NCBI GenBank assembly: GCA_020735665.1 | Contig: CP085928.1 | Coordinates: 682,001-746,000 of the forward strand | Source: Lachnospiraceae bacterium GAM79 | GTDB taxonomy: Bacteria > Bacillota > Clostridia > Lachnospirales > Lachnospiraceae | Direction: 5' to 3' | Length of the DNA stretch: 64,000 nt | Shown: positions 1 to 64,000 of the stretch, piece by piece | Numbering within the stretch: position 1 is the first letter of the stretch | Layout of the letters: every line of letters begins with the position of its first letter | Notes under the pieces: generated by a model | The model's input: the letters and a program-made list of their open reading frames with translations, nothing else | Databases searched by the model: none | What the model was told of the DNA's origin: nothing | Program-made: the position numbers and the translations under genes

Positions 1-229
1 GCCGATGTTATCAGCGATGACAAAGATCGGTGAAGAGACCGGTGATATCGAGGAGATGCTCAGTAAGGTTGCCGACTACTACGATGAAGAGGTAGACGCA
101 GCTACTAATAAATTAACGGCAGCAATGGAACCGTTGATCATGGTTATACTTGCCTGTATCGTAGGTATGATCGTAGCAGCTGTATACGGTCCTATCATGA
201 GTATGTACGATGCAATGGATCAGTATTAA
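1..229 (+). CDS. pilC: Type IV pilus / type II secretion inner-membrane platform protein, C-terminal end (PilC/GspF family)
   Basis: This is the last 75 or so codons of a gene that begins before the window; the reading frame is open from base 2. The visible part has the family's C-terminal layout: an IGEETG motif with the following helix (about 15 residues in), then a long hydrophobic segment (PLIMVILACIVGMIVAAVYG) and a short cytoplasmic tail. PilC/GspF proteins sit in the inner membrane and couple the assembly ATPase to pilin polymerisation. The pilin gene 147 bp downstream supports the call. Upstream pilB/pilT genes are expected outside the window but cannot be seen. Confidence 0.88.
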   Translation, partial: PMLSAMTKIGEETGDIEEMLSKVADYYDEEVDAATNKLTAAMEPLIMVILACIVGMIVAAVYGPIMSMYDAMDQY

Positions 230-318
230 TACAATAAACCAATAAACAATACATAATTTACTTACACAGTTTTACATTGATTGATTCCGGTAGAACGAGG
301 ATGCCGGTATTGATATAG

Positions 319-330
319 TGTCATATGACA
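319..330. promoter_or_regulatory. 12-bp perfect palindrome upstream of the pilin gene
   Basis: TGTCATATGACA is a perfect palindrome about 47 bp before the pilin start codon, in the only spacer ahead of that gene. It could be a repressor or activator site, or chance. No convincing sigma-A hexamer pair surrounds it. Confidence 0.25.
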
Positions 331-376
331 CAACAACAACATAAAATAATTAAGAAAGAAAAAGGAGAGAATAATT

Positions 377-787
377 ATGAAGAAGAACAACAAAGGTTTC
401 TCATTAGTAGAATTAATTATCGTTATTGCTATCATGGCAATCCTTGCAGGCGCACTTGCACCGGCACTTATCAAGTACATTAACAAGTCAAGAGCATCAA
501 CAGATATTTCAAATGCTGACACTATTCGTTCTGCATGTCAGACCGCAATGTCAAATGAAGAGGCTATGGCTTCACTTGGAAGTACTGCAAAAACAGCTAC
601 TGTAACTTCATGGAAAGCATCAGGAAGTTTTGGACAGGAACTTAGCGAGATTCTTGGTAGCGCATCATTAAAGGGTAAATATTACGACAAGAATTCTGAA
701 TTCAAAGTTTTAATTGATGTAGCAAACAATAAAGTTGAAGTTTATTCAGGCGGAAATACAAATAAATTACTTTCCCCACAGAACTAG
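377..787 (+). CDS. Type IV prepilin, probable major pilin subunit
   Basis: A 136-residue prepilin. The leader MKKNNKG is followed by FSLVELI, the class III signal recognised by prepilin peptidase: cleavage after Gly7 leaves Phe1 and Glu5 of the mature protein. A hydrophobic helix of about 20 residues follows, then a small soluble domain rich in Ala, Ser and Thr. AAAGGAGAG lies about 7 bases before the ATG. It is short and simple compared with the other prepilins downstream and lies next to pilC, so it is the best candidate for the main pilus subunit. That role is inferred from size and position; the prepilin nature is clear from sequence. Confidence 0.88.
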   Translation: MKKNNKGFSLVELIIVIAIMAILAGALAPALIKYINKSRASTDISNADTIRSACQTAMSNEEAMASLGSTAKTATVTSWKASGSFGQELSEILGSASLKGKYYDKNSEFKVLIDVANNKVEVYSGGNTNKLLSPQN

Positions 788-821
788 GCTTTAACTGAAA
801 ACAAATATTTTATTTTAATAG

Positions 822-896
822 TATTGAAAGGCAACAAAATTAAGCTGTTTGAAATTCCTCGTATGACATATTATAGCTAGTTGTTGCCTTTCGATA
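822..896 (+). terminator. Long-loop inverted repeat after the pilin gene
   Basis: Arms 822-837 and 881-896 (core GAAAGGCAACAA / TTGTTGCCTTTC) match with a single mismatch over 16 bp around a 43-base loop, 35 bp after the pilin stop. No T-run follows, so it is not a classic terminator. It could stabilise the 3' end of the pilin message or partially terminate, so that pilin is made in excess over the downstream genes; that role is inferred. Confidence 0.45.
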
Positions 897-977
897 ACAT
901 GAGTAAGATGTTTGTGGATTTATAGACATCACTATATCATAATGCAATGCAGAAAAGATATATGATGTCTTGGAAGC

Positions 978-1215
978 AGTCAGTAGTTTAGTGAGTGATT
1001 AAACTAATGACGGCAACCGGCTTGCATATAAGCTGGAAAACAAGTGAATGGTCGCATATGGAGGGTCAAACATAGAGACCATTTTGAGGGTGACAGGTTG
1101 TTCACCTTATAGCCTGTAAGATACAGGCGTATTCTATTTTTATTTATATGGGGTGAACAGCATGTAAGCTGGTACTCAGGCAATTAAGGGAGAATTCCCG
1201 ACAAAACTACTGATT
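978..1215 (+). ncRNA. Structured RNA resembling the raiA motif, in the pilus operon leader
   Basis: The 448-bp gap between the pilin gene and pilM holds a compact fold. The closing stem pairs 978-989 with 1204-1215. Inside are stems 1048-1053/1077-1082 (ATGGTC/GACCAT), 1099-1106/1152-1159 (TGTTCACC/GGTGAACA), a hairpin CCTGT-AAGAT-ACAGG at 1113-1127 and a GGGA-GAAT-TCCC hairpin near 1188-1199. Single-stranded stretches such as GACGGCAACCGG, GTGAATGGTCGCAT and GGTACTCAGGCAATTA look like what I remember of the raiA RNA motif of Clostridia, a roughly 200-250 nt RNA linked to sporulation and cell aggregation. The stems are seen directly; the family name is from memory and needs a covariance-model search. 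Confidence 0.62.
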
Positions 1216-1235
1216 AGCGAGGGAGGCTATTTAAA

Positions 1236-2855
1236 ATGGCGAGTAATAAAAAAGTCTTAACAATCGACATTACAAATGAAAGTATTACTATCACAGAAGT
1301 AACCGCTTCTGAGAAGAAGACTTCAACCGTACATAATGCCATCATCTTTGAGACTCCGGAAGACTCATACGAAGATGGTTTTATCAGAGACAAAGAAAGA
1401 ATTGCAGAAGCAATCAGATCACAGCTTGCTGCAAACGGAATCACTAACAAGGACGCGATTTTCGTCCTTACCTCTACAAAGATCGTTAACAGAGAGGTCC
1501 TTGTGCCTTTCGTTAAGGAGAACAAAATCAAAGGAATTATTAATGCGAACTCATCAGAGTATTTCCCTGTTAATATAGAGGATTACACCGTATCCCATTC
1601 TGTATTAGAGACAGTCACTGATGAAGAAAATAACAAACAGTTAAGAGTCCTTGCTGTAGCAGCACCGACCAGTATGGTTCGTTCCTACTATGAAGTGGCA
1701 GCACTTGCGGGACTGAAAGTAGTGGCGCTCGATTACATTGGAAATGCCATGTTACAGCTGATCAAGACACAGACCAGTGAGAACATGACAACGATGGTAA
1801 TCCAGTTAGGTAGTGAATCTACCGTATTAAATATTGTAAAAGGAGATATCCTTTTACTCCAGAGAACTGTACCATATGGTACCAATGTTGTAGTAAATGA
1901 AGTAATGGATGCAAAGGGCGTAGATGCAACGACAGCTATGACCTTACTTCAGAATGAACGTCTGATCACAGTTGATTTCGATGATAATGCGATCACCGGT
2001 TCATTCCGTTACCTGATCAATAACATTGGACGTGTGATGGATTTCTTTGCATCAAAAAATCCGGATAAGCCGATTGATGATGTATTCCTGACAGGCGATG
2101 GAGCACTGATCAAAGGAATCGATGGTTTATTCAAGGTACAGCTTAATGTATCAACCAGAGTTATGGATAGTTTATTCAATATCAAGTTTGACCCGAAGAT
2201 TGATTTGAAGATTTATAATCCTGTATACCTTATGGTTCCTATCGGTGCGGCTTTTGCACCTATGGGATTTGTAATATCAGAAGGGGCAACAGCATCTAAG
2301 AAAGAAGGAGCTGTTGATTCTACGCCTTTTGTAGTTGCATTTCTGATTCTGGCAGTGCTCGTTGCCGGTGGTGTGACTGCGGCTTCATTTATCATGAAGA
2401 ATAAGGCACAGAGTGAGCTGGATGATGTAAACCGAAAGATTGAATCAATTAAAGATATTGAAACCATTGTACAGGACTATGAGGATGCAGAGAGCATCTA
2501 TGTGGATGCCATGAGCATGTACAGCTACACTAAGAATCTGAATGAGAATGTAGTAACCTTTATCAATGCTTTAGAAGAGAAGATGCCAAAGGGAACAGAA
2601 GTAACAGCGTTCAATTCAGATGCGAGCGGTGTATCCATATCCGGTACTGCAGAAAAGTATGACGATGTTGCGGGTCTTGCGATCAGCTTAAAAGAAATTG
2701 ACTGTATCGATAATTCATTCATCGGAAGCATTACAGAGAATGTAGATGAGGAATCAGGCAAGACTACATATGATTTCACTGTAACCTGTATCTATGTGGA
2801 TGCGAATGCATCAACAGAAGATACTACAGAGACAGATGCAACATTAGCTCAGTAA
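1236..2855 (+). CDS. pilM: Type IV pilus assembly protein PilM fused to a PilN-like domain
   Basis: A 539-residue protein. Residues about 1-345 form an actin-like ATPase fold of the PilM type (starting VLTIDITNESITITEV, with later FLTGDGALIKG and VPIGAAFAPMG segments). A single membrane helix follows at about 367-388, then a predicted coiled coil and a small alpha/beta domain typical of PilN. In most bacteria PilM is cytoplasmic and binds the N-terminus of a separate PilN; here the two are one chain, so the cytoplasmic ring and its membrane anchor are made in equal amounts. A GAGGGAGG ribosome binding site precedes the ATG and lies just after the closing stem of the RNA at 978-1215. pilO follows after 13 bp. 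Confidence 0.82.
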   Translation: MASNKKVLTIDITNESITITEVTASEKKTSTVHNAIIFETPEDSYEDGFIRDKERIAEAIRSQLAANGITNKDAIFVLTSTKIVNREVLVPFVKENKIKGIINANSSEYFPVNIEDYTVSHSVLETVTDEENNKQLRVLAVAAPTSMVRSYYEVAALAGLKVVALDYIGNAMLQLIKTQTSENMTTMVIQLGSESTVLNIVKGDILLLQRTVPYGTNVVVNEVMDAKGVDATTAMTLLQNERLITVDFDDNAITGSFRYLINNIGRVMDFFASKNPDKPIDDVFLTGDGALIKGIDGLFKVQLNVSTRVMDSLFNIKFDPKIDLKIYNPVYLMVPIGAAFAPMGFVISEGATASKKEGAVDSTPFVVAFLILAVLVAGGVTAASFIMKNKAQSELDDVNRKIESIKDIETIVQDYEDAESIYVDAMSMYSYTKNLNENVVTFINALEEKMPKGTEVTAFNSDASGVSISGTAEKYDDVAGLAISLKEIDCIDNSFIGSITENVDEESGKTTYDFTVTCIYVDANASTEDTTETDATLAQ

Positions 2856-2868
2856 GGAGGGTACGAAC

Positions 2869-3639
2869 ATGGATGCAATGACAAAAGGACAAAGAAATTT
2901 ATTATTATTTTTATTGGGTGTTGTAATATTATTCGTGCCGATTCGTTATGTGGCTATGAATAATTTTGAAGACCGGAAGAGTATCATATCCGAAAAGGAC
3001 AAACAGCAGGTTTACTATAATGATCTGAAGTCAAAGGATGTAAATCGTGACCAGTATATTAAAGATACAGAGAACTATAAGAAAGAGTATCAGGCAATCC
3101 TTGATGAATTCCCATCAGAGCTCTATCAGGAGAATACAATTATGTATTTACAGGGTATCAAGGATGAATATAAGTTTGACTTCCCTTCTGTAACGATGGG
3201 AGAAGAACAGTTATTCTACACACTCGGAACCGGTGCGGTAGGTGATGCTACACTCGGAGATGGAGCAGCAGCAACCGATACGACTGCGGCTGACACAACC
3301 GTAGCTGATAGTGCTGCAGCTTCAGGAGATAATTATAACTGCTATTCAGCGAACTTCCCTGTTACCTATTCAGGTTCATACAAGGATCTTAAGGATGTCA
3401 TTGATTATATTCAGAGTGGAGACTTCCGTATGACTGTTGATTCTATCAGTATCGCTTTTGATGAGGAGACAGGAAAATATACAGGTGATATGTCATTCAC
3501 ATCATACGCAGTAAATGGTGGAGACAGAACTACAGATCAGGTAGATGTTAATGTTCAGAACGGAAAGGATAATATCTTCGGTAACCCGACAAAGAAGTCA
3601 ACAGCTACAACAACTACATCAAGCGATAATGCTCAGTAG
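2869..3639 (+). CDS. pilO: PilO-like pilus alignment protein
   Basis: A 256-residue bitopic membrane protein: a short cytoplasmic N-terminus, one membrane helix at about 9-28, a predicted coiled coil to about residue 85 (containing DEFPSELYQENTIMYLQ), then an extracytoplasmic domain that fits the PilO ferredoxin-like fold. PilO pairs with PilN to link the inner-membrane platform to the growing pilus. A low-complexity Ala/Thr/Asp stretch at about 125-150 interrupts the domain. The call rests on architecture and gene order (pilM-pilN-pilO), not on a strong sequence motif. RBS AAGGAGGG lies before the ATG. Confidence 0.72.
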   Translation: MDAMTKGQRNLLLFLLGVVILFVPIRYVAMNNFEDRKSIISEKDKQQVYYNDLKSKDVNRDQYIKDTENYKKEYQAILDEFPSELYQENTIMYLQGIKDEYKFDFPSVTMGEEQLFYTLGTGAVGDATLGDGAAATDTTAADTTVADSAAASGDNYNCYSANFPVTYSGSYKDLKDVIDYIQSGDFRMTVDSISIAFDEETGKYTGDMSFTSYAVNGGDRTTDQVDVNVQNGKDNIFGNPTKKSTATTTTSSDNAQ

Positions 3640-3694
3640 GTAGTTATAAACCTGAAACCCGTAAACAGTTTTTAAACGGAGTGAGAAGTAGAAA

Positions 3695-5110
3695 ATGACA
3701 AAGAAAAACAATAAAGGCTTTAGTTTGATAGAAGTAATCATTGCTGTAGCCGTATTTGCCATATTGATCGTTCCTCTTACCTCCCAGTTGATTTCCGCTG
3801 TTAATATCAATAAGAAATCAACCAAGAAACAGTATGCCATTGATAAAGCAGAACAGATCATGGAAAGCTTTAAAACTGCAGATATGAGTAGTAGTGCCAT
3901 CAGTATACCTGATGGCAATTCTACAGGTAGCTATAATTTCACCTGCACAACTACAACTCCGAAAACAACGGATAATAAGATTGCCGGAGTGAAGAAGGTG
4001 AATTATACGGAGAAGACATACACATGTAATGACATATCTATAGGAGGAAATTACGCGAAGTATGGCTGTACAGTCACGGTCAGTGATCTTGCACAGCAGG
4101 TTGCTGCGATGGGGTATATCTGGGATCCGGCAACAGGAGATGCAAAAGTTGATGAAAATGGTGATTATGTTAAGATCACATCTTCAGTAGGTACTGTTCG
4201 TACACTGGATAATAAACAGGCAGCGATCATTGCCGGGGCAACTTACACAGGTGATACCGGAACCGCAGATGGAAATAATCTGGATAATCAGGCAAGTGCA
4301 TATTTTAAGGATCAGAAGACAGAACTGTTAAAGAGTCATACAGTGCAGTATAATCAGATGCTTTCCAGTGATGGTGATGAATTCTGGAAGAATGATGAGT
4401 TCTCAAAGACAACGACGATTAAAGTGTCAAAGACTGCAAATAACAAATATCGTGTGCAGTGTATCGTAAAGTATGTAGATAAGACAACAATCGGCGTTAT
4501 TAAGTCTGAATATGAGAACAATACAAATAACGTATATAAACCAGCCAGTGCAAATGGAGAAGGTGTAGTATATCAGAATGATTATGATAAACTGCCACCA
4601 ATCTATCTGTTATATGTTCCTGCAACCAGTAATGGTATCTATGTAAATCGTGATTATGTGAATATAGATACAAATGCATTAGATGCGGATGAAAAGGCAA
4701 AGATTTATATTTTCCAGACTGTAGCAGATATTGATGATAAGTATGCAGAAATTATCAATGAAGCTTTGCAGGGCGGTGATAGCAGCAAGACACTTGATGA
4801 TCTGATTTATGTAAATAATCAGCATAAGGTATCTCCATCATCTGTAAAGGTGCGTGTGAATTTTGCAGATTCAACCGGAACACTTAAGAAACCGGCAGAT
4901 GAAGCAAAGATTAATACATTAGCCGGAAAGACTAAAGTATATGCGAACTTTACAGTAGATAAACCAAATTCAACTGTAAGTGTTATGGGAACAAAGGATG
5001 ATACGGCGGACGATGTCTATATGTACGATCTGACTGTTCTTATGGAAGAAAAAGACAGTAATGATAAGACGACTGACAAGACGACTATATCAGGAACAAG
5101 GGGGAATTAG
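3695..5110 (+). CDS. Large prepilin-like protein, probable minor pilin
   Basis: A 471-residue protein with a class III leader: MTKKNNKG then FSLIEVIIAVAVFAILIVPL, giving cleavage after Gly8 and Glu5 in the mature form. Pilins are usually 120-200 residues, so the soluble domain here is large; it is Thr/Asp/Lys rich and has no motif I recognise. Long minor pilins of this kind in Gram-positive loci often resemble PilV or tip-located pseudopilins. It follows pilO by 55 bp and is three bases upstream of the PilX-like gene, so the two are very likely co-translated. Incorporation near the pilus tip is inferred. Confidence 0.8.
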   Translation: MTKKNNKGFSLIEVIIAVAVFAILIVPLTSQLISAVNINKKSTKKQYAIDKAEQIMESFKTADMSSSAISIPDGNSTGSYNFTCTTTTPKTTDNKIAGVKKVNYTEKTYTCNDISIGGNYAKYGCTVTVSDLAQQVAAMGYIWDPATGDAKVDENGDYVKITSSVGTVRTLDNKQAAIIAGATYTGDTGTADGNNLDNQASAYFKDQKTELLKSHTVQYNQMLSSDGDEFWKNDEFSKTTTIKVSKTANNKYRVQCIVKYVDKTTIGVIKSEYENNTNNVYKPASANGEGVVYQNDYDKLPPIYLLYVPATSNGIYVNRDYVNIDTNALDADEKAKIYIFQTVADIDDKYAEIINEALQGGDSSKTLDDLIYVNNQHKVSPSSVKVRVNFADSTGTLKKPADEAKINTLAGKTKVYANFTVDKPNSTVSVMGTKDDTADDVYMYDLTVLMEEKDSNDKTTDKTTISGTRGN

Positions 5111-5113
5111 AAG

Positions 5114-8100
5114 ATGCTTAAAAAATTAAAGAGCAGACTGAAGCACATGAGTAATCGTGGTTCCAGTTTTGTCCTTGTAATTGTATCTGCAACGTTTTTG
5201 AGTATTCTGGTATCCGCCCTGTTAATGGGTATGTTATTAGCATACAAACTCAGATATTACAAGATTAATTCATTGAATAACTTCTACAGTGTAGAGAAGG
5301 CAATGGATGAGATTTATGCAGGAATTGGTGCAACGACAAATGAACACTTATATTCCGCATATACAACGACTGCAGAGTTAGTTGTATATTATAAAGATGG
5401 AAAGTATACGAATCTTTCTGAGACAGAGGCAAATAATCTGTTCAAAAAGTTTTTTATGCAGGGAATTATGGATGATGATAATCTGAATAAAATCCCTACA
5501 TTAGTAGCTACATTGCAGGGTTATATTACAGATCCGAATGTTACACTTGATTGTGATAATCTTCGAATTGTATATACAGATAATGCGGGAAAACACAGTT
5601 ATATCAAATATGTTAAGAATTCCCTGACGGGAGATATTTCCGGACAGACAAATACGGAACCGGGATTTAATTCAGGAACTGTAGAGACGATTGCATTTAA
5701 GAACGTAGGTGTTAAGAGAACAATTACATTGACTGCTGCAACAGATAGGGAGACGATGGCTCCAGGAACGTATGAGCAGTCAATTATGACGGACTTGGTA
5801 CTTAAAAAACCAGAATATAATGTTTCGTTTGATATGACAGGTATAAACAGCAATAGTTTGTATAGTTATGCATTTCTGGCAGATATGGGACTGCAGGTAT
5901 CCGGAACAACTACGAATTATAACGATGCAAGTGCAACAGTTGTAAATGTTAAAGGAAATGTATACACAGCATCTGATTATTATAATAAAGATTATAATGC
6001 TGTGACTGCAACAAAAGTTACAAACAAATATAATGATAGTGTTGTAAGAAACTGGGGCGCTACAGATGAAAGCGCTAATTCTGGTATTTTTGTTGACAAA
6101 GCATCATTGACAATGAATTCAGATGTTATTGTAAATTCTGGTGCATTGACAGCATATAATGGTGCAGATATTACTCTTTCAGGTAGAAGTTCGAACCTTT
6201 CAGAGCTCTGGACCGATAATATTATCATTGATGGAGATAAAGGCGGTTCTATTACAGCGGCAGCAAACGCTTATGTATATGATGATACAGAGTTAAATGC
6301 AGAAGAATCTAATTTGACATTCTTTAAGGGTACATACTTTGGATATAGCTATTCTACAGATGATATTCGGAGCATTAAGCTTCTCGGGAATGCGGGCAAA
6401 CTCCCTACAAATTACAGTTTAAAATCTCATTTTAGTGATAGTGCGATTATTGTAAATGGTAAGAAGTCCACATTGGATCTGAAGAGCTTACAATCTCTTT
6501 ATATTGCGGGTAAATCATATATTGAGTTCTCAAAAGTGGCAGCTTCTTCTATCACAGATGCTAATGAGAGAAAAGAACTCGGTCTTGTTGATGCAGATGG
6601 AAATGAAAAGAATCTGGACTATGCATTTACAACATTGAAGGATTATTCAACTGGTCAGTCGCTTGATGTGAAATCCAATCAGTTGATTTTCCTGACACAG
6701 TGGGAGCCGGTTGCAGGCAGCGAGACAGTAGATTCAAATGGTTATACACATGTTAAGTTGAAGTTCCCAAATAGTTTTAACAATGATGTTAAATTAAAGG
6801 AATTATACAAAGAGTTTACTGAAAAACTGAGTAATAATGAATTGGTAGTTAATGCGATCAAACAGACGGTGTCTGGTCATGATTATTATTATCTTTATAT
6901 TAAAGCGGGAGATAATAAGCAGAGTAATGTAGAAGAAGCAGAAGCTTTTGTAAAGAAGTATTATGATCTTCTGGCAGAGAATCTGGAAGAAACAAATAAG
7001 AAGATATATAACGTATCTAATTATGACAGCTTCGATGTGACATTGTTACTTCCTGTTGGTGCAGATGGCAAGGTAGATTCTTCTAAGGTTGGTTCAGGCG
7101 CGGCTGTAACGGCACAGAATAAGAATGACGGATCTTTATATATTCAGGCATCAACAAAGAGTACGATGAGTGTTGAAACGGCTTTAAAAGCAGCAGCTAC
7201 ATCTAAGACATTCACCATGTTGCTTGGAAATGGAGACACGACAGCAAATAATCTTGCTTATGAAAACCTTAAAACAAGTGCAGGACAGTTAACTGGATCA
7301 GATTCTGAAACAGAGGCACATAAGGTGAGTAATTTCCTTAATTACATGTATATCAACATGAAAGATCATCTGTCTGTATTAAACAATAAGGTGTTGGATG
7401 CTGAAGGTAAGGAGACCGATGAAGAGCAATCTGCATGGGCATTAGTAAAATATACAGATTATACAGAGACCAGTAATGGAAAGCAGTCTCAGAAGTACAG
7501 ATACGAGCATGCACAATTCAAAAATGTAGGTGCTAATAAAGGTGATTATACAAGAACTCAGTTAGCATCAGGCGAGTATCAGTACACATATGTTGGCAAG
7601 GATGCAGATGGAAAGTATAAGGGAGATTATGTAAGAAGTGATTCGTACTCTTATAATTACAGTCTGACACCATTAAATAACTATGTTGACTTTACAAAGA
7701 TTTTTGGAACGCATACACTGCCTGACGGCACTAACCATACAGCGCATAAGAATATCAGTAAAACGATTTCGTCTGATGATGGATCAGCAGATTCGATTCT
7801 TGTTATCAATGATGGAGATGTAACGCTTGATACAGCTACAGGCAATTCATTACAGGGTATTGTTATCTGCGGTGGCGATGTGAAGTTCAGTAACAAGGTA
7901 AAGTCATTCAGAGGATTGATTATAGCAGGTGGTAAGGTTATCTGTGATAGCAGCATTAGTATATCAGCAGATGTATCTTATACAGCGAGTGTGCTGAAGA
8001 AGTGCGCAGACAGCACAGATACAGATGTAAGCGTAGTTACAAGAGAAATCTTAAAGAACTATGTAAAAGAAGAAAAAGACAGTAGTGCAGAGGTGAAGAG

Positions 8101-8170
8101 TTCTACTTTATCTGACATCTCTTATAGTGATATTCTTGAATTCCAGAACTGGAAGAAGAATGTAGATTAG
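5114..8170 (+). CDS. PilX-like large pilus-associated protein
   Basis: A 1018-residue protein. A basic N-terminus (MLKKLKSRLKHMSNRGSSF) leads into one hydrophobic segment at about 20-45, as in PilX-type pseudopilins that lack the classic G-FxxxE site. The rest is predicted extracellular, rich in Asn, Asp, Ser and Tyr with many short beta-strand periods (for example VNVKGNVYTASDYY, LLGNAGKLPTNYSL, VICGGDVKFSNKVKSFRGLIIAGGKV), suggesting beta-helix or beta-solenoid parts. It sits between two prepilin genes. PilX proteins are usually near 200 residues, so this one probably carries an adhesin-like extension. Function is inferred from position and N-terminus. Confidence 0.6.
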   Translation: MLKKLKSRLKHMSNRGSSFVLVIVSATFLSILVSALLMGMLLAYKLRYYKINSLNNFYSVEKAMDEIYAGIGATTNEHLYSAYTTTAELVVYYKDGKYTNLSETEANNLFKKFFMQGIMDDDNLNKIPTLVATLQGYITDPNVTLDCDNLRIVYTDNAGKHSYIKYVKNSLTGDISGQTNTEPGFNSGTVETIAFKNVGVKRTITLTAATDRETMAPGTYEQSIMTDLVLKKPEYNVSFDMTGINSNSLYSYAFLADMGLQVSGTTTNYNDASATVVNVKGNVYTASDYYNKDYNAVTATKVTNKYNDSVVRNWGATDESANSGIFVDKASLTMNSDVIVNSGALTAYNGADITLSGRSSNLSELWTDNIIIDGDKGGSITAAANAYVYDDTELNAEESNLTFFKGTYFGYSYSTDDIRSIKLLGNAGKLPTNYSLKSHFSDSAIIVNGKKSTLDLKSLQSLYIAGKSYIEFSKVAASSITDANERKELGLVDADGNEKNLDYAFTTLKDYSTGQSLDVKSNQLIFLTQWEPVAGSETVDSNGYTHVKLKFPNSFNNDVKLKELYKEFTEKLSNNELVVNAIKQTVSGHDYYYLYIKAGDNKQSNVEEAEAFVKKYYDLLAENLEETNKKIYNVSNYDSFDVTLLLPVGADGKVDSSKVGSGAAVTAQNKNDGSLYIQASTKSTMSVETALKAAATSKTFTMLLGNGDTTANNLAYENLKTSAGQLTGSDSETEAHKVSNFLNYMYINMKDHLSVLNNKVLDAEGKETDEEQSAWALVKYTDYTETSNGKQSQKYRYEHAQFKNVGANKGDYTRTQLASGEYQYTYVGKDADGKYKGDYVRSDSYSYNYSLTPLNNYVDFTKIFGTHTLPDGTNHTAHKNISKTISSDDGSADSILVINDGDVTLDTATGNSLQGIVICGGDVKFSNKVKSFRGLIIAGGKVICDSSISISADVSYTASVLKKCADSTDTDVSVVTREILKNYVKEEKDSSAEVKSSTLSDISYSDILEFQNWKKNVD

Positions 8171-8181
8171 GAGGGGTGAAG

Positions 8182-8751
8182 ATGAAGAAAAGAAACAATG
8201 CTGGATATTCTCTGGTAGAACTGATTATTGTTCTTGGAATAATAGCGGTGTTATCCGGACTGGCAGCTGTTACGATATCAGCGATATCAACTGCCCGGGC
8301 TACCTCGGCTAAAGAGTCATTCAATGAGGAATTGTCTACATTAGTAAAATTGACAAAATCTCAAAATAAAAAAGCTGCTATGTTGATTGAAAAGGTTGAC
8401 GATAAATATCAGATTACATACGGAACCTTTACGGGTGATGTTACGCGTAAAGCGAATGGAGACCCTTCAGATGATTTTAAAGACAGAGCTAACTTTACTG
8501 CAGACACATCAATAGATACTATAACGCTGGATCGCGTAAAGATTATGTACGCGGCAAAATCTTCAGATACCGCAAAAGAGGTTACTGAAGTAAATGGCAC
8601 AGCGGGTTTTATGATCGTTATGTTTAATAAAGCAGATGGTTCGGTTTGGTCGGGAGATGGTATTTATACTTTCAATAAGGAGCGGTCGAATGCATCAGTA
8701 GGTAAAGTAACATTAAACAAAACGACTGGTAGTCATTATACAGGATCATAA
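8182..8751 (+). CDS. Prepilin-like protein (minor pilin)
   Basis: A 189-residue prepilin. The leader MKKRNNAG is followed by YSLVELIIVLGIIAVLSGLAAV, a standard prepilin cleavage site with Glu5. I use the ATG at 8182: AGGAGGGG (8169-8176) is five bases upstream, whereas a possible GTG start at 8176 would overlap that site. The soluble domain is short and basic to neutral. It overlaps functionally with the neighbouring prepilins, and the 13-bp gap to the next gene indicates one transcript. It is probably a minor pilin of the priming complex. Confidence 0.82.
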   Translation: MKKRNNAGYSLVELIIVLGIIAVLSGLAAVTISAISTARATSAKESFNEELSTLVKLTKSQNKKAAMLIEKVDDKYQITYGTFTGDVTRKANGDPSDDFKDRANFTADTSIDTITLDRVKIMYAAKSSDTAKEVTEVNGTAGFMIVMFNKADGSVWSGDGIYTFNKERSNASVGKVTLNKTTGSHYTGS

Positions 8752-8764
8752 GGAGGGATGAATA

Positions 8765-9568
8765 GTGAAAAAAACAGAGAATAAGGGTTTCACTTTCATT
8801 GAACTGGTACTTTACATAGGTATCTTAAGTGTATTTATGGTAGCAGTTACAACCCTGATTGGATCAGTGGTTGCTTCCAATCGGAAGATGACATCCAGAA
8901 AGAAGATACAGACACAGGCTGAAGAAGCCTATGATACTATGTCTGATATGCTGATGGCAGCAACAGATGTTAAGATTTATGCAAAAGCAAAGCGAGTAGG
9001 TGAAACATCATCGAAAGAAGGCGTATATCTGGTTCCTGATGCGTCGGATTTAAGACAGGATGATGGTTCTTATAAAGAAGGAGGCGGAAACAAAACAGTG
9101 CAGGTAGCCCCTTCTTCAAATCCTGCAAGCGGATCGAATAAAAGACCTTGCTACAACATCGGTGAGTTGGATAAAGATGTAGCACTCAGTACGGTATCGA
9201 CAACGGTAGGTTCAAAGACGGCGGATAAGCTTTATATTAAGCTTAATTATGCATCCGGTCTGGATTCAACAACAGGTGATAGCGAGATAACAAGTTGTAC
9301 TCTATTATATGATAAGACAAACAAGAAGTTATATGCTTACAGAATGAAGGCGTCTAATTCCGGAGGCGGATCATTTATTGATTCAAGTAATGATGAGGCC
9401 TGTCTGCTTGCAAAGAATGTTGAGCAGTTTGATGTGAAGGTGAATCCGGATGAGGATAGTTTTGCAATCACCATGAAACTTCAGGATGCACAGACAGCAG
9501 CATCTTATACAGTGGATGGAGTTGTCAGCCTTAGAAATTCAAATGTGTTAAAAGCGCATTCAAACTAA
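8765..9568 (+). CDS. Prepilin-like protein with PulJ/GspJ-like N-terminus
   Basis: A 267-residue prepilin starting with GTG, preceded by AAGGAGGGA. The leader MKKTENKG precedes FTFIELVLYIGILSVFMVAV, with the conserved Glu5 after cleavage. The FTFIELVLYIGIL form with Tyr resembles the J-type minor pseudopilins (PulJ/GspJ) that form the tip complex. The remaining domain is Ser/Lys/Asp rich and is not otherwise recognised. It ends 15 bp before the giant exported protein gene, suggesting a tip assembly of several minor pilins plus that protein. Confidence 0.75.
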   Translation: MKKTENKGFTFIELVLYIGILSVFMVAVTTLIGSVVASNRKMTSRKKIQTQAEEAYDTMSDMLMAATDVKIYAKAKRVGETSSKEGVYLVPDASDLRQDDGSYKEGGGNKTVQVAPSSNPASGSNKRPCYNIGELDKDVALSTVSTTVGSKTADKLYIKLNYASGLDSTTGDSEITSCTLLYDKTNKKLYAYRMKASNSGGGSFIDSSNDEACLLAKNVEQFDVKVNPDEDSFAITMKLQDAQTAASYTVDGVVSLRNSNVLKAHSN

Positions 9569-9583
9569 AAGGAGGAAAGAATA

Positions 9584-12500
9584 GTGTTTAAGAATAAAAA
9601 AGTTGTTTTATCTTCCGTAGCAATCATCTTTACACTGATTGTTAGTGCGGTATTCGTCAATTTCACATTAGCTAATTCTGGAACTCCTGTAAATGAAAAT
9701 AACGCAGAACTGAGTGCTGCAACAGGACTTGTAGGCTATTCGAATATTGACCTTGCGGTTATCAATTCGAACAGCGCCAGTTTAAAGGCAACAGGTGATG
9801 ACAAATATCGTATTGTTCAGATCCTTCCAAAGTCTAAATCAAATGACGATATTGCGAAAGCAGATACAGATATGACTGCTAAAGTTACTGCATCAAACTA
9901 TAAAGGTAATATCAAAAATGAGTCTGATTATACAAATACAACACCATTATGGAAGTATGTGTATGATGGTGAGTATTTCAGATATGCGGTATTTGATGGT
10001 TATAAGACGATTGCATCCCAGAAGATGGCAGCCGGAGCAGTGACATTAACAACGGTTACTGTTGACAATCTGAACAGTATGGATACAAATGCAAAAGCAA
10101 TTTTATCTGCAGCGGATTTCATATATATCGTTGCACCGGATGAGAATGCATATGCATCAAAAGACAAAGATATAAGCGAAGCATTATATAATTGGCTTGT
10201 AAGCTATACAATGGATGACCGCCATCCGATCGTTCTTGATAAATATACACTTTGTGTAAAAGATGCAAGTTCGATAAAGGGAAATAATGATACATATCGT
10301 ATGGGAACATTAGCATTCAAGTTGATTACAAAGAATCTGACAGCCCGTATAGATAATGTATTAGCAGTAGAGCCGGGATATTTCAATGTGCTTTATAAAG
10401 AAGCAAGTGATAATGATGTACCGGATCCAACCCAAAAGACAACAAAGACAATTTCAGATTTCATCCTTACAGCGGAACGTTCTGCGACAGAGGGTGGAAA
10501 TGACTATATCAACAAAAACAGATATTATAAATGGTATGAAGATAATTCATTGACAGACTTCCTGAATTTCCAGACGAATCACAGTGATTCTGCATATATT
10601 AAGGTATCAAGTTCTATTGGTGGTATTACGGCTTCCAGAACAAAATGGGATTTTGATAATGCAGAAGTACTTGTTATTTCAAATGGTGAGTCATCGAGGA
10701 TGTTTGATGAATTAGCAGCAAACAATGATTCCACACATATGGATGCAAGTGCCTATACTTTCAATAAGAAGACTAATACCTGGGAAGCAGAAGAAACAGC
10801 AGAGAACAGTGTATTCACAGGAGCCGCTTATGCAAGCCGTGGATACAGATATGTGCCAAGTGGTGCGAATATCTATGTTCTTCAGAGCCGTGATATCAAG
10901 AATGCTTTGACCTCAGGTGAAGGTGCTGTCTATTCAACGACCGATCTTTCAAATACCGGTTTTCAGGATGTTGCAACTAAGGAATTATCCGGAGAGGTTC
11001 GTTCATCTGTAGATCTTACCGGATCAAATGTATATCTTACTGTTACAATAGACGGAAAGACTTATCTGGTTGGTAAGAATGAGACAGAGAAGTATTCAGT
11101 TATGCTTTCATCTTTAGAAGGTGGAAACGGTTCTTTTGACAGTGCGACAAATACTTATGTGTACAATTATAATTTCTCATATCTGAATGCCGGTTCTGAA
11201 TTCCAGTATGGAGTGATCATTGAGCCTGCCGGAACAGCAATTGATGAGCTTGTTGCAGCTGCAGGAAGTGGAACCGGAACAGGAACCGGAACTGGAACCG
11301 GAACTGGAACCGGAACTGGAACAGATGATACTATAGTGACGGGTGCTTATGAAGTTGGCAGCAATGGATGTAATTTCATTGTTACAAAGAATGGTGAGCA
11401 GAAATCAGCAGATTATGATTATACAAACGTTGCAGATACATATGCAGAGTTTACAAAGAAGACAACAGAATCAGATCCTGCTTATGATGCAAATTATTCA
11501 TCAAACTTATCTTATGAATATACTGTTTTGGATTATTCAGAAGATTCTACAGAAGGTAGAGATAAGGCATTTAATTATGTCAATAAGTTATATCTAGATC
11601 ACAAAGCGGAAGCACTTACCAAGAATTCTACAAAACAGGTGATTGACTTTACACAGTTTGATTTTATCTTTATCGAGTCGGGTGCTTATAAAGATGAGAT
11701 TGGAAAAGATGCATATAAATCATTATGCGACGCTGTTGAAGGTGGTGTATATGTAATTGCCAGTGATAAAGCCGGAGATGGTGTTGGCTCTGGAGATGGT
11801 GATGATGACAATAATGGCGGAAATAAGACCATTATCAGTCCGTCAGCAAAAGCAATTGCAGATATCATTAATGCAGGTCAGTATCGTGATGGCTCTGATA
11901 ATAAGTTCAAGGTTCTTGAAATTCAACCGGATTATCCGATTGATCGCGAGTTAGCAGAAACCAAGAATAAAAATTCTTCCTATTCAAAACATATGGATGG
12001 TTCAGAGATAAAGGGTGATTATTATACTGTTCCGTCAGATGTGATTGAGGGTAAGGCCAAAGAAGAACTTCAGAAGAATGTTGAGTATTATGACTTTGAT
12101 CTGACAAAGGCCAAACTTGCATATGCAATAGATGGATTAAACTATGGTGATATCGAACTTACTCAGGTTTCTACGGAAGCATTGATCGGTATGAAAGATG
12201 ATATCGCAACAAGTTATGATCTGGTTTATATCGGTGGTGATTATACAGCACTTGATAGAAGCGTTGAGGAAGTTTATTCTGCACATAGTGGTAATCTGAA
12301 TGGTGATGCGATCAAAGCATTAGGTTATGGTTTACCGACATTCATTATGTACACACATACAGGTATGTTAGAGTATATTACAGATAATTATATGCCGGCA
12401 GATCTGGTAGGTAAGGCAGTATACATGCCTGAAAACGGTAATGATCTTACAAAGACAAAGTATGATGAACTTGTAGAATATATAGATGCCGGAAAACCGG

Positions 12501-15500
12501 TTATCTTCGGTGATGAACTGACATCTGTATATGAGAAGATGCAGGGTTACAATGTTAAGAACGGCGTGAATGCATTGACTCAGGTTCAGCTTCTTTCAGG
12601 TTACTGGTTTAAAGATGATGGAACGATCGAAAAGGGAAATTATTACCTGGATCCATCTTCCAGAGTGTATAAGCTTGTGAAGTATGCATATGATAAAAAA
12701 GCAGCTTCTACAAGTGTGAAAAATGTATTATGGGGATATGATCATGATGATACGCAGATGATAGATAATCAGAATGGAACGTATGGTCAGACCTTATATA
12801 CGGCGAAAGAGATCGGTACAGGCGGATCTTACAAGATTCATCTGACTACGGATGTAGAGAATGAGAGCTGGTTCCAGAATGACGATCCTTCAGTGATTAA
12901 GTCTTATGCAGTCGTACCATCTGATACGATGAAGACCTCACTGAACAGTCTGATCAAGAGTTCAGCAAGCAGAGTGAGAGTAGTATTTACAAATAAACCT
13001 GCTACCTATAAGGAAGGAATTACGAGTTCTTATCTGAGAACGACCAGTCTTCCATTTGAGTTCGAGGTCAGAAGCAGTAAGTCGGATGCCACATATACAT
13101 ATAAGTTATATTGTGATAAAGATCGTAACATGACATTTGATTCAAGTGATTATCATACAGAGGGAACTCTTACAAAAGGAGCTGCTTCTGCAGGAATGAC
13201 ATCATATACTGCATCAACCACATTGGAATTGGATGAAGACTTTTTCGGATCAGCCAGCTGGTATCTGGAGATCTATGAGGGAACTGAGCTTATAGCAACC
13301 AGTTCAGGGCTTAGTAAGGTTGTGAATGAGACAGCTGATAAGAACAATATCAATGTCCTTCAGATCCAGACAATGTATGATGGCCAGACAACAGACTTCC
13401 ATAATTTTAAGGATACTTTATACTTTGATATTCAGTCTCAGTGGGCACATAAGATCATGTATTACAATGGCCTTACATCAGAACCGAAACTGGGATCAGA
13501 AGTAGCATTATCACAGTACAAATCACTTGGACGTCATGAGAACCGTTTTGGAATTGTACAGTATGACCTGAGTGCCGGAGATGATAACTGGTATTCAAAC
13601 CTTGCAGATACGATTACGGATGATTATAATATCAATCTTGATATGGCGGTTATCAATAAGAATAAAGCAAGTTTTACAACAGCAGATAATGCAAGCGGAA
13701 CTTATAACTGCCTGGAGCAGTGGGTTGCAGATGCAGAGACACTGTCCAAAGCAGGCGGTAAAGTTGATGGAATGACTCGGCAGGATTATGCAGATGGCTT
13801 GCAGGAGAAATGGACTGCATATCAGAATGCAAAGGCTGCTGTTGAAACTCCAAAGGAAAATATTGATAAGTATCTGGAGGGTGCAATCGACCAGTTTGGA
13901 AATGATGCAACTAAGATAGATACAGCAAAGTATGGTAAATACAGACAGGGTTCACAGTCTCTGCTTGGTGCATTGAACAGATGGGTACCGGAAAGTGAGA
14001 TTGTGCAGCTGTTTAACTACTGTATAAAGACCGGAGATTATTCTATGATCTTCATGAAATATTATGGAGACAAGGGAACTAATTTCAATGAGTTTGGAAC
14101 ATATGGAACATTATTTACGGCATATCGTGATGCAAAGGATGCAGAGCTGAATGCAAAGGATGAGTATTATAAATACTTAAGAAGATCTTATGGTAAGGAC
14201 TTCCTTAAGAAGATGTATTCTATCCTGGTACTTGGTCCTTCTGCAGCATTCTCACCATATGGAGACAGCACAAGTGCTTATGTTGATATGAATGCAACGA
14301 CATGTCAGTACATTAAGGATTATGTAAAAGCCGGAGGAGATTTGTTCTTCTTCCATGATACAATGTCACCATATTCAAAGAAGGCGGGTGGTGCTTATAC
14401 ACTTACTACAAACTTGCTTGATATGGTTGGACTGAACCGATTCCATGTGGATCTTACAAACCAGAAGAGTTCATATGCTCAGACAAATGATGGCTATGAG
14501 TATAAGTCATATAAGGATAAGTCAGATACATATTATCTGACACCATACGGATTCAATACAACAGCCGGAATATCAGGAAAGCTGAATCAGACATCGGGAA
14601 TCTATGACAGCACGATTAAGACATTAAAGAATTATAATTCAAATTATAATGTAACACAGATTCCGAGTGATAAGTCTAGCTGGAATATAAGTGCATTATC
14701 AATGTCATATCTGTATTTTGCAGTGAATAAGAGTATACATGCAGAGAATAATACACCATATATTTATTCAAAGATGGATGTAAACGGTGCACTTCGTACC
14801 ACAACCAATGATGGTAACAGAGATGAGTCTGCATTTGCGCAGACAGCAAAGGCTTCCAGATTAAATGAAGGTCTGGTTACCCTGTATCCGTTTGCGATAG
14901 GTTCATCCCTGAATATATCGGGTACACATCAGCAGGCATATTCACTGGATCTTGAGGCTACGAAGACAACAGTCTGGTATACACTTGCAGGATGTAATAA
15001 CAATGGTAATGCAAAGACAATGTCATCTTATTATGCTGCATCACCTTATGATGGAATGGAGAGTTACTTCATTTATACAACAGCGTATGGTAACGGAGCT
15101 ATCACATATTGTGGAGCCGGTCATACATCTGTAACAGGTAATGGAACAAAGAATAATGATGAGAGAAAATTGTTCATCAATGTTATTATTAACAGTGCTT
15201 TAGCATCAGTGCCTAAGCCGGATGTAACATTGTTCCAGCCGGATACAAACTTTGTGAATGAGCTTGGTAAGGATGAGTCAGCAGGCAATAATATTTATCT
15301 GATTGAAATAGCAGATAAGACAACATCGCCAAACTTTGATGCAAAAATTGATATTCCGGACGGTATCACCGTAGATCGGATCAATGTGTATTATGATCTG
15401 GATCTGAATGATCAGGATCCTAAGAAGTTAAGTCCGGTATATTCTGCTACAAAGGATAAACTGGTTTGGAGCTGGAAACGTTCGGATATCGAAAAACAGT

Positions 15501-15958
15501 TTGTAAAGTTTACAGATGCAGAGTTGAAAGACAGAACGGATGAAAAAATCTGGAAGTGGAAAGCGTATGATGCTATTAAATCTCATCTGACAGAAGCAGA
15601 GAAAAACGAGTTATCACAGCATGGTTACATTGCATTGACAGAAGAAGAGAAGCAGGCAAAGATGACTTGGTTAGCTACTTTTGATGGATTTGTACAGTTT
15701 GATGATGCGACAGAAAAGATTAAGGTTAGAGATCAGTATTCAAATAATAAGCTGAAACCTTCAGAAGAGTGTTTTGCACCGTATGGTGGTAATTATACTT
15801 ATATTGTTGTTGAAGTTTATTATGGCGGTGAAGCTACACCAGTACAGAAGATCATCAAGATTAAAGCTGCTGATCCACTCTTCAACCTGACACAGAACAA
15901 TACAAACAGTATTGTAACTGTAGATGGTATTGAAGCAGAAAAATATACATTAGCTTAA
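9584..15958 (+). CDS. Giant (2124-residue) exported protein of the pilus locus
   Basis: The protein has one N-terminal hydrophobic segment (about 6-30: VVLSSVAIIFTLIVSAVFVNF) that may be a signal peptide or anchor, then more than 2000 predicted extracellular residues. There is no LPXTG and no C-terminal anchor. Three spaced segments look like starts of related modules: YRIVQILPKS (about 80), FKVLEIQPDYP (about 775) and INVLQIQTMYD (about 1258), each followed further on by an alternating strand such as FIYIVAPDENAY or DLVYIGGDYTAL. From memory this resembles DUF5057-type proteins, but I cannot confirm it. A Gly-Thr repeat lies at about 560-580. The GTG start has AAAGGAGGAAAG in front. It is the last gene of the operon, and a tip adhesin or surface enzyme is a guess. 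Confidence 0.6.
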   Translation: MFKNKKVVLSSVAIIFTLIVSAVFVNFTLANSGTPVNENNAELSAATGLVGYSNIDLAVINSNSASLKATGDDKYRIVQILPKSKSNDDIAKADTDMTAKVTASNYKGNIKNESDYTNTTPLWKYVYDGEYFRYAVFDGYKTIASQKMAAGAVTLTTVTVDNLNSMDTNAKAILSAADFIYIVAPDENAYASKDKDISEALYNWLVSYTMDDRHPIVLDKYTLCVKDASSIKGNNDTYRMGTLAFKLITKNLTARIDNVLAVEPGYFNVLYKEASDNDVPDPTQKTTKTISDFILTAERSATEGGNDYINKNRYYKWYEDNSLTDFLNFQTNHSDSAYIKVSSSIGGITASRTKWDFDNAEVLVISNGESSRMFDELAANNDSTHMDASAYTFNKKTNTWEAEETAENSVFTGAAYASRGYRYVPSGANIYVLQSRDIKNALTSGEGAVYSTTDLSNTGFQDVATKELSGEVRSSVDLTGSNVYLTVTIDGKTYLVGKNETEKYSVMLSSLEGGNGSFDSATNTYVYNYNFSYLNAGSEFQYGVIIEPAGTAIDELVAAAGSGTGTGTGTGTGTGTGTGTDDTIVTGAYEVGSNGCNFIVTKNGEQKSADYDYTNVADTYAEFTKKTTESDPAYDANYSSNLSYEYTVLDYSEDSTEGRDKAFNYVNKLYLDHKAEALTKNSTKQVIDFTQFDFIFIESGAYKDEIGKDAYKSLCDAVEGGVYVIASDKAGDGVGSGDGDDDNNGGNKTIISPSAKAIADIINAGQYRDGSDNKFKVLEIQPDYPIDRELAETKNKNSSYSKHMDGSEIKGDYYTVPSDVIEGKAKEELQKNVEYYDFDLTKAKLAYAIDGLNYGDIELTQVSTEALIGMKDDIATSYDLVYIGGDYTALDRSVEEVYSAHSGNLNGDAIKALGYGLPTFIMYTHTGMLEYITDNYMPADLVGKAVYMPENGNDLTKTKYDELVEYIDAGKPVIFGDELTSVYEKMQGYNVKNGVNALTQVQLLSGYWFKDDGTIEKGNYYLDPSSRVYKLVKYAYDKKAASTSVKNVLWGYDHDDTQMIDNQNGTYGQTLYTAKEIGTGGSYKIHLTTDVENESWFQNDDPSVIKSYAVVPSDTMKTSLNSLIKSSASRVRVVFTNKPATYKEGITSSYLRTTSLPFEFEVRSSKSDATYTYKLYCDKDRNMTFDSSDYHTEGTLTKGAASAGMTSYTASTTLELDEDFFGSASWYLEIYEGTELIATSSGLSKVVNETADKNNINVLQIQTMYDGQTTDFHNFKDTLYFDIQSQWAHKIMYYNGLTSEPKLGSEVALSQYKSLGRHENRFGIVQYDLSAGDDNWYSNLADTITDDYNINLDMAVINKNKASFTTADNASGTYNCLEQWVADAETLSKAGGKVDGMTRQDYADGLQEKWTAYQNAKAAVETPKENIDKYLEGAIDQFGNDATKIDTAKYGKYRQGSQSLLGALNRWVPESEIVQLFNYCIKTGDYSMIFMKYYGDKGTNFNEFGTYGTLFTAYRDAKDAELNAKDEYYKYLRRSYGKDFLKKMYSILVLGPSAAFSPYGDSTSAYVDMNATTCQYIKDYVKAGGDLFFFHDTMSPYSKKAGGAYTLTTNLLDMVGLNRFHVDLTNQKSSYAQTNDGYEYKSYKDKSDTYYLTPYGFNTTAGISGKLNQTSGIYDSTIKTLKNYNSNYNVTQIPSDKSSWNISALSMSYLYFAVNKSIHAENNTPYIYSKMDVNGALRTTTNDGNRDESAFAQTAKASRLNEGLVTLYPFAIGSSLNISGTHQQAYSLDLEATKTTVWYTLAGCNNNGNAKTMSSYYAASPYDGMESYFIYTTAYGNGAITYCGAGHTSVTGNGTKNNDERKLFINVIINSALASVPKPDVTLFQPDTNFVNELGKDESAGNNIYLIEIADKTTSPNFDAKIDIPDGITVDRINVYYDLDLNDQDPKKLSPVYSATKDKLVWSWKRSDIEKQFVKFTDAELKDRTDEKIWKWKAYDAIKSHLTEAEKNELSQHGYIALTEEEKQAKMTWLATFDGFVQFDDATEKIKVRDQYSNNKLKPSEECFAPYGGNYTYIVVEVYYGGEATPVQKIIKIKAADPLFNLTQNNTNSIVTVDGIEAEKYTLA
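11264..11323 (+). repeat. Ten-copy in-frame hexanucleotide array inside the giant protein gene
   Basis: Ten consecutive GGAAC(C/T/A)-type hexamers (the first is GGAAGT) encode a Gly-Thr linker. The six-base unit keeps the frame if copies are gained or lost, so this is a site where linker length could vary between strains. Confidence 0.85.
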
Positions 15959-15993
15959 TATGAGCTATTAAAAACACATATTATAATTCCAGA

Positions 15994-16018
15994 GGCGGGC
16001 AGCAATGCCCGCCTTTTT
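15994..16018 (+). terminator. Intrinsic terminator closing the pilus operon
   Basis: GGCGGGCA (15994-16001), GCAA loop, TGCCCGCC (16006-16013), then TTTTT. A perfect 8-bp GC-rich stem with a T-run, 35 bp after the giant gene. Confidence 0.93.
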
Positions 16019-16147
16019 GCTTGTAAGACCTGAAAGAAAATGCTACTATAACAACTAGATGATTACGAAATGCTGCCATATGAAAAAACCTATGGGAATT
16101 TTACGATCATTATATGAAATTAACAGAACAGCAGGAGAAGAGACAAT

Positions 16148-17509
16148 ATGATGATAGATGGAAAAACAAGAACGCTGGGACTTCTGGGAGATCCGGTGGA
16201 GCATACAATGTCACCGCTTATACATAATACATTAAGCGAGAAGCTCGGATTAAATAATGTATATGTTCCGTTTCATACAAAAGCAGAAAATCTAGAAGCT
16301 GCAGTAAAAGGTGCGTATGCGTTAAACATTCTGGGGTTAAATGTGACAGTTCCGCATAAGAATGAGGTTATGCAATATCTGTCAGAGTTAGATGAAGGCG
16401 GACAGGCGATCGGTGCTGTTAATACACTGGTACGGACAGAAAATGGATATAAAGGTTATAATACGGATATGATGGGACTTCTTCGTGAGGTGAGATCTTA
16501 TGGAGTAGAGCTTGACGGACAGGACGTTATTATATTAGGAGCAGGCGGAGCGGCGAAAGCCGTAGCTTATATGTGTGTGTCAAACGGAGCAGGACATGTA
16601 TATATCTTAAATCGTACTGTAGCCAAAGCACAGGCGATCGCGGATCATATGAATGATTTCTTTGGGAATCAGAGTATGACGGCTATGAGCATTCAGGACT
16701 ATCACAAGCTTCCGGAGAAAAAATATATTGTATTTCAATCGACTTCAAAAGGCTTGTATCCGCATAGTGATGAAGTAGTGATTGAAGATCCGGCATTTTA
16801 TAAGCTTGTATCGGTCGGAATCGATCTGATCTATAAACCATTCTCTACCGGATTCATGTCTCTGTGCAGATACGCGGGAGCAAAGAGCTATAATGGGCTG
16901 AAGATGCTTCTGTACCAAGGCATAATTGCATATGAATTGTGGAATGATATAACGATAGATGAAGAAACAGCAGATGAGATTTATCGGAAGTTGCTTAAAA
17001 AGACACGGGATAATATCATCCTGACAGGTTTTATGGGATCCGGAAAGACAACAGTCGGAAAGCTGTTATCTGAAAGATACGGATATACCTTCATAGATAC
17101 AGATCAGTATATAGAAGAAAAATGTGGTTGTACGATCGCTGAATTATTCAGTAAAAAGGGCGAAGCATATTTCAGACAGTTAGAGACAGATATACTAAAA
17201 GAACTGAACGCATCGTTAACGCATGCGGTACTTTCGACCGGCGGTGGCCTTCCGCTCCGGGAGGAGAATGCAGCAGAGCTTGCAACCCTCGGAACAGTTA
17301 TTTATTTACAGATTACCCCGGAAGAGGTCATATCTCGATTATCGGGGGACAATACCCGACCTCTCTTATCAGGCGACGATCCGGAACAGAAGGTACGCGA
17401 TCTCTTAACCTACCGCACCCCGTTATATGAACGCGTGGCAGATTTGACAATTCCTGCCACCGGACAATCCCCTGAGTATATTGCAGAAGAAATAATTAGC
17501 AGAATGTAA
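16148..17509 (+). CDS. aroEK: Bifunctional shikimate dehydrogenase / shikimate kinase
   Basis: A 453-residue fusion of two consecutive shikimate-pathway steps. Residues 1 to about 280 are shikimate dehydrogenase (NADP-dependent reduction of 3-dehydroshikimate): SPLIHN substrate loop near 22-27, catalytic Lys71 in NVTVPHK, Asp107 in NTDMMG and a GAGGAAKAV Rossmann loop near 131. Residues from about 288 are shikimate kinase, with Walker A GFMGSGKTT, the shikimate-binding FIDTDQYIE and the STGGGLP motif. Both active sites look intact. Joining the two keeps the intermediate local; I infer this only from the fusion. No other aro gene lies nearby. The ATG at 16151 is an equally good start. Confidence 0.95.
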   Translation: MMIDGKTRTLGLLGDPVEHTMSPLIHNTLSEKLGLNNVYVPFHTKAENLEAAVKGAYALNILGLNVTVPHKNEVMQYLSELDEGGQAIGAVNTLVRTENGYKGYNTDMMGLLREVRSYGVELDGQDVIILGAGGAAKAVAYMCVSNGAGHVYILNRTVAKAQAIADHMNDFFGNQSMTAMSIQDYHKLPEKKYIVFQSTSKGLYPHSDEVVIEDPAFYKLVSVGIDLIYKPFSTGFMSLCRYAGAKSYNGLKMLLYQGIIAYELWNDITIDEETADEIYRKLLKKTRDNIILTGFMGSGKTTVGKLLSERYGYTFIDTDQYIEEKCGCTIAELFSKKGEAYFRQLETDILKELNASLTHAVLSTGGGLPLREENAAELATLGTVIYLQITPEEVISRLSGDNTRPLLSGDDPEQKVRDLLTYRTPLYERVADLTIPATGQSPEYIAEEIISRM

Positions 17510-17666
17510 GATAAACTATGTGTTTAATTAAAAACAAAAACTATAATGTATTTCAGAAACTGTTAGGATTATACGCAATAGTTGTATGAAACAATTAAAA
17601 AATTTTGAATCAAGAATGATAGAGGGTGTAGAACTTTTATATCCCCATTCCCAGATTGGGGGTTGT

Positions 17667-17783
17667 GATATGTCTCTGTAATAAGCCTTTTTCAACGTCG
17701 GCCCTTAGTGAGCCGGATTTTTCGGCGAGCTTAGTGCCGTTACGTTGAAATAGAGCGCAAGAGCCTTATGAAAGAGACATATC
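17667..17783 (+). repeat. Dispersed structured element, copy A
   Basis: Outer arms GATATGTCTCT (17667-17677) and AGAGACATATC (17773-17783) are exact complements. An inner stem TTTCAACG/CGTTGAAA flanks the conserved core GTCGGCCCTTAG ... CTTAGTGCCGTTA, which encloses a GCCG/CGGC hairpin. The GNRA position reads GCGCAAGA (17755-17762), a GCAA loop with one broken base pair. Compared with the other copies, the core pair CGGU/ACCG has become CGGC/GCCG, a compensated change. It lies in the 397-bp gap between aroEK and efp, whose remaining bases hold only a weak promoter candidate. Confidence 0.8.
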
Positions 17784-17838
17784 AAGCCGCTAATCGTCCG
17801 GGAGGTCAGGAAACGCCTAAGGAATTGGTAAAAAGTAG

Positions 17839-17865
17839 TTGAAATATTCTGTAGAATATTATAAA
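17839..17865 (+). promoter_or_regulatory. Possible efp promoter
   Basis: TTGAAA (17839-17844), a 15-base spacer and TATAAA (17860-17865), ending 41 bp before the efp start. The spacer is short for sigma-A, so the call is weak. Confidence 0.35.
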
Positions 17866-17906
17866 ATGTCACAAGAAGTTCATATCTTAAGGAGGAAAAG
17901 AAAATT

Positions 17907-18473
17907 ATGGCAGAGATGATCTCAGCAGGTGATTTCAGAAATGGTGTTACGATTGAATTTGAAGGAAATATTTATCAGATTATAGAGTTCCAGCATGTAA
18001 AGCCTGGTAAAGGTGCTGCATTTGTAAGAACAAAGCTTAAGAATATCAAGAGTGGTGGTGTGGTAGAAAAGACATTCCGTCCAACAGAGAAGTGCGAGAA
18101 GGCTCATATCGAGAGAAAAGATATGCAGTATCTGTACAATGACGGTGATCTTTACTACTTCATGGATCCGGAGACATACGATCAGATTCCATTGAATAAA
18201 GCAGCGATCGGAGATGCATTAAAGTTCGTTAAGGAGAACGAGATCTGTAAGCTTGTTTCTCACAATGGTTCTGTATTCGGTGTAGAGCCACCATTATTTG
18301 TAGAATTACTGATCACAGAGTGCGAGCCTGGTGTAAAGGGTGATACAGCTACAGGTGCTACAAAGCCTTGTGTAGTTGAGACAGGAGCAACACTCTATGT
18401 TCCTTTATTTGTAAATGAAGGAGATACGATCAAGATCGATACACGTACAGGCGAGTATCTTTCAAGAGTTTAA
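17907..18473 (+). CDS. efp: Translation elongation factor P
   Basis: EF-P binds between the ribosomal P and E sites and rescues stalling at consecutive prolines. The 188-residue length is typical. Visible features are the N-terminal KOW-like domain with the loop [10 protein letters not shown], whose Lys35 is the position that carries the activating modification in many bacteria, and the C-terminal signature around [37 protein letters not shown] precedes the ATG. No modification gene is next to it. Confidence 0.97.
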
Positions 18474-18498
18474 TTCGATCAGAATATAAGAGAGATAG

Positions 18499-18529
18499 TA
18501 GGAGCTGGTCATATATGATTAGGCTCCTA
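18499..18529 (+). other. Small hairpin between efp and leuS
   Basis: TAGGAGC (18499-18505) pairs with GCTCCTA (18523-18529). The bases after it (TTACACTTT) are a poor T-run, so this may be a weak terminator or a leader hairpin. No T-box signature is present in this 91-bp spacer. Confidence 0.4.
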
Positions 18530-18564
18530 TTACACTTTACAAACATTTTTCAGGAGGAAATGAC

Positions 18565-20982
18565 ATGGCAACAGCATATAATCATAAAGTTGTTGAGAAG
18601 AAGTGGCAGAAGGTCTGGGATGATAACAAGGCTTTTGCTGCAACAGATGATTACAGTAAACCAAAGTATTACGCATTAGTTGAGTTCCCTTATCCATCCG
18701 GACAGGGACTTCATGTTGGTCATCCAAGACCATATACAGCACTCGATATTGTAGCCAGAAAGAGAAGAATGCAGGGTTATAATGTTCTTTATCCAATGGG
18801 TTGGGATGCATTTGGACTTCCGACCGAGAATTATGCGATCAAGAACAAGATCCATCCAAAGGAAGTAACAAAGAATAACGTAGCAAGATTTAAGGCACAG
18901 CTTCATTCCCTTGGATATTCATTTGACTGGGATCGTGAGATCAATACAACAGATCCGGAATATTACAAATGGACACAGTGGATCTTCCTGAAGTTATTCA
19001 AGGCAGGTCTGGCATATAAGAAAGAAATGCCGATCAATTGGTGTACATCCTGTAAGGTTGGTCTTGCAAATGAGGAAGTTGTAAATGGTGTCTGCGAGCG
19101 TTGCGGTGCGCCGGTTGTCCGTAAGGTCAAATCCGAATGGATGTTAAAGATCACAGAATATGCAGATAAGCTGATCGAAGGGCTCGATACTGTTGATTAT
19201 ATTGAGCGAGTAAAAGTATCACAGAAGAACTGGATCGGACGTTCTACAGGTGCGGAAGTAGATTTCCGGATCAAAGGAAAAGAAGATAAGCTTCGTATCT
19301 ACACAACCAGATGTGATACATTATTTGGAGCAACTTATATGGTTGTATCACCGGAGCATCCATTGCTTGATAAATATAAAGATGAGATCAAGAACTGGTC
19401 TGAGATCGAAAGCTACAGAGAGCAGGCTGCCAGAAAGTCCGATTTTGAGCGTTCCGAGCTTGCAAAGGATAAGACCGGTGTAGCTATCGATGGTCTGGTA
19501 GCGATCAATCCTGTAAATGAGAAGGAGATCCCAATCTGGGTATCCGATTATGTACTGATGTCATATGGAACAGGTGCGATCATGGCGGTTCCTGCACATG
19601 ACGAAAGAGACTGGGAATTTGCAAAGAAATTCGACCTGCCGCTTATTCAGGTAGTAGCAAAGGACGGAGAAGAAGTAGATATCAATGAAGCAGCATTTAC
19701 AGATGTTGCAACAGGTGTTCTGATTAATTCCGGCTTCTTAAATGGCTTGCAGGTAAAAGATGCAAAAGAGAAGATGATCGAGTTCCTGGAAGAAAAGGGA
19801 ATTGGTAAGGCAAAGGTTAATTATAAGCTCCGTGACTGGGTATTCTCCCGTCAGAGATACTGGGGTGAGCCGATTCCGATCATTCACTGTGATAAATGTG
19901 GTTATGTCCCTCTTAACGAAAGTGAACTTCCGTTGATGCTTCCGGAGGTAGAGAGTTATATGCCGACTGATAACGGAGAATCACCGCTTGCAGCTATGAC
20001 AGACTGGGTAAATGTGAAGTGTCCATGCTGTGGAGGACCTGCAAAGCGTGAGACAGATACCATGCCTCAGTGGGCCGGTTCATCATGGTATTTCTTGAGA
20101 TACACGGATCCAAAGAATACAGAAGCACTGGCAAGCAAGGAAGCATTAAAATACTGGCTGCCGGTTGACTGGTACAATGGTGGTATGGAGCATACAACAC
20201 TTCATCTGCTTTATTCCAGATTCTGGCACAAGTTCCTGTATGATCAGGGCGTTGTTCCTACACCGGAACCATATCAGAAGCGTACTTCCCATGGTATGAT
20301 CCTTGGTGAGAATGGCGAGAAGATGAGTAAGTCCAGAGGAAATGTTGTAAATCCGGATGATATTGTAAATGCATATGGTGCAGATACATTAAGAACATAC
20401 GAGATGTTCATCGGAGCCTTTGATCTTGCTGCATCATGGTCAGATGATGGTGTAAAGGGATGTCGTCGTTTCCTTGAGAGAGTATGGAAGCTGCAGGATA
20501 TCGTAGTAGATGGTGATGCTTACTCTAAGGATATGGAGACAAAGATGCATCAGACGATCAAGAAGGTTTCAACTGACTTTGAGAATCTGAAGTATAATAC
20601 AGCTATTGCTGCTATGATGGCACTTGTAAATGATTTCTATAAGAAGAATGCAGTAACAAAGGGCGAAATGAAGACGCTTCTTACATTATTGAACCCGGTT
20701 GCACCGCATATCACAGAGGAAATGTGGAGCATTCTTGGTTACGAAGGATATCTTTATCAGGCATCCTGGCCGACATTCGATGAGGCAAAGACAGTTGAGT
20801 CGACAGTAGAGATCGCAGTTCAGATCAATGGTAAGATGAAGGCGACTCTTGCTATCAATAAAGACGATCCAAAGGATGATGTTATTGCAAAGGCAAAAGA
20901 AGCTATCGCAGACAAGCTGACCGGTAACATCGTAAAAGAAATTTATGTACCGGGAAGAATCGTAAACATTGTGATGAAATAA
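18565..20982 (+). CDS. leuS: Leucyl-tRNA synthetase
   Basis: An 805-residue class I synthetase that charges tRNA-Leu. The HIGH-type motif appears as HVGH near residue 50 within [18 protein letters not shown], the zinc-binding CTSC...CERC pair lies around 165-190, the editing (CP1) domain contains the family [14 protein letters not shown] motif, and KMSKS is at about 585. Length is normal for bacterial LeuS. RBS CAGGAGGAAA precedes the ATG. It is an essential housekeeping gene; no T-box leader is visible, so control by uncharged tRNA is not supported here. Confidence 0.98.
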
Positions 20983-21002
20983 ATCTGTCAAGCAAATAAA
21001 AA

Positions 21003-21082
21003 ACAACATAAGCATGTAGAGCGGATGCTCGGAATGCGCATGTTGTGGGATGATTTCGGGAGTTCGAAGAACGTAGAAATCA
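21003..21082. other. Paired hairpins in the leuS 3' spacer
   Basis: ACAACAT/ATGTTGT (21003-21009/21040-21046) encloses GAGC-GGAT-GCTC, followed by TGATTTC/GAAATCA (21051-21057/21076-21082) enclosing GTTC-GAA-GAAC. The structures are clear but match no family I know, and they lack the core of elements A-F. Confidence 0.45.
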
Positions 21083-21106
21083 TATTATTTCATAAATAAA
21101 AATACA

Positions 21107-21148
21107 AAATAAGCAGTGTGCCTGCAAGGCAGGCAAAACTGCTTATTT
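21107..21148. terminator. Bidirectional intrinsic terminator between leuS and the convergent small gene
   Basis: AAATAAGCAGT (21107-21117) pairs with ACTGCTTATTT (21138-21148), with GCCTGC/GCAGGC inside. Each strand runs into an AT-rich tail, so it can end transcripts from both directions. Confidence 0.85.
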
Positions 21149-21153
21149 ATATT

Positions 21154-21411
21154 TTACAGGAAATTGCGGAACATAGCGATCTTCCGGCGTTCGGCAGGAG
21201 AAGCCTGTTCCATCATAATATCCATGATAAGATTGGATTCCTCTTTTGAGAAAGACAGATTACGTTTTTGAAGCTCCCGGTTTAACTGCATGATCTGAGG
21301 GAGCATCTGTTCCATAGTAGCATTGTGGGAACCGTTTGCAAGCTCCAGAATAATCTGACGTTTCAGGGGCATAAGATTTTTCAGGCGGGGGTCGTTTTCA
21401 AATTGATTCAT
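21154..21411 (-). CDS. Small hypothetical protein (85 aa)
   Basis: A mostly helical, soluble 85-residue protein with no signal peptide or membrane segment and many Met, Leu, Gln and Asn residues (for example MEQMLPQIMQLNRELQKRNL). AAAGGACG lies 13 bases before the ATG on the minus strand. It lies 77 bp downstream of another minus-strand gene of similar Met/Gln-rich character, so the two are probably one operon. I do not recognise the family. The intact frame and the flanking terminator support it as real. Confidence 0.65.
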   Translation of the reverse strand: MNQFENDPRLKNLMPLKRQIILELANGSHNATMEQMLPQIMQLNRELQKRNLSFSKEESNLIMDIMMEQASPAERRKIAMFRNFL

Positions 21412-21488
21412 GGCAATGGATCGTCCTTTCTGTTTTATAGGATTTATTTTGATTCCGGTTATATGTATGGATAATCTATAATGACCGG

Positions 21489-22121
21489 TTAGATTGCAGA
21501 CCGGGTGTTCGTGTCGTATTCCTGTAACAACTGCATGATGTGATCCATGGAATTGTCGCTATGTTGGGATGATGACTGATCAGTTGTACCGGTATTTTCC
21601 GTGTTTTCATGTGTGGAGGAATCGTGAATTTTCCCATCTGTTCTGTTCCCCTGTATGGATGGATTATTATTTGTATATTCTGTATCTGTGGATATAGATG
21701 TATTATCCGGTGCAGCTTGAACGGTTTGGTCATAAGCCTGGAAAATGCTTTGAAAATCCGAAAACGCAGAATCGGTCCGGCTCATATCATTCATAACCTG
21801 CATCATATTCATTGCCTGCTGCATATTTTTCATTTGATCGGCGATATCCGAAAAACCACATTGAGCTAACGATGCCAGAATATCATTCTGATTATGGAAA
21901 TCGCGGTTGAAATCACACTGACGAACATAGGACTGGTTGTTGATCACACGCATGATCTGTTGGAGTTCCATCATTTTCAGATAGATAATGAGCGGCATAC
22001 GCATAGGTCCGTCAACAAAGGGGAGAATTGCTTCCAGAAGAAACAGACGATCATCGGATATTAATTTGTCAAGAGGATGAGAATGTGGTATCTGTGCCAT
22101 ACAATGCAAGGCTCCCTTCAT
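21489..22121 (-). CDS. Hypothetical protein with disordered Ser/Thr/Asn tail
   Basis: A 210-residue protein. Residues about 1-115 are helical and Met/Gln rich (LLEAILPFVDGPMRMPLIIYLKMMELQQIM; QMKNMQQAMNMMQVMNDM). Residues about 120-195 are low-complexity Asn/Thr/Ser/Asp, likely disordered, ending in a short helix MDHIMQLLQEYD. No membrane segment. An ATG at 22100 (minus strand) has a better ribosome binding site (GGGAG, 11 bases away) than the first ATG, so the true product may be seven residues shorter. I do not recognise it; pairing with the 85-residue gene suggests a shared role. Confidence 0.62.
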   Translation of the reverse strand: MKGALHCMAQIPHSHPLDKLISDDRLFLLEAILPFVDGPMRMPLIIYLKMMELQQIMRVINNQSYVRQCDFNRDFHNQNDILASLAQCGFSDIADQMKNMQQAMNMMQVMNDMSRTDSAFSDFQSIFQAYDQTVQAAPDNTSISTDTEYTNNNPSIQGNRTDGKIHDSSTHENTENTGTTDQSSSQHSDNSMDHIMQLLQEYDTNTRSAI

Positions 22122-22253
22122 TTCTTCAAAAGTAAGAGACGGTTTATCCGGATGGATTTTTCAGGTATGTAATGTAGTGCTTACAATTATTATTTATGAA
22201 AGAAATGGATATATAATGCATAAAAATATGAAAAAGAAATAACAACAGAATGA

Positions 22254-22317
22254 GTTGTTCCCTGTCTGTTATAAAGGAACAACCGGAATTATCAGGCGAT
22301 TTCGGTGATAATTCCGG
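22254..22317 (-). terminator. Two stacked strong hairpins between minus-strand genes
   Basis: GTTGTTCC/GGAACAAC (22254-22261/22276-22283) is followed directly by CCGGAATTATCA/TGATAATTCCGG (22283-22294/22306-22317). The 301-bp spacer lies downstream of the Cys-rich gene and upstream of the 210-residue gene, both minus strand, so the hairpins could terminate the first or form a leader for the second. No long T-run follows closely. Confidence 0.5.
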
Positions 22318-22422
22318 CATATAGTTCTTTTTTTACAGTTTTATATCCGTACAGAGGCTTTATAGCTGTTAAGGATATAGAACTGATATAGCTTATGACA
22401 GTCGGGGGTCAGAATTTCAGGA

Positions 22423-22671
22423 TTAGCATCCACATCCACAACCGCAGTCATTTCCGTTGCCGCATCCACCACAGCAGCAAAGGAGGATCAGGATGATCCA
22501 GATGCAGTCGCATCCATTACTTCCGCCGCCACAGCCACAGTCATTTCCAAAACCATTTCCGCAGCATGAGAAGAGAAGAAGAAGGATGATGATGCAGGAG
22601 CAGCTGCCTCCGCCGAAACCAAACATTCCGTTTTTTCCACAACCGCACTGTGTTGCTGATAAATCACTCAT
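22423..22671 (-). CDS. Gly/Cys-rich small membrane-like protein
   Basis: An 82-residue protein made of CGCG/GGG clusters alternating with two hydrophobic runs (CIIILLLLFSC and CIWIILILLCCC). I start it at the ATG at 22671, eight bases after GGAGG; an upstream TTG would add five residues but has no ribosome site. Roughly a quarter of the residues are Cys. Proteins of this look occur in Lachnospiraceae under names such as high-cysteine chorion-class protein, and their role is unknown to me. Possible roles are a spore-coat or membrane-associated thiol-rich peptide; both are guesses. Confidence 0.7.
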   Translation of the reverse strand: MSDLSATQCGCGKNGMFGFGGGSCSCIIILLLLFSCCGNGFGNDCGCGGGSNGCDCIWIILILLCCCGGCGNGNDCGCGCGC

Positions 22672-22760
22672 GGTAAATACCTCCAATTTTCTTTATGCTA
22701 TAGACTATTCGGTATTGATTCAAATGTTACAAAAACAGAAAAACAATATACGAAAAAAAA

Positions 22761-22882
22761 AGGATATGATATAATGAACGCAAAATTATTTGCTCGCAAG
22801 AATGCTGATTTTGCGAAATGCATAGAATGTGCGAAGCATATGATATAATGAGTGCAAAATCACTTGCCTGCAAGGATGCAAT
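22761..22882 (+). repeat. 74-bp tandem duplication carrying two TATAAT boxes
   Basis: Units starting near 22761 and 22835 share ATATGATATAATGA..GCAAAAT..(A/C)TTGC.(C/T)GCAAG(A/G)ATGC, about 37 of 46 positions by eye. Each has TATAAT (22770-22775 and 22844-22849) but no good -35 box at 17 bp. It sits upstream of the zinc-ribbon gene at 22934 and fills most of the 262-bp spacer. Confidence 0.6.
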
Positions 22883-22933
22883 AATTATCAAAAATTAATG
22901 TTAAAAAGGGGTTAACCCGGGAGGAGAGAATAC

Positions 22934-23920
22934 ATGATTTATAAGTGCATGAATTGTGGTGGAAATGTTGTGTATGATCCACAAAGCGGACATATGAAAT
23001 GTATGAGCTGTGGTGGAAGTGACTGCGAACAGAGTATTCCATCCGAGACACCGATGATATGTCCTGCGTGCGGAACACAGATTACATACCGGAACGAGTA
23101 CGGATCTGCCGGTAAATGTCCGGCTTGTGGGGTGCCGATCATCAGGGATGATTTTATCGTATATCCATATGGACCGGATGTAATTCTGCCATTTAAGGTG
23201 TCAAAACGAGATGCAGAAGAAAAGTTAAAACAGGAATTTGGAAAGAAGCTGTTTCTGCCATCTGATTTCCTGTCTACAAAGACACTGGAGCGGCTTCGAG
23301 GAGTCTATGTTCCGTTCTGGCTGTATGATTTTGATACAAACGTAGATTATAAAGCCGTTGGTACAAAGGTTCGTACATGGACCTCCGGTGACAGAAAATA
23401 CACAGAGACATCCTATTTTGATGTCTACCGCAAACTGCATATCAAGTATAACGGTATCCCTGTTGATGCTTCGATCGAGATGCCGGATGGTATTATGGAT
23501 CAGATGGAGCCATATGGTTATGATCAGCTGACTCAGCATGATAACAAATATCTGTCAGGCTTTGAGGCGGAGATATATAATTATACGCCGGATCAGTTAT
23601 CGGGAAGAGCAGTAACCAAGGTAAATGATACATCAAAGAAATGGGCAGAGCAGAAAGCTTCCGGTTATACCAGCCTGACATCTGAGAATATGAACGCAAA
23701 TAATAAACTGCTGGCGAACCGATTTGCATTGATGCCTGTATGGATCTATGAATATCGGTATCAGGGACAGAATTATATGTTCTATGTAAATGGTCAGACA
23801 GGTAAGTGTGTGGGTACACCACCGAGAAGCGTCAGCCGTGCGATCGGACTTACAGCAGCATTTGCTGCATCGGTAGCTGCGTGTGCTTCCGGCATAGCTA
23901 TGATCCTGGAGGTGATTTAA
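22934..23920 (+). CDS. Zinc-ribbon protein with C-terminal membrane segment
   Basis: A 328-residue protein. Two to three Cys4 zinc ribbons occupy residues 1-75 (CMNCGG, CMSCGG, CPACG twice). A middle domain contains PFKVSKRDAEEKLKQEFGKKLFLP and the VYVPFWLYDFD and PVWIYEYRYQGQNYMFYVNGQTGK segments that recur in bacterial TFIIB-type zinc-ribbon membrane proteins. A hydrophobic helix lies at about 300-325. It starts a three-gene unit: the TPM-domain protein follows by one base. Biochemical role is unknown; a membrane protein-quality or assembly function is only suggested by the partner. Confidence 0.72.
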   Translation: MIYKCMNCGGNVVYDPQSGHMKCMSCGGSDCEQSIPSETPMICPACGTQITYRNEYGSAGKCPACGVPIIRDDFIVYPYGPDVILPFKVSKRDAEEKLKQEFGKKLFLPSDFLSTKTLERLRGVYVPFWLYDFDTNVDYKAVGTKVRTWTSGDRKYTETSYFDVYRKLHIKYNGIPVDASIEMPDGIMDQMEPYGYDQLTQHDNKYLSGFEAEIYNYTPDQLSGRAVTKVNDTSKKWAEQKASGYTSLTSENMNANNKLLANRFALMPVWIYEYRYQGQNYMFYVNGQTGKCVGTPPRSVSRAIGLTAAFAASVAACASGIAMILEVI

Positions 23921-23921
23921 T

Positions 23922-24809
23922 ATGAAGAAATATAAGATCACCGTTTTAGTATTATTTGTTATCGGATTTGTTCTGATGATTGGAAGTGCGCTGATCAGCA
24001 AACAGAATCTGAAGCATGATAAGAGAAGCAACACAGAATGTCTGACGGATCAGAGAGTATTTGATTATGCAGACAAACTTACATCTTCTGAAGAGAAGAG
24101 CTTGGAAGATGTCATTGCAGAATATGAAGATAAGATAGGTGCGGATATCGTAGTTGTAACGATCAACAATGAACAGGCACAGGATATGTTTGATACATAT
24201 TGGTCTGATACATATTATGCCGAGTTTGAAGCAATTAAAGCAGTTGCAACGGCAATGTGTGATCAGAACCGTTTCGGTTGGGAGAACTGGGAATATGATC
24301 CTTCAAGCAATCGGAGCACAAGTGATGGCTATGTTCCGAGTGACAGTATTGTAATTGCAGCTAACTATGAGGCCGGAGATGTATGGATGAGTACATCGGG
24401 AACCAGAGTGCGTGCCCGGATCAGTGATTCAAAGGCATCATCATTAACCGAGGCCGGTGGTAAATATCTGCGTTCGGATGCCGAGAAAGGATTTACGGTC
24501 ATGATCGAGAAAGCTGCTATTTGCATGAAGAGTGCAAATGGCGGAGGAATTCATGTATCACCGTTGTTTATATTTGTAGCGGTTATAGTATGTGCGGTAG
24601 TCTTCTTTATCACCAATATGTCAAAGAAGGCGGGCAAGGATACAACTACATTAAATACATATGTAAATGGAAATGTAGAGCTTCTGGATCATCGTGATAT
24701 CTTCATCCGTAAAGATGTCACAAGCGTAAAAATTGAGTCGTCAAGCAGCGGTGGCAGCAGCGGTGGCGGTGGAGGCGGCAGCCATGGCGGTGGCGGCAGT
24801 CATTTCTAA
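23922..24809 (+). CDS. TPM-domain membrane protein
   Basis: A 295-residue protein. An N-terminal hydrophobic segment (about 6-27) is followed by a TPM domain (about 40-195; VFDYADKLTSSEEKSLEDVIAEYEDKIGADIVVVTINN), a second membrane helix at about 208-230 and a Gly/Ser/His tail ending GGGGSHGGGGSHF. TPM domains occur in membrane proteins tied to photosystem repair in plants and to unassigned roles in bacteria; the Gly-rich tail is typical of the bacterial form. It overlaps closely with its neighbours (one base after the zinc-ribbon gene), so they are probably one complex or pathway. Confidence 0.82.
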   Translation: MKKYKITVLVLFVIGFVLMIGSALISKQNLKHDKRSNTECLTDQRVFDYADKLTSSEEKSLEDVIAEYEDKIGADIVVVTINNEQAQDMFDTYWSDTYYAEFEAIKAVATAMCDQNRFGWENWEYDPSSNRSTSDGYVPSDSIVIAANYEAGDVWMSTSGTRVRARISDSKASSLTEAGGKYLRSDAEKGFTVMIEKAAICMKSANGGGIHVSPLFIFVAVIVCAVVFFITNMSKKAGKDTTTLNTYVNGNVELLDHRDIFIRKDVTSVKIESSSSGGSSGGGGGGSHGGGGSHF

Positions 24810-24814
24810 GGCTT

Positions 24815-25726
24815 ATGATGCAGAATAAACGATTAAATCTGTTTTTATTAAAAAATACAGTCATGTCGCTGCTTGGAAGTGCAGTTATAATGGCAGTTCT
24901 CACAGGCTTGATGGTACAGTTTCATCTGCTTGGAAATTTTACATTTCATACCATAAAGCAGCTATCAGATATTCCGGGATTGTATAATTCCGAAATATCG
25001 AATGTAGAGATGGCTTTTGATAAGCTTCAGTATATGGGGTATGATTACTGTATGGATGGTAAACGTGTCGGGGGATATTACTGTGCATGGATAAATGATA
25101 AATTCATGATCGTGTTGATCGATGATACGGAGACTGTTATAAGAGATTATACGGTGCAGGGACAGTTGAAGAAAGATCCGGCTACCTGTAGCTATATTTT
25201 ATCCCAGTGTGCGGAAAGTGCGGGAATAAGCAAGGAGCAGCTTGAAAAGATAACATATGATTATATGATCAGCGAGATTGATTATCCGAAGACATTTTAC
25301 GGAATTGTGAAGCTGGCATTTTATCTTGCACTTGCTATGATGGCATTATCGCTTGTTGAGATCGTCTGCTGTATCTTTTGTCCGTGGTATCATCCCCGGA
25401 TCAGACACTTACAGGGAGTGTTTGACAGGAAGCTGGTTGTGCGTGATATAAACCGCCAGCTGCATGATGCGGTCGTATATGAGAGTCATAATTGTTATGT
25501 GACAAAGAAATATCTGATCATCAGTACGTTATTTCGAACAGACATTGTATTGTTAAGGAATATAGAAGTAATTTCAAAACATACAGAGCGTAAGGGCAGG
25601 ACAGGACATAATATTTATAAGCTGATCATATCAAATGCTGCCGGAATGATATATGAGCATAATTTTAAATCTGAGAGCATCGTGGATGATATAATTCCAT
25701 TGATACAGAAGAAAAACACCCGTTGA
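24815..25726 (+). CDS. Membrane protein of unknown function, third gene of the TPM unit
   Basis: A 303-residue protein with two membrane helices at about 13-37 and about 168-192; the region between is probably extracytoplasmic and the basic C-terminal domain (about 195-303, FDRKLVVRDINRQLHDAVVYESHNCYVTKKYLIIST) cytoplasmic. Lachnospiraceae annotations sometimes place such proteins in DUF6709; I recall this only loosely. It starts five bases after the TPM gene and ends at a terminator, so it belongs to the same operon. Confidence 0.62.
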   Translation: MMQNKRLNLFLLKNTVMSLLGSAVIMAVLTGLMVQFHLLGNFTFHTIKQLSDIPGLYNSEISNVEMAFDKLQYMGYDYCMDGKRVGGYYCAWINDKFMIVLIDDTETVIRDYTVQGQLKKDPATCSYILSQCAESAGISKEQLEKITYDYMISEIDYPKTFYGIVKLAFYLALAMMALSLVEIVCCIFCPWYHPRIRHLQGVFDRKLVVRDINRQLHDAVVYESHNCYVTKKYLIISTLFRTDIVLLRNIEVISKHTERKGRTGHNIYKLIISNAAGMIYEHNFKSESIVDDIIPLIQKKNTR

Positions 25727-25786
25727 TCCGGATGTGCTGTTGTACAGTGTGACAACGATTCGGATCGGACGGGTGTATTTGTTTTT
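25716..25786. terminator. Bidirectional terminator after the TPM operon
   Basis: ACACCCG (25716-25722) pairs with CGGGTGT (25770-25776), with GATCCG/CGGATC inside; ATTTGTTTTT follows on the plus strand. The 5' arm overlaps the stop codon region of the upstream gene. It also ends the convergent gene. Confidence 0.82.
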
Positions 25787-25794
25787 AATTGATA

Positions 25795-26220
25795 TTAAAG
25801 ATCCAACTTATCCTGTTCTTCGATAACATCGAGATCCTCGGATACATCGGATAATCCCTCGTTTTCATAGAGGATAGGGCTTTCTTCTTCCGGTGCAGCG
25901 TCTTCCGATGTGGAAGGTATATCGGAGAGAAGATCGTCTACTTTGGCGGTAACATCTGATACACTTTCAGCTACAGTAGCAGCTTCAGCGTTTGTATCGG
26001 TATTATCGACAGCATCATCCAGAGAGAAATAATCGCGGTCTGCGGTTTCTTCTTTTGCAGGCATCTTTTCCTTGATCGTATGCTTAACCTTTTCTACCTT
26101 ATCATCCATATCTAAAGACTGGTATACGGTAGAATTCTTGATCTTGTCCCTGAATACATAGCAAACACCGCCGATCGCAGCGATCGTAGCAGCGGCTTTG
26201 AATAATTTACCTTTTCCCAT
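25795..26220 (-). CDS. Small acidic membrane-anchored hypothetical protein
   Basis: A 141-residue protein: a basic start and short hydrophobic stretch (LFKAAATIAAIGGVCYVF, about 6-23), then a basic linker, then a strongly acidic, Glu/Asp/Ser-rich tail from about residue 55 to the end. No catalytic motif. AAGGAGAT precedes the ATG. The layout suggests a single N-terminal anchor with a disordered cytoplasmic tail. I do not recognise it. Confidence 0.68.
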   Translation of the reverse strand: MGKGKLFKAAATIAAIGGVCYVFRDKIKNSTVYQSLDMDDKVEKVKHTIKEKMPAKEETADRDYFSLDDAVDNTDTNAEAATVAESVSDVTAKVDDLLSDIPSTSEDAAPEEESPILYENEGLSDVSEDLDVIEEQDKLDL

Positions 26221-26360
26221 AATGCATAATCTCCTTCTATATATGATGTAAAAGTCGTTATAAATAACGTTTCCATAATTTTAATATGTATACACTTAAA
26301 AAGCAAGAAAACATTGATAAACAAAAGGGATGACAGGCAGATTTTACGAACTTTTAACAT

Positions 26361-26389
26361 TTGCCTGATAGGATGAAGTATGCTATAGT
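26361..26389 (+). promoter_or_regulatory. Promoter for the MutS-like gene
   Basis: TTGCCT (26361-26366), 17-base spacer, TATAGT (26384-26389), about 97 bp before the chosen start of the MutS-like gene. A good sigma-A match, and the spacer is divergent between two genes. Confidence 0.6.
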
Positions 26390-26485
26390 TTTCAAAGATA
26401 TACAACGTATATGAAAGATAAATGTGATGATCGGATTAAAGCTGATCAAAAGAAATTAAGAAGACAGGATCAAGGAGAGATAGAA

Positions 26486-28291
26486 ATGACAGAGAGCAAA
26501 GGGGGACGCGGTATGGAACGTTTTAATACAGAATTGGAAGAATTAAAAAAGAAACAGAAAGAATTGGAAAGCCGTTATTCCGGCATCGGTACGATTCGTT
26601 TTCTGATGTTTTTGGTGATGGCAGGCGGATTGATCGTTGGTTTATATGATTCCAATATACCATTTCTTATAGCAGGAATTCTTGCGGTGGTGGCCTTTGT
26701 ATTCTTAGTATTTAAGCATGGCAAATTAAATGAACAGCTGGAATATAACAAGGCAAAGGTAATAGTATATGAACGTTATCTGAAACGTTACGATGACAGC
26801 TGGAAAGAATTTGAAGAAGACGGATCAGAGTATCTGACCGATGAAGATCTGGTCGCAAAGGATCTGGATATTATGGGTAAAAATTCGCTCTATCAGTTTA
26901 TCTGCGTAGCAGGAACGGAGGATGGCAGACAGCTGCTTGCGGAGACGCTCAGACAGCCGGAATTTGCATCAGAAGACAGAAAGAAACGACAGGATGCTGT
27001 AAGAGAACTGACAGAGAAGCATGATTTTTCAATGGGATTTGAAACCTTATGTGTGAAGTCCGGAATGGGTAAGAAAAAAAAATATTCATCTGATGAATTT
27101 GTTGCTTATTGTACCAGCGATGAACATATATCAGGAATATTTAATATACTTCGTTTCCTGCTTCCTCTTGTGACGATCGTTTTACTGATCCTTGGCATCA
27201 TGGGAAAAGTAAATCTCGGATATTCCCTGATCTCATTTTTTGTTGTTTTGTTATTTGCATGGATCACTTCGGGAGTGGCAGGGCAGGCTGTTATGCCGAT
27301 GATCTCATTCGGTTATGTGATCGATGATTATATTAAAATGTTTGAACAGATATCGGATGAGAATTTTGATTCAGAGCTGTTAAAGGATATAAAGAATACG
27401 ATCTCAGAGGATACAGGTGCTTTAAACGCTGTAAAGAAGCTGGAGCGGATCAGTTCGGCATTTAATATCCGCTATAATCCGATCATCCATCAGGTTCTCT
27501 GCGGTCTGCTTTTATGGGATTTTCATCTGGGCTTTATGATGGATAAGTGGAGAGATCGGTATGGAAGTCAGGTGAAAGACTGGATCCATGCAATCTCAAG
27601 AATGGAAGAACTGTTATCATTTGCGGCACTCGCACGGACCAGAGATGTATCATATCCTGAGGTGACAAGACGCGATAAAGTAGAGGTAACGGCAGAGAAT
27701 ATGCGTCATCCGCTGATCGATCCGTCAAAGGTAGTTCCCAATGGTGCAGCATTTAAGGGCGGAACGACTATCATCACAGGATCGAATATGTCAGGTAAGA
27801 CGACATTCCTGCGTACTCTTGGAATCAATCTGATCCTTGCATATGCAGGCGCACCTGTATGTGCGGAGAATATGCACGCGGATTACATGAAGATTTTTAC
27901 ATCGATGAGAGTAACAGATGATGTCAGTAATGGTATATCCACGTTCTATGCAGAGATCCTTCGGATCAAATCCATGGTAGAGTATAAGAAAAATGATATG
28001 CCGATGTTATGCCTGATCGATGAGATATTCAAAGGAACCAATTCGGCAGATCGTATCGTGGGAGCGTCTCAGGTTATTAAAAAGTTATCGGATGATAATT
28101 CTATGACAATCGTGTCTACCCATGATTTTGAATTATGTGACCTGAAAAATGAAGCCGGTGTGCCGGCGGTAAATTATCATTTTGAAGAATACTACGAAGG
28201 TGATCAGCTGCGATTTGATTATAAGAAGAAGGATGGCAGATGTACGACGACAAATGCAATGGCGATCCTTCATATGGCAGGACTTGATTAG
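26486..28291 (+). CDS. Membrane-embedded MutS-family ATPase
   Basis: A 601-residue protein when started at the ATG at 26486 (AAGGAGAG six bases upstream; an earlier in-frame ATG has no such site). The C-terminal third is a MutS ABC-type ATPase: Walker A GSNMSGKTT at about 432, Walker B LIDEIFKGTN at about 509 and a STHD switch His region near 540. The mismatch-recognition domain of MutS is absent. Instead there are four hydrophobic helices, about 40-75 and about 230-280, so the protein sits in the membrane. Known membrane MutS-like proteins have no settled role in repair; this one may act as a clamp or transport-linked ATPase. It has its own promoter and no repair genes beside it. Confidence 0.8.
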   Translation: MTESKGGRGMERFNTELEELKKKQKELESRYSGIGTIRFLMFLVMAGGLIVGLYDSNIPFLIAGILAVVAFVFLVFKHGKLNEQLEYNKAKVIVYERYLKRYDDSWKEFEEDGSEYLTDEDLVAKDLDIMGKNSLYQFICVAGTEDGRQLLAETLRQPEFASEDRKKRQDAVRELTEKHDFSMGFETLCVKSGMGKKKKYSSDEFVAYCTSDEHISGIFNILRFLLPLVTIVLLILGIMGKVNLGYSLISFFVVLLFAWITSGVAGQAVMPMISFGYVIDDYIKMFEQISDENFDSELLKDIKNTISEDTGALNAVKKLERISSAFNIRYNPIIHQVLCGLLLWDFHLGFMMDKWRDRYGSQVKDWIHAISRMEELLSFAALARTRDVSYPEVTRRDKVEVTAENMRHPLIDPSKVVPNGAAFKGGTTIITGSNMSGKTTFLRTLGINLILAYAGAPVCAENMHADYMKIFTSMRVTDDVSNGISTFYAEILRIKSMVEYKKNDMPMLCLIDEIFKGTNSADRIVGASQVIKKLSDDNSMTIVSTHDFELCDLKNEAGVPAVNYHFEEYYEGDQLRFDYKKKDGRCTTTNAMAILHMAGLD

Positions 28292-28382
28292 TAAATACTG
28301 ACAAAAACGTTTTTTGATTCATGTGATTTGAATTTTCAGCAATTATGCACAATGCTGATTTGTAGAAATTACCAAAAATTCA

Positions 28383-28411
28383 TTGAACAGTAAAATGTTT
28401 TGTGATATAGT
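28383..28411 (+). promoter_or_regulatory. Promoter for the 690-residue unknown gene
   Basis: TTGAAC (28383-28388), 17-base spacer, TATAGT (28406-28411), 65 bp before the start codon. Confidence 0.68.
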
Positions 28412-28475
28412 TATAAATATGAAAGTGATTTTATCGAAAGCATACAAAGAATAGACAAAAAAGGAGGAATAGAAT

Positions 28476-30548
28476 ATGCTACCAGCTAACATTGCATCGG
28501 ACAATGATAATAATGTTCTATCCATAGCAGCATCCAATAATAAAGGATTATTGATCAGATTTTTGAATGAACAGGTTGAGGACGGATTTTATGCACTTGT
28601 TATCGATTATCTGAAAGACAGTAATTTTGATTTATCATCCATGATGGTTGATGACGAGGTAAAGGCTCAGTGTACAAAGTTATACGAGCTGGCTGAGTTT
28701 GTTGATTTTAACATTAAAGCGACCGGTCGTTATGAGATCGAAGAATGGATAGAGCCATTGTTCAAATTCATATATGGTGATATTGATCCGGCTGATATTG
28801 ATGCACCTATCAGTGCAACCGGCATTTACAGATACAGTATCTGGTTGATCTACTTATATCAGACAGAGAAGTTCTCGGAGGCTATGCGCCTGATCGGGGA
28901 GCGTATCGCCCCATTACTTATCAATGTAAGCTATCAGATCTTAGAGGACGATGACAGACCTAAGAATTTTGATAAGGCGGTTATGGGATATCTGGATCTG
29001 ATCAATGTTGTTATGGAGATGGGACTTCCGCTTTCAACAGCAAAGTCAGATGCATATATCAATAATTTGGAAGTACTTTTTGATTATGTAGTAGAAGACC
29101 CACATGTTGGAAATGATTACAAGATCCAGTTCAGCATTGGCTTATTTAATGCATATATCAATGATAAGAATTATGCAAAAGCATTTGAGTTCTATGGCTT
29201 GAATGCAGAATATATCCCTATTGATAATCTTGCGGTATACGAGAACTTCAAGGAACTGATCCGTAATTGTAACAGTGCACAGAGTACAAGCGTGTTGTCC
29301 AGAAGCGTTGTATCAGCTATCTCCAAGCAGGAGATCTACAATAAGAGAATTGACACCCTTCTTACAGAAGTCGCAGGCTTTATCAAGAAGGTATACAAGT
29401 ATATCGAAGACGAACCTGAGATGAAGAAGAATCTTCAGACTCTCGGAACCGGTTCTCAGTTAAATGGTAAGACCAATATCTTTGAAGGATTATATGAATA
29501 TAACCTCGTTTTCTATGAATGCGGTATCAAGGCTATTGTAAATCAGGATATGTCATCTCGTTCATGGGAAGAGAAGTATGAGATGCTTGAACTTCTCTAT
29601 ACAACATTAAACGTAGTATTTGATGGTTACAATGTATATGAGATTTCAAATAAGATAGAGCATCAGTACATTGAATTAACATGGATCAACAATTATGTGA
29701 ATGCAAATCCTAACCTTCTGAAGCAGTTCTTCAGTGTAAAGGAAAAGATTAAAGCATTCAAGGTTCGTAAGAATTCAATCCTTGAAAAGAGCAAGACTAA
29801 TTATGAGATCAAGAAGATGATCGATGACAGACAGAAGCATCTGTTATTCATGGCTGCCGAGGACATGGTTGTAAACGGACTTGGTGGTGGTAAGATACAG
29901 ATCATCAGTTCGGGCTATGATTTGAATACTGCAAAGAGATATTTACAGGAAACTTATAATAAGATTGTTTTACCTGCAAAATATGGTCAGGAGACTCAGA
30001 CTTCCGGTGGCGGATTCTTTGGAAAGAACAAAGGCTCAGCTGCAGATGCTGACCTTGCAAGATTATTACGTGATGCTTCCGTGGAAGAGATGTTATGCAA
30101 GTCCGAATGGTTATGGAATCAGCATAATGATAAGGGACTTGAGAAGCCGACTGCAGAAGAAGCTACTTATGCCGTTGCATGTCTTGTAAAAGTAATTCAC
30201 AGAATGCTTGACAAGAAGGGAACTTCGAAGGCTGCAAGCTCTCCGAATAAGAAGGTAATCATTACCAAGACAGGTAAGGTTATCGAGTTATCTGATGAAT
30301 CAGGTCAGTCACCTGTAAAGCAGCAGGAGTCCGGTGTGATTGAAGCAATCGATAACATCGTAGTTCTTCTGAAAGACAAGTCAGAAGAAAACGTAAAATA
30401 TGTAAAGGCGTATATCGAAGATCTGTTAAATGCACTGATGAAGACAAAGTGGGACAAAGATACCATGCTGTCACAGTTTGATGCAGAAGAGCTTCGTGCA
30501 AAATCCTTCCAGGTAATCAAACGTCTGAACATGGATATGTTAGTATAA
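28476..30548 (+). CDS. Large soluble protein of unknown function (690 aa)
   Basis: No signal peptide or membrane segment. The protein is dominated by predicted alpha helices with repeated Tyr/Phe/Leu spacing (for example YRYSIWLIYLYQTEKFSEAMRLI; YKIQFSIGLFNAYINDKNYAKAFEFYGL), which resembles helical-repeat scaffolds. Around 525-545 there is a Gly-rich hinge (TSGGGFFGKNKGS), and from about 590 a Lys/Ser linker. I find no catalytic motif and do not know a family. It has its own promoter and RBS (AAGGAGGAAT) and is closed by element B, so it is a single-gene unit. An intracellular scaffold or binding role is only a guess. Confidence 0.75.
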   Translation: MLPANIASDNDNNVLSIAASNNKGLLIRFLNEQVEDGFYALVIDYLKDSNFDLSSMMVDDEVKAQCTKLYELAEFVDFNIKATGRYEIEEWIEPLFKFIYGDIDPADIDAPISATGIYRYSIWLIYLYQTEKFSEAMRLIGERIAPLLINVSYQILEDDDRPKNFDKAVMGYLDLINVVMEMGLPLSTAKSDAYINNLEVLFDYVVEDPHVGNDYKIQFSIGLFNAYINDKNYAKAFEFYGLNAEYIPIDNLAVYENFKELIRNCNSAQSTSVLSRSVVSAISKQEIYNKRIDTLLTEVAGFIKKVYKYIEDEPEMKKNLQTLGTGSQLNGKTNIFEGLYEYNLVFYECGIKAIVNQDMSSRSWEEKYEMLELLYTTLNVVFDGYNVYEISNKIEHQYIELTWINNYVNANPNLLKQFFSVKEKIKAFKVRKNSILEKSKTNYEIKKMIDDRQKHLLFMAAEDMVVNGLGGGKIQIISSGYDLNTAKRYLQETYNKIVLPAKYGQETQTSGGGFFGKNKGSAADADLARLLRDASVEEMLCKSEWLWNQHNDKGLEKPTAEEATYAVACLVKVIHRMLDKKGTSKAASSPNKKVIITKTGKVIELSDESGQSPVKQQESGVIEAIDNIVVLLKDKSEENVKYVKAYIEDLLNALMKTKWDKDTMLSQFDAEELRAKSFQVIKRLNMDMLV

Positions 30549-30581
30549 TATTTATTATGCTACAAATTAATTGTGTAAATA

Positions 30582-30727
30582 AAAATGAGAGCTGATACTA
30601 TTATTATGGAACAAGCCTACCTGAGCGTCGGTACTTAGGTTGCGTATTTTGCAACCTTATGTACCGTTACGTCGAAGGTAGAGCGAAAGCGACTTGTGTA
30701 ATAATAAGTAGTATCAGCTCTCATTTT
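30582..30727 (+). repeat. Dispersed structured element, copy B
   Basis: Arms 30582-30600 and 30709-30727 are exact 19-bp complements (AAAATGAGAGCTGATACTA and its reverse), extended by TTATTAT/ATAATAA and ACAAG/CTTGT. The core is GTCGGTACTTAG, a 6-bp hairpin GGTTGC-GTATTTT-GCAACC, then CTTATGTACCGTTACG, and a GC-GAAA-GC tetraloop hairpin at 30683-30690. The gap lies between convergent genes, and the T-rich 3' arm may also end both transcripts. Confidence 0.88.
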
Positions 30728-30762
30728 ATATAGATACATATTTAGAAGGAAGCCTGCCTGAT

Positions 30763-31269
30763 TTACCGTACAATCTGATGCTTTTTCAGGTAGGAATGTA
30801 AGATCCACTTTTCAGGAATCCGCTTCAGGATAATCTGGATCTCCTCTTTTTTATCGATTGGCTGCACTAACAGTGAAGTGATACCGGTGTTATTTGCGCC
30901 CCAGAGATCTGTAAACAACTGGTCTCCGACAAAGAGAGTATTTGTAGTATCGGTGCCGAGAAGCTGCATGGCTTTCTGGTAGCCGGAGCGTTTTGGCTTC
31001 CCGGCTTTATAGATGTACTTTACATCCAAAGGCTTGTTGAATTCCGCAACTCTTGGCTCTTTGTTGTTGGATACCAGACAGATACCAAATCCAATCTCTT
31101 TTAACCGGTGGATAAGTCTGATTGCTTCCTTTGTTGCCGGAGCATTATGGGGAACAAGGGTATTGTCAATGTCAAATAAGATGCCACGATAGCCTTTTTT
31201 ATAATATTCGGCAAAGTCAATGACATAGGTTGATGTATAATATTCTGATGGATAAAATTTCTGAAACAT
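30763..31269 (-). CDS. yqeG: YqeG-family HAD phosphatase
   Basis: A 168-residue protein started at the ATG at 31269, which has GGAG six bases upstream; a TTG four codons earlier is a less likely start. HAD motif I reads FDIDNTL with Asp33 and Asp35, motif II is LVSNN, motif III is in KPKRSGYQ, and motif IV reads FVGDQLFTD. This is the IIIA-type layout of YqeG, a conserved Firmicutes phosphatase whose physiological substrate I cannot state. It stands alone, ended by element B and divergent from ribD. Confidence 0.9.
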   Translation of the reverse strand: MFQKFYPSEYYTSTYVIDFAEYYKKGYRGILFDIDNTLVPHNAPATKEAIRLIHRLKEIGFGICLVSNNKEPRVAEFNKPLDVKYIYKAGKPKRSGYQKAMQLLGTDTTNTLFVGDQLFTDLWGANNTGITSLLVQPIDKKEEIQIILKRIPEKWILHSYLKKHQIVR

Positions 31270-31392
31270 GTTAAACTCCAATAGTATAAGATAGTGAAAT
31301 TATAAATAGTGTAAAACAGATTTGTCAAGAAGTATACAGGAAGTAAATAAGAAGCAGATAATGATCAGATAAGGAATACGAGGTTAGACAGT

Positions 31393-32487
31393 ATGCAGGA
31401 AACATATATGAGGAGAGCCATCGAATTGGCAAAAAAAGGAATCGGAGCGGTAAATCCAAATCCGCTGGTCGGAGCAGTGATCGTAAAGGATGGGCGGATT
31501 ATTGGAGAGGGATATCACAGAAGATACGGAGAGCTTCATGCGGAGAGGGATGCATTTGCACATCTGACAGAGGACGCAGCGGGAGCGGAAATGTATGTGA
31601 CGCTGGAGCCATGCTGCCACTATGGCAAACAGCCTCCGTGCGTGAATGCGATCATCGAGCATAAGATCAGCAGAGTCTATGTCGGATCGGATGACCCAAA
31701 TGCGCTTGTATCTGGAAAGGGATATCAGATACTACGGGATGCAGGGATTGAAGTTATCACACATGTATTAAAAGAAGAATGTGACAGCCTTAATCCGGTA
31801 TTTTTCCATTATATTGTAAATAAGACACCATATGTCGTAATGAAATATGCAATGACTATGGATGGTAAGATCGCAACCTACAGTGGAAAGAGTAAATGGA
31901 TCACCGGCGAAGAAGCAAGAGCCCATGTGATGGAGCAGAGAAATGCACTTACAGGTATCATGGTTGGAAGCGAGACCGTGATAAAAGATGATCCGGCACT
32001 TACCTGTAGGAGAGCAGGAGGCAGAAATCCGGTCCGTATTATTTGCGACAGCAGACTTCGGATTCCTATGGATTCACAGATCGTAAGAACAGCGTCTGAA
32101 GTACCGACGATTCTTGCAACCATACAGTCAGAGGATCAGACAGATAAGAAGCAGAAGCTGATCGGGGCAGGCGTTGAGATCATCGAGACGGAGAATGTGG
32201 ATGGACATGTGGATCTGCAGGAACTGATGAGACAGCTCGGCGCAAGAAACATAGACGGAATTCTGCTTGAAGGTGGCGGAACCTTAAATGAAAGTGCATT
32301 AAAAGCAGGTATCGTAAAAGAGGTCGATGTCTATATAGCACCGAAGATCTTTGGAGGAAGTGCAGGTTATACACCGGTCGGTGGTATGGGAGTAGAATCA
32401 CCGGAAGAAGCCTATCCGTTTGAGCTTGGTTCCGTTCAGAGGTTTGGAGCAGACATCATGCTTCAGTATTTTCAGATAACAGCTTGA
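31393..32487 (+). CDS. ribD: Riboflavin biosynthesis bifunctional deaminase-reductase
   Basis: A 364-residue protein that carries out two early steps of riboflavin synthesis: deamination of the pyrimidine product of GTP cyclohydrolase II, then NADPH reduction of the ribose side chain. The N-terminal cytidine-deaminase-like domain has its zinc ligands: His49 and catalytic Glu51 in HAE, Cys74 and Cys83 in PCCHYGKQPPC. The C-terminal reductase domain starts near 145 (PYVVMKYAMTMDGKIAT). It is the first gene of the cluster and lies upstream of the FMN riboswitch, so the riboswitch does not regulate ribD in this layout. Confidence 0.97.
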   Translation: MQETYMRRAIELAKKGIGAVNPNPLVGAVIVKDGRIIGEGYHRRYGELHAERDAFAHLTEDAAGAEMYVTLEPCCHYGKQPPCVNAIIEHKISRVYVGSDDPNALVSGKGYQILRDAGIEVITHVLKEECDSLNPVFFHYIVNKTPYVVMKYAMTMDGKIATYSGKSKWITGEEARAHVMEQRNALTGIMVGSETVIKDDPALTCRRAGGRNPVRIICDSRLRIPMDSQIVRTASEVPTILATIQSEDQTDKKQKLIGAGVEIIETENVDGHVDLQELMRQLGARNIDGILLEGGGTLNESALKAGIVKEVDVYIAPKIFGGSAGYTPVGGMGVESPEEAYPFELGSVQRFGADIMLQYFQITA

Positions 32488-32515
32488 CAAACATAATAAA
32501 CTGTGCCAATATAAC
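32484..32515 (+). promoter_or_regulatory. Promoter ahead of the FMN riboswitch
   Basis: TTGACA (32484-32489) overlaps the ribD stop codon; TATAAC at 32510-32515 gives a 20-base spacer, while AATATA at 32508-32513 gives 18 bases. Either supports transcription starting just before the riboswitch. Confidence 0.5.
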
Positions 32516-32525
32516 CATGTTGAAG

Positions 32526-32648
32526 TCTTCAGGGCGGGGTTAGTTTCCCCACCGGCGGTATACATAGTAATCTATGTGAGCCCGCGAGCCGTAAGGCATG
32601 ATTTGGTGAGAATCCAAAGCCGACAGTAAAGTCTGGATGAAAGAAGAA
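32526..32648 (+). promoter_or_regulatory. FMN riboswitch (RFN element)
   Basis: The sequence follows the RFN consensus: CTTCAGGGCGGGGTTAG, CCCCACCGGCGGTA, GAGCCCGCGAGCC, TTTGGTGAGAATCCAAAGCCGACAG (shortened here) and GTCTGGATGAAAGAAG, in the expected order. FMN binding stops expression of riboflavin genes, here via the terminator at 32709-32735. It controls ribE, ribBA and ribH and lies after ribD. Confidence 0.95.
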
Positions 32649-32708
32649 TGCAGATAACAGGTATCAGCATGCGTAGAATCTGCACCAACATTTCATAACA
32701 AACAACCC

Positions 32709-32735
32709 GCCGGAGACATAGTCTCCGGCTTTTTT
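32709..32735 (+). terminator. Riboswitch-controlled terminator
   Basis: GCCGGAGAC (32709-32717), ATA loop, GTCTCCGGC (32721-32729), TTTTTT. A perfect 9-bp stem about 60 bases after the RFN element, so it is the likely expression platform. Confidence 0.92.
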
Positions 32736-32818
32736 ATGTTAAGTTATATGGAAACTTAATATGTTAAAAGAAGAAATTCAGCAAGTAAGTTGTTAATTAA
32801 TCAGGTTGATGTTTTTTT

Positions 32819-32978
32819 AAACAATCAGTTCGTTACTCCATTGATCTTGTGCAGTAAACCTTTTTTCATGTCGGTTCTTAACGAACTGCAAAGGGCAGTG
32901 AGTTTAGTACCGTTACATGAAAATAGAGCGCAAGCGTTTTGCGGAACAAGAGTCAATGGGGTGACGAAATGACTGTTT
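32819..32978 (+). repeat. Dispersed structured element, copy C
   Basis: Outer arms 32819-32850 and 32946-32978 are near-complements over about 32 bp (for example CAGTTCGT...GACGAAATGACTG). An inner TTTCATGT/ACATGAAA stem flanks the core GTCGGTTCTTAA ... TTTAGTACCGTTA around an ACTGC/GCAGT hairpin. GC-GCAA-GC lies at 32928-32935. It sits between the riboswitch terminator and ribE, ending 31 bp before the ribE start, so it is within the riboflavin leader RNA. Confidence 0.85.
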
Positions 32979-33009
32979 GCAAAAAAACGTCCCCGAAAAG
33001 GAGGCAGTC

Positions 33010-33666
33010 ATGTTCACAGGCATTGTGGAAGAGACAGGCACGATAAAGAAGATAGAAAAAGGCACATCCTCCGGTCGCCTGACCATAGAGGCTGACAAGG
33101 TTCTGCAAGGAAGTAAGATCGGTGACAGCATAGCTGTCAATGGGGTATGCCTGACGATCACAGGAATGTCGGGGCATTTGTTTACGGCAGATGTGATGGC
33201 AGAGACGATAAGAAGAAGCAATCTGGGTACCTTAAGCTCCGGCAGCAAGGTGAATCTGGAGCGTGCGATGGCGGCAGATGGAAGATTTGGCGGACATATC
33301 GTATCCGGGCATATCGACGGAACCGGGGTGATCACAGATTACACCGGAGAAGAAAATGCGATCTGGGTGACAGTAACATGTGATAAAAAGCTGTTAAAGT
33401 ATATCATCGAGAAGGGATCGATCACGATCGATGGAATTAGCCTGACGGTTGCTTATGTCGATGACCGCTGCTTTAAGGTTTCGATCATTCCGCATACGGC
33501 AGAGGAGACAACGCTGATCCGCAGGCAGACCGGAGCAGTGGTCAATCTGGAAAATGATGTGATCGGCAAATATGTAGATAAGCTGCTTCATTTTAAAGAC
33601 AAAGAAGAACCGGATACAGGAAAAAAAGTAGATATGAATTTCCTGGCAGAGAATGGATTCTTATAA
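33010..33666 (+). CDS. ribE: Riboflavin synthase, alpha subunit
   Basis: A 218-residue enzyme that dismutates two 6,7-dimethyl-8-ribityllumazine molecules to riboflavin. I start at the ATG at 33010, whose MFTGIVEETG N-terminus is the family hallmark and which has AAAAGGAGG seven bases upstream; an earlier in-frame start would add 11 unrelated residues. Two lumazine-binding repeats are visible (1 to about 97, and about 98-190, with GGHIVSGHIDG and KGSITIDGISLTV). It is the first gene under riboswitch control, followed by ribBA and ribH. Confidence 0.97.
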   Translation: MFTGIVEETGTIKKIEKGTSSGRLTIEADKVLQGSKIGDSIAVNGVCLTITGMSGHLFTADVMAETIRRSNLGTLSSGSKVNLERAMAADGRFGGHIVSGHIDGTGVITDYTGEENAIWVTVTCDKKLLKYIIEKGSITIDGISLTVAYVDDRCFKVSIIPHTAEETTLIRRQTGAVVNLENDVIGKYVDKLLHFKDKEEPDTGKKVDMNFLAENGFL

Positions 33667-33695
33667 AATAAATATTCCTATGGAGGTAAAGACAG

Positions 33696-34892
33696 ATGGA
33701 ATTAAACAGCATAGAAGAAGTATTAGCAGATCTGGCAGCCGGTAAGGTTGTCGTTATGCTCGATAATGAAGACAGAGAGAACGAAGGAGATGTCATTTGC
33801 GCATCTGAATTCGCGACCACGGAGAATGTGAACTTTATGGCAAAATATGCCAGAGGCCTGATCTGTATGCCGATGGATGATTCTTATGTGGAGAAGTTAA
33901 ATCTTCCGCAGATGTGCATCACAAATACAGATAATCATTGTACTGCATTTACAGTGTCGGTTGACCATGTAAGCACTACAACCGGAATCTCAGCGTATGA
34001 GCGTGGCATTACAGCCAGAAAGTTCGTAGAAGAAGATGCAAAGCCGGAGGATTTCCGCAGACCGGGTCATATGTTCCCATTACGTGCAGTTCCGGGCGGC
34101 GTGATCGAGAGAGGCGGACATACAGAGGCAACGGTCGATCTGTGCAGACTTGCAGGCTTGAAGCCATGTGGTCTGTGCTGTGAGATCATGAAGGATGACG
34201 GTACAATGGCAAGAAAGGACGATCTGCTTGCATTTGCTGAGGAGCACAACCTGAAAATCTCCACAATCGAAAAGCTGGTTCAGTACCGTAAGGAGCATGA
34301 AGTATTTGTAGAATGTGTAGCAAAGGCAAAGATGCCGACCAGATATGGTGAGTTCACGATCTATGGATATATCAATAAATTAAATGGTGAGCATCATGTA
34401 GCACTGGTAAAGGGCGATATCACCGATGGAGAGCCGGTATTATGCAGAGTTCATTCTGAATGTCTGACCGGAGATGCACTTGGTTCAGCCCGTTGTGACT
34501 GTGGCCAGCAGTATGATGCAGCGATGAAGATGATCGCAAAGGAAGGCAGAGGCGTGCTTCTGTACATGAGACAGGAAGGACGTGGAATCGGTCTGATCAA
34601 TAAGATCAAAGCATATCAGTTACAGGATCAGGGCTTAGATACCGTAGAGGCAAATCTGAAGCTTGGCTTCCCTGAGGATGCAAGAGATTATACGATCGGA
34701 ACACAGATCTTGGTTGACCTTGGTGTCAGAAAGATGAGACTGCTTACGAACAATCCATTAAAGGTATATGGTTTGTCAGGATACAATCTTGAGATCGTGG
34801 AACGAGTACCGATCCAGATGCAGCCGGGCAAGTTCGATGCGTTTTATCTGAAGACAAAGAAAGAAAAGATGGGACATATACTTGATCTGTAA
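33696..34892 (+). CDS. ribBA: 3,4-Dihydroxy-2-butanone 4-phosphate synthase / GTP cyclohydrolase II
   Basis: A 398-residue bifunctional enzyme that supplies both precursors of riboflavin. Residues 1 to about 200 are the DHBP synthase part, with [10 protein letters not shown] near 27-36 and [10 protein letters not shown]. Residues about 205-398 are GTP cyclohydrolase II, with zinc ligands in [16 protein letters not shown] and RQEGRGIGL. Both active sites look intact. RBS GGAGG precedes the ATG; it lies 29 bp after ribE. Confidence 0.98.
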
Positions 34893-34929
34893 GACGATAT
34901 AATGAACGTAATAACAGGAGGATAATAAA

Positions 34930-35391
34930 ATGAAGAAGATTGAAGGAATGATCGTAGCAAATGGTGCCAAGATCGGTATTGTAGCAGCAAGATTTAATGA
35001 ATTTATCGTATCAAAACTGGTAAGCGGTGCAGAGGATGCATTATTACGTCACAGCGTAAATCCGGATGACATATCTGTTGCATGGGTTCCGGGAGCATTT
35101 GAGATTCCGGTTGTAGCTAAGAAGATGGCTATGTCAGGAAAATATGATGCAGTGATCTGCCTTGGCGCAGTTATCCGCGGAGCAACCAGCCATTATGATT
35201 ATGTATGCAATGAAGTGTCCAAGGGAATTGCATCTGTTTCGCTTGAATCCGGTATCCCTGTTATGTTCGGTGTAGTAACAACGGAGAACATTGAGCAGGC
35301 AATTGAGCGTGCCGGAACAAAGGCAGGTAACAAGGGTTATGATTGTGCAATGGGCGCACTTGAGATGATCGACCTTATGAAGCAGTTATAA
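34930..35391 (+). CDS. ribH: 6,7-Dimethyl-8-ribityllumazine synthase
   Basis: A 153-residue enzyme joining the two riboflavin branches to form lumazine, which ribE then uses. Family features include [20 protein letters not shown] near the start, [25 protein letters not shown] and [14 protein letters not shown]. Normal length for the family. RBS AGGAGG lies before the ATG. It ends the riboflavin operon. Confidence 0.97.
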
Positions 35392-35414
35392 AAATTGCAT
35401 AGCATAAAATAATG

Positions 35415-35455
35415 TTCAGGGTTTTATGATGCAAAAAAGGTCATAGAACCCTGAA
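35415..35455 (+). other. Hairpin after ribH
   Basis: TTCAGGGTTTTATGA (35415-35429) pairs with TCATAGAACCCTGAA (35441-35455) with few mismatches. No T-run follows, so it is not a standard terminator; it may protect the operon's 3' end. Confidence 0.45.
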
Positions 35456-35515
35456 TGCATTCATACTGCGTGGAGCGCTTTTGTTCTTATGCGGTAATAA
35501 CCGGAGGAAATAGAC

Positions 35516-36319
35516 ATGAATAAGACAAGAAAGATTCTTTTTTTTGATATCGACGGAACTCTGATCACGGATGATGGAAAACGATATTTTCCGGACAGTG
35601 CAAAAGAGGCAATACAAAAGGCAAGAGAGAACGGACATCTGGCATTTATCAATACGGGAAGAGTATTTTGTAATGTAACGGAAGAAATCAGAAGCGCAGG
35701 CTTTGATGGTTTTGTCTGTGGCTGCGGAACTCATATTGTGTATAATGGTGAGACATTGTTTCATCACGTTACGCCATATGATGTCTGCGCAGGTGTGATT
35801 CGGAAATGTCGTGAATATAAAATGGATGCCGTATATGAACATGCGGACAAAGTGTTTACAAGCGCTGTTTTTTCCGATAATGAGCATTTAAAAGAACTGA
35901 CCAGTTATTTTAAGGCAACCAGCACCTATATGGAATATGACGATCCTGCAAACGATCATATCTTTGATAAATTTTGTGCATGGTATGATGCTGACACTCC
36001 GTATCTGGAAGTGTTTAAGACATATCTGGAAAAAGATTATATGTATATCCAGAGAGAGGGAAATTTTTGTGAGGTCGTACCAAAGGGATATACGAAGGCA
36101 ACCGGTATCCGGTATCTGCTTGATTATTTTGACCTGCCATTGGAAAATGCATATGCATTTGGAGACGGAAGTAATGATGAACCGATGTTGGCATATGTGC
36201 CAAATAGTATTATAATGAAAAAAGGTCCGGAGTATCTGAAGAAGAAAGTCCGTTTCGTAACGGATGATGTCAGAGAAGACGGAATCTATAAAGCTATGAA
36301 AAAAATGGAGATTATCTAA
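35516..36319 (+). CDS. Cof-type HAD hydrolase
   Basis: A 267-residue soluble phosphatase of the Cof subfamily. Motif I is FFDIDGTLI, motif II is INTGR, and motif IV is FGDGSNDEPML with its acidic pair. A cap domain fills about 85-195. Members typically hydrolyse phosphosugars or similar small metabolites; substrate cannot be told from sequence. The stop codon overlaps the next start by one base (TAATG), so the two genes are translationally coupled. Confidence 0.88.
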   Translation: MNKTRKILFFDIDGTLITDDGKRYFPDSAKEAIQKARENGHLAFINTGRVFCNVTEEIRSAGFDGFVCGCGTHIVYNGETLFHHVTPYDVCAGVIRKCREYKMDAVYEHADKVFTSAVFSDNEHLKELTSYFKATSTYMEYDDPANDHIFDKFCAWYDADTPYLEVFKTYLEKDYMYIQREGNFCEVVPKGYTKATGIRYLLDYFDLPLENAYAFGDGSNDEPMLAYVPNSIIMKKGPEYLKKKVRFVTDDVREDGIYKAMKKMEII

Positions 36320-37131
36320 TGGACGAAGAATATTCAAAAGTAACGATGGTCGATCAGTTAGCTATCGCGGTATCCAGCCCGAAAAATTATAAGCATCTGA
36401 CGAAGTTAAAAGCGAGCAAGACGGTAGGATTTATGATATTGATCGCTTTTATCCTGACCTTTATCGAGTTTGGAATCGGTGTCATTACCTTTATCATGCA
36501 TGTGGGAGGGTTAAATAACCTGATTACGAATAAGGTTCCGCAGTTTGTGATCGAGGATGGTAAGCTTACGGCAGAGTCGGAGATGTCACTCGATATCGGA
36601 AATGCAACAATCTATATGAATACGGATTATGACAGGATCACACTCGATGATATCAAGACAAATGGCGTGTATATCGCATTTGGCAAAGAGAACGTAGTCA
36701 TGGGAATGATAAACGGCGGACAGACGTATGAATACTCGACGATGGATCTCGACAAATTATTCTATGATGGATTTAACAATGAACAGCTTGCATCCGCAGT
36801 ACCGGCGTTCTATGTTGCGATTATCATTATGTATATTGCTATGATGTTCGGAAGTGTGATCAGGATGATCTTCCTTGCACTTGTATTTTCGATCGTTGCA
36901 CGGACGCTTGCGAAAGGACTTCACACAGGTTTATCTTATGGGAATGTATTCCGTGTATGTCTTTACGGACTGACCTTGCCGATGCTGCTGACATCGGTAA
37001 ATACCTGTCTGGATTTTCTGATACCGTCATCTATTATGTTTGTGATCACCTTGATCCTGGCATTTTCTATGATAAACAGGGGAATCGCAAGCCATGTGGG
37101 AACAACGGCACCACCGGAGGACTGGTTATAA
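36319..37131 (+). CDS. DUF1189-like membrane protein
   Basis: A 270-residue protein with five or so membrane helices: one near 36-62, and a cluster at about 160-252, with an extracytoplasmic domain of about 95 residues between. The layout and the ending (MINRGIASHVGTTAPPEDWL) fit DUF1189 proteins of Firmicutes, whose role is not known to me. Coupled to the HAD gene by a one-base overlap. Confidence 0.7.
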   Translation: MDEEYSKVTMVDQLAIAVSSPKNYKHLTKLKASKTVGFMILIAFILTFIEFGIGVITFIMHVGGLNNLITNKVPQFVIEDGKLTAESEMSLDIGNATIYMNTDYDRITLDDIKTNGVYIAFGKENVVMGMINGGQTYEYSTMDLDKLFYDGFNNEQLASAVPAFYVAIIIMYIAMMFGSVIRMIFLALVFSIVARTLAKGLHTGLSYGNVFRVCLYGLTLPMLLTSVNTCLDFLIPSSIMFVITLILAFSMINRGIASHVGTTAPPEDWL

Positions 37132-37156
37132 AGTGCTGATATAAAAGGAGGCTTTT

Positions 37157-37687
37157 ATGGAGATTGAAAGAAAATATCTGATAAAAGAGATACCGTTTTC
37201 ACTGGAAGCGTATCCATATAAGGAACTGGAGCAGGGGTATATCTCGACCAGCCCGGTGATCCGTATCCGAAAGGCAGATGAACAATATATTCTTACAGTA
37301 AAGTCGAGCGGATTACTGGAACGACAGGAATTCGAGCTTCCGATGAATGAAGCAGATTATAAACGACTGCTTGGCAAGGTTGATGGGAATCTGGTGACGA
37401 AACGCAGATATATCATCCCGCTAACGGATACAGAGGGTACAACAGGTGATAAGCAAAAGGATGCAGGACTTAAGATCGAACTGGATGTCTTTGAGGGGCT
37501 GTATCAGGGACTGATCTATGCAGAAGTCGAATTTGAGACGAAGGAAGATGCAGATAATTTCGTAGCACCGGCATGGTTTACCAGAGATGTATCGATGGAT
37601 GGAGCGTATCATAACAGTGCATTAAGCAGTATGAATGAGGAACAGCGACTTGCATTTATGACAGGTGTGTCGAAACTCGGCGAATAG
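37157..37687 (+). CDS. CYTH-domain triphosphate tunnel enzyme
   Basis: A 176-residue protein beginning with the CYTH signature EIERK (2-6), followed by basic strands VIRIRKADEQYILTVKS, RRYIIPL and an acidic strand AEVEFETKEDA. These line the tunnel that binds triphosphates and metal. Members include inorganic triphosphatases and class IV adenylate cyclases; a tripolyphosphatase-like role is more usual in Firmicutes, but I cannot choose. AAAGGAGG precedes the ATG. Confidence 0.86.
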   Translation: MEIERKYLIKEIPFSLEAYPYKELEQGYISTSPVIRIRKADEQYILTVKSSGLLERQEFELPMNEADYKRLLGKVDGNLVTKRRYIIPLTDTEGTTGDKQKDAGLKIELDVFEGLYQGLIYAEVEFETKEDADNFVAPAWFTRDVSMDGAYHNSALSSMNEEQRLAFMTGVSKLGE

Positions 37688-37712
37688 TATAGATAGAAAT
37701 GGAGGAAGAATG

Positions 37713-38255
37713 ATGAAAGTCAGAATGTTATTTGAAACAGGATATGAAGAAGTAGAAGCATTAACCGTTGTAGATCTGTTAAGACGTGCAAAGGTTGACT
37801 GCCTTATGGTGGCGGCAGACGATCAGGATACGGTTACAGGTTCACATGGGATCACAGTAAAGATGGATGAGAAGATCAGTGCACTTACCGATGATGCAGA
37901 TATGATCGTACTTCCGGGTGGTATGCCCGGTGTGACAAATCTGATCGCAAATGAGAAGGTAAAGAATCTCGTATGCGGACAGTATGAAGCAGGAAGATAT
38001 GTTGCAGCGATCTGTGCGGCACCGACTGCCTTTGGAGTCTTTGGCATCTTAAAGGATAAGGAGGCTACCTGCTATCCGGGAATGGAAGCGGGACTTCATT
38101 GTGCGAAAGTATCATATGAAAATGTAGTAACAGACGGTAAGGTGATCACAAGCCGCGGTATGGGAACAGCTATTGATTTTGGTTTGAAACTGGTTGAGAT
38201 CCTGACAGATCGGGAGACAGCAGAGAAGCTGGCAGCAGCCATTGTTTACAAATAA
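37713..38255 (+). CDS. DJ-1/PfpI-family protein
   Basis: A 180-residue protein. I start at the second of two adjacent ATGs (37710 and 37713), seven bases after GGAGG. DJ-1 features include an acidic residue in FETGYEEVEAL near 12-13 and the nucleophile elbow AAICAAPTAFG with Cys101. This group covers stress-protective glyoxalase or deglycase-like proteins; exact activity is debated. It ends five bases before the nuclease-helicase gene, suggesting co-expression. Confidence 0.9.
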   Translation: MKVRMLFETGYEEVEALTVVDLLRRAKVDCLMVAADDQDTVTGSHGITVKMDEKISALTDDADMIVLPGGMPGVTNLIANEKVKNLVCGQYEAGRYVAAICAAPTAFGVFGILKDKEATCYPGMEAGLHCAKVSYENVVTDGKVITSRGMGTAIDFGLKLVEILTDRETAEKLAAAIVYK

Positions 38256-38260
38256 GAATT

Positions 38261-40831
38261 ATGGAATTTAAAGTATCGGTCAGGCATATGGTAGAATTTA
38301 TATACAGATGCGGCGATATTACAAGCAGCAGTAATGGGACTCTGTCAAAGGAAGCGATGAATGCGGGAAGTAAGATGCATCGAAAGCTTCAGAAAATGGC
38401 AGGGTCTTATTATGATGCGGAAGTTCCTTTAAAGATCACGATGAAGAAGGGAATTCATGATCTGGATGTCACGATAGAGGGCAGAGCAGATGGGATCATA
38501 GATCTGAGAGGTGAAAAGAACCGAAGCAGGAAGAAGAAGGAAATCGAGCGGCAGGTGATCCGGGTAGAGGACAGATATTGGGACCGGCTGCTGCTCAAAA
38601 AAACGGAGAGCCCGGATCCGGAAGCAGTTGAGAGCCTCATGGAACCAAATGCTGCCGACGTGACCGGTCAGATGCCGGAAGCGGATGAACCTGCGGATGT
38701 TACGATCGACGAGATCAAAGGCGTGTACAGAAAACTTGCCGATATCGAAGTACCGGAAACAGTTCATGTAGCCCAGGCAATGTGCTATGCCTATATTTAT
38801 GCAAAAGAACAGTCTTTGGATCGGATCAATGTACAGATCACATATGTGAATCTGGAAAGTGAAGAGGTAAAACATTTTTTTTATGTATTTTCTTTTTCAT
38901 TTCTTGAGGAATGGTTTCATGATACGGTGGATGAGATGATGAAATGGATCGATCATGCCATATCACATGCAAGAATCAGAGATGCTTCGATTACAGAACT
39001 GGAATTCCCATATGAATACAGAAAAGGACAGAAGCAGATGGCTGCCTGTGTGTATAAGGCGATCGAAGGGGAGCGCAGATTGTTTGTACAGGCTCCGACC
39101 GGAATCGGTAAAACGATGGCGGCAATGTTTCCTTCCGTTAAGGCATTTGCAACCGGGCTGGTATCGAAGATTTTTTATCTGACGGCCAAGACGATCGCCG
39201 GAACCGTACCGGATCAGGCACTTACATTGCTGCGGGAACATGGATTGAAGTTTTCTTCCGTTATGCTGACTGCCAAAGAGAAGATATGTCTGAATGAGAC
39301 AATGGAATGTGACGCGGAGCATTGCCCTTATGCAAAGGGACATTTTGATCGTGTCAATGCTGCATTATTTGAAATGATCACGCAGGAGGAAAGAATGGAT
39401 CGGGAGGTTATCCGTTCTTATGCGGAAAAGTATCGGGTCTGTCCGTTTGAACTGGGTCTGGATGCGAGTCTGTTCGCAGATACTATCATTGGAGATTATA
39501 ATTATGTATTTGATCCGAGGGTGAATCTGAAACGGTTTTTTTCTCAGACAGCATATGATACAGGACGGTATGTATTTCTGGTGGATGAAGCACACAATCT
39601 GGTGGATCGTGCATCATCCATGTACAGTGCGACTTTGTATAAAGAAGATTTCCTTGCAGTGAAAAAACTTGTAAAGCCATATAGTAAGAAGCTTGTTCGA
39701 GGTCTGGAATCCTGCAACCGGGAGCTTCTGGAATTGAAGAAGCGATGCCCGGAGCATGGATATCAGATTCTAAATGATATCGGGGTTCTGTATCTGAAGC
39801 TGCTGCAGCTTCATACGACGATGGAGACATTTTTAGAAGATTACAAACAGATCCCGGAACGTAAGGAGATACTGGAGTTTTATTTTGCACTTACGACATT
39901 TTTAAATATTGCGGATCTGATCGATGACAGCTATGTGATCTATGATGAGCTTACTTCGGATGGCAGATTTATGGTGCGGTTATATTGCGTCCATCCGGCG
40001 AATAATCTGAAGCTTTGCCTGGATAAGGGGGTATCGACTGTTTTCTTTTCGGCAACGATCCTGCCGGTAAAGTATTACATGGAGATGCTGTCCGATACGG
40101 ATACCGATCAGGCTATCTATATTCCTTCTCCGTTTGATCAGAAGAAACGACAGATCATGGTCGGCGTGGATGTATCTACGAAATATACCAGACGTTCGGT
40201 AAAGGAGTATAAACGTGTGGCAGAGTATATCAGACATCTGTTTAAAGTACATCCCGGCAATTATATGGTATTTCTGCCATCCTATAAGATGCTTCGGGAG
40301 GTCTATGAGCAGATGACGGCTGAAGATTGTTCTGTTATGGAACTGCTGTGTCAGGAACAGAATATGAAAGAGGCAGACAGAGAAGCATTCCTGGAGCATT
40401 TCTCATCACAAAAGAATGTAGTCGCCTTTTGTATCATGGGTGGTATATTCTCTGAGGGAATCGATCTGACCGGGGACAGATTGATCGGATCGGTTGTAGT
40501 AGGACCGGGACTTCCGCAGGTGTGCAATGAGAGAAAGATCATGATGGATTATTTCAATACCGGAAAGAGGACGGATACAAATGCGGATTCGTCTGTTGAC
40601 GGTTTTAAATATGCGTATCTGTATCCGGGTATTAATAAGGTATTCCAGTCAGCCGGGCGGGTGATCCGGACAGAAGATGATACCGGAGTGATCCTGTTAT
40701 TGGACGAACGATTTGGCACCGGGGAATATAACTCGTTATTTCCGGTGGAATGGCAGGATGCGGTATTTGGAAATTTTGACCGGCTTGCTCAGAAGGTGGA
40801 GAATTTCTGGAAAAGAGAGGAAGAACCTTAA
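38261..40831 (+). CDS. Iron-sulfur DNA helicase with N-terminal nuclease-like domain (DinG/XPD type)
   Basis: An 856-residue protein. Residues 1 to about 230 resemble a PD-(D/E)xK nuclease: conserved Asp in EGRADGII and DEIKG near 150. From about 275 it is a superfamily 2 helicase: Walker A APTGIGKTM at about 277, DEAH box VDEAHNLV at about 440, and the C-terminal SAGRVIRTEDD motif VI near 795. Four Cys lie between Walker A and DEAH (ICLNE, MECDAEHC, RVCPFE), the 4Fe-4S site of XPD/DinG enzymes. A Cas4/RecB-like nuclease joined to a DinG-like helicase would process forked DNA; that job is inferred. Confidence 0.85.
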   Translation: MEFKVSVRHMVEFIYRCGDITSSSNGTLSKEAMNAGSKMHRKLQKMAGSYYDAEVPLKITMKKGIHDLDVTIEGRADGIIDLRGEKNRSRKKKEIERQVIRVEDRYWDRLLLKKTESPDPEAVESLMEPNAADVTGQMPEADEPADVTIDEIKGVYRKLADIEVPETVHVAQAMCYAYIYAKEQSLDRINVQITYVNLESEEVKHFFYVFSFSFLEEWFHDTVDEMMKWIDHAISHARIRDASITELEFPYEYRKGQKQMAACVYKAIEGERRLFVQAPTGIGKTMAAMFPSVKAFATGLVSKIFYLTAKTIAGTVPDQALTLLREHGLKFSSVMLTAKEKICLNETMECDAEHCPYAKGHFDRVNAALFEMITQEERMDREVIRSYAEKYRVCPFELGLDASLFADTIIGDYNYVFDPRVNLKRFFSQTAYDTGRYVFLVDEAHNLVDRASSMYSATLYKEDFLAVKKLVKPYSKKLVRGLESCNRELLELKKRCPEHGYQILNDIGVLYLKLLQLHTTMETFLEDYKQIPERKEILEFYFALTTFLNIADLIDDSYVIYDELTSDGRFMVRLYCVHPANNLKLCLDKGVSTVFFSATILPVKYYMEMLSDTDTDQAIYIPSPFDQKKRQIMVGVDVSTKYTRRSVKEYKRVAEYIRHLFKVHPGNYMVFLPSYKMLREVYEQMTAEDCSVMELLCQEQNMKEADREAFLEHFSSQKNVVAFCIMGGIFSEGIDLTGDRLIGSVVVGPGLPQVCNERKIMMDYFNTGKRTDTNADSSVDGFKYAYLYPGINKVFQSAGRVIRTEDDTGVILLLDERFGTGEYNSLFPVEWQDAVFGNFDRLAQKVENFWKREEEP

Positions 40832-40981
40832 TCTTTCTTCAAAATGGGAATATGTACACAAGAATACTGGAAATTCGCATATATATGTGATAAAATGGAC
40901 GCAGGCTTTTTCTACTGGCCTGCATGCAGTGCATGCTTTTATATGAAATATGAAACTGTTCTGGAAAGGCAGATAGGGGAA

Positions 40982-42349
40982 ATGAAAAATATTACAGTAA
41001 AAGATATTGTGAATGCAACAGGAGGGTTCCTGCTCTGTGGCGATGAAGATACACCGATTACAGGTCTGTGTATTGATTCAAGAAAAGCACAGGCGGGAGA
41101 TTTATTTATTCCTCTGTTGGGTAATAAAGTTGACGGACATCGTTTTATTGAGCCGGCGATGGAGAGAGCTTCGGCAACTCTGACGTCAGAGCATGATAAT
41201 GTCGTTATTTCGGAGAAACCATTTATCCGTGTTGATGACACGATGAAAGCGCTTCAGGCGATTGGAAAAGATATCCGCGGTCGATATGATATTCCATATA
41301 TCGGAGTGACCGGAAGTGTGGGAAAGACAACGACCAGAGAGATGATCGCAGCGGCTGTCGGCACAGGCAGACATTGTTTTCAGACAAATGGAAATGAGAA
41401 TTCTCAGATCGGTGTACCAATGACGCTTTCCAGAATGACAGACGGATATGATGCAGCGGTGATCGAGATGGGTATCAGTGAACCGGGACAGATGGAGATA
41501 TTATCTGATATCGTAAGACCATCAATCTGTGTAGTGACAATGATCGGTGTTGCACATATAGAATTTATGAAGACGCAGGAGAACATCAGAGACGAGAAGC
41601 TTTCTATTGTGAATCATATGAAGGAGAATGGCTTATTGCTGTTAAACGGTGATGATCCGTTACTGCGGGAGATAAAAGATGATATGTCATGTCAGACACT
41701 TACTTTCGGTATCGATGAGGTCTGTGATTTTCAGGGATCCGATGTACAATGCGGAGAGCAGGGTATGGAGTTCGACTGTACGCATAATGGCGAGACAGTT
41801 CATGTTGTTATGGATGTACTGGGAAAACATAATGTAAGGAATGCACTGGCGGGAATCGCAGTTGCATATCAGCTCGGGATTCCGATGGCAACAGCCGCAA
41901 AGGCTTTCGAACATTTTGAAGGACAGAGACAGCGGATCATTCGTATGGAGAATCGATATACGATCCTTGATGATACTTATAATGCAAGCCCGGATTCGAT
42001 GAAGGCAAGCATTGATGTACTCTGTGATCTGGATTGTAAAGGGAAAAAATATGCAGTCCTTGCCGACATGAATGAACTCGGAGATGACAGTGTATCTTAT
42101 CACAGACAGATCGGGGAATATCTTAGAGATAAGAAGATTGATGAAGTGATCGTGGTTGGAGAAAAAGCACTTGATATCAAGAAAGCTTTAGATGAATGTG
42201 ATACAAAATATGCAAAGACCTTCTCCTTTATGGATAATGAAGAGGTTGCGTTGTATCTCATGGCAATCATGAAGCCGGAGGATATTGTATTATTAAAAGG
42301 CTCCAATAGTATGAAATTAAACGAAATAGTCAAAATTCTCACTAATTAA
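40982..42349 (+). CDS. murF: UDP-N-acetylmuramoyl-tripeptide--D-alanyl-D-alanine ligase
   Basis: A 455-residue Mur ligase that adds D-Ala-D-Ala to the peptidoglycan precursor. I start at the ATG at 40982 (MKNITVKDIV): this gives normal family length, and an AGGGG site lies close upstream. The longer frame upstream encodes a Cys/Trp-rich tract with no relation to MurF. The ATP loop is GVTGSVGKTTTREM near 108-120, with later DDTYNASPDS typical of MurF. The 150-bp upstream spacer holds no convincing promoter. Confidence 0.95.
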   Translation: MKNITVKDIVNATGGFLLCGDEDTPITGLCIDSRKAQAGDLFIPLLGNKVDGHRFIEPAMERASATLTSEHDNVVISEKPFIRVDDTMKALQAIGKDIRGRYDIPYIGVTGSVGKTTTREMIAAAVGTGRHCFQTNGNENSQIGVPMTLSRMTDGYDAAVIEMGISEPGQMEILSDIVRPSICVVTMIGVAHIEFMKTQENIRDEKLSIVNHMKENGLLLLNGDDPLLREIKDDMSCQTLTFGIDEVCDFQGSDVQCGEQGMEFDCTHNGETVHVVMDVLGKHNVRNALAGIAVAYQLGIPMATAAKAFEHFEGQRQRIIRMENRYTILDDTYNASPDSMKASIDVLCDLDCKGKKYAVLADMNELGDDSVSYHRQIGEYLRDKKIDEVIVVGEKALDIKKALDECDTKYAKTFSFMDNEEVALYLMAIMKPEDIVLLKGSNSMKLNEIVKILTN

Positions 42350-42373
42350 TTATACAAATTGTATAAAACGACC

Positions 42374-42413
42374 ATAAAAGCTACCAAAGTTCATAAAATT
42401 CGGTAGCTTTTAT
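42374..42413 (+). terminator. Intrinsic terminator after murF
   Basis: ATAAAAGCTACC (42374-42385) pairs perfectly with GGTAGCTTTTAT (42402-42413); TTGTTT follows. A 12-bp stem, 25 bp after the stop codon. Confidence 0.88.
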
Positions 42414-42601
42414 TGTTTAATATGACTTTGTATTTTTGAAAAAAACACATGATGTGAGACAAAACGTAGAAAAACAGGCACCTATATTGAAAAAACACGG
42501 AAAATGGAGTAATATCAAATCTAGCTTGAGTAAGATATACATAAATAAAATTAGGCGTACGTAAAATGATAGAATAAGATTTAAAACGGAGGGTTTTAAT
42601 T

Positions 42602-43081
42602 ATGGCTACAAAGAAGACTGAAGATGCAAAGAAAGTTGTAACAGCAAAGGCAACCGTAGCAGGAGTTATGGCAAAGGCTGAGGCAGCAAAGAAGGCAGAA
42701 GCTGCTAAGGAAGCAAAGACAGCAGTAAAGGCTGAGCCGGTTAAGGCAGAAGTGAAAGAAGAAAAGAAGCCGGCAACAAAGAAAGCACCGGCAGCTAAGA
42801 CAGTAGCAACTAAAGCTGAACCGGCAAAAACAGAAGTTAAAGCCGAAGAAAAGAAGCCTGCAGCTAAAAAGCCTGCAGCAAAGAAACCGGCAGCAGTTAA
42901 GACAACTGAGACAGTTTTCATTGAATATAACAATGGTCAGATCAATGTTTCTGACATTGTAGCAAAAGCAAAAGAAGCACTTGGCAATAAGGCAGTTAAG
43001 GAATTGAACGTATATTACCAGCCAGAAACAGGTATGGTATACTATACAGCTGATGGAGAATCAGGTTCTTACAGTCTTTAA
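42602..43081 (+). CDS. Histone-H1-like tail protein with small C-terminal domain (DUF6465-like)
   Basis: A 159-residue protein. Residues 1 to about 105 are almost only Lys, Ala, Glu, Pro and Thr, with PAAKK-type repeats like the tail of eukaryotic histone H1 and bacterial Hc1-like proteins. The last 55 residues form a compact domain (VFIEYNNGQINVSDIVAKAKEAL; LNVYYQPETGMVYYTAD), which I recall as DUF6465. A basic Lys/Ala tail could bind nucleic acid, but this is not shown. RBS CGGAGGG precedes the ATG, and a terminator follows. Confidence 0.75.
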   Translation: MATKKTEDAKKVVTAKATVAGVMAKAEAAKKAEAAKEAKTAVKAEPVKAEVKEEKKPATKKAPAAKTVATKAEPAKTEVKAEEKKPAAKKPAAKKPAAVKTTETVFIEYNNGQINVSDIVAKAKEALGNKAVKELNVYYQPETGMVYYTADGESGSYSL

Positions 43082-43100
43082 TCTATAAATAGTTTGAAGG

Positions 43101-43132
43101 GCAGCGTTCTTAACATAAGGATGCTGCTTTTT
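43101..43132 (+). terminator. Intrinsic terminator after the histone-like gene
   Basis: GCAGCGTTCTTA (43101-43112) pairs with TAAGGATGCTGC (43116-43127) with two non-canonical pairs, followed by TTTTT. Located 20 bp after the stop codon. Confidence 0.85.
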
Positions 43133-43161
43133 CTGTATAAAAGGAAAGGAAGAATGTGCAT

Positions 43162-43956
43162 ATGAAGATCGGTTTTGTCGGATGTGGCAATATGGCGACA
43201 GCTATCATAAAAGGAATTATTAAGAAGCAGATTATTGAAGAAGAAAATATCATGGCTTCGGCAAAGACAAAGACAACATTGGAACGAGTTCAGCGAGAAC
43301 TGGGCATTAAGGTATCGATGGATAATTCGGAAGTCGTTAAGAACAGTGATATCGTTGTTTTGGCGGTAAAACCACAGTATTATCAGGAAGTGATCGAACA
43401 GATCAAAGATACAGTAAGCGATAACCAGATTATTATCAGTATCGCACCCGGCAAGACTCTTGCATGGTTACAGGATTGTTTTGGTAAGAATGTGAAGCTG
43501 GTACGGACGATGCCGAATACACCGGCGTTGGTAGGCGAGGGCATGACAGGTGCATGTCGGAATGAATATGTTACCGATGAAGATTATGCAACAGTTCTTC
43601 AGATCCTTGGAAGCTTTGGTGAAGTAGAGACGATACCGGAGAACCTTATGGATGTCTGTGTATCCGTCAGCGGAAGCTCTCCTGCATATATCTATATTCT
43701 TATAGAAGCAATGGCAGACGGGGCAGTAGCAGATGGAATGCCAAGAGCGCAGGCATATAAGTTCGCGGCACAGTCTGTTCTTGGAAGCGCAAAGATGGTA
43801 CTTGAGACAGGAAAGCATCCTGGTGAATTAAAGGATCAGGTCTGCTCCCCGGGTGGAACGACAATGGAAGCTGTCCGCGTATTAGAAGAAAAAGGCTTCC
43901 GTTCCTCCGTGATCGAAGCAATGAAAGCCTGTGTTCGCAAAGCCCGCGGGTTATAA
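43162..43956 (+). CDS. proC: Pyrroline-5-carboxylate reductase
   Basis: A 264-residue NAD(P)H-dependent enzyme for the last step of proline synthesis. The Rossmann motif is GFVGCGNMATAI at the N-terminus, AVKPQYY follows near 70, and the signature SSPAYIYILIEAMADGAV with CSPGGTTMEAV completes the family profile. I start at ATG 43162; a GTG two codons earlier is possible. It is followed nine bases later by element D. No proA/proB nearby. Confidence 0.96.
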   Translation: MKIGFVGCGNMATAIIKGIIKKQIIEEENIMASAKTKTTLERVQRELGIKVSMDNSEVVKNSDIVVLAVKPQYYQEVIEQIKDTVSDNQIIISIAPGKTLAWLQDCFGKNVKLVRTMPNTPALVGEGMTGACRNEYVTDEDYATVLQILGSFGEVETIPENLMDVCVSVSGSSPAYIYILIEAMADGAVADGMPRAQAYKFAAQSVLGSAKMVLETGKHPGELKDQVCSPGGTTMEAVRVLEEKGFRSSVIEAMKACVRKARGL

Positions 43957-43964
43957 TAATTGAC

Positions 43965-44130
43965 TACAAACAAATCCGCTGTGCTATACCACATCTGTTA
44001 TTCCGCAAAACACTTCCGTTCTAGTCCTCGTGCAGCGGTACATAAAGTTGCAAAAGACGCAACTTAAGTACCGGCCTCGGACAAGGTTTGCTTCATAACA
44101 GTGTGGCATAGTACAGCGGATTTGTTTGTA
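43965..44130 (-). repeat. Dispersed structured element, copy D
   Basis: Arms 43965-43991 and 44102-44130 are near-complements of about 27 bp. Read on the minus strand, the core is GGCCGGTACTTAAG, a hairpin AGTTGC-GTCTTTT-GCAACT, then TTTATGTACCGCT, and an AC-GGAA-GT hairpin (plus positions 44012-44019). Compared with copy B the hairpin closing pair has changed from G-C to A-T on both sides, and the tetraloop stem from GC/GC to AC/GT. It lies between convergent proC and the PII gene. Confidence 0.85.
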
Positions 44131-44143
44131 TGCCGGATAGATT

Positions 44144-44482
44144 TTATAAGGCGGTGTCACCGTGTTCCCCGGTACGGATACGGATGACGTCGGCAACGTC
44201 ATAGACGAAGATCTTGCCATCGCCTACTTTTCCGGTTGAGATCTTTTCGCATACCTTAAAGATAATGTTGTCCGCAACATCATCCTTGACGATGGTTTCA
44301 ATCTTGATCTTCGGGATCAGATTGACCACATATTCACTTCCGCGGTATGTTGTTTTATAACCCTTCTGATTTCCATATCCCATAATATTTGATACTGTAG
44401 CACCGGTTGACCCGCATTCGTCCAGAATGGCTTTTACATCATCCAGTTTTTCAGAACGGACAATAATTGATAATTTCTTCAT
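44144..44482 (-). CDS. glnB: PII-family nitrogen regulatory protein
   Basis: A 112-residue PII signal protein, sensing ATP/ADP and 2-oxoglutarate and binding partner proteins via its T-loop. Family features include the Y-R-G-SEY segment of the T-loop end, PKIKIETIV and the GKVGDGKIF phosphate-binding loop. No amtB, glnA or glnD lies in the window, so it is an orphan here. GGAGGG lies eight bases before its start. The 318-bp spacer between it and clpX holds divergent promoters. Confidence 0.9.
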   Translation of the reverse strand: MKKLSIIVRSEKLDDVKAILDECGSTGATVSNIMGYGNQKGYKTTYRGSEYVVNLIPKIKIETIVKDDVADNIIFKVCEKISTGKVGDGKIFVYDVADVIRIRTGEHGDTAL

Positions 44483-44702
44483 ATATATAACCCTCCATTC
44501 TATACTTGTAACTGAGAATATGATACCATATTCTTTTTTTCATTTCTACAGGTAGGGCATAATGAAAGATTTTGTATATTATCTGAAGAAGAAGCAGAGG
44601 CACAAAGAGATATAAGAGCAATTACACTTAATTAAATTAACAGATGCGGATGACATGAAATTTATTTAGAAAAATTTAACTGCTTTACCGGAAATAATAC
44701 TG

Positions 44703-44732
44703 TTTTCATATAGGTGGAATCTGTGGTATCAT
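44703..44732 (+). promoter_or_regulatory. Candidate clpX promoter
   Basis: TTTTCA (44703-44708), 18-base spacer, TATCAT (44727-44732), about 69 bp before the clpX start. A weak sigma-A match. The rest of the 318-bp divergent spacer (44483-44800) shows nothing else I can name. Confidence 0.35.
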
Positions 44733-44800
44733 GTAGCAAAGTTATATGATGTAATATAGATAGCTTTTTTAGGCAGAAAACGAAAGTGTGGAGGATAAAA

Positions 44801-46267
44801 ATGTCTGATTATAGAAATGATGATGAGAATAAAGAACTGACCGGTCAGACCATGTCTGATGATCATAAAACAGAAGACAAGCATGAGGATGAATACGAGA
44901 AATACTGTTATCTGTGCAGGAGACCGGAGAGCGTGGCCGGTAAGATGATCGATATGCCGGGTAATATACATATCTGTGCAGATTGTATGCAGAAAACCAT
45001 GGATACAATGAATAATAACGGATTCGGGGGAATGCAGTTCCTGGATCTTTCGAATATGCCGAATTTTGGGAATATCGATCTTTCCAGATTTATGGGACAA
45101 ACGGATATTCCGCAAAAGCAGAAGGTTAAGAAAAAAACAGAAAAGCCAAAGAAAAAAGAGGTAGAATTGTCACTTGCGACCATACCTGCACCGCATAAGA
45201 TCAAGGCAATGTTAGATGAATATGTAATCGGTCAGGAATATGCCAAGAAGGTAATGTCTGTTGCGGTATATAACCATTACAAACGGGTGCTTACAGATTC
45301 TATGGACGACATCGAGATTGAAAAGTCCAATATGCTGATGGTGGGACCTACCGGTTGTGGAAAGACCTATATCGTAAAAACGATCGCGAAGCTGTTAAAT
45401 GTACCACTTGCGATCACGGATGCAACGACGCTTACAGAGGCAGGTTATATCGGTGATGATGTAGAAAGTGTACTGTCCAAGCTCCTTGCGGCAGCAGATA
45501 ATGATGTAGAAAAGGCTGAAAAGGGAATTGTGTTCATCGATGAGATTGATAAGATTGCAAAGAAGCAGAACAGTAACAGCCGTGATGTAAGCGGAGAATC
45601 CGTTCAGCAGGGCTTGCTGAAGATCTTAGAAGGAGCAGAGATTGAGGTCCCGGTAGGTTCGGGAAGTAAGAACGCAATGGTTCCGATGACGACGATGAAT
45701 ACAAAGAATATTTTATTTATCTGTGGAGGTGCGTTCCCGGCGATCGAAGATATTATTAAAGCAAGATTGAATAAGCAGTCCTCAATCGGTTTTCGTGCAG
45801 ACTTAAAGGACAAGTATGATAAGGATCCTAATATCTTAAAACAGGTGACAAATGAAGATCTCCGTGAATTTGGTATGATACCTGAGTTCCTCGGACGACT
45901 TCCGGTTCTGTTCACCTTGGATGCATTGGATAAGGACATGTATATTAAAATCTTAAAAGAACCGAAAAATGCGATCTTAAAGCAGTATAAGAAGCTGTTG
46001 GCTCTCGATGAAGTTGATCTTCAGTTTGATGATTCTGCATATGAAGCAATTGCGGAAAAGGCAATGAAGAAGAATACAGGAGCAAGAGCACTCCGGGCGA
46101 TCATTGAAGAATTTATGTTAGATATCATGTATCAGATCCCGAGAGATGACAGCATCGGGCGTGTGATCATAACAGGTGATTATGTAAATGGTAAAGGCAG
46201 CCCGATCATTGAGCTGCGTGGTGTAGAACCGTTGCAGATCGAAGCCTGTGCAACAGAAAATAAATAG
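44801..46267 (+). CDS. clpX: ATP-dependent unfoldase ClpX
   Basis: A 488-residue AAA+ unfoldase that feeds proteins to ClpP. The N-terminal zinc-binding domain keeps its Cys pairs (CYLC and CADC), Walker A MVGPTGCGKTY is at about 181, and the pore loop is GYIGDDVES in place of the common GYVG. The IGF loop that docks ClpP is present (SSIGFRADLKDK). The protein is longer than typical ClpX (about 420 residues) owing to an acidic N-terminal extension and a Lys-rich linker near 110-125. I start at ATG 44801, after GGAGGA. clpP is not adjacent, so it may be a second ClpX. Confidence 0.88.
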   Translation: MSDYRNDDENKELTGQTMSDDHKTEDKHEDEYEKYCYLCRRPESVAGKMIDMPGNIHICADCMQKTMDTMNNNGFGGMQFLDLSNMPNFGNIDLSRFMGQTDIPQKQKVKKKTEKPKKKEVELSLATIPAPHKIKAMLDEYVIGQEYAKKVMSVAVYNHYKRVLTDSMDDIEIEKSNMLMVGPTGCGKTYIVKTIAKLLNVPLAITDATTLTEAGYIGDDVESVLSKLLAAADNDVEKAEKGIVFIDEIDKIAKKQNSNSRDVSGESVQQGLLKILEGAEIEVPVGSGSKNAMVPMTTMNTKNILFICGGAFPAIEDIIKARLNKQSSIGFRADLKDKYDKDPNILKQVTNEDLREFGMIPEFLGRLPVLFTLDALDKDMYIKILKEPKNAILKQYKKLLALDEVDLQFDDSAYEAIAEKAMKKNTGARALRAIIEEFMLDIMYQIPRDDSIGRVIITGDYVNGKGSPIIELRGVEPLQIEACATENK

Positions 46268-46319
46268 AATGGCGTATCTTTGGGTAAGATAAAGGGAAAG
46301 GTTTGAAAAGGAGAAAGGT

Positions 46320-48212
46320 ATGTTTAAGAAAAAAATGCTCAGATGCCGCAGGCAGATTCTGGCAGCTGCTTTATGTGTATCAATGACGTTGGCACTTTCT
46401 GCTTGTGGAGAAGACAGCGGAGAGCGTAAGCATCTCTCGGACGGTCAGGGAACAGATAGAACAACCGAGACTGTAACAACTGAGGAGGAACAGGAAGTTT
46501 TCTCAGAGAATGCAGAGAAGGTGCAGAAGGAATTTGAACAGTATCTGGATGATTATTTTAAAGATGCTGTTACAGAAGATACAATGACCTATAACTATTC
46601 TATAAAAAATGGTGCAGATTATGGAATCGAGGAGCCGGAGGTGACACTCGGTGACCCGGGCATGACCGAAGAAGGAATCAAGGAAGATAAGGCGGAATTT
46701 GATAAGTGGGTAGATGAACTGGAGAAAATTGACAGAGCATGTCTGACAGAAGACCAGAAGCTGACATACGATGTGCTTGATGAGTATTTTGACGTTGCAG
46801 CAGGTGTATATGATAATGTATATCTGTATGAACCGTTTTCTCCGATGAGAGGACTTCAGGCGAATATTGCTTCGATGTTTACCGACTATCGGTTTGATGA
46901 TAAGGGTGATGTTGAACGATATATAGAATTACTGGGGCAGATCCCGGAGTATTTTCAGGAATATCTGGACTTTGAAAAAGAAAAATCTGAGAAAGGATAT
47001 TTTATGAGTGATGAAGTCTGTCAGAAGGTGATCGATCAATGTCAGACTTTTATAGAGAATAAAGATGATCATTTTATGGTGACCGTATTTAACGATAATA
47101 TGGATCGACTTGATTTTCTGTCTGATGAGGAAAAGACGGAATTCAAAGAGCAGAACAAAGAGGCTGTTCAGAATTCTCTTATTCCTGCTTTTGAGAATAT
47201 CATAACTGTATTTACAGACCTGAAGGGAACAGGAAAGAACCGGATGGGGATCTGTAACTATGAAGGGGGTAAAGAGTATTATGAATATCTGCTGAAGACA
47301 TATGCAGGGACTTCAAAGAGTGCGGATGAAGTGATCGATATGTTAGATAATGAGCTTAAGAACCTGATGACAGATATTTATCAGGTGTATTTCATGAATA
47401 AAGATGCTTATGAATATTTTGCATCCAATTATGATGATATCTTTGCAGCTACAAATGAGATGTCTGCTTCTGATATGATCGATCGGATGATGGAGGACGC
47501 ATCGGAGAACTATCCGGATATCGGAACCATACATTATCAGGCAGAGCCGCTTGATAAGAGTCTGGAAACAATCATGGACGATGTATTAGCTTATTATATG
47601 GCACCTGCTATTGATGATCCGGATAACAATCTGATCCGTTACAATGGCATGCATACAGATGGTATGTGGACAACTCTGGCACATGAAGGGTATCCGGGAC
47701 ATATGCTTCAGAATGCATATTATATGTCTACAGATCCGGAACCGGTAAGAACCCTTATGAGTTTTCTTGGTTATAAAGAGGGCTGGGCGATGTATGCATG
47801 TTATGATTCCCTGTACTATTATCAGTATGAAGAAGAGTCATATGGAGATGCCATTGCAGATCTGTATAAATTGAATGATGAGATGAGTTATCTGATCATG
47901 GGAAGAATTGACCTCGGAGTTAATTACGAGGGATGGTCATTGGATGAGACGAAGCAGTACCTGACGGAACAGGGCATGGATGCCGGTAGTGCAGATGAGC
48001 TTTACTATACATTAGTGGGGGATCCTGCGGTATACCAGAGCTATTCAACCGGATATTATGAGTTGAAGGAACTGCGGGATTATGCTGAGGAGAAGCTCGG
48101 TGATGCATTTGATGTAAAAGAGTTCAATACGATCATTTTAGAGACCGGACCATGTCAGTATGACATATTAAAGAAGCAGATCGATAAGAAATTACAGGGA
48201 AATGTGATCTAG
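46320..48212 (+). CDS. DUF885-family lipoprotein, putative metallopeptidase
   Basis: A 630-residue exported lipoprotein: a basic start, hydrophobic core and lipobox LALSAC with Cys29 as the lipidated residue. The mature part carries the DUF885 signature with HEGYPGH at about 455-461, a zinc-binding HExxxxH-type motif with an expected downstream Glu (EGWAMYA near 485). DUF885 proteins resemble carboxypeptidase-like metallopeptidases. It would act on peptides at the outer face of the membrane. AGGAGAAAGG precedes the ATG. Confidence 0.85.
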   Translation: MFKKKMLRCRRQILAAALCVSMTLALSACGEDSGERKHLSDGQGTDRTTETVTTEEEQEVFSENAEKVQKEFEQYLDDYFKDAVTEDTMTYNYSIKNGADYGIEEPEVTLGDPGMTEEGIKEDKAEFDKWVDELEKIDRACLTEDQKLTYDVLDEYFDVAAGVYDNVYLYEPFSPMRGLQANIASMFTDYRFDDKGDVERYIELLGQIPEYFQEYLDFEKEKSEKGYFMSDEVCQKVIDQCQTFIENKDDHFMVTVFNDNMDRLDFLSDEEKTEFKEQNKEAVQNSLIPAFENIITVFTDLKGTGKNRMGICNYEGGKEYYEYLLKTYAGTSKSADEVIDMLDNELKNLMTDIYQVYFMNKDAYEYFASNYDDIFAATNEMSASDMIDRMMEDASENYPDIGTIHYQAEPLDKSLETIMDDVLAYYMAPAIDDPDNNLIRYNGMHTDGMWTTLAHEGYPGHMLQNAYYMSTDPEPVRTLMSFLGYKEGWAMYACYDSLYYYQYEEESYGDAIADLYKLNDEMSYLIMGRIDLGVNYEGWSLDETKQYLTEQGMDAGSADELYYTLVGDPAVYQSYSTGYYELKELRDYAEEKLGDAFDVKEFNTIILETGPCQYDILKKQIDKKLQGNVI

Positions 48213-48272
48213 GAAATATATTTTTGCCTTTTTCGGAATATGTTTATTATAAAGGGAAAAAGGATCTAAAAT

Positions 48273-50003
48273 ATGATATGCGATGATGTTGCTTACCGGG
48301 AAGATTATGTGGACTATCTGATTGAATACAATGGAGAAACCGAAACGGTTCTGGATATTTATAAAGATACAGGATGTGTTAATTTTATAGATGAGCGGTT
48401 TGCCGTGTTATACCGTCCGAAACCGGATGATTATATGGAGAGTTTTTCCAGACTGGAATATACATTGTTTCCCAAGTTATACGGATTGATGGATACCAGC
48501 AGCGTAGAGGCTGTTGGAGCAGTGAATGTACAGCAGGAGAATATTTTGGGATTGACAGGTAAGAATATCATTATCGGAATCATAGATACCGGAATTGATA
48601 TACAGAACCCGTTGTTTCAGAATGCGGTAGGTCAGACGAGGATTCTTGCTGCATGGGATCAGTCCGTGCCGGGAGGAGAACAGACCGGAGAGTTTCCCGG
48701 ATATGGAACCGTGTATACCGGAGATGAGATAAATGAAGCGATCCGAAATGGTACTTCTGTTCTGCAGGATGAGAACGGACATGGAACTTTTCTTGCCGGA
48801 ATAGCGGCCGGAGGAAAGACCGATGATTTTACAGGAGTCGCACCGGAGGCAGATTTTGTAATTGTCAAATTAAAACAGGCAAAACAGAATCTCAGAGGGC
48901 TCTATGGTGTACCGGAAGATGTAGATGCCTATCAGGAAAATGATATTATGATGGGCATCTCTTTTTTATGCAGGCAGGCAAGCATAGAACAGAAATATCT
49001 GTCGATACTGGTTGGAGTCGGTTCGAACAGTGGAAGTCATACAGGAGCATCGGCATTGGAATCCCTGATTGCAAATGTTGGTATTATGACCGGAATTGCA
49101 GTGTCTGTTGCGGGAGGAAATGAGGGCATCGCAGGGCATCATTTTCATGGTATGATACCGAGAGATCGGTTATATACGGAGATGGAGATCAATGTAACCG
49201 GGAATGACAGCTTTACCCTTGAGATATGGGGAGCGGTTCCTAATATATATTCAGTTGCTTTTGAGATTCCGGGTGGGGAATATGTGAGCCAGATTCCACC
49301 CCGATTTGATAAAAGTGAGACAATACGTCCGATCTTTGGTGGAGGTATCATCTATGTTGATTATTTTCTGGTCGAGGATCAGTCGGGAGAAGATCTGATC
49401 ATGATGCGCTTCTTTGATCCGCCGAACGGTCTGTGGAGAATACGTGTCTATGGTGTGGGAGATACCGATAAATCTTTTCATGCATGGTTGCCGATCACAC
49501 GATTTTTATCGGAGAATACCAGATTTGTAAGTCCATCACCGGAAACTACACTTACGAATCCTGCGACGGCAGTTATTCCTATGTGCGTATGTGCCTATGA
49601 TCATTATTCAAACAGTCTTTATTTGAATGGCAGCAGGGGATATACGGCAGCAGATGATATCAAGCCTGATTTTGTCGCACCGGGAGTGGATGTCTATGGA
49701 CCGGGAAAAGCACGCACATTTGTACGAAGATCCGGGACTTCGGTTGCAGCAGCCCATTGTGCCGGTTGTGCAGCATTGATCCTGCAATGGGTAAGAGATC
49801 GTGATATTACACGTTTTATTAATGGAAACCAGATCAGGAATTATTTTATACGTGGAACGATACGACCGGGAACGGATCAGGCTCCGATCGAGAATATCGT
49901 ACATGAGGGAAGCGGGTATGTCTATGCGAGAGAATATCCAAATCGTGAATGGGGATATGGAATATTGAATATCTATAATACATTTGACAGACTTCGTACC
50001 TGA
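48273..50003 (+). CDS. Csp-like subtilisin-family serine protease
   Basis: A 576-residue S8 peptidase without a signal peptide. The catalytic triad is present: Asp105 in IIDTGID, His170 in ENGHGTFLAGI and Ser490 in RSGTSVAAAH. A long insertion between His and Ser and an N-terminal prodomain-like region (1 to about 80) match the Csp/germination-protease type of Clostridia, where Csp proteases cleave SleC-type lytic enzymes at germination. That role is possible here but not shown by context. RBS AAGGGAAAAAGGA precedes the ATG. Confidence 0.88.
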   Translation: MICDDVAYREDYVDYLIEYNGETETVLDIYKDTGCVNFIDERFAVLYRPKPDDYMESFSRLEYTLFPKLYGLMDTSSVEAVGAVNVQQENILGLTGKNIIIGIIDTGIDIQNPLFQNAVGQTRILAAWDQSVPGGEQTGEFPGYGTVYTGDEINEAIRNGTSVLQDENGHGTFLAGIAAGGKTDDFTGVAPEADFVIVKLKQAKQNLRGLYGVPEDVDAYQENDIMMGISFLCRQASIEQKYLSILVGVGSNSGSHTGASALESLIANVGIMTGIAVSVAGGNEGIAGHHFHGMIPRDRLYTEMEINVTGNDSFTLEIWGAVPNIYSVAFEIPGGEYVSQIPPRFDKSETIRPIFGGGIIYVDYFLVEDQSGEDLIMMRFFDPPNGLWRIRVYGVGDTDKSFHAWLPITRFLSENTRFVSPSPETTLTNPATAVIPMCVCAYDHYSNSLYLNGSRGYTAADDIKPDFVAPGVDVYGPGKARTFVRRSGTSVAAAHCAGCAALILQWVRDRDITRFINGNQIRNYFIRGTIRPGTDQAPIENIVHEGSGYVYAREYPNREWGYGILNIYNTFDRLRT

Positions 50004-50074
50004 CCGGTTATATCATGAAAATTGTATCTAAAATGTGAAAATTGTAAAAGATTTATAATTTTTAACAAAATGGT

Positions 50075-50103
50075 TTTACAGAATTTGAGAGGTGTATTAT
50101 ACT
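50075..50103 (+). promoter_or_regulatory. Promoter of the PTE-repeat gene
   Basis: TTTACA (50075-50080), 17-base spacer, TATACT (50098-50103). About 75 bp before the chosen start codon at 50178. Confidence 0.7.
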
Positions 50104-50177
50104 ATACATGTTTGTAAAAGAAATGTATAAAAAAATTAAAAAACTTATGAAAAATTGTAATGATTTCGGAGGATTTT

Positions 50178-50936
50178 ATGGATAAAGATCAGGAATTACT
50201 GGATCCATTTCAGGATGATTTGGATATTTCTGAAGTATTGGATGATTCGGAGGATGAGATATATGATTCCGAAGATGATCCGGAAGCTTCAGAGGAAGAC
50301 GAAACAGAAGAATACGAAGAAAACGAAGAAGCCGAAGAAGACGATTCTGATTTGAATGATAAAAAAGCGAAAAGAATTCGTGCTATTCATATTGCGGTCG
50401 TTGTACTTGGTGTATTGATCGTTTGTGAATATACTTTTTTCGGAGTGTTCTTCCATAATAATAAGAAAAAGTATGAAAAGGCGCAGAAAGCAGCTTCGGT
50501 CACGGAAGCAGAGGCAGAAGAAGATACGGAAGAGAATGTAGTAACGGAAGCCCCGCTTCCTACTACAAATGTAAATGATGACCGGACAAGCACGACAGCT
50601 GAGGCAACGACAGAGAATAGAACATATGAGCCTTCGACCACCTCAACAGAGAGCCAGAGAACAGAGAATCCGACTGAGGCTCCTACGACAGCATCAACAA
50701 CAGAAGAAGTAACAACTGAGAAACCTACAGAGGCACCGACGGAAGCACCTACAGAGAAGCCAACGGAGGCACCTACAGAGGCACCGACGGAAGCCCCTAC
50801 AGAGAAGCCTACTGAGAAACCAACGGAGGCACCGACGGAAGCACCTACAGAGGCACCGACGGAAGCACCTACAGAGAAGCCAACGGAGGCACCGACGGAA
50901 GCACCTACGGAAGCGGCTGTTGAGAGCGTAGAATAA
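50178..50936 (+). CDS. Acidic single-pass membrane protein with Pro-Thr-Glu repeat tail
   Basis: A 252-residue protein. I start at ATG 50178, six bases after GGAGG; an ATG at 50160 lies before that site. A very acidic N-terminus (about 1-65) precedes one membrane helix at about 72-92, followed by an extracellular tail of EAPTEKPTEAPT-type repeats. Such a tail resembles a wall-spanning stalk. No C-terminal sorting signal. It ends 24 bp before the DUF512 gene. Function unknown. Confidence 0.7.
   Translation: MDKDQELLDPFQDDLDISEVLDDSEDEIYDSEDDPEASEEDETEEYEENEEAEEDDSDLNDKKAKRIRAIHIAVVVLGVLIVCEYTFFGVFFHNNKKKYEKAQKAASVTEAEAEEDTEENVVTEAPLPTTNVNDDRTSTTAEATTENRTYEPSTTSTESQRTENPTEAPTTASTTEEVTTEKPTEAPTEAPTEKPTEAPTEAPTEAPTEKPTEKPTEAPTEAPTEAPTEAPTEKPTEAPTEAPTEAAVESVE
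50700..50915 (+). repeat. Tandem repeats encoding (E)APTEKPTE units
   Basis: The coding region alternates near-identical 12- to 24-base units such as ACGGAAGCACCTACAGAGGC and AAGCCAACGGAGGCACC. Repeat number could vary between strains while keeping the frame. Confidence 0.85.
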
Positions 50937-50960
50937 GCAGAATATGAGTGAGGAACTACG

Positions 50961-52379
50961 TTGAAAAAAAATGAGCATTTAATTACTGTAGTCTATCCCG
51001 GCTCCATAGCGGAAGAAATGGAGATTGAAACGGGAGATTATCTGCTTGCAATAAATGATAAAGAGATAAAAGATGTATTCGATTATCGATACATGATAAA
51101 AGATGAATATATAGAGGTTCTGATTCGTAAATCCTATGGAGAAGAATGGCTGCTTGAGATTGAAAAGGATTATGATGATGATCTGGGTGTGGAATTTGAA
51201 AATGGTCTTATGAGCGATTATCGATCCTGCACCAATAAATGCATGTTTTGTTTTATTGATCAGATGCCTCCGGGAATGAGGGAGACACTTTATTTTAAAG
51301 ACGATGATTCCCGTCTGTCCTTTTTACAGGGAAATTATATCACACTGACAAATATGACAGATGAGGATGTTGACCGTATTATAAAGATGCAGCTTGCACC
51401 GATCAACATATCTATTCAGACGACCAATCCTGATCTGCGGTGTAAGATGCTGCATAATCGTTTTGCAGGCGACCGGTTAAAATATCTGGATCGTCTGTTT
51501 GAAGGACATGTAGAGATGAATGGCCAGATCGTTCTCTGTAAGCATGTAAATGATGGAACGGAGCTTGAACGGAGTATCAGGGATCTGGGGAAATATCTGC
51601 CTTTCATGCGCAGTGTATCTGTTGTTCCGGCAGGACTTACGAAATACAGACAGGGGCTGTATCCGTTAGAATTATTTACGAAAGAAGAAGCGGGACAGGT
51701 CATTGATCTGATCGAGAGTTATCAGAAAAAATTTTATGAGCAATATTCGCTTCATTTTATCCATGCAAGTGACGAATGGTATATAACGGCCGGGAGGGAT
51801 TTCCCGGAGGCGGAACGATATGATGGGTATATCCAGCTGGAAAACGGTGTCGGAATGATGCGCTTATTCTTAGAAGAATTTGATGAAGCATATCGGGAGA
51901 TGCTGGATGCACCTGATTATCAGGTCAGGAGGGAGACTTTTCATCGAACGGTCTGTATGGCAACCGGTAAATTGACCTACAGTACGATCGATAATTTTGC
52001 AAATCGTCTGATGGAGGCGTTCCCGGGACTTACGATCCGGGTGTATTGTATCAGAAATGATTTTTTTGGAGAAACGATCACTGTTTCAGGACTGATCACC
52101 GGTATCGATCTGACAACACAGTTAAAGGAGATACAGGACGCAGGTGTTGATCTTGGAGAAGCCTTGCTTATTCCGTCGAATATGCTTCGTATGGGAGAAA
52201 AGGTATTTTTAGATGATATGACGGTGGATCAGGTAGAAGAACGGCTGGGACTGCATGTGGTTCCGATCGAATCAGGCGGTGCGGATTTCATTCAGGCAGT
52301 TATTGATCCTTCGTATTCCATGGATCGAAATAATGAGACATTAGGATATATTCAGGCATTTGATGATGACGAGAATTAA
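50961..52379 (+). CDS. DUF512-family radical SAM protein
   Basis: A 472-residue protein. Residues 8 to about 70 look like a PDZ-type domain (VYPGSIAEEMEIETGDYLLAINDKEI). A radical SAM cluster motif follows: CTNKCMFCFIDQMP, with the CxxxCxxC ligands for the 4Fe-4S cluster. The DUF512 region covers the C-terminal half. Members are thought to modify proteins or RNA with radical chemistry; the target is not known to me. The start is a TTG at 50961 with a weak AGGA site; no ATG in frame lies near. A strong terminator follows. Confidence 0.83.
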   Translation: MKKNEHLITVVYPGSIAEEMEIETGDYLLAINDKEIKDVFDYRYMIKDEYIEVLIRKSYGEEWLLEIEKDYDDDLGVEFENGLMSDYRSCTNKCMFCFIDQMPPGMRETLYFKDDDSRLSFLQGNYITLTNMTDEDVDRIIKMQLAPINISIQTTNPDLRCKMLHNRFAGDRLKYLDRLFEGHVEMNGQIVLCKHVNDGTELERSIRDLGKYLPFMRSVSVVPAGLTKYRQGLYPLELFTKEEAGQVIDLIESYQKKFYEQYSLHFIHASDEWYITAGRDFPEAERYDGYIQLENGVGMMRLFLEEFDEAYREMLDAPDYQVRRETFHRTVCMATGKLTYSTIDNFANRLMEAFPGLTIRVYCIRNDFFGETITVSGLITGIDLTTQLKEIQDAGVDLGEALLIPSNMLRMGEKVFLDDMTVDQVEERLGLHVVPIESGGADFIQAVIDPSYSMDRNNETLGYIQAFDDDEN

Positions 52380-52415
52380 TGCGTTTATCCGGGTTAACAG
52401 CAATAAAAATATGAC

Positions 52416-52463
52416 AGAGCATCTTTTTCAGGTTGACATAAATCTGAAAAAGATGCTCTTTTT
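52416..52463 (+). terminator. Intrinsic terminator after the DUF512 gene
   Basis: AGAGCATCTTTTTCAG (52416-52431) pairs perfectly with CTGAAAAAGATGCTCT (52444-52459), followed by TTTT. A 16-bp stem. Confidence 0.92.
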
Positions 52464-52469
52464 GGGTAA

Positions 52470-52497
52470 TTGTAATTTCATTCTAAAGTGGTACAAT
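52470..52497 (+). promoter_or_regulatory. Promoter for the 4-hydroxybutyrate dehydrogenase gene
   Basis: TTGTAA (52470-52475), 16-base spacer, TACAAT (52492-52497), about 54 bp before the start codon. Confidence 0.6.
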
Positions 52498-52550
52498 GTG
52501 AGCACTAAATTGTGATACAAAAATAATAAGAAGACGAATGGAGGATACGC

Positions 52551-53663
52551 ATGAAACAGCTAATGATTAAACCAACGATTTACAAGTATGATACATGTAA
52601 GAAATTTGCAGAAGAATTTCATATCGAAAAAGGTGATCTTGTTATCACAAACGAATATATCTATGAGCCATTCTTCGGGAAGTTAAATCTGGAATGTGAT
52701 GTTATTTATCAGGAAAAATACGGAGCCGGTGAACCGTCTGACGATATGGCAGAAGCAATCTATAAGGATATTAAGGGGGAGCATAAGCGTATTATCGCGA
52801 TCGGCGGAGGAACAGTTATTGATATCTCCAAGCTGTTTGCATTAAAGTATGTGTCACCGATCTTAGACCTTTATGATGGTAAACTTCCGATAGAAAAGGA
52901 CAAAGAGCTGGTGCTGGTTCCAACTACCTGTGGAACCGGGTCTGAAGTGACGAATATAGCCATTCTGGCATTAAACAGTCGTGGAACTAAAAAAGGTCTT
53001 GCGGTTGATGAAATGTATGGAGATTCGGCTGTTTTGATACCGGAGCTGTTGACAGGACTGCCGTTCCGTTTCTTTGCAACCAGCTCGATCGATGCCTTGG
53101 TACATGCGGTTGAATCAAGCTTATCACCAAAGGGCAATGAATATACCAGAATGTTCGGTTATAAGGCTATTGATATGATCCTTCATGGTTATATGGAGAT
53201 TCGTGATAAGGGTCCGGATGCAAGAATTCCGTTATTAGATCGTTTCCTTGTAGCTTCTAACTACGCCGGTATTGCATTTGGAAATGCGGGATGCGCAGCA
53301 GTACATGCCTTAAGCTATCCGCTTGGAGCAACCTATCATGTGGCACACGGAGAATCTAATTATGCCATGTTTACAGGAGTTATGAAGAACTATATGGAGA
53401 TCAAACAGGATGGGGAGATCGCGAAGCTTAATTCTTTTATAGCAGATATTCTTGGCTGTGATGTTGAAAATGTCTATGAGTCTCTGGAGAATTTGTTAAA
53501 TATCCTGATTCCGAAGAAGGCTTTACATGAGTATGGAGTAACAGAAGAGGATCTTGTCGAATTCACAGATTCTGTAATGACGAATCAGGGGCGTCTGATG
53601 GCGAATAATTTCGTAGAGCTTGATCGTGACAGGGTTTATAAGATATACAAAGAACTTTATTGA
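52551..53663 (+). CDS. 4hbD: 4-Hydroxybutyrate dehydrogenase (iron-type)
   Basis: A 370-residue group III, iron-dependent alcohol dehydrogenase. It interconverts succinate semialdehyde and 4-hydroxybutyrate, using NAD(H). The sequence follows the Clostridium kluyveri enzyme closely as I remember it (KGDLVITNEYIYEPF, YGAGEPSDDMAE, IGGGTVIDISK, PTTCGTGSEVTN). Metal ligands are seen in ATSSIDALVHAVES and VHALSYPLGATYHVAHGESN. This is one step of the succinate-to-crotonyl-CoA route to butyrate. The other genes of that route are not in the window. Element E begins directly after its stop. Confidence 0.9.
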   Translation: MKQLMIKPTIYKYDTCKKFAEEFHIEKGDLVITNEYIYEPFFGKLNLECDVIYQEKYGAGEPSDDMAEAIYKDIKGEHKRIIAIGGGTVIDISKLFALKYVSPILDLYDGKLPIEKDKELVLVPTTCGTGSEVTNIAILALNSRGTKKGLAVDEMYGDSAVLIPELLTGLPFRFFATSSIDALVHAVESSLSPKGNEYTRMFGYKAIDMILHGYMEIRDKGPDARIPLLDRFLVASNYAGIAFGNAGCAAVHALSYPLGATYHVAHGESNYAMFTGVMKNYMEIKQDGEIAKLNSFIADILGCDVENVYESLENLLNILIPKKALHEYGVTEEDLVEFTDSVMTNQGRLMANNFVELDRDRVYKIYKELY

Positions 53664-53842
53664 TCCGAACAAAAATAAACCAACCCTGCAGCCTGTATAT
53701 TTTACGAAGCAAACCTATTCAATCGCCGGTCCTTAGTGAGACGTATTTACGTCGAACTTAGTACCGTTGCGTGAGAATCGAGCGCAAGCGTTTTGCGTAG
53801 TAAATATATACAGGCTGTAGGGTTGGTTTATTTTTGTTCGGA
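53664..53842 (+). repeat. Dispersed structured element, copy E
   Basis: Arms 53664-53705 and 53800-53842 pair over about 42 bases with one G-U pair and one extra base, the longest in the family. The 5' arm begins on the base after the 4hbD stop codon. The core is GCCGGTCCTTAG, a hairpin GACGT-ATTT-ACGTC, CTTAGTACCGTTGCG, and GC-GCAA-GC at 53782-53789. The rest of the 341-bp spacer to the first spo0A-like gene holds that gene's promoter region. Confidence 0.9.
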
Positions 53843-53877
53843 TTTAGACATAATTCCCCGCGTTTCATCTTAGATTA

Positions 53878-53924
53878 TGTCGAGATCATACAGAATTACT
53901 CCGTAGAGGCGAAAAGCTGTCGCA
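53878..53924 (+). promoter_or_regulatory. Weak 0A-box-like sites ahead of the first Spo0A homologue
   Basis: TGTCGAG (53878-53884) and TGTCGCA (53918-53924) differ by one and two bases from the Spo0A box TGTCGAA. Their position in the promoter region is suggestive only. Confidence 0.3.
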
Positions 53925-53943
53925 ACTTGCGGAGAGTAGGATA

Positions 53944-53972
53944 TTCCAAAGGCAGAACCAAGGTACTATAAT
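53944..53972 (+). promoter_or_regulatory. Promoter of the first Spo0A homologue
   Basis: TTCCAA (53944-53949), 17-base spacer, TATAAT (53967-53972), 33 bp before the start codon. The -10 box is perfect, the -35 poor, which fits an activator-dependent promoter. Confidence 0.5.
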
Positions 53973-54004
53973 GTTGTCCAAGGCAGAAGATCAGGAGGGA
54001 CATT

Positions 54005-54829
54005 ATGAATTATGTAAAAATAATGATGGTAAAGCGCGACAAAAGAGAAATCGAACAGTTAAGGGATATTATACAGTCAGTTGCAACGTATGAATTGGTG
54101 GGGATATGTGACAACGGACAAGATGCTGTCAGGGGAATTGCCGAAAAGAATCCGGATATTGTCATTTTAGATGAAGTCTTACCGGGAAAAGATGTACTGG
54201 AGATAGCAGAATCAGTAATACATAATAAAAATCTGAAAAATGTAAAATTTATTTTATGCGGCTCAAAGACACATAAACAATATCTGGATTTTATTTACTA
54301 TAAGATCGCTGATCGTCTGATATTAAGGCTTCTCGATCTGCCATATGATGACAGAAAAGTCAGGGAAGTAATTGACGATGTTATGAAAGCAAAACGGAAT
54401 GACAATTATCAGAATATGGTAGAGCCGGAGAATGACAGCACGGTTTTAGAAGCAGTCGTAACAGATATTATTCATGAGATCGGTGTTCCTGCTCATATAA
54501 AAGGATATCAGTATCTTCGGAGTGCTATATTGATGGCTGTTCAAGATATGGATATATTGAATTCCATTACAAAACAGTTATACCCATCGATTGCAGAGGA
54601 GTATGGGACAACCTCATCGCGGGTAGAGAGAGCTATCCGCCATGCGATCGAAGTTGCATGGGGCAGAGGCAGCATGGATACGATCAACGACCTGTTCGGA
54701 TATACGATCAATGCAGGTAAAGGGAAGCCTACAAATTCGGAATTTATTGCACTGATTGCAGATAAGATTCGTCTGGATAATCGTCAGTTGATTCGAAAAC
54801 CGGAGTATACCTTAAAAAGTATTTCCTAA
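54005..54829 (+). CDS. Spo0A-like protein with degenerate receiver domain
   Basis: A 274-residue paralogue of Spo0A. The C-terminal half keeps the Spo0A DNA-binding domain ([41 protein letters not shown]), which recognises 0A boxes. The N-terminal receiver keeps the phosphoacceptor Asp56 ([11 protein letters not shown]), but has only Asp12 where an acidic pair is usual, lacks the conserved Ser/Thr region ([10 protein letters not shown]), and replaces the invariant Lys-Pro by Leu-Pro (LLDLPYDD). It may be constitutively active, inactive as a phosphoreceiver or a competitor of Spo0A. RBS AGGAGGG precedes the ATG. Confidence 0.88.
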
Positions 54830-54851
54830 AATATCCGGTTGCGTTACTATA

Positions 54852-54868
54852 TGTCGACAAATGTCGAA
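54852..54868 (+). promoter_or_regulatory. Paired 0A boxes upstream of spo0A
   Basis: TGTCGAC (54852-54858) and TGTCGAA (54862-54868), spaced 10 bp (one helical turn), match the TGTCGAA consensus at six and seven of seven bases; a weaker TGGCGCA follows at 54872. Tandem boxes one turn apart fit binding of a Spo0A dimer and so autoregulation or control by the paralogue. Seen in sequence; function inferred. Confidence 0.6.
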
Positions 54869-54884
54869 AAATGGCGCAAATTTC

Positions 54885-54919
54885 ACTTCTCAGGGGTACA
54901 TGAGGTAAACCTGAGAAGT
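54885..54919 (+). terminator. Hairpin between the two Spo0A genes
   Basis: ACTTCTCAGG (54885-54894) pairs perfectly with CCTGAGAAGT (54910-54919); TCTTT follows. It may end the first gene's transcript or act as a leader hairpin of the second. Confidence 0.5.
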
Positions 54920-54999
54920 TCTTTACAAATTGGATTTTGACAAATATACTTAGAAAACAGTCGATTTTTCAAAAAAAATAGAATTAAGGGGGATTGAAG

Positions 55000-55812
55000 A
55001 TGAACAATCAGGATATAAGTATAATCATCGCAGATGGAGATTGTGAGTTGGTTGCAAAACAGCTGCTCGCAAATACATCAAGAGTTGACATTAAAATTGT
55101 CGACAAAGTAACAGATGGAGAAAGTGCAATTGAGTCGATCAGGAAGTATCAGCCGGATGTGGTGCTGCTAGACATCTGCCTGCCGGTAATGGATGGACTC
55201 GGAGTAATGGAAACGATTCGGGATTCGGGGGATTGTCCTGAAACGTTGTTTGTGGTAATTACTTCCGTGGGCTCACAGAGACTGATCCGTTGTGCATTTG
55301 ATCTGGGTGCTTCATTCTATGTTCTGAAGCCTTATAATTCAGATCAGCTTGTTGCCAGGTTAAAACAGATGCATGAAAGAAAACAGGAGATACTTGCTGA
55401 GATGTCCAATGATCTGATCTGCATCCCGAATAAAAGTATGACCGATAATGTGGCGAATAACATCGAGAGTGATGTAACAGATATCATAAGAGATATCGGG
55501 ATTCCCGCCAACATCAAAGGGTATCAGTATATCCGGGAAGGAATCATAATGGCAGTAAATGATGTGAATATGTTGAATTACATTACGAAACTGTTGTATC
55601 CGAGTATTGCAAAGAAGTATAAGACCACATCATCCAGCGTAGAACGTGCGATCAGACATGCCATCGAGGTTGCATGGAATCGTGGACAGATTGATGTGAT
55701 CAACGATATTTTCGGATATACGGTAAATGCGGGAAAGGGCAAACCTACTAATTCGGAATTTATCGCTTTGATCGCGGATAAGCTCCGGATCGAGTATCGG
55801 AAAAGAGCTTAA
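55000..55812 (+). CDS. spo0A: Stage 0 sporulation protein A
   Basis: A 270-residue response regulator, the main switch for entry to sporulation in Firmicutes. I start at the ATG at 55000, seven bases after AAGGGGG. The receiver domain is intact: acidic Asp12 and Asp14, phosphoacceptor Asp58 ([12 protein letters not shown]), Thr88, and Lys110-Pro111 (YVLKPYN). The DNA-binding domain keeps the Spo0A signature [20 protein letters not shown] and [21 protein letters not shown]. It is intact next to the degenerate paralogue upstream. The partner SpoIVB is not adjacent. Confidence 0.95.
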
Positions 55813-55838
55813 TTAACCCAAAATCAGCCTCTTGTTTA

Positions 55839-55868
55839 TTGACGTATGAAGTGAGAAATGTGTATAAT
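55839..55868 (+). promoter_or_regulatory. Strong promoter for a short leader transcript
   Basis: TTGACG (55839-55844), 18-base spacer, TATAAT (55863-55868). It fires toward the terminator at 55901-55928, giving a transcript of about 55 bases unless read through into the M14 gene. Confidence 0.6.
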
Positions 55869-55900
55869 AGATAAGGTGCTGAACATAATAGCAATATGCA

Positions 55901-55928
55901 GACAGGGCACTTGGGTGCCCTGTCTTTT
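55901..55928 (+). terminator. Intrinsic terminator between promoter and M14 gene
   Basis: GACAGGGCAC (55901-55910), TTGG loop, GTGCCCTGTC (55915-55924), then TTTT. A perfect 10-bp stem located 69 bp before the M14 gene. It may end spo0A transcripts, act as an attenuator, or end a small RNA. Confidence 0.9.
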
Positions 55929-55996
55929 ACTGCGTAGGAAAAGAATGCTCCGATTTGCAGAAGGAGTATTTAAAATAGAAGGACAAGGATGAAGGT

Positions 55997-56941
55997 ATGA
56001 TAGAAACAGTAGCATCAGCAGATATGCTGATCGATGAGGTAATGCGGGTAAAAAAGAATCATCTTGCACCTGATTTTGCCACAGGAAAAGAAAAAAGATT
56101 AAGTATTGTTTCCGGTGTTCATGGAGATGAAGTAGCAGGACAGTATATCTGTTATGAGGTGATCCGCCGGATCAAAAAGGATTTTGACAAATTAAAAGGA
56201 ATTGTGGATGTGTATCCGTTTATCAATCCTATGGGATTGGAAGCACAGGTAAGAGATGTACCGGTGTTTGATATTGATATGAATACATTATTTCCGGGTT
56301 CGACGGAAGGAACGGTCGGAGAATATACGGCGGCACTTGTGCTGCAGGATATTAAAGGATCGGATATCTGTGTCGATCTGCATTCCAGCAGCGTATATTT
56401 GAAAGAATTGCCCCAGGTACGGGTGAATTCGGATATTGCCGATGATATTCTTCCGTATGCTGCCAGAATGAATACGGATGTTGTATGGGTGCATCCATCC
56501 TCTACCGTTATGGAAGGAAGCCTTGCATACTCGTTAAATGAGATCGGAGTAAAGAGTATGGTCGTAGAATCAGGTGTTGCACTTATGATCGATTATGACT
56601 ATGCGGATCAGATCGTTGAAGGATTATTTTCATTGATGGAATATATGGGGATCTGGGACGGCTGCGCATATAATACACATATGCCGAAGATTGCCCGAGA
56701 TACGGATGTTTCTTTTGTGAATGCGGAGAGCAGTGGTATCTTTATACCAAAGGTAAAGCACTCAGGTGTAGTCGAAAAGGGAGATGTGATCGGACAGATC
56801 GTAAATGTACTGACCGGTTCTGTCGAAGAGACGATCCTGTCACCAAGAAGAGGCGTGGTATTCTCACTTCGCGCTTATCCGGTGATCGAGGAAGGCTCGC
56901 TGGTTGCCAGAATATTTGGAGGTGTGACAAATAATGCGTAA
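55997..56941 (+). CDS. M14-family succinylglutamate desuccinylase/aspartoacylase-like enzyme
   Basis: A 314-residue protein of the zinc carboxypeptidase-like deacylase family. Zinc ligands His42 and Glu45 (GVHGDE) and His129 (DLHSSS) are all present, with the usual downstream acidic motif (MVVESG). A C-terminal biotinyl-lipoyl-like domain occupies about 235-310 (SSGIFIPKVKHSGVVEKGDVIGQI). Members remove acyl groups from small amines; the substrate is not clear. The last eight bases overlap the next gene. Confidence 0.88.
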   Translation: MIETVASADMLIDEVMRVKKNHLAPDFATGKEKRLSIVSGVHGDEVAGQYICYEVIRRIKKDFDKLKGIVDVYPFINPMGLEAQVRDVPVFDIDMNTLFPGSTEGTVGEYTAALVLQDIKGSDICVDLHSSSVYLKELPQVRVNSDIADDILPYAARMNTDVVWVHPSSTVMEGSLAYSLNEIGVKSMVVESGVALMIDYDYADQIVEGLFSLMEYMGIWDGCAYNTHMPKIARDTDVSFVNAESSGIFIPKVKHSGVVEKGDVIGQIVNVLTGSVEETILSPRRGVVFSLRAYPVIEEGSLVARIFGGVTNNA

Positions 56942-57872
56942 AGAGATCATATATACGATGAACACCGCCTATCGTGGAGAATATTCCATTAAAGGCTTCA
57001 GCTTCGGAACAGGAGAAAAGGCAGCATGTATCATGGGAGCTATGCGCGGAAATGAATTCCAGCAGTTATATATCTGTTCCCTGCTGTCGAAAAAATTAAG
57101 CGAACTTGAGACAAGAGGAGCAATCGTATCGGGAAAACAGATACTGTTGATCCCATCTTTAAATTACAGTTCCTTTAATGTCGGTAAAAAATACTGGATC
57201 TCTGATAATTCTGATGTGAACCGTGCTTTTCCGGGAAATCCGGAGGGACAGGCGACCAGCAGAATAGCGGCAGCGGTTATGGATCAAGTAAAAGATTATG
57301 CGTATGGAATACAGTTTGCAAGCTTTTATATGGATGGAGAATTTATCCCGCATGTCAGAATGATGGAGACGGGAAAGCAGAGTACCAGTCTGGCCAATCT
57401 GTTCGGTCTTCCTTATGTTCTGACAGCAGAACCGAGGGCATATGATAAGGCAACTTTAAATTATAACTGGCAGATCGGAGGAACAGAGGCGTTTTCTGTA
57501 TATTCCGGTGTGACGGAGAAGATTGACAGTGAGAGTGCGTCACATGCGGTTTCAGCAGTACTCCGATTCCTGACCAGAATGGGAATCATCCGGTACAACT
57601 GTCATGCAGGTTATATATCGACTGTTCTTGATGAGGAGGAACTGCTGTCTGTCAAGTCGGATAAATCCGGTGGTTTTTTAAAGCGGTTTGTAAGTCCGGG
57701 AGATGAAGTGGTTCGGGGAAATATTATTGCAAATGTTATAAATCCGATGACCGGAGAGATCGCAGCCGATATTTACGCACCGACAGATGGAATTATTTTC
57801 TATGCGCAGAATGCACCGATGATCTATCAGAATTCAGTGGTATTCAAGCTTATCCGCAGACTGCACAATTAA
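56934..57872 (+). CDS. M14-like paralogue lacking zinc ligands (probable pseudoenzyme)
   Basis: A 312-residue protein with the same layout as the upstream gene, including the C-terminal lipoyl-like domain. The zinc motifs are lost: HGDE is replaced by RGNE (Arg38) and DLH by QFA (Ala129). The second metal ligand Glu is kept. Sequence length and order of domains are conserved, so it is a full-length gene with a changed active site, not a broken one. The eight-base overlap and its own GGAGGTG imply coupled translation. A regulatory or structural partner of the first enzyme is the simplest idea. Confidence 0.82.
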   Translation: MRKEIIYTMNTAYRGEYSIKGFSFGTGEKAACIMGAMRGNEFQQLYICSLLSKKLSELETRGAIVSGKQILLIPSLNYSSFNVGKKYWISDNSDVNRAFPGNPEGQATSRIAAAVMDQVKDYAYGIQFASFYMDGEFIPHVRMMETGKQSTSLANLFGLPYVLTAEPRAYDKATLNYNWQIGGTEAFSVYSGVTEKIDSESASHAVSAVLRFLTRMGIIRYNCHAGYISTVLDEEELLSVKSDKSGGFLKRFVSPGDEVVRGNIIANVINPMTGEIAADIYAPTDGIIFYAQNAPMIYQNSVVFKLIRRLHN

Positions 57873-58041
57873 AGATGACTGTTTTGAGGTTTATTCGGTA
57901 AACAGCAACAATTTGAAAAGAAAAGCTGAAAAAAGCTATTCAATGAATTTCAAAAGTGGTATCATAGGCGTTGTAAAACGCTTGTAATAATATGAATTCC
58001 CGGAATATGGGAAAAAACATATGATAAAAATGGAGGTTTTT

Positions 58042-61000
58042 ATGAGCACAGTTAAGAGAGTTTATGTTGAAAAGAAGCCTGACTATGCAGTTAAGGCAAA
58101 GGAACTTCATGACGAGATCAAGAACTATCTGAATATCGATGCCGAGTATGTAAGAGTACTGGTTCGTTACGATATTGAGAATCTGTCTGAAGAAACATAC
58201 AAAAAAGCACTGGTTACAGTATTTTCAGAGCCACCGATCGATATGATCTACGAGGGAGATAATCTTCCAATGGCAGATACAGATAAGGTATTTTCTGTTG
58301 AGTTCCTTCCGGGACAGTTCGATCAGAGAGCAGATTCAGCAGAACAGTGTGTTAAGCTTTTAAATGAAGATGAAGATCCTATCATAAAGACAGCCACAAC
58401 ATATATTTTATCCGGTAATGTAACGGATGAGCAGTTAAAAGCAGTTATGGAATACTGTATCAACCCGGTAGATTCCAGAGCCTGTGGTATGGAGATTCCT
58501 GAGACACTTGTTACCGAGTATGATGAACCGGCCGATGTTATTGTCTTTGATGGCTTTAAGGATATGGCAGAGGACAAGTTAAAGGAGTTATATGATTCCC
58601 TCGGACTTGCGATGACATTTAAGGATTTCCTTCATATCCAGAAGTATTTCAAGGGTGAAGAGAAGCGTGATCCATCTATGACAGAGATCCGTGTGCTGGA
58701 TACATACTGGTCTGATCATTGCCGTCATACCACATTCTCAACAGAGCTTACAAATGTTGAATTTGATGATGGTGATTATAAGGATATGCTTGAGAAGACA
58801 TTTGATGCTTACCGGACAGAGATGAAAGAAATGTACAAGGACAGAGATGATAAGTTCATCTGTCTGATGGATATCGCCCTTATGGGTATGAAGCAGTTAA
58901 AGGCAGCAGGCAAATTAGACGATATGGAAGTATCCGATGAGATCAATGCCTGCAGTATCATCGTTCCTGTAGAAGTAGACGGTGAGACAGAGGAATGGCT
59001 CGTGTTCTTCAAGAATGAGACACATAACCACCCAACTGAGATCGAACCGTTTGGTGGTGCTGCTACCTGTCTTGGTGGTGCGATCCGTGATCCGTTGTCA
59101 GGTAGAGGATATGTATATCAGGCTATGCGAGTAACCGGAGCAGCAGATCCTACAAAGTCTTTAAAGGATACTCTTCCTGGAAAGCTTCCACAGAGAAAGA
59201 TCGTTACGACCGCAGCAGCAGGTTACAGCTCATATGGTAACCAGATCGGTCTTGCAACAGGACTTGTAAATGAAATATATCATCCGGATTATGTAGCAAA
59301 GAGAATGGAGATCGGAGCAGTTATGGGTGCAGCTCCAAGACGTGCGGTAAAACGTCTGAATTCTGATCCGGGAGATAAGATCATCCTTCTCGGCGGACGT
59401 ACCGGTCGTGACGGTTGTGGTGGAGCAACCGGATCATCCAAGGCACATAACAGCCAGTCTCTTGAGACCTGTGGTGCAGAAGTACAGAAGGGTAATCCGC
59501 CAACAGAGAGAAAAATCCAGCGACTGTTCAGAAGAGAAGAAGTTGCTTCTATCATAAAGAAATGTAATGACTTTGGTGCCGGCGGTGTATCCGTAGCGAT
59601 CGGAGAACTTGCACCTGGTCTGGTTGTAGATCTGGACAAGGTTCCAAAGAAATATGCAGGTCTGGATGGAACAGAGCTTGCTATTTCAGAATCTCAGGAG
59701 CGTATGGCTATCGTAGTAGATCCAAAGGATGTAGATACGATGCTTAAGTATGCAGATGAAGAGAATCTGGAAGCTGTTGTTGTAGCAGAAGTAACAGAAG
59801 AACCAAGACTGGTTCTGACATGGAGAGGAAAAGAGATCGTAAATATCTCCCGTGCATTCCTCGATACAAACGGTGCACATCAGGAGACAGATGTTAAGGT
59901 AGAGATTCCTGCAAAGGCAGATAATTATTTCGATTCTGTAAAAGAACCGGAAGATGTAAAGAAAGCATGGATCGACACATTGTCAGATCTGAATGTTTGC
60001 TCGCAGAAGGGGCTTGTTGAGATGTTCGACAGTTCGATCGGAGCAGGCACAGTAACGATGCCATATGGTGGAAAGTATCAGCTTACACCGACACAGACAA
60101 TGATCGCAAAGCTTCCTGTTATGAAGGGTAAGACCGATACGATCACAATGATGAGTTATGGATTTGATCCATATCTGTCAAGCTGGAGCCCATATCATGG
60201 TTCCGTATATGCAGTTGTTACATCTGCAGCAAAGATCGCAGCAGCCGGTGGTGATGTATCAAAGATCCGTCTGACTTTCCAGGAGTATTTCAAGAGACTC
60301 GGAACAGATCCATACAGATGGGGTCAGCCACTTGCAGCTCTGCTTGGTGCATATGATGTTCAGGTCGGACTTGGACTTCCGTCTATCGGTGGTAAAGACA
60401 GTATGTCAGGAACCTTCAATGATATCGATGTTCCTCCGACACTTGTTTCATTCGCAGTTGATGTTGCAAGCTACATGGACGTGGTTACACCGGAGCTTAA
60501 GAAAGCAGGCAATGTGCTTGTTAAGCTTGATATAGAAAAAGATGAAAATGATATCCCTGTATACCGGAATGTACTTGCCATGTACGATCTGTTACATCAG
60601 GCAATCCTTGCAGACAAGGTAGAATCTGCTTACGCTGTAGGATTTGGTGGTATGATCGAAGCTGTCAGCAAGATGGCATTTGGTAATAAACTGGGTGTAG
60701 ATATTGATACCTGTATTACAAAGAGAGAACTGGTTTCCAAGGATTATGGTTCAATTATCCTTGAAGTGAAGCCGGAGAATGTAAATACACTTGGTATTCC
60801 GGTTAAGAAAATCGGTACTGTAAATAACAGTGCAGCATTCACCTATGGTGATGTAACAGTTACAATGGATGAAGCACTTGCTGCATGGACAAAGACACTG
60901 GAGAAGGTATTTCCGACAGAGTCAGGTGTAGAACAGAAGAAGATCGAGACAGGTCTCTTTGATGCAAAGACCGTATATACAGCAAAGAATAAGGTTGCAA

Positions 61001-61797
61001 AGCCAAAGGTATTCATTCCTGTATTCCCGGGTACAAACTGTGAATATGATTCTGCAAAGGCATTTGAACGTGCAGGTGCAGAGGTTGAGACGATCGTATT
61101 CCGTAACATGACTGCACAGGGCATCCGTGATTCAGTAGATGCATTTACAAAGGCAATCAGCCAGTCACAGATCATCATGTTCCCGGGTGGATTCTCCGCA
61201 GGTGATGAACCGGATGGTTCCGGTAAGTTCATCGCAACAGCATTCCGTAATGCGAAGATCGCAGATGAGGTTATGAAGCTGTTACAGCAGAGAGATGGTC
61301 TTGCACTTGGTATCTGTAACGGATTCCAGGCACTGATCAAGCTCGGACTGGTTCCTTACGGTGAGATCCGTCCACAGACAGATGATTCACCTACATTGAC
61401 GATCAACAGCATCGGTCGTCATCAGTCCAAGATGGTTTATACCAAGGTGGTAACAAACAAGTCCCCATGGTTAAAGGAAGCTGAGCTTGGCGGTGTATAT
61501 ACAATTCCAATCTCACATGGCGAGGGAAGATTTGTTGCAAGCAAGGAATGGTGTGAGAAGCTGTTTGCAAATGGTCAGGTTGCAACACAGTATGTTGATA
61601 TGAATGGTAACCCGACAATGGATGAGTACTACAATGTCAATGGTTCTTACTATGCGATCGAAGGTATCACAAGCCCGGATGGTCGTGTACTTGGTAAGAT
61701 GGGACATTCAGAGCGTACCGGTCGTGCGGTTGCAGTCAATATCTATGGTGACCAGAACCAGAAGATCTTTGAAAGTGGTGTAGATTACTTCAAGTAA
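58042..61797 (+). CDS. purL: Phosphoribosylformylglycinamidine synthase (single-chain)
   Basis: A 1251-residue enzyme that converts FGAR to FGAM in purine synthesis, using glutamine and ATP. I start at the ATG at 58042, six bases after GGAGG. It is the large single-chain form: an N-terminal domain, two AIRS-like halves (ETHNHPTEIEPFGGAAT, GGKDSMSGTF and others), and a C-terminal glutaminase with the nucleophile Cys in LGICNGFQ and the catalytic His in ISHGEGRF. No purine riboswitch signature is visible upstream, and no other pur gene is adjacent. Confidence 0.97.
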   Translation: MSTVKRVYVEKKPDYAVKAKELHDEIKNYLNIDAEYVRVLVRYDIENLSEETYKKALVTVFSEPPIDMIYEGDNLPMADTDKVFSVEFLPGQFDQRADSAEQCVKLLNEDEDPIIKTATTYILSGNVTDEQLKAVMEYCINPVDSRACGMEIPETLVTEYDEPADVIVFDGFKDMAEDKLKELYDSLGLAMTFKDFLHIQKYFKGEEKRDPSMTEIRVLDTYWSDHCRHTTFSTELTNVEFDDGDYKDMLEKTFDAYRTEMKEMYKDRDDKFICLMDIALMGMKQLKAAGKLDDMEVSDEINACSIIVPVEVDGETEEWLVFFKNETHNHPTEIEPFGGAATCLGGAIRDPLSGRGYVYQAMRVTGAADPTKSLKDTLPGKLPQRKIVTTAAAGYSSYGNQIGLATGLVNEIYHPDYVAKRMEIGAVMGAAPRRAVKRLNSDPGDKIILLGGRTGRDGCGGATGSSKAHNSQSLETCGAEVQKGNPPTERKIQRLFRREEVASIIKKCNDFGAGGVSVAIGELAPGLVVDLDKVPKKYAGLDGTELAISESQERMAIVVDPKDVDTMLKYADEENLEAVVVAEVTEEPRLVLTWRGKEIVNISRAFLDTNGAHQETDVKVEIPAKADNYFDSVKEPEDVKKAWIDTLSDLNVCSQKGLVEMFDSSIGAGTVTMPYGGKYQLTPTQTMIAKLPVMKGKTDTITMMSYGFDPYLSSWSPYHGSVYAVVTSAAKIAAAGGDVSKIRLTFQEYFKRLGTDPYRWGQPLAALLGAYDVQVGLGLPSIGGKDSMSGTFNDIDVPPTLVSFAVDVASYMDVVTPELKKAGNVLVKLDIEKDENDIPVYRNVLAMYDLLHQAILADKVESAYAVGFGGMIEAVSKMAFGNKLGVDIDTCITKRELVSKDYGSIILEVKPENVNTLGIPVKKIGTVNNSAAFTYGDVTVTMDEALAAWTKTLEKVFPTESGVEQKKIETGLFDAKTVYTAKNKVAKPKVFIPVFPGTNCEYDSAKAFERAGAEVETIVFRNMTAQGIRDSVDAFTKAISQSQIIMFPGGFSAGDEPDGSGKFIATAFRNAKIADEVMKLLQQRDGLALGICNGFQALIKLGLVPYGEIRPQTDDSPTLTINSIGRHQSKMVYTKVVTNKSPWLKEAELGGVYTIPISHGEGRFVASKEWCEKLFANGQVATQYVDMNGNPTMDEYYNVNGSYYAIEGITSPDGRVLGKMGHSERTGRAVAVNIYGDQNQKIFESGVDYFK

Positions 61798-61806
61798 GAG
61801 AATAGA

Positions 61807-62847
61807 TTAAGATATTTTACAATAATCTAAAAAAGTGCATAATGCTTTTGACTGGTGTCGGTTTTGCAAATAGGCGAAGCCGACACTTCTTTTTGGGATA
61901 GGTGTTGGAAGGGGAATTTCTACGATGCGACCATCTTTCAGGTAGCTTTCAGAGAATTCCCGGACAACACTGGCGATTCCCATACCGATTGCTGCGAAGT
62001 CAAGCAGGAGATCCATGTTATTGATTTCAAGAAGCTGGTTACAGTGGAATGAATGTTCATTCAGGTAGTTATCAACATGGGTTCTGGTTACATTTGCTTC
62101 TTCTAACATCATAAGCGTAGAGTGACGGAAGATATCTCGGATATGTTCTTCAGTTAGAGATTCGGAATCCGAAACAGATTGCTGTACATTCATAAGCGGA
62201 ATCAGGTTTCCTATGATAGAACCGGAAAATACCGGATAGCCGGCAGCCTTCGTCTGTGTATCGGCTGTTTCTTCGTCCGTTTCCGGATCGGCTTCCGTCT
62301 CCCGGTATGGGAAATTGTCGATATAATCACTATTTGCCACGAAAATATCATGGATGGAGCGGACATGGGAATAAGTGATATTTTTAGGCAGTTCTGTTTC
62401 ACAAATCAGACCGATGTCGATTTCCTCATTTTTTAAGAGCCGGATCGTATTTTTGGTAGAGTGGCAGTCGATGCTGACCTTGATATTCGGATTATCCTTG
62501 ATAAAGGGTTTCAGGTAGTCCAACAGGATATGCTTGCAGAGAGAGGTGCTGACACCGATACGGATATGACCGATTCCAAGTTCGTTATATTTTTTCAGAC
62601 TTTCTTCGCCCTTTATAATGTTATCCAGAGCACGTTCGATATAATCGTACAGGATCGTCCCTTCTTCGGTCAGAGCAACTCCTCTGGAATTGCGGACGAA
62701 AAGTGCGATTCCCATATTTTCTTCCAGATTACTGATCGCCTTGCTGACAGCAGGCTGGCTGATATAGAGCTGGTTTGCGGCACGGCTGATGCTGCCGGTC
62801 TTAGCAACCATATAAAACACATTATAATAATTCAGATTATTAATCAT
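61807..62847 (-). CDS. LysR-family transcriptional regulator, probable leu operon activator
   Basis: A 346-residue regulator. The N-terminal winged helix-turn-helix is standard (FYMVAKTGSISRAANQLYISQPAVSKAISNLE). The effector domain follows from about 92, but has an acidic insertion near 185-245 (ETEADPETDEETADT) not typical of LysR proteins. AGGAGG lies just before its ATG on the minus strand. It is transcribed divergently from leuC, the common arrangement for LysR proteins that regulate the adjacent operon in response to a pathway intermediate. Confidence 0.88.
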   Translation of the reverse strand: MINNLNYYNVFYMVAKTGSISRAANQLYISQPAVSKAISNLEENMGIALFVRNSRGVALTEEGTILYDYIERALDNIIKGEESLKKYNELGIGHIRIGVSTSLCKHILLDYLKPFIKDNPNIKVSIDCHSTKNTIRLLKNEEIDIGLICETELPKNITYSHVRSIHDIFVANSDYIDNFPYRETEADPETDEETADTQTKAAGYPVFSGSIIGNLIPLMNVQQSVSDSESLTEEHIRDIFRHSTLMMLEEANVTRTHVDNYLNEHSFHCNQLLEINNMDLLLDFAAIGMGIASVVREFSESYLKDGRIVEIPLPTPIPKRSVGFAYLQNRHQSKALCTFLDYCKIS

Positions 62848-62884
62848 GGCGTTCCTCCTGATAAGATTTGTATATTTAAAATTA

Positions 62885-63053
62885 TTTAATCTGAACTTTG
62901 ATTAACTTCTTTGATTTGCCAAAGCAGGGACATTTGAGTCCGCCGGTACTTGATGGTGCATATGCAGCATCTTAGTACCGTTGCAGGACGAAACGAGCGG
63001 AAGCGTTCCCTGTTTGGTAAAGTCAAAGATAGTTAAATAGAGTTCAGATTAAA
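62885..63053 (+). repeat. Dispersed structured element, copy F
   Basis: Arms 62885-62930 and 63007-63053 pair imperfectly over about 46 bases. A GTCC/GGAC stem flanks the core GCCGGTACTTGA ... CTTAGTACCGTTGC around a GATG...CATC hairpin. The GNRA hairpin is GC-GGAA-GC at 62997-63004. It occupies most of the LysR-leuC divergent spacer, between the two start codons; the remainder (63054-63194) is AT-rich with several TATA-like runs that I cannot assign. Confidence 0.85.
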
Positions 63054-63209
63054 TATCATTATAAATATAAGTTATATAATGTATTACTATTATATATTGT
63101 AATTATACCATCCAGTGTGGTAAAATCAATAAAAATATTCAATAACAAAATGCGTGAAATAGCGACAGTTATTTACAAAATAAGATTTTGGATCAGGAGG
63201 ACAAAGCAC

Positions 63210-64000
63210 ATGGGTATGACAATGACTCAGAAGATTTTAGCTGCACATGCAGGACTTGACAGCGTGGAAGCCGGACAGTTGATCGAGGCAGATTTGGACC
63301 TTGTACTTGGAAATGATGTTACAACACCTGTAGCAATTCATGAGATGGACAAATTCAATAAGAAAGAAGTATTTGATAAGAATAAGATTGCACTTGTAAT
63401 GGATCACTTTACACCAAATAAGGATATCAAGAGTGCAGAGCACTGTAAATGCGTCAGAGAGTTCTCGGCAGAGAACCAGATCAAGAATTTCTTTGATGTA
63501 GGTTCTATGGGTATTGAGCACGCTCTGTTGCCGGAGCAGGGACTGATCGTTGCAGGCGAGACCTGTATTGGTGCAGATTCTCATACATGTACATATGGTG
63601 CACTTGGTGCATTTTCAACCGGTGTTGGAAGTACCGATATGGCAGCCGGTATGGTGACAGGCAAAGCATGGTTTAAAGTACCATCTGCGATCAAGTTCAA
63701 TATTGTAGGAGAGAAAGCGCCTTGGGTCAGTGGTAAGGATGTTATCCTTCATATCATTGGTATGATCGGTGTGGACGGTGCATTATACAAATCAATGGAA
63801 TTTGTTGGTGATGGTATTAAGAATCTGACAATGGATGATCGTTTTACTATCGCAAATATGGCGATCGAAGCAGGTGCCAAGAACGGAATCTTCCCGGTGG
63901 ATGAATTAACAGAAGCATACATGAAGGAACATTCCACAAAGGCTTACAAGAAGTATGAAGCAGATGCTGATGCGGTTTATGATGAAGAGTATACGATTGA
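63210..64000 (+). CDS. leuC: 3-Isopropylmalate dehydratase large subunit (5' part)
   Basis: The first 263 codons of a gene running off the window end. LeuC with LeuD isomerises 2- to 3-isopropylmalate in leucine synthesis, using a 4Fe-4S cluster. The sequence has family features such as [11 protein letters not shown] and [23 protein letters not shown], which resemble the archaeal/clostridial type of LeuC more than the E. coli form. AGGAGG lies nine bases before the ATG at 63210; a second ATG two codons on is also possible. It is divergent from the LysR regulator. Confidence 0.93.

What the first reader, a model, noticed from the sequence alone, without database searches (positions are those of the whole stretch)
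54005..55812. Tandem Spo0A homologues, the first with a degenerate receiver
Most Firmicutes carry one spo0A. Here two genes lie side by side. The upstream one keeps the DNA-binding domain and phosphoacceptor Asp56, but lacks the conserved Lys-Pro and one acidic residue. It may be a phosphorylation-independent competitor or co-regulator at 0A boxes, giving another layer of control over sporulation or other Spo0A genes.
Basis: partly seen in the sequence, partly recalled or inferred. Interest (0 to 1): 0.65.

Follow-up and report, generated by a model that had tools for sequence, protein, structure and literature searches.

The report
Split pair of sporulation master regulators
A bacterium of or near the genus Coprococcus carries two neighbouring copies of the sporulation switch Spo0A, one with a damaged signal-receiving site but the standard DNA-reading helix, the other with most of the signal site but a changed DNA-reading helix, which suggests that two halves of one regulator's job have been divided between two proteins.

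Summary
In detail: two Spo0A-type genes lie side by side, A (54005-54829) and B (ATG 55000-55812), the only Spo0A_C matches of this complete genome. A's receiver keeps its predicted fold and Asp56, but both acidic positions are Lys-Arg (an Asp follows) and the active-site Lys is gone; the following Pro is kept.

New here: B is the odd copy in DNA binding. In 16 of 16 tandem pairs the downstream gene has Ser, the upstream gene Arg, at recognition-helix position 211; all 17 B proteins also lack the second acidic residue. B is one clade even on the receiver alone; degenerate A is one clade of five genera, nested in a canonical A group. All nine degenerate-A genomes read keep B next door. Both receivers are under purifying selection.

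Best reading: subfunctionalised Spo0A. B takes the signal; A reads 0A boxes without phosphorylation, perhaps in mixed B-A dimers. That partnership is inferred, not shown; always-on and competitor models stay open. Two unlinked Spo0A homologues are published for Clostridium thermocellum (PMC4890492); I found no report of a tandem pair or of this split. New variant of a known kind.

The parts
54005..54829 (+). Spo0A copy A: degenerate (pseudo)receiver plus Spo0A DNA-binding domain with ancestral recognition helix, 274 aa
54005..54388 (+). A receiver domain (about residues 1-128): K10 R11 D12, Asp56 kept, Lys108 lost, Pro kept, Thr/Ser position uncertain
   Evidence: Foldseek match to Spo0A receiver 5wq0_F, TM-score 0.86 by target length
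54458..54769 (+). A Spo0A_C DNA-binding domain (Arg211 kept)
54852..54878 (+). three 0A-box-like sites 10 bp apart: TGTCGAC 54852-54858, TGTCGAA 54862-54868 (exact core), TGGCGCA 54872-54878 (two mismatches)
   Evidence: enrichment in the genus against shuffles; array not conserved across genera
54885..54919 (+). 10-bp perfect inverted repeat (15-base loop) after A; possible terminator or attenuator
   Evidence: direct sequence; not called by the terminator scan
54922..54950 (+). promoter-like TTTACA-17-TATACT ahead of B (10 of 12 matches)
   Evidence: consensus match only (15 found, 8.1 expected in shuffles); G001-G004 show TTGACA with a TATTAT-like element here (by eye)
55000..55812 (+). Spo0A copy B: receiver with D10, Asp56 (residue 58 of B), Thr, Lys kept and the second acidic residue Gly; DNA-binding domain with Arg211Ser, His162Arg, Ser192Tyr
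   Evidence: ATG start chosen over the listed TTG 54994
53663..53843 (.). 41-nt inverted repeat around a genome-specific interspersed repeat, upstream of A (neighbour, probably not part of the system)

Best explanation
An old in-place duplication of spo0A gave an upstream copy A and a downstream copy B that now divide the work of one Spo0A. B is the signal-responsive partner: in this genus it keeps Asp10, Asp56, Thr and Lys and can plausibly be phosphorylated, but its recognition helix and C-domain carry fixed changes (Arg211Ser, His162Arg, Ser192Tyr). A is the signal-blind partner: its receiver keeps the fold but not the full phosphorylation site, and its DNA-binding domain is of the ancestral type. 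I infer that A binds 0A boxes without phosphorylation and is gated by its own level and by B, most simply in mixed B-A assemblies on neighbouring 0A boxes. Shown here: the two genes, residue states, predicted fold, history, co-occurrence in the genomes read, and selection. Inferred: DNA binding by A, phosphorylation of B, their contact, and the target genes.
For: Residues: 30 of 30 standard (non-tandem) full-length Spo0A that I picked have DD, Asp56, Thr/Ser, Lys and Arg211. B: Arg211Ser 17 of 17 (the script labelled copies by this residue; by gene order alone it is 16 of 16 downstream copies), second acidic residue lost 17 of 17, Asp56 17 of 17, Thr/Ser 16 of 17, Lys 14 of 17, Asp10 13 of 17. 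A: Arg211 in 16 of 16 upstream copies; in the nine degenerate ones D10, D11 and Lys are lost 9 of 9, Asp56 kept 8 of 9. One origin each: B 100/100, A 95/91, degenerate A 100/98; with either domain alone B and degenerate A remain single clades. All 9 degenerate-A genomes read keep B adjacent. In these nine, B keeps Asp10 8 of 9, Thr 9 of 9, Lys 8 of 9, and has Asp or Glu two places after Asp10 in 8 of 9, against 0 of 8 in the other B proteins; this may be one event. Receiver dN/dS in the closest pair is 0.059 for A and 0.065 for B. A's receiver fold is predicted and matches a Spo0A receiver. 0A-box-like sites are enriched upstream of A and between the genes in the genus. Precedents: BldM-WhiI heterodimer (PMC4125116, passages); CmrR-CmrT pull-down (PMC12548384, passages). 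R211H was found, together with a DegU change, in a P. polymyxa strain unable to form endospores, and H162R counters A257V in B. subtilis (PMC9195935, passages).
Against: No interaction, binding or phosphorylation data exist. B lacks the second acidic residue, so its own phosphorylation is uncertain; A keeps Asp56 and an Asp at position 12, so its inertness is not proved. B's DNA-binding domain is better conserved than A's in the genus (93-99% against 84-97%), which argues that B binds DNA itself, perhaps at other sites. B's fixed changes predate A's decay, so they did not arise to complement it. In G161 both receivers have lost key residues, so a phospho-B cannot be general. The unity of A rests on the full-length tree; the single-domain bootstraps had not settled. 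The 0A-box array is not conserved across genera. CmrR-CmrT gave no two-hybrid signal.
Confidence: 0.4

Rival explanations
1. A is an independent, always-on 0A-box regulator controlled only by its amount, while B is a phosphorylated regulator with its own changed regulon. The two no longer share targets.
For: A keeps the ancestral helix and a folded, altered receiver. B's Arg211Ser and Ser192Tyr are fixed and its DNA-binding domain is highly constrained. The isolated Spo0A DNA-binding domain binds targets without phosphorylation (PMC3485338, passages).
Against: Does not explain why all 9 degenerate-A genomes read keep B adjacent, nor why A keeps a receiver under purifying selection, where other Lachnospiraceae Spo0A_C proteins have lost it.
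Confidence: 0.3
2. One reading: A is a phosphorylation-blind competitor (dominant negative) that occupies 0A boxes and restrains activation by B.
For: A has the ancestral helix and an incomplete phosphorylation site. Linked paralogues near 0A-box-like sites could form a feedback loop.
Against: B is the copy with the altered helix, so it is not clear that B reads the same boxes. A sits at the ancestral spo0A place in part of the relatives and is nested among canonical A copies, which fits a main regulator better than a derived inhibitor.
Confidence: 0.2
3. Decay: the genus no longer sporulates and the pair is a relic or has been recruited to unrelated control.
For: No exact TGTCGAA box in the 250 bp upstream of spoIIE in G000-G004. 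spoIIE and spoIVB of the window's genome score under the curated cut-offs. Recalled: Coprococcus was classically described as non-sporing.
Against: spoIVA is over its cut-off in 18 of 18 genomes tested; spoIIE matches occur in 18 of 18, none over the cut-off, so that cut-off says little here. Both spo0A copies are under purifying selection and kept in 5 of 5 genus genomes. Ethanol-resistant, possibly spore-forming gut isolates included Coprococcus (PMC7801112, passages), though perhaps of another lineage under that name.
Confidence: 0.1

Closest known systems
Spo0A (TIGR02875; B. subtilis and C. difficile Spo0A)
   Same: Both proteins pass the curated family score; receiver plus Spo0A_C; A has the ancestral recognition helix; beside spoIVB in 4 of 16 tandem genomes.
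   Different: Two adjacent genes. A lacks D10, D11 and Lys; B lacks the second acidic residue and Arg211.
The two Spo0A homologues of Clostridium thermocellum (PMC4890492 and PMC3804516, passages read)
   Same: A second Spo0A beside the main one; PMC4890492 gives 56% identity between them and says that deletion of one abolished sporulation.
   Different: Not neighbours by their locus numbers; the passages report no receiver decay or helix change and leave the second copy's role open. I did not compare their sequences.
BldM and WhiI of Streptomyces (PMC4125116, passages read)
   Same: Two developmental regulators with atypical receivers; a model for mixed-dimer control.
   Different: Different DNA-binding family (recalled) and not co-transcribed (PMC12548384, passage); heterodimer shown there, only inferred here.
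CmrR and CmrT of C. difficile (PMC12548384, passages read)
   Same: One canonical and one atypical regulator encoded together; pull-down contact.
   Different: OmpR family; CmrT has Glu in place of the Asp, A keeps the Asp; no two-hybrid signal for the pair.
Receiver-less Spo0A of gut phages (PMC10294663, passages read)
   Same: A natural Spo0A DNA-binding domain freed from phosphorylation.
   Different: Phage copies lack the receiver; A keeps a folded, constrained one on the chromosome.

Membership tests
Spo0A (sporulation transcription factor) | Full-length match over the curated TIGR02875 cut-off (200 bits) | tested here: met
   A 250.3, B 280.6 bits
Spo0A (sporulation transcription factor) | Receiver with acidic pair, Asp56, Thr/Ser and Lys | tested here: not met
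   A keeps Asp56 but not D10, D11, Lys; B keeps all but the second acidic residue
Spo0A (sporulation transcription factor) | Recognition helix with Arg211, Glu213, Arg214 | tested here: inconclusive
   A met, B not met (Arg211Ser); which of these residues touch bases is recalled
Spo0A (sporulation transcription factor) | Location beside spoIVB | tested here: inconclusive
   Of 16 tandem genomes: next to A in 4 (G002, G004, G060, G142), 2-5 kb away in 4 (G001, G003, G093, G161), about 700 kb in the window's genome and 175 kb in G271, on another contig in 6
Spo0A (sporulation transcription factor) | Binds TGTCGAA and drives sporulation | not testable with these tools
   needs EMSA and mutants
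Atypical (pseudo)receiver regulators | Receiver fold lacking one or more of acidic pair, Asp, Thr/Ser, Lys | tested here: met
   A: predicted fold, residues
Aspartate-less receivers (ALR) | Phosphoacceptor Asp missing | tested here: not met
   Asp56 kept in 5 of 5 genus A proteins
BldM-WhiI type heterodimer pair | Mixed dimer binding a mixed site | not testable with these tools
   no interaction data

The most novel reading that the evidence does not exclude
Spo0A has been split between two proteins: B receives the phosphate but reads 0A boxes poorly or differently, A reads 0A boxes but cannot be phosphorylated, and only B~P-A mixed assemblies on tandem 0A boxes start development. The master switch of sporulation would then have changed from a homodimer into an obligate heterodimer in one bacterial lineage.
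Probability: 0.27. Interest if true: 0.82.

Novelty: new variant of a known kind. Interest (0 to 1): 0.57.

Why it matters
Spo0A is the textbook master switch of endospore formation and is normally treated as one protein whose receiver and DNA-binding domain act together. Here related genomes show a series of states: one standard Spo0A; canonical A plus altered B; degenerate-receiver A plus B; and, in one genome, both degenerate. That makes it directly testable how a phosphorylation-gated regulator can lose its gate without losing its role, and whether some gut-associated Lachnospiraceae use a two-protein Spo0A. It also warns that the presence of spo0A, used as one criterion of sporulation in genome surveys (PMC8340488, passages), can rest on a protein that may not be phosphorylatable.

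Tried and rejected
Rejected: sequencing or annotation artefact (pair in 5 of 5 genus genomes and 11 other genera). Rejected: A as a recent pseudogene (intact frames; receiver dN/dS 0.059-0.185 in the 8 of 10 genus pairs with finite dS). Rejected: unrelated imports (A-B order 16 of 16; a tree with A and B held together is not rejected, p-AU 0.316). Rejected: aspartate-less receiver (Asp56 kept). Rejected: receiver long branches as the sole cause of the degenerate-A clade, since the DNA-binding domain alone gives it too (99/93).

Led nowhere: published contacts of Arg211 (the figure of PMC3485338 is not held); conserved 0A arrays between A and B outside the genus; exact 0A boxes before spoIIE in the genus. 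The structure models are of low confidence in the C-terminal half (mean pLDDT 60 and 64 with four sequences); Foldseek hits to Spo0A C-domains have TM-scores of only 0.35-0.39 there, so nothing is concluded from it. Multi-copy genomes were only partly examined: 40, while 122 of 207 have two or more matches. Papers listed for 'two spo0a' but not opened: PMC10017872, PMC3862929, PMC6200986.

Mended on checking: the B label rested on the very residue I counted (now given by gene order too); spoIVB adjacency of G003 was wrong; the C. thermocellum papers were unopened; Thr/Ser loss and acidic loss in A were overstated.

Full report
WHAT IS THERE. Window 54005-54829 (A) and 55000-55812 (B) are two complete Spo0A-type genes in tandem on the + strand. 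They are the only two Spo0A_C matches (E up to 0.001) in the single-contig 2.96 Mb genome. A scores 250.3 and B 280.6 bits against the Spo0A equivalog model with cut-off 200. A's receiver is under the Pfam receiver cut-off (27.4 against 30.2 bits), B's over it (66.2). They share 81 of 112 residues in the DNA-binding domain and 25 of 124 in the receiver.

WHERE IT IS. The tandem is in 5 of 5 genomes of the genus and in eleven other genera of the family that I read: G060, G035, G093, G161, G158, G271, G142, G150, G207, G324 and G220. A model of the B DNA-binding domain splits 397 family genomes: 10 reach 236 bits or more, all ten with an adjacent A, and the next best is 221. The B copies of G220 (216.9 bits) and G150 (not among the listed rows) are more divergent and fall outside that gap, so 10 is a lower bound. 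In a class-wide sample of 391 genomes 3 reached 1e-62, all of this family, and only the window's is of B type. Spo0A_C paralogues as such are common: 122 of 207 genomes with a match, out of 298, have two or more. I placed the copies in 40 multi-copy genomes.

RESIDUES. I aligned 64 proteins: 16 A, 17 B, 30 standard full-length Spo0A picked by me from fetched loci (not next to a second copy, though several of their genomes have other Spo0A_C genes), and B. subtilis. The script labelled A and B by Arg or Ser at position 211. Checked by gene order instead, the upstream copy has Arg and the downstream copy Ser in 16 of 16 pairs; the 17th B (G165) is unlinked. Standard proteins have D10, D11, Asp56, Thr/Ser, Lys and Arg211 in 30 of 30. 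Seven A proteins are canonical or nearly so (G150 with its acidic pair displaced by one column, G324 with Cys at the Thr position). Nine are degenerate (the five genus members, G060, G035, G093, G161): D10, D11 and Lys lost 9 of 9, an Asp at position 12 in 9 of 9, Asp56 kept 8 of 9, Thr/Ser changed 6 of 9 but with Ser one place on in 7 of 9. B proteins: second acidic residue lost 17 of 17, Asp56 17 of 17, Thr/Ser 16 of 17, Lys 14 of 17, Asp10 13 of 17; Ser192 to Tyr or Phe 17 of 17 and His162 to Arg 15 of 17, against 0 of 46 elsewhere. Numbering is that of B. subtilis, inferred from the 120-residue 1lq1 chain and recalled length; it puts His and Arg at 162 and 211 as named in PMC9195935. In the degenerate-A genomes B has Asp or Glu at position 12 in 8 of 9, against 0 of 8 elsewhere. 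This may replace the lost acidic residue, but could be one event.

HISTORY. The full-length tree gives B as one clade (100/100), A as one (95/91) and degenerate A as one inside A (100/98). B and degenerate A are single clades with the DNA-binding domain alone (100/99, 99/93) and with the receiver alone (99/98, 100/94), with bootstraps not fully settled. A and B held together are not rejected (p-AU 0.316). Long branches make inner placements unsure. The gene after B starts like a glycogen synthase in 5 of the 9 tandem genomes whose downstream side I read (G271, G158, G220, G093, G161; not G207, G060, G001, G002), and the same gene follows the standard spo0A of G083, G039 and G165 (glgA named from a recalled motif). 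The best spoIVB match is next to A in G002, G004, G060 and G142 and 2-5 kb away in G001, G003, G093 and G161. It is about 700 kb away in the window's genome, 175 kb in G271, and on other contigs in the remaining six tandem genomes. A thus most likely holds the ancestral place, B was added downstream, and the window's pair was later separated from spoIVB.

IS A STILL A WORKING PROTEIN? By sequence, yes. Receiver dN/dS is 0.059-0.185 for A (8 of 10 genus pairs with finite dS) and 0.050-0.197 for B (7 of 10); in the closest pair (G002, G004) 0.059 and 0.065; dS exceeds 1 in every pair, so values are rough. AlphaFold2 gives A's receiver a five-strand, five-helix receiver fold (block means 60-93) and a poor C-terminal half. 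Foldseek matches it to the Spo0A receiver 5wq0_F (TM-score 0.86 by target length, rmsd 2.0). Invariant in the five genus A receivers are, among others, V9 K10 D12 K13 R14 E15 and D56 E57 V58, so the altered pocket is itself conserved.

REGULATORY DNA. Between the genes lie TGTCGAC and TGTCGAA 10 bp apart (54852, 54862) and a weaker third site at 54872. TGTCGAA is the 0A-box core (PMC3485338, passages). In the five genus genomes the 300 bp upstream of A hold 9 near-box sites against 1.07 in shuffles but 0 exact boxes; the A-B gaps hold 3 exact boxes against 0.10 (0 of 300 shuffles as high in both excesses). Related sequences and both strands are counted, so these are not independent. Outside the genus no gap had an exact box. 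In G000-G004 the 250 bp upstream of the first Met of spoIIE hold no exact box; the one-mismatch sites (4 of 5 genomes) lie 161-235 bp upstream, probably in the preceding gene.

SPORULATION. spoIVA is over its cut-off in 18 of 18 genomes tested. spoIIE matches occur in 18 of 18, over the cut-off in 0 (2 of 14 control genomes also match). spoIVB best matches in a partly different set of 18 score 193-394 bits, 11 over the cut-off, the window's (280) not; weak matches occur in 12 of 14 control genomes, so only the strong ones count. Sporulation competence of this genome is open.

MECHANISM. Known elsewhere: full-length Spo0A needs phosphorylation-dependent dimerisation, its free DNA-binding domain does not (PMC3485338, passages); two developmental regulators with atypical receivers act as a heterodimer (BldM-WhiI, PMC4125116, passages); a co-encoded atypical and canonical pair contacts in pull-downs, not in two-hybrid tests (CmrR-CmrT, PMC12548384, passages). 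R211H was found with a DegU change in a Paenibacillus strain that forms no endospores, and H162R counters A257V in B. subtilis (PMC9195935, passages). From reciprocal retention, co-occurrence in 9 of 9 genomes read and selection on both I favour a divided Spo0A in which B carries the signal and A the ancestral DNA reading (0.4). Rivals: A as always-on independent regulator with B on new targets (0.3), A as competitor (0.2), decay (0.1). Against my reading: B's DNA-binding domain is the best conserved part of the pair, B's changes came before A's decay, B lacks one metal-binding residue (role recalled), A keeps Asp56 and Asp12, and G161 has damage in both copies.

NOVELTY. Ten searches of the held library and passages of fifteen papers, none read whole. 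Two Spo0A homologues are in print for C. thermocellum, 56% identical, the second of open function (PMC4890492, PMC3804516). I found no description of a tandem pair, of a full-length Spo0A with a degenerate receiver, or of the B-type helix; subscription papers are mostly not held and some listed papers were not opened. It is a new variant of a known kind: both proteins are Spo0A by family score, the linked pair with reciprocal loss is what is new.

Noticed in passing
window 53663-53843: A 41-nt inverted repeat encloses a core that is an interspersed repeat of this genome: 37 matches in G000 (its own place and its self-palindrome included), none in the four other genus genomes. It contains a near-0A box.
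   Followed up: partly
L023, L024, L026, L027, L030, L031, L036, L041: Other Lachnospiraceae carry short Spo0A_C proteins (open frames of 180-223 residues) whose receiver is almost wholly deleted while the DNA-binding domain scores among the best of the family. In G027, G075, G020 and G053 both matches have short open frames, so no receiver-bearing Spo0A shows; spoIVA is kept in the three of these tested (G027, G075, G020).
   Followed up: partly
L130-L134 (spoIIE upstream, G000-G004): spoIIE in the genus has no exact TGTCGAA box in the 250 bp upstream; G142 and G060 show box-like sites (by eye).
   Followed up: partly
L050 (G161) and L144: In G161 both tandem copies lack key receiver residues (A has Asn for Asp56; B lacks Asp10 and Lys), while a third, distant Spo0A_C-like protein has a receiver with E-D-D, Asp, Ser/Thr and Lys by eye.
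   Followed up: partly
L145 (G093): A third, unlinked B-like Spo0A (SSVER helix, LNYITK) with Asn at the phosphoacceptor motif (LMNMILP), beside the tandem pair of this genome.
   Followed up: no
window 50160-50936: An acidic protein with one hydrophobic segment and a long Pro-Thr-Glu-Ala repeat tail.
   Followed up: no
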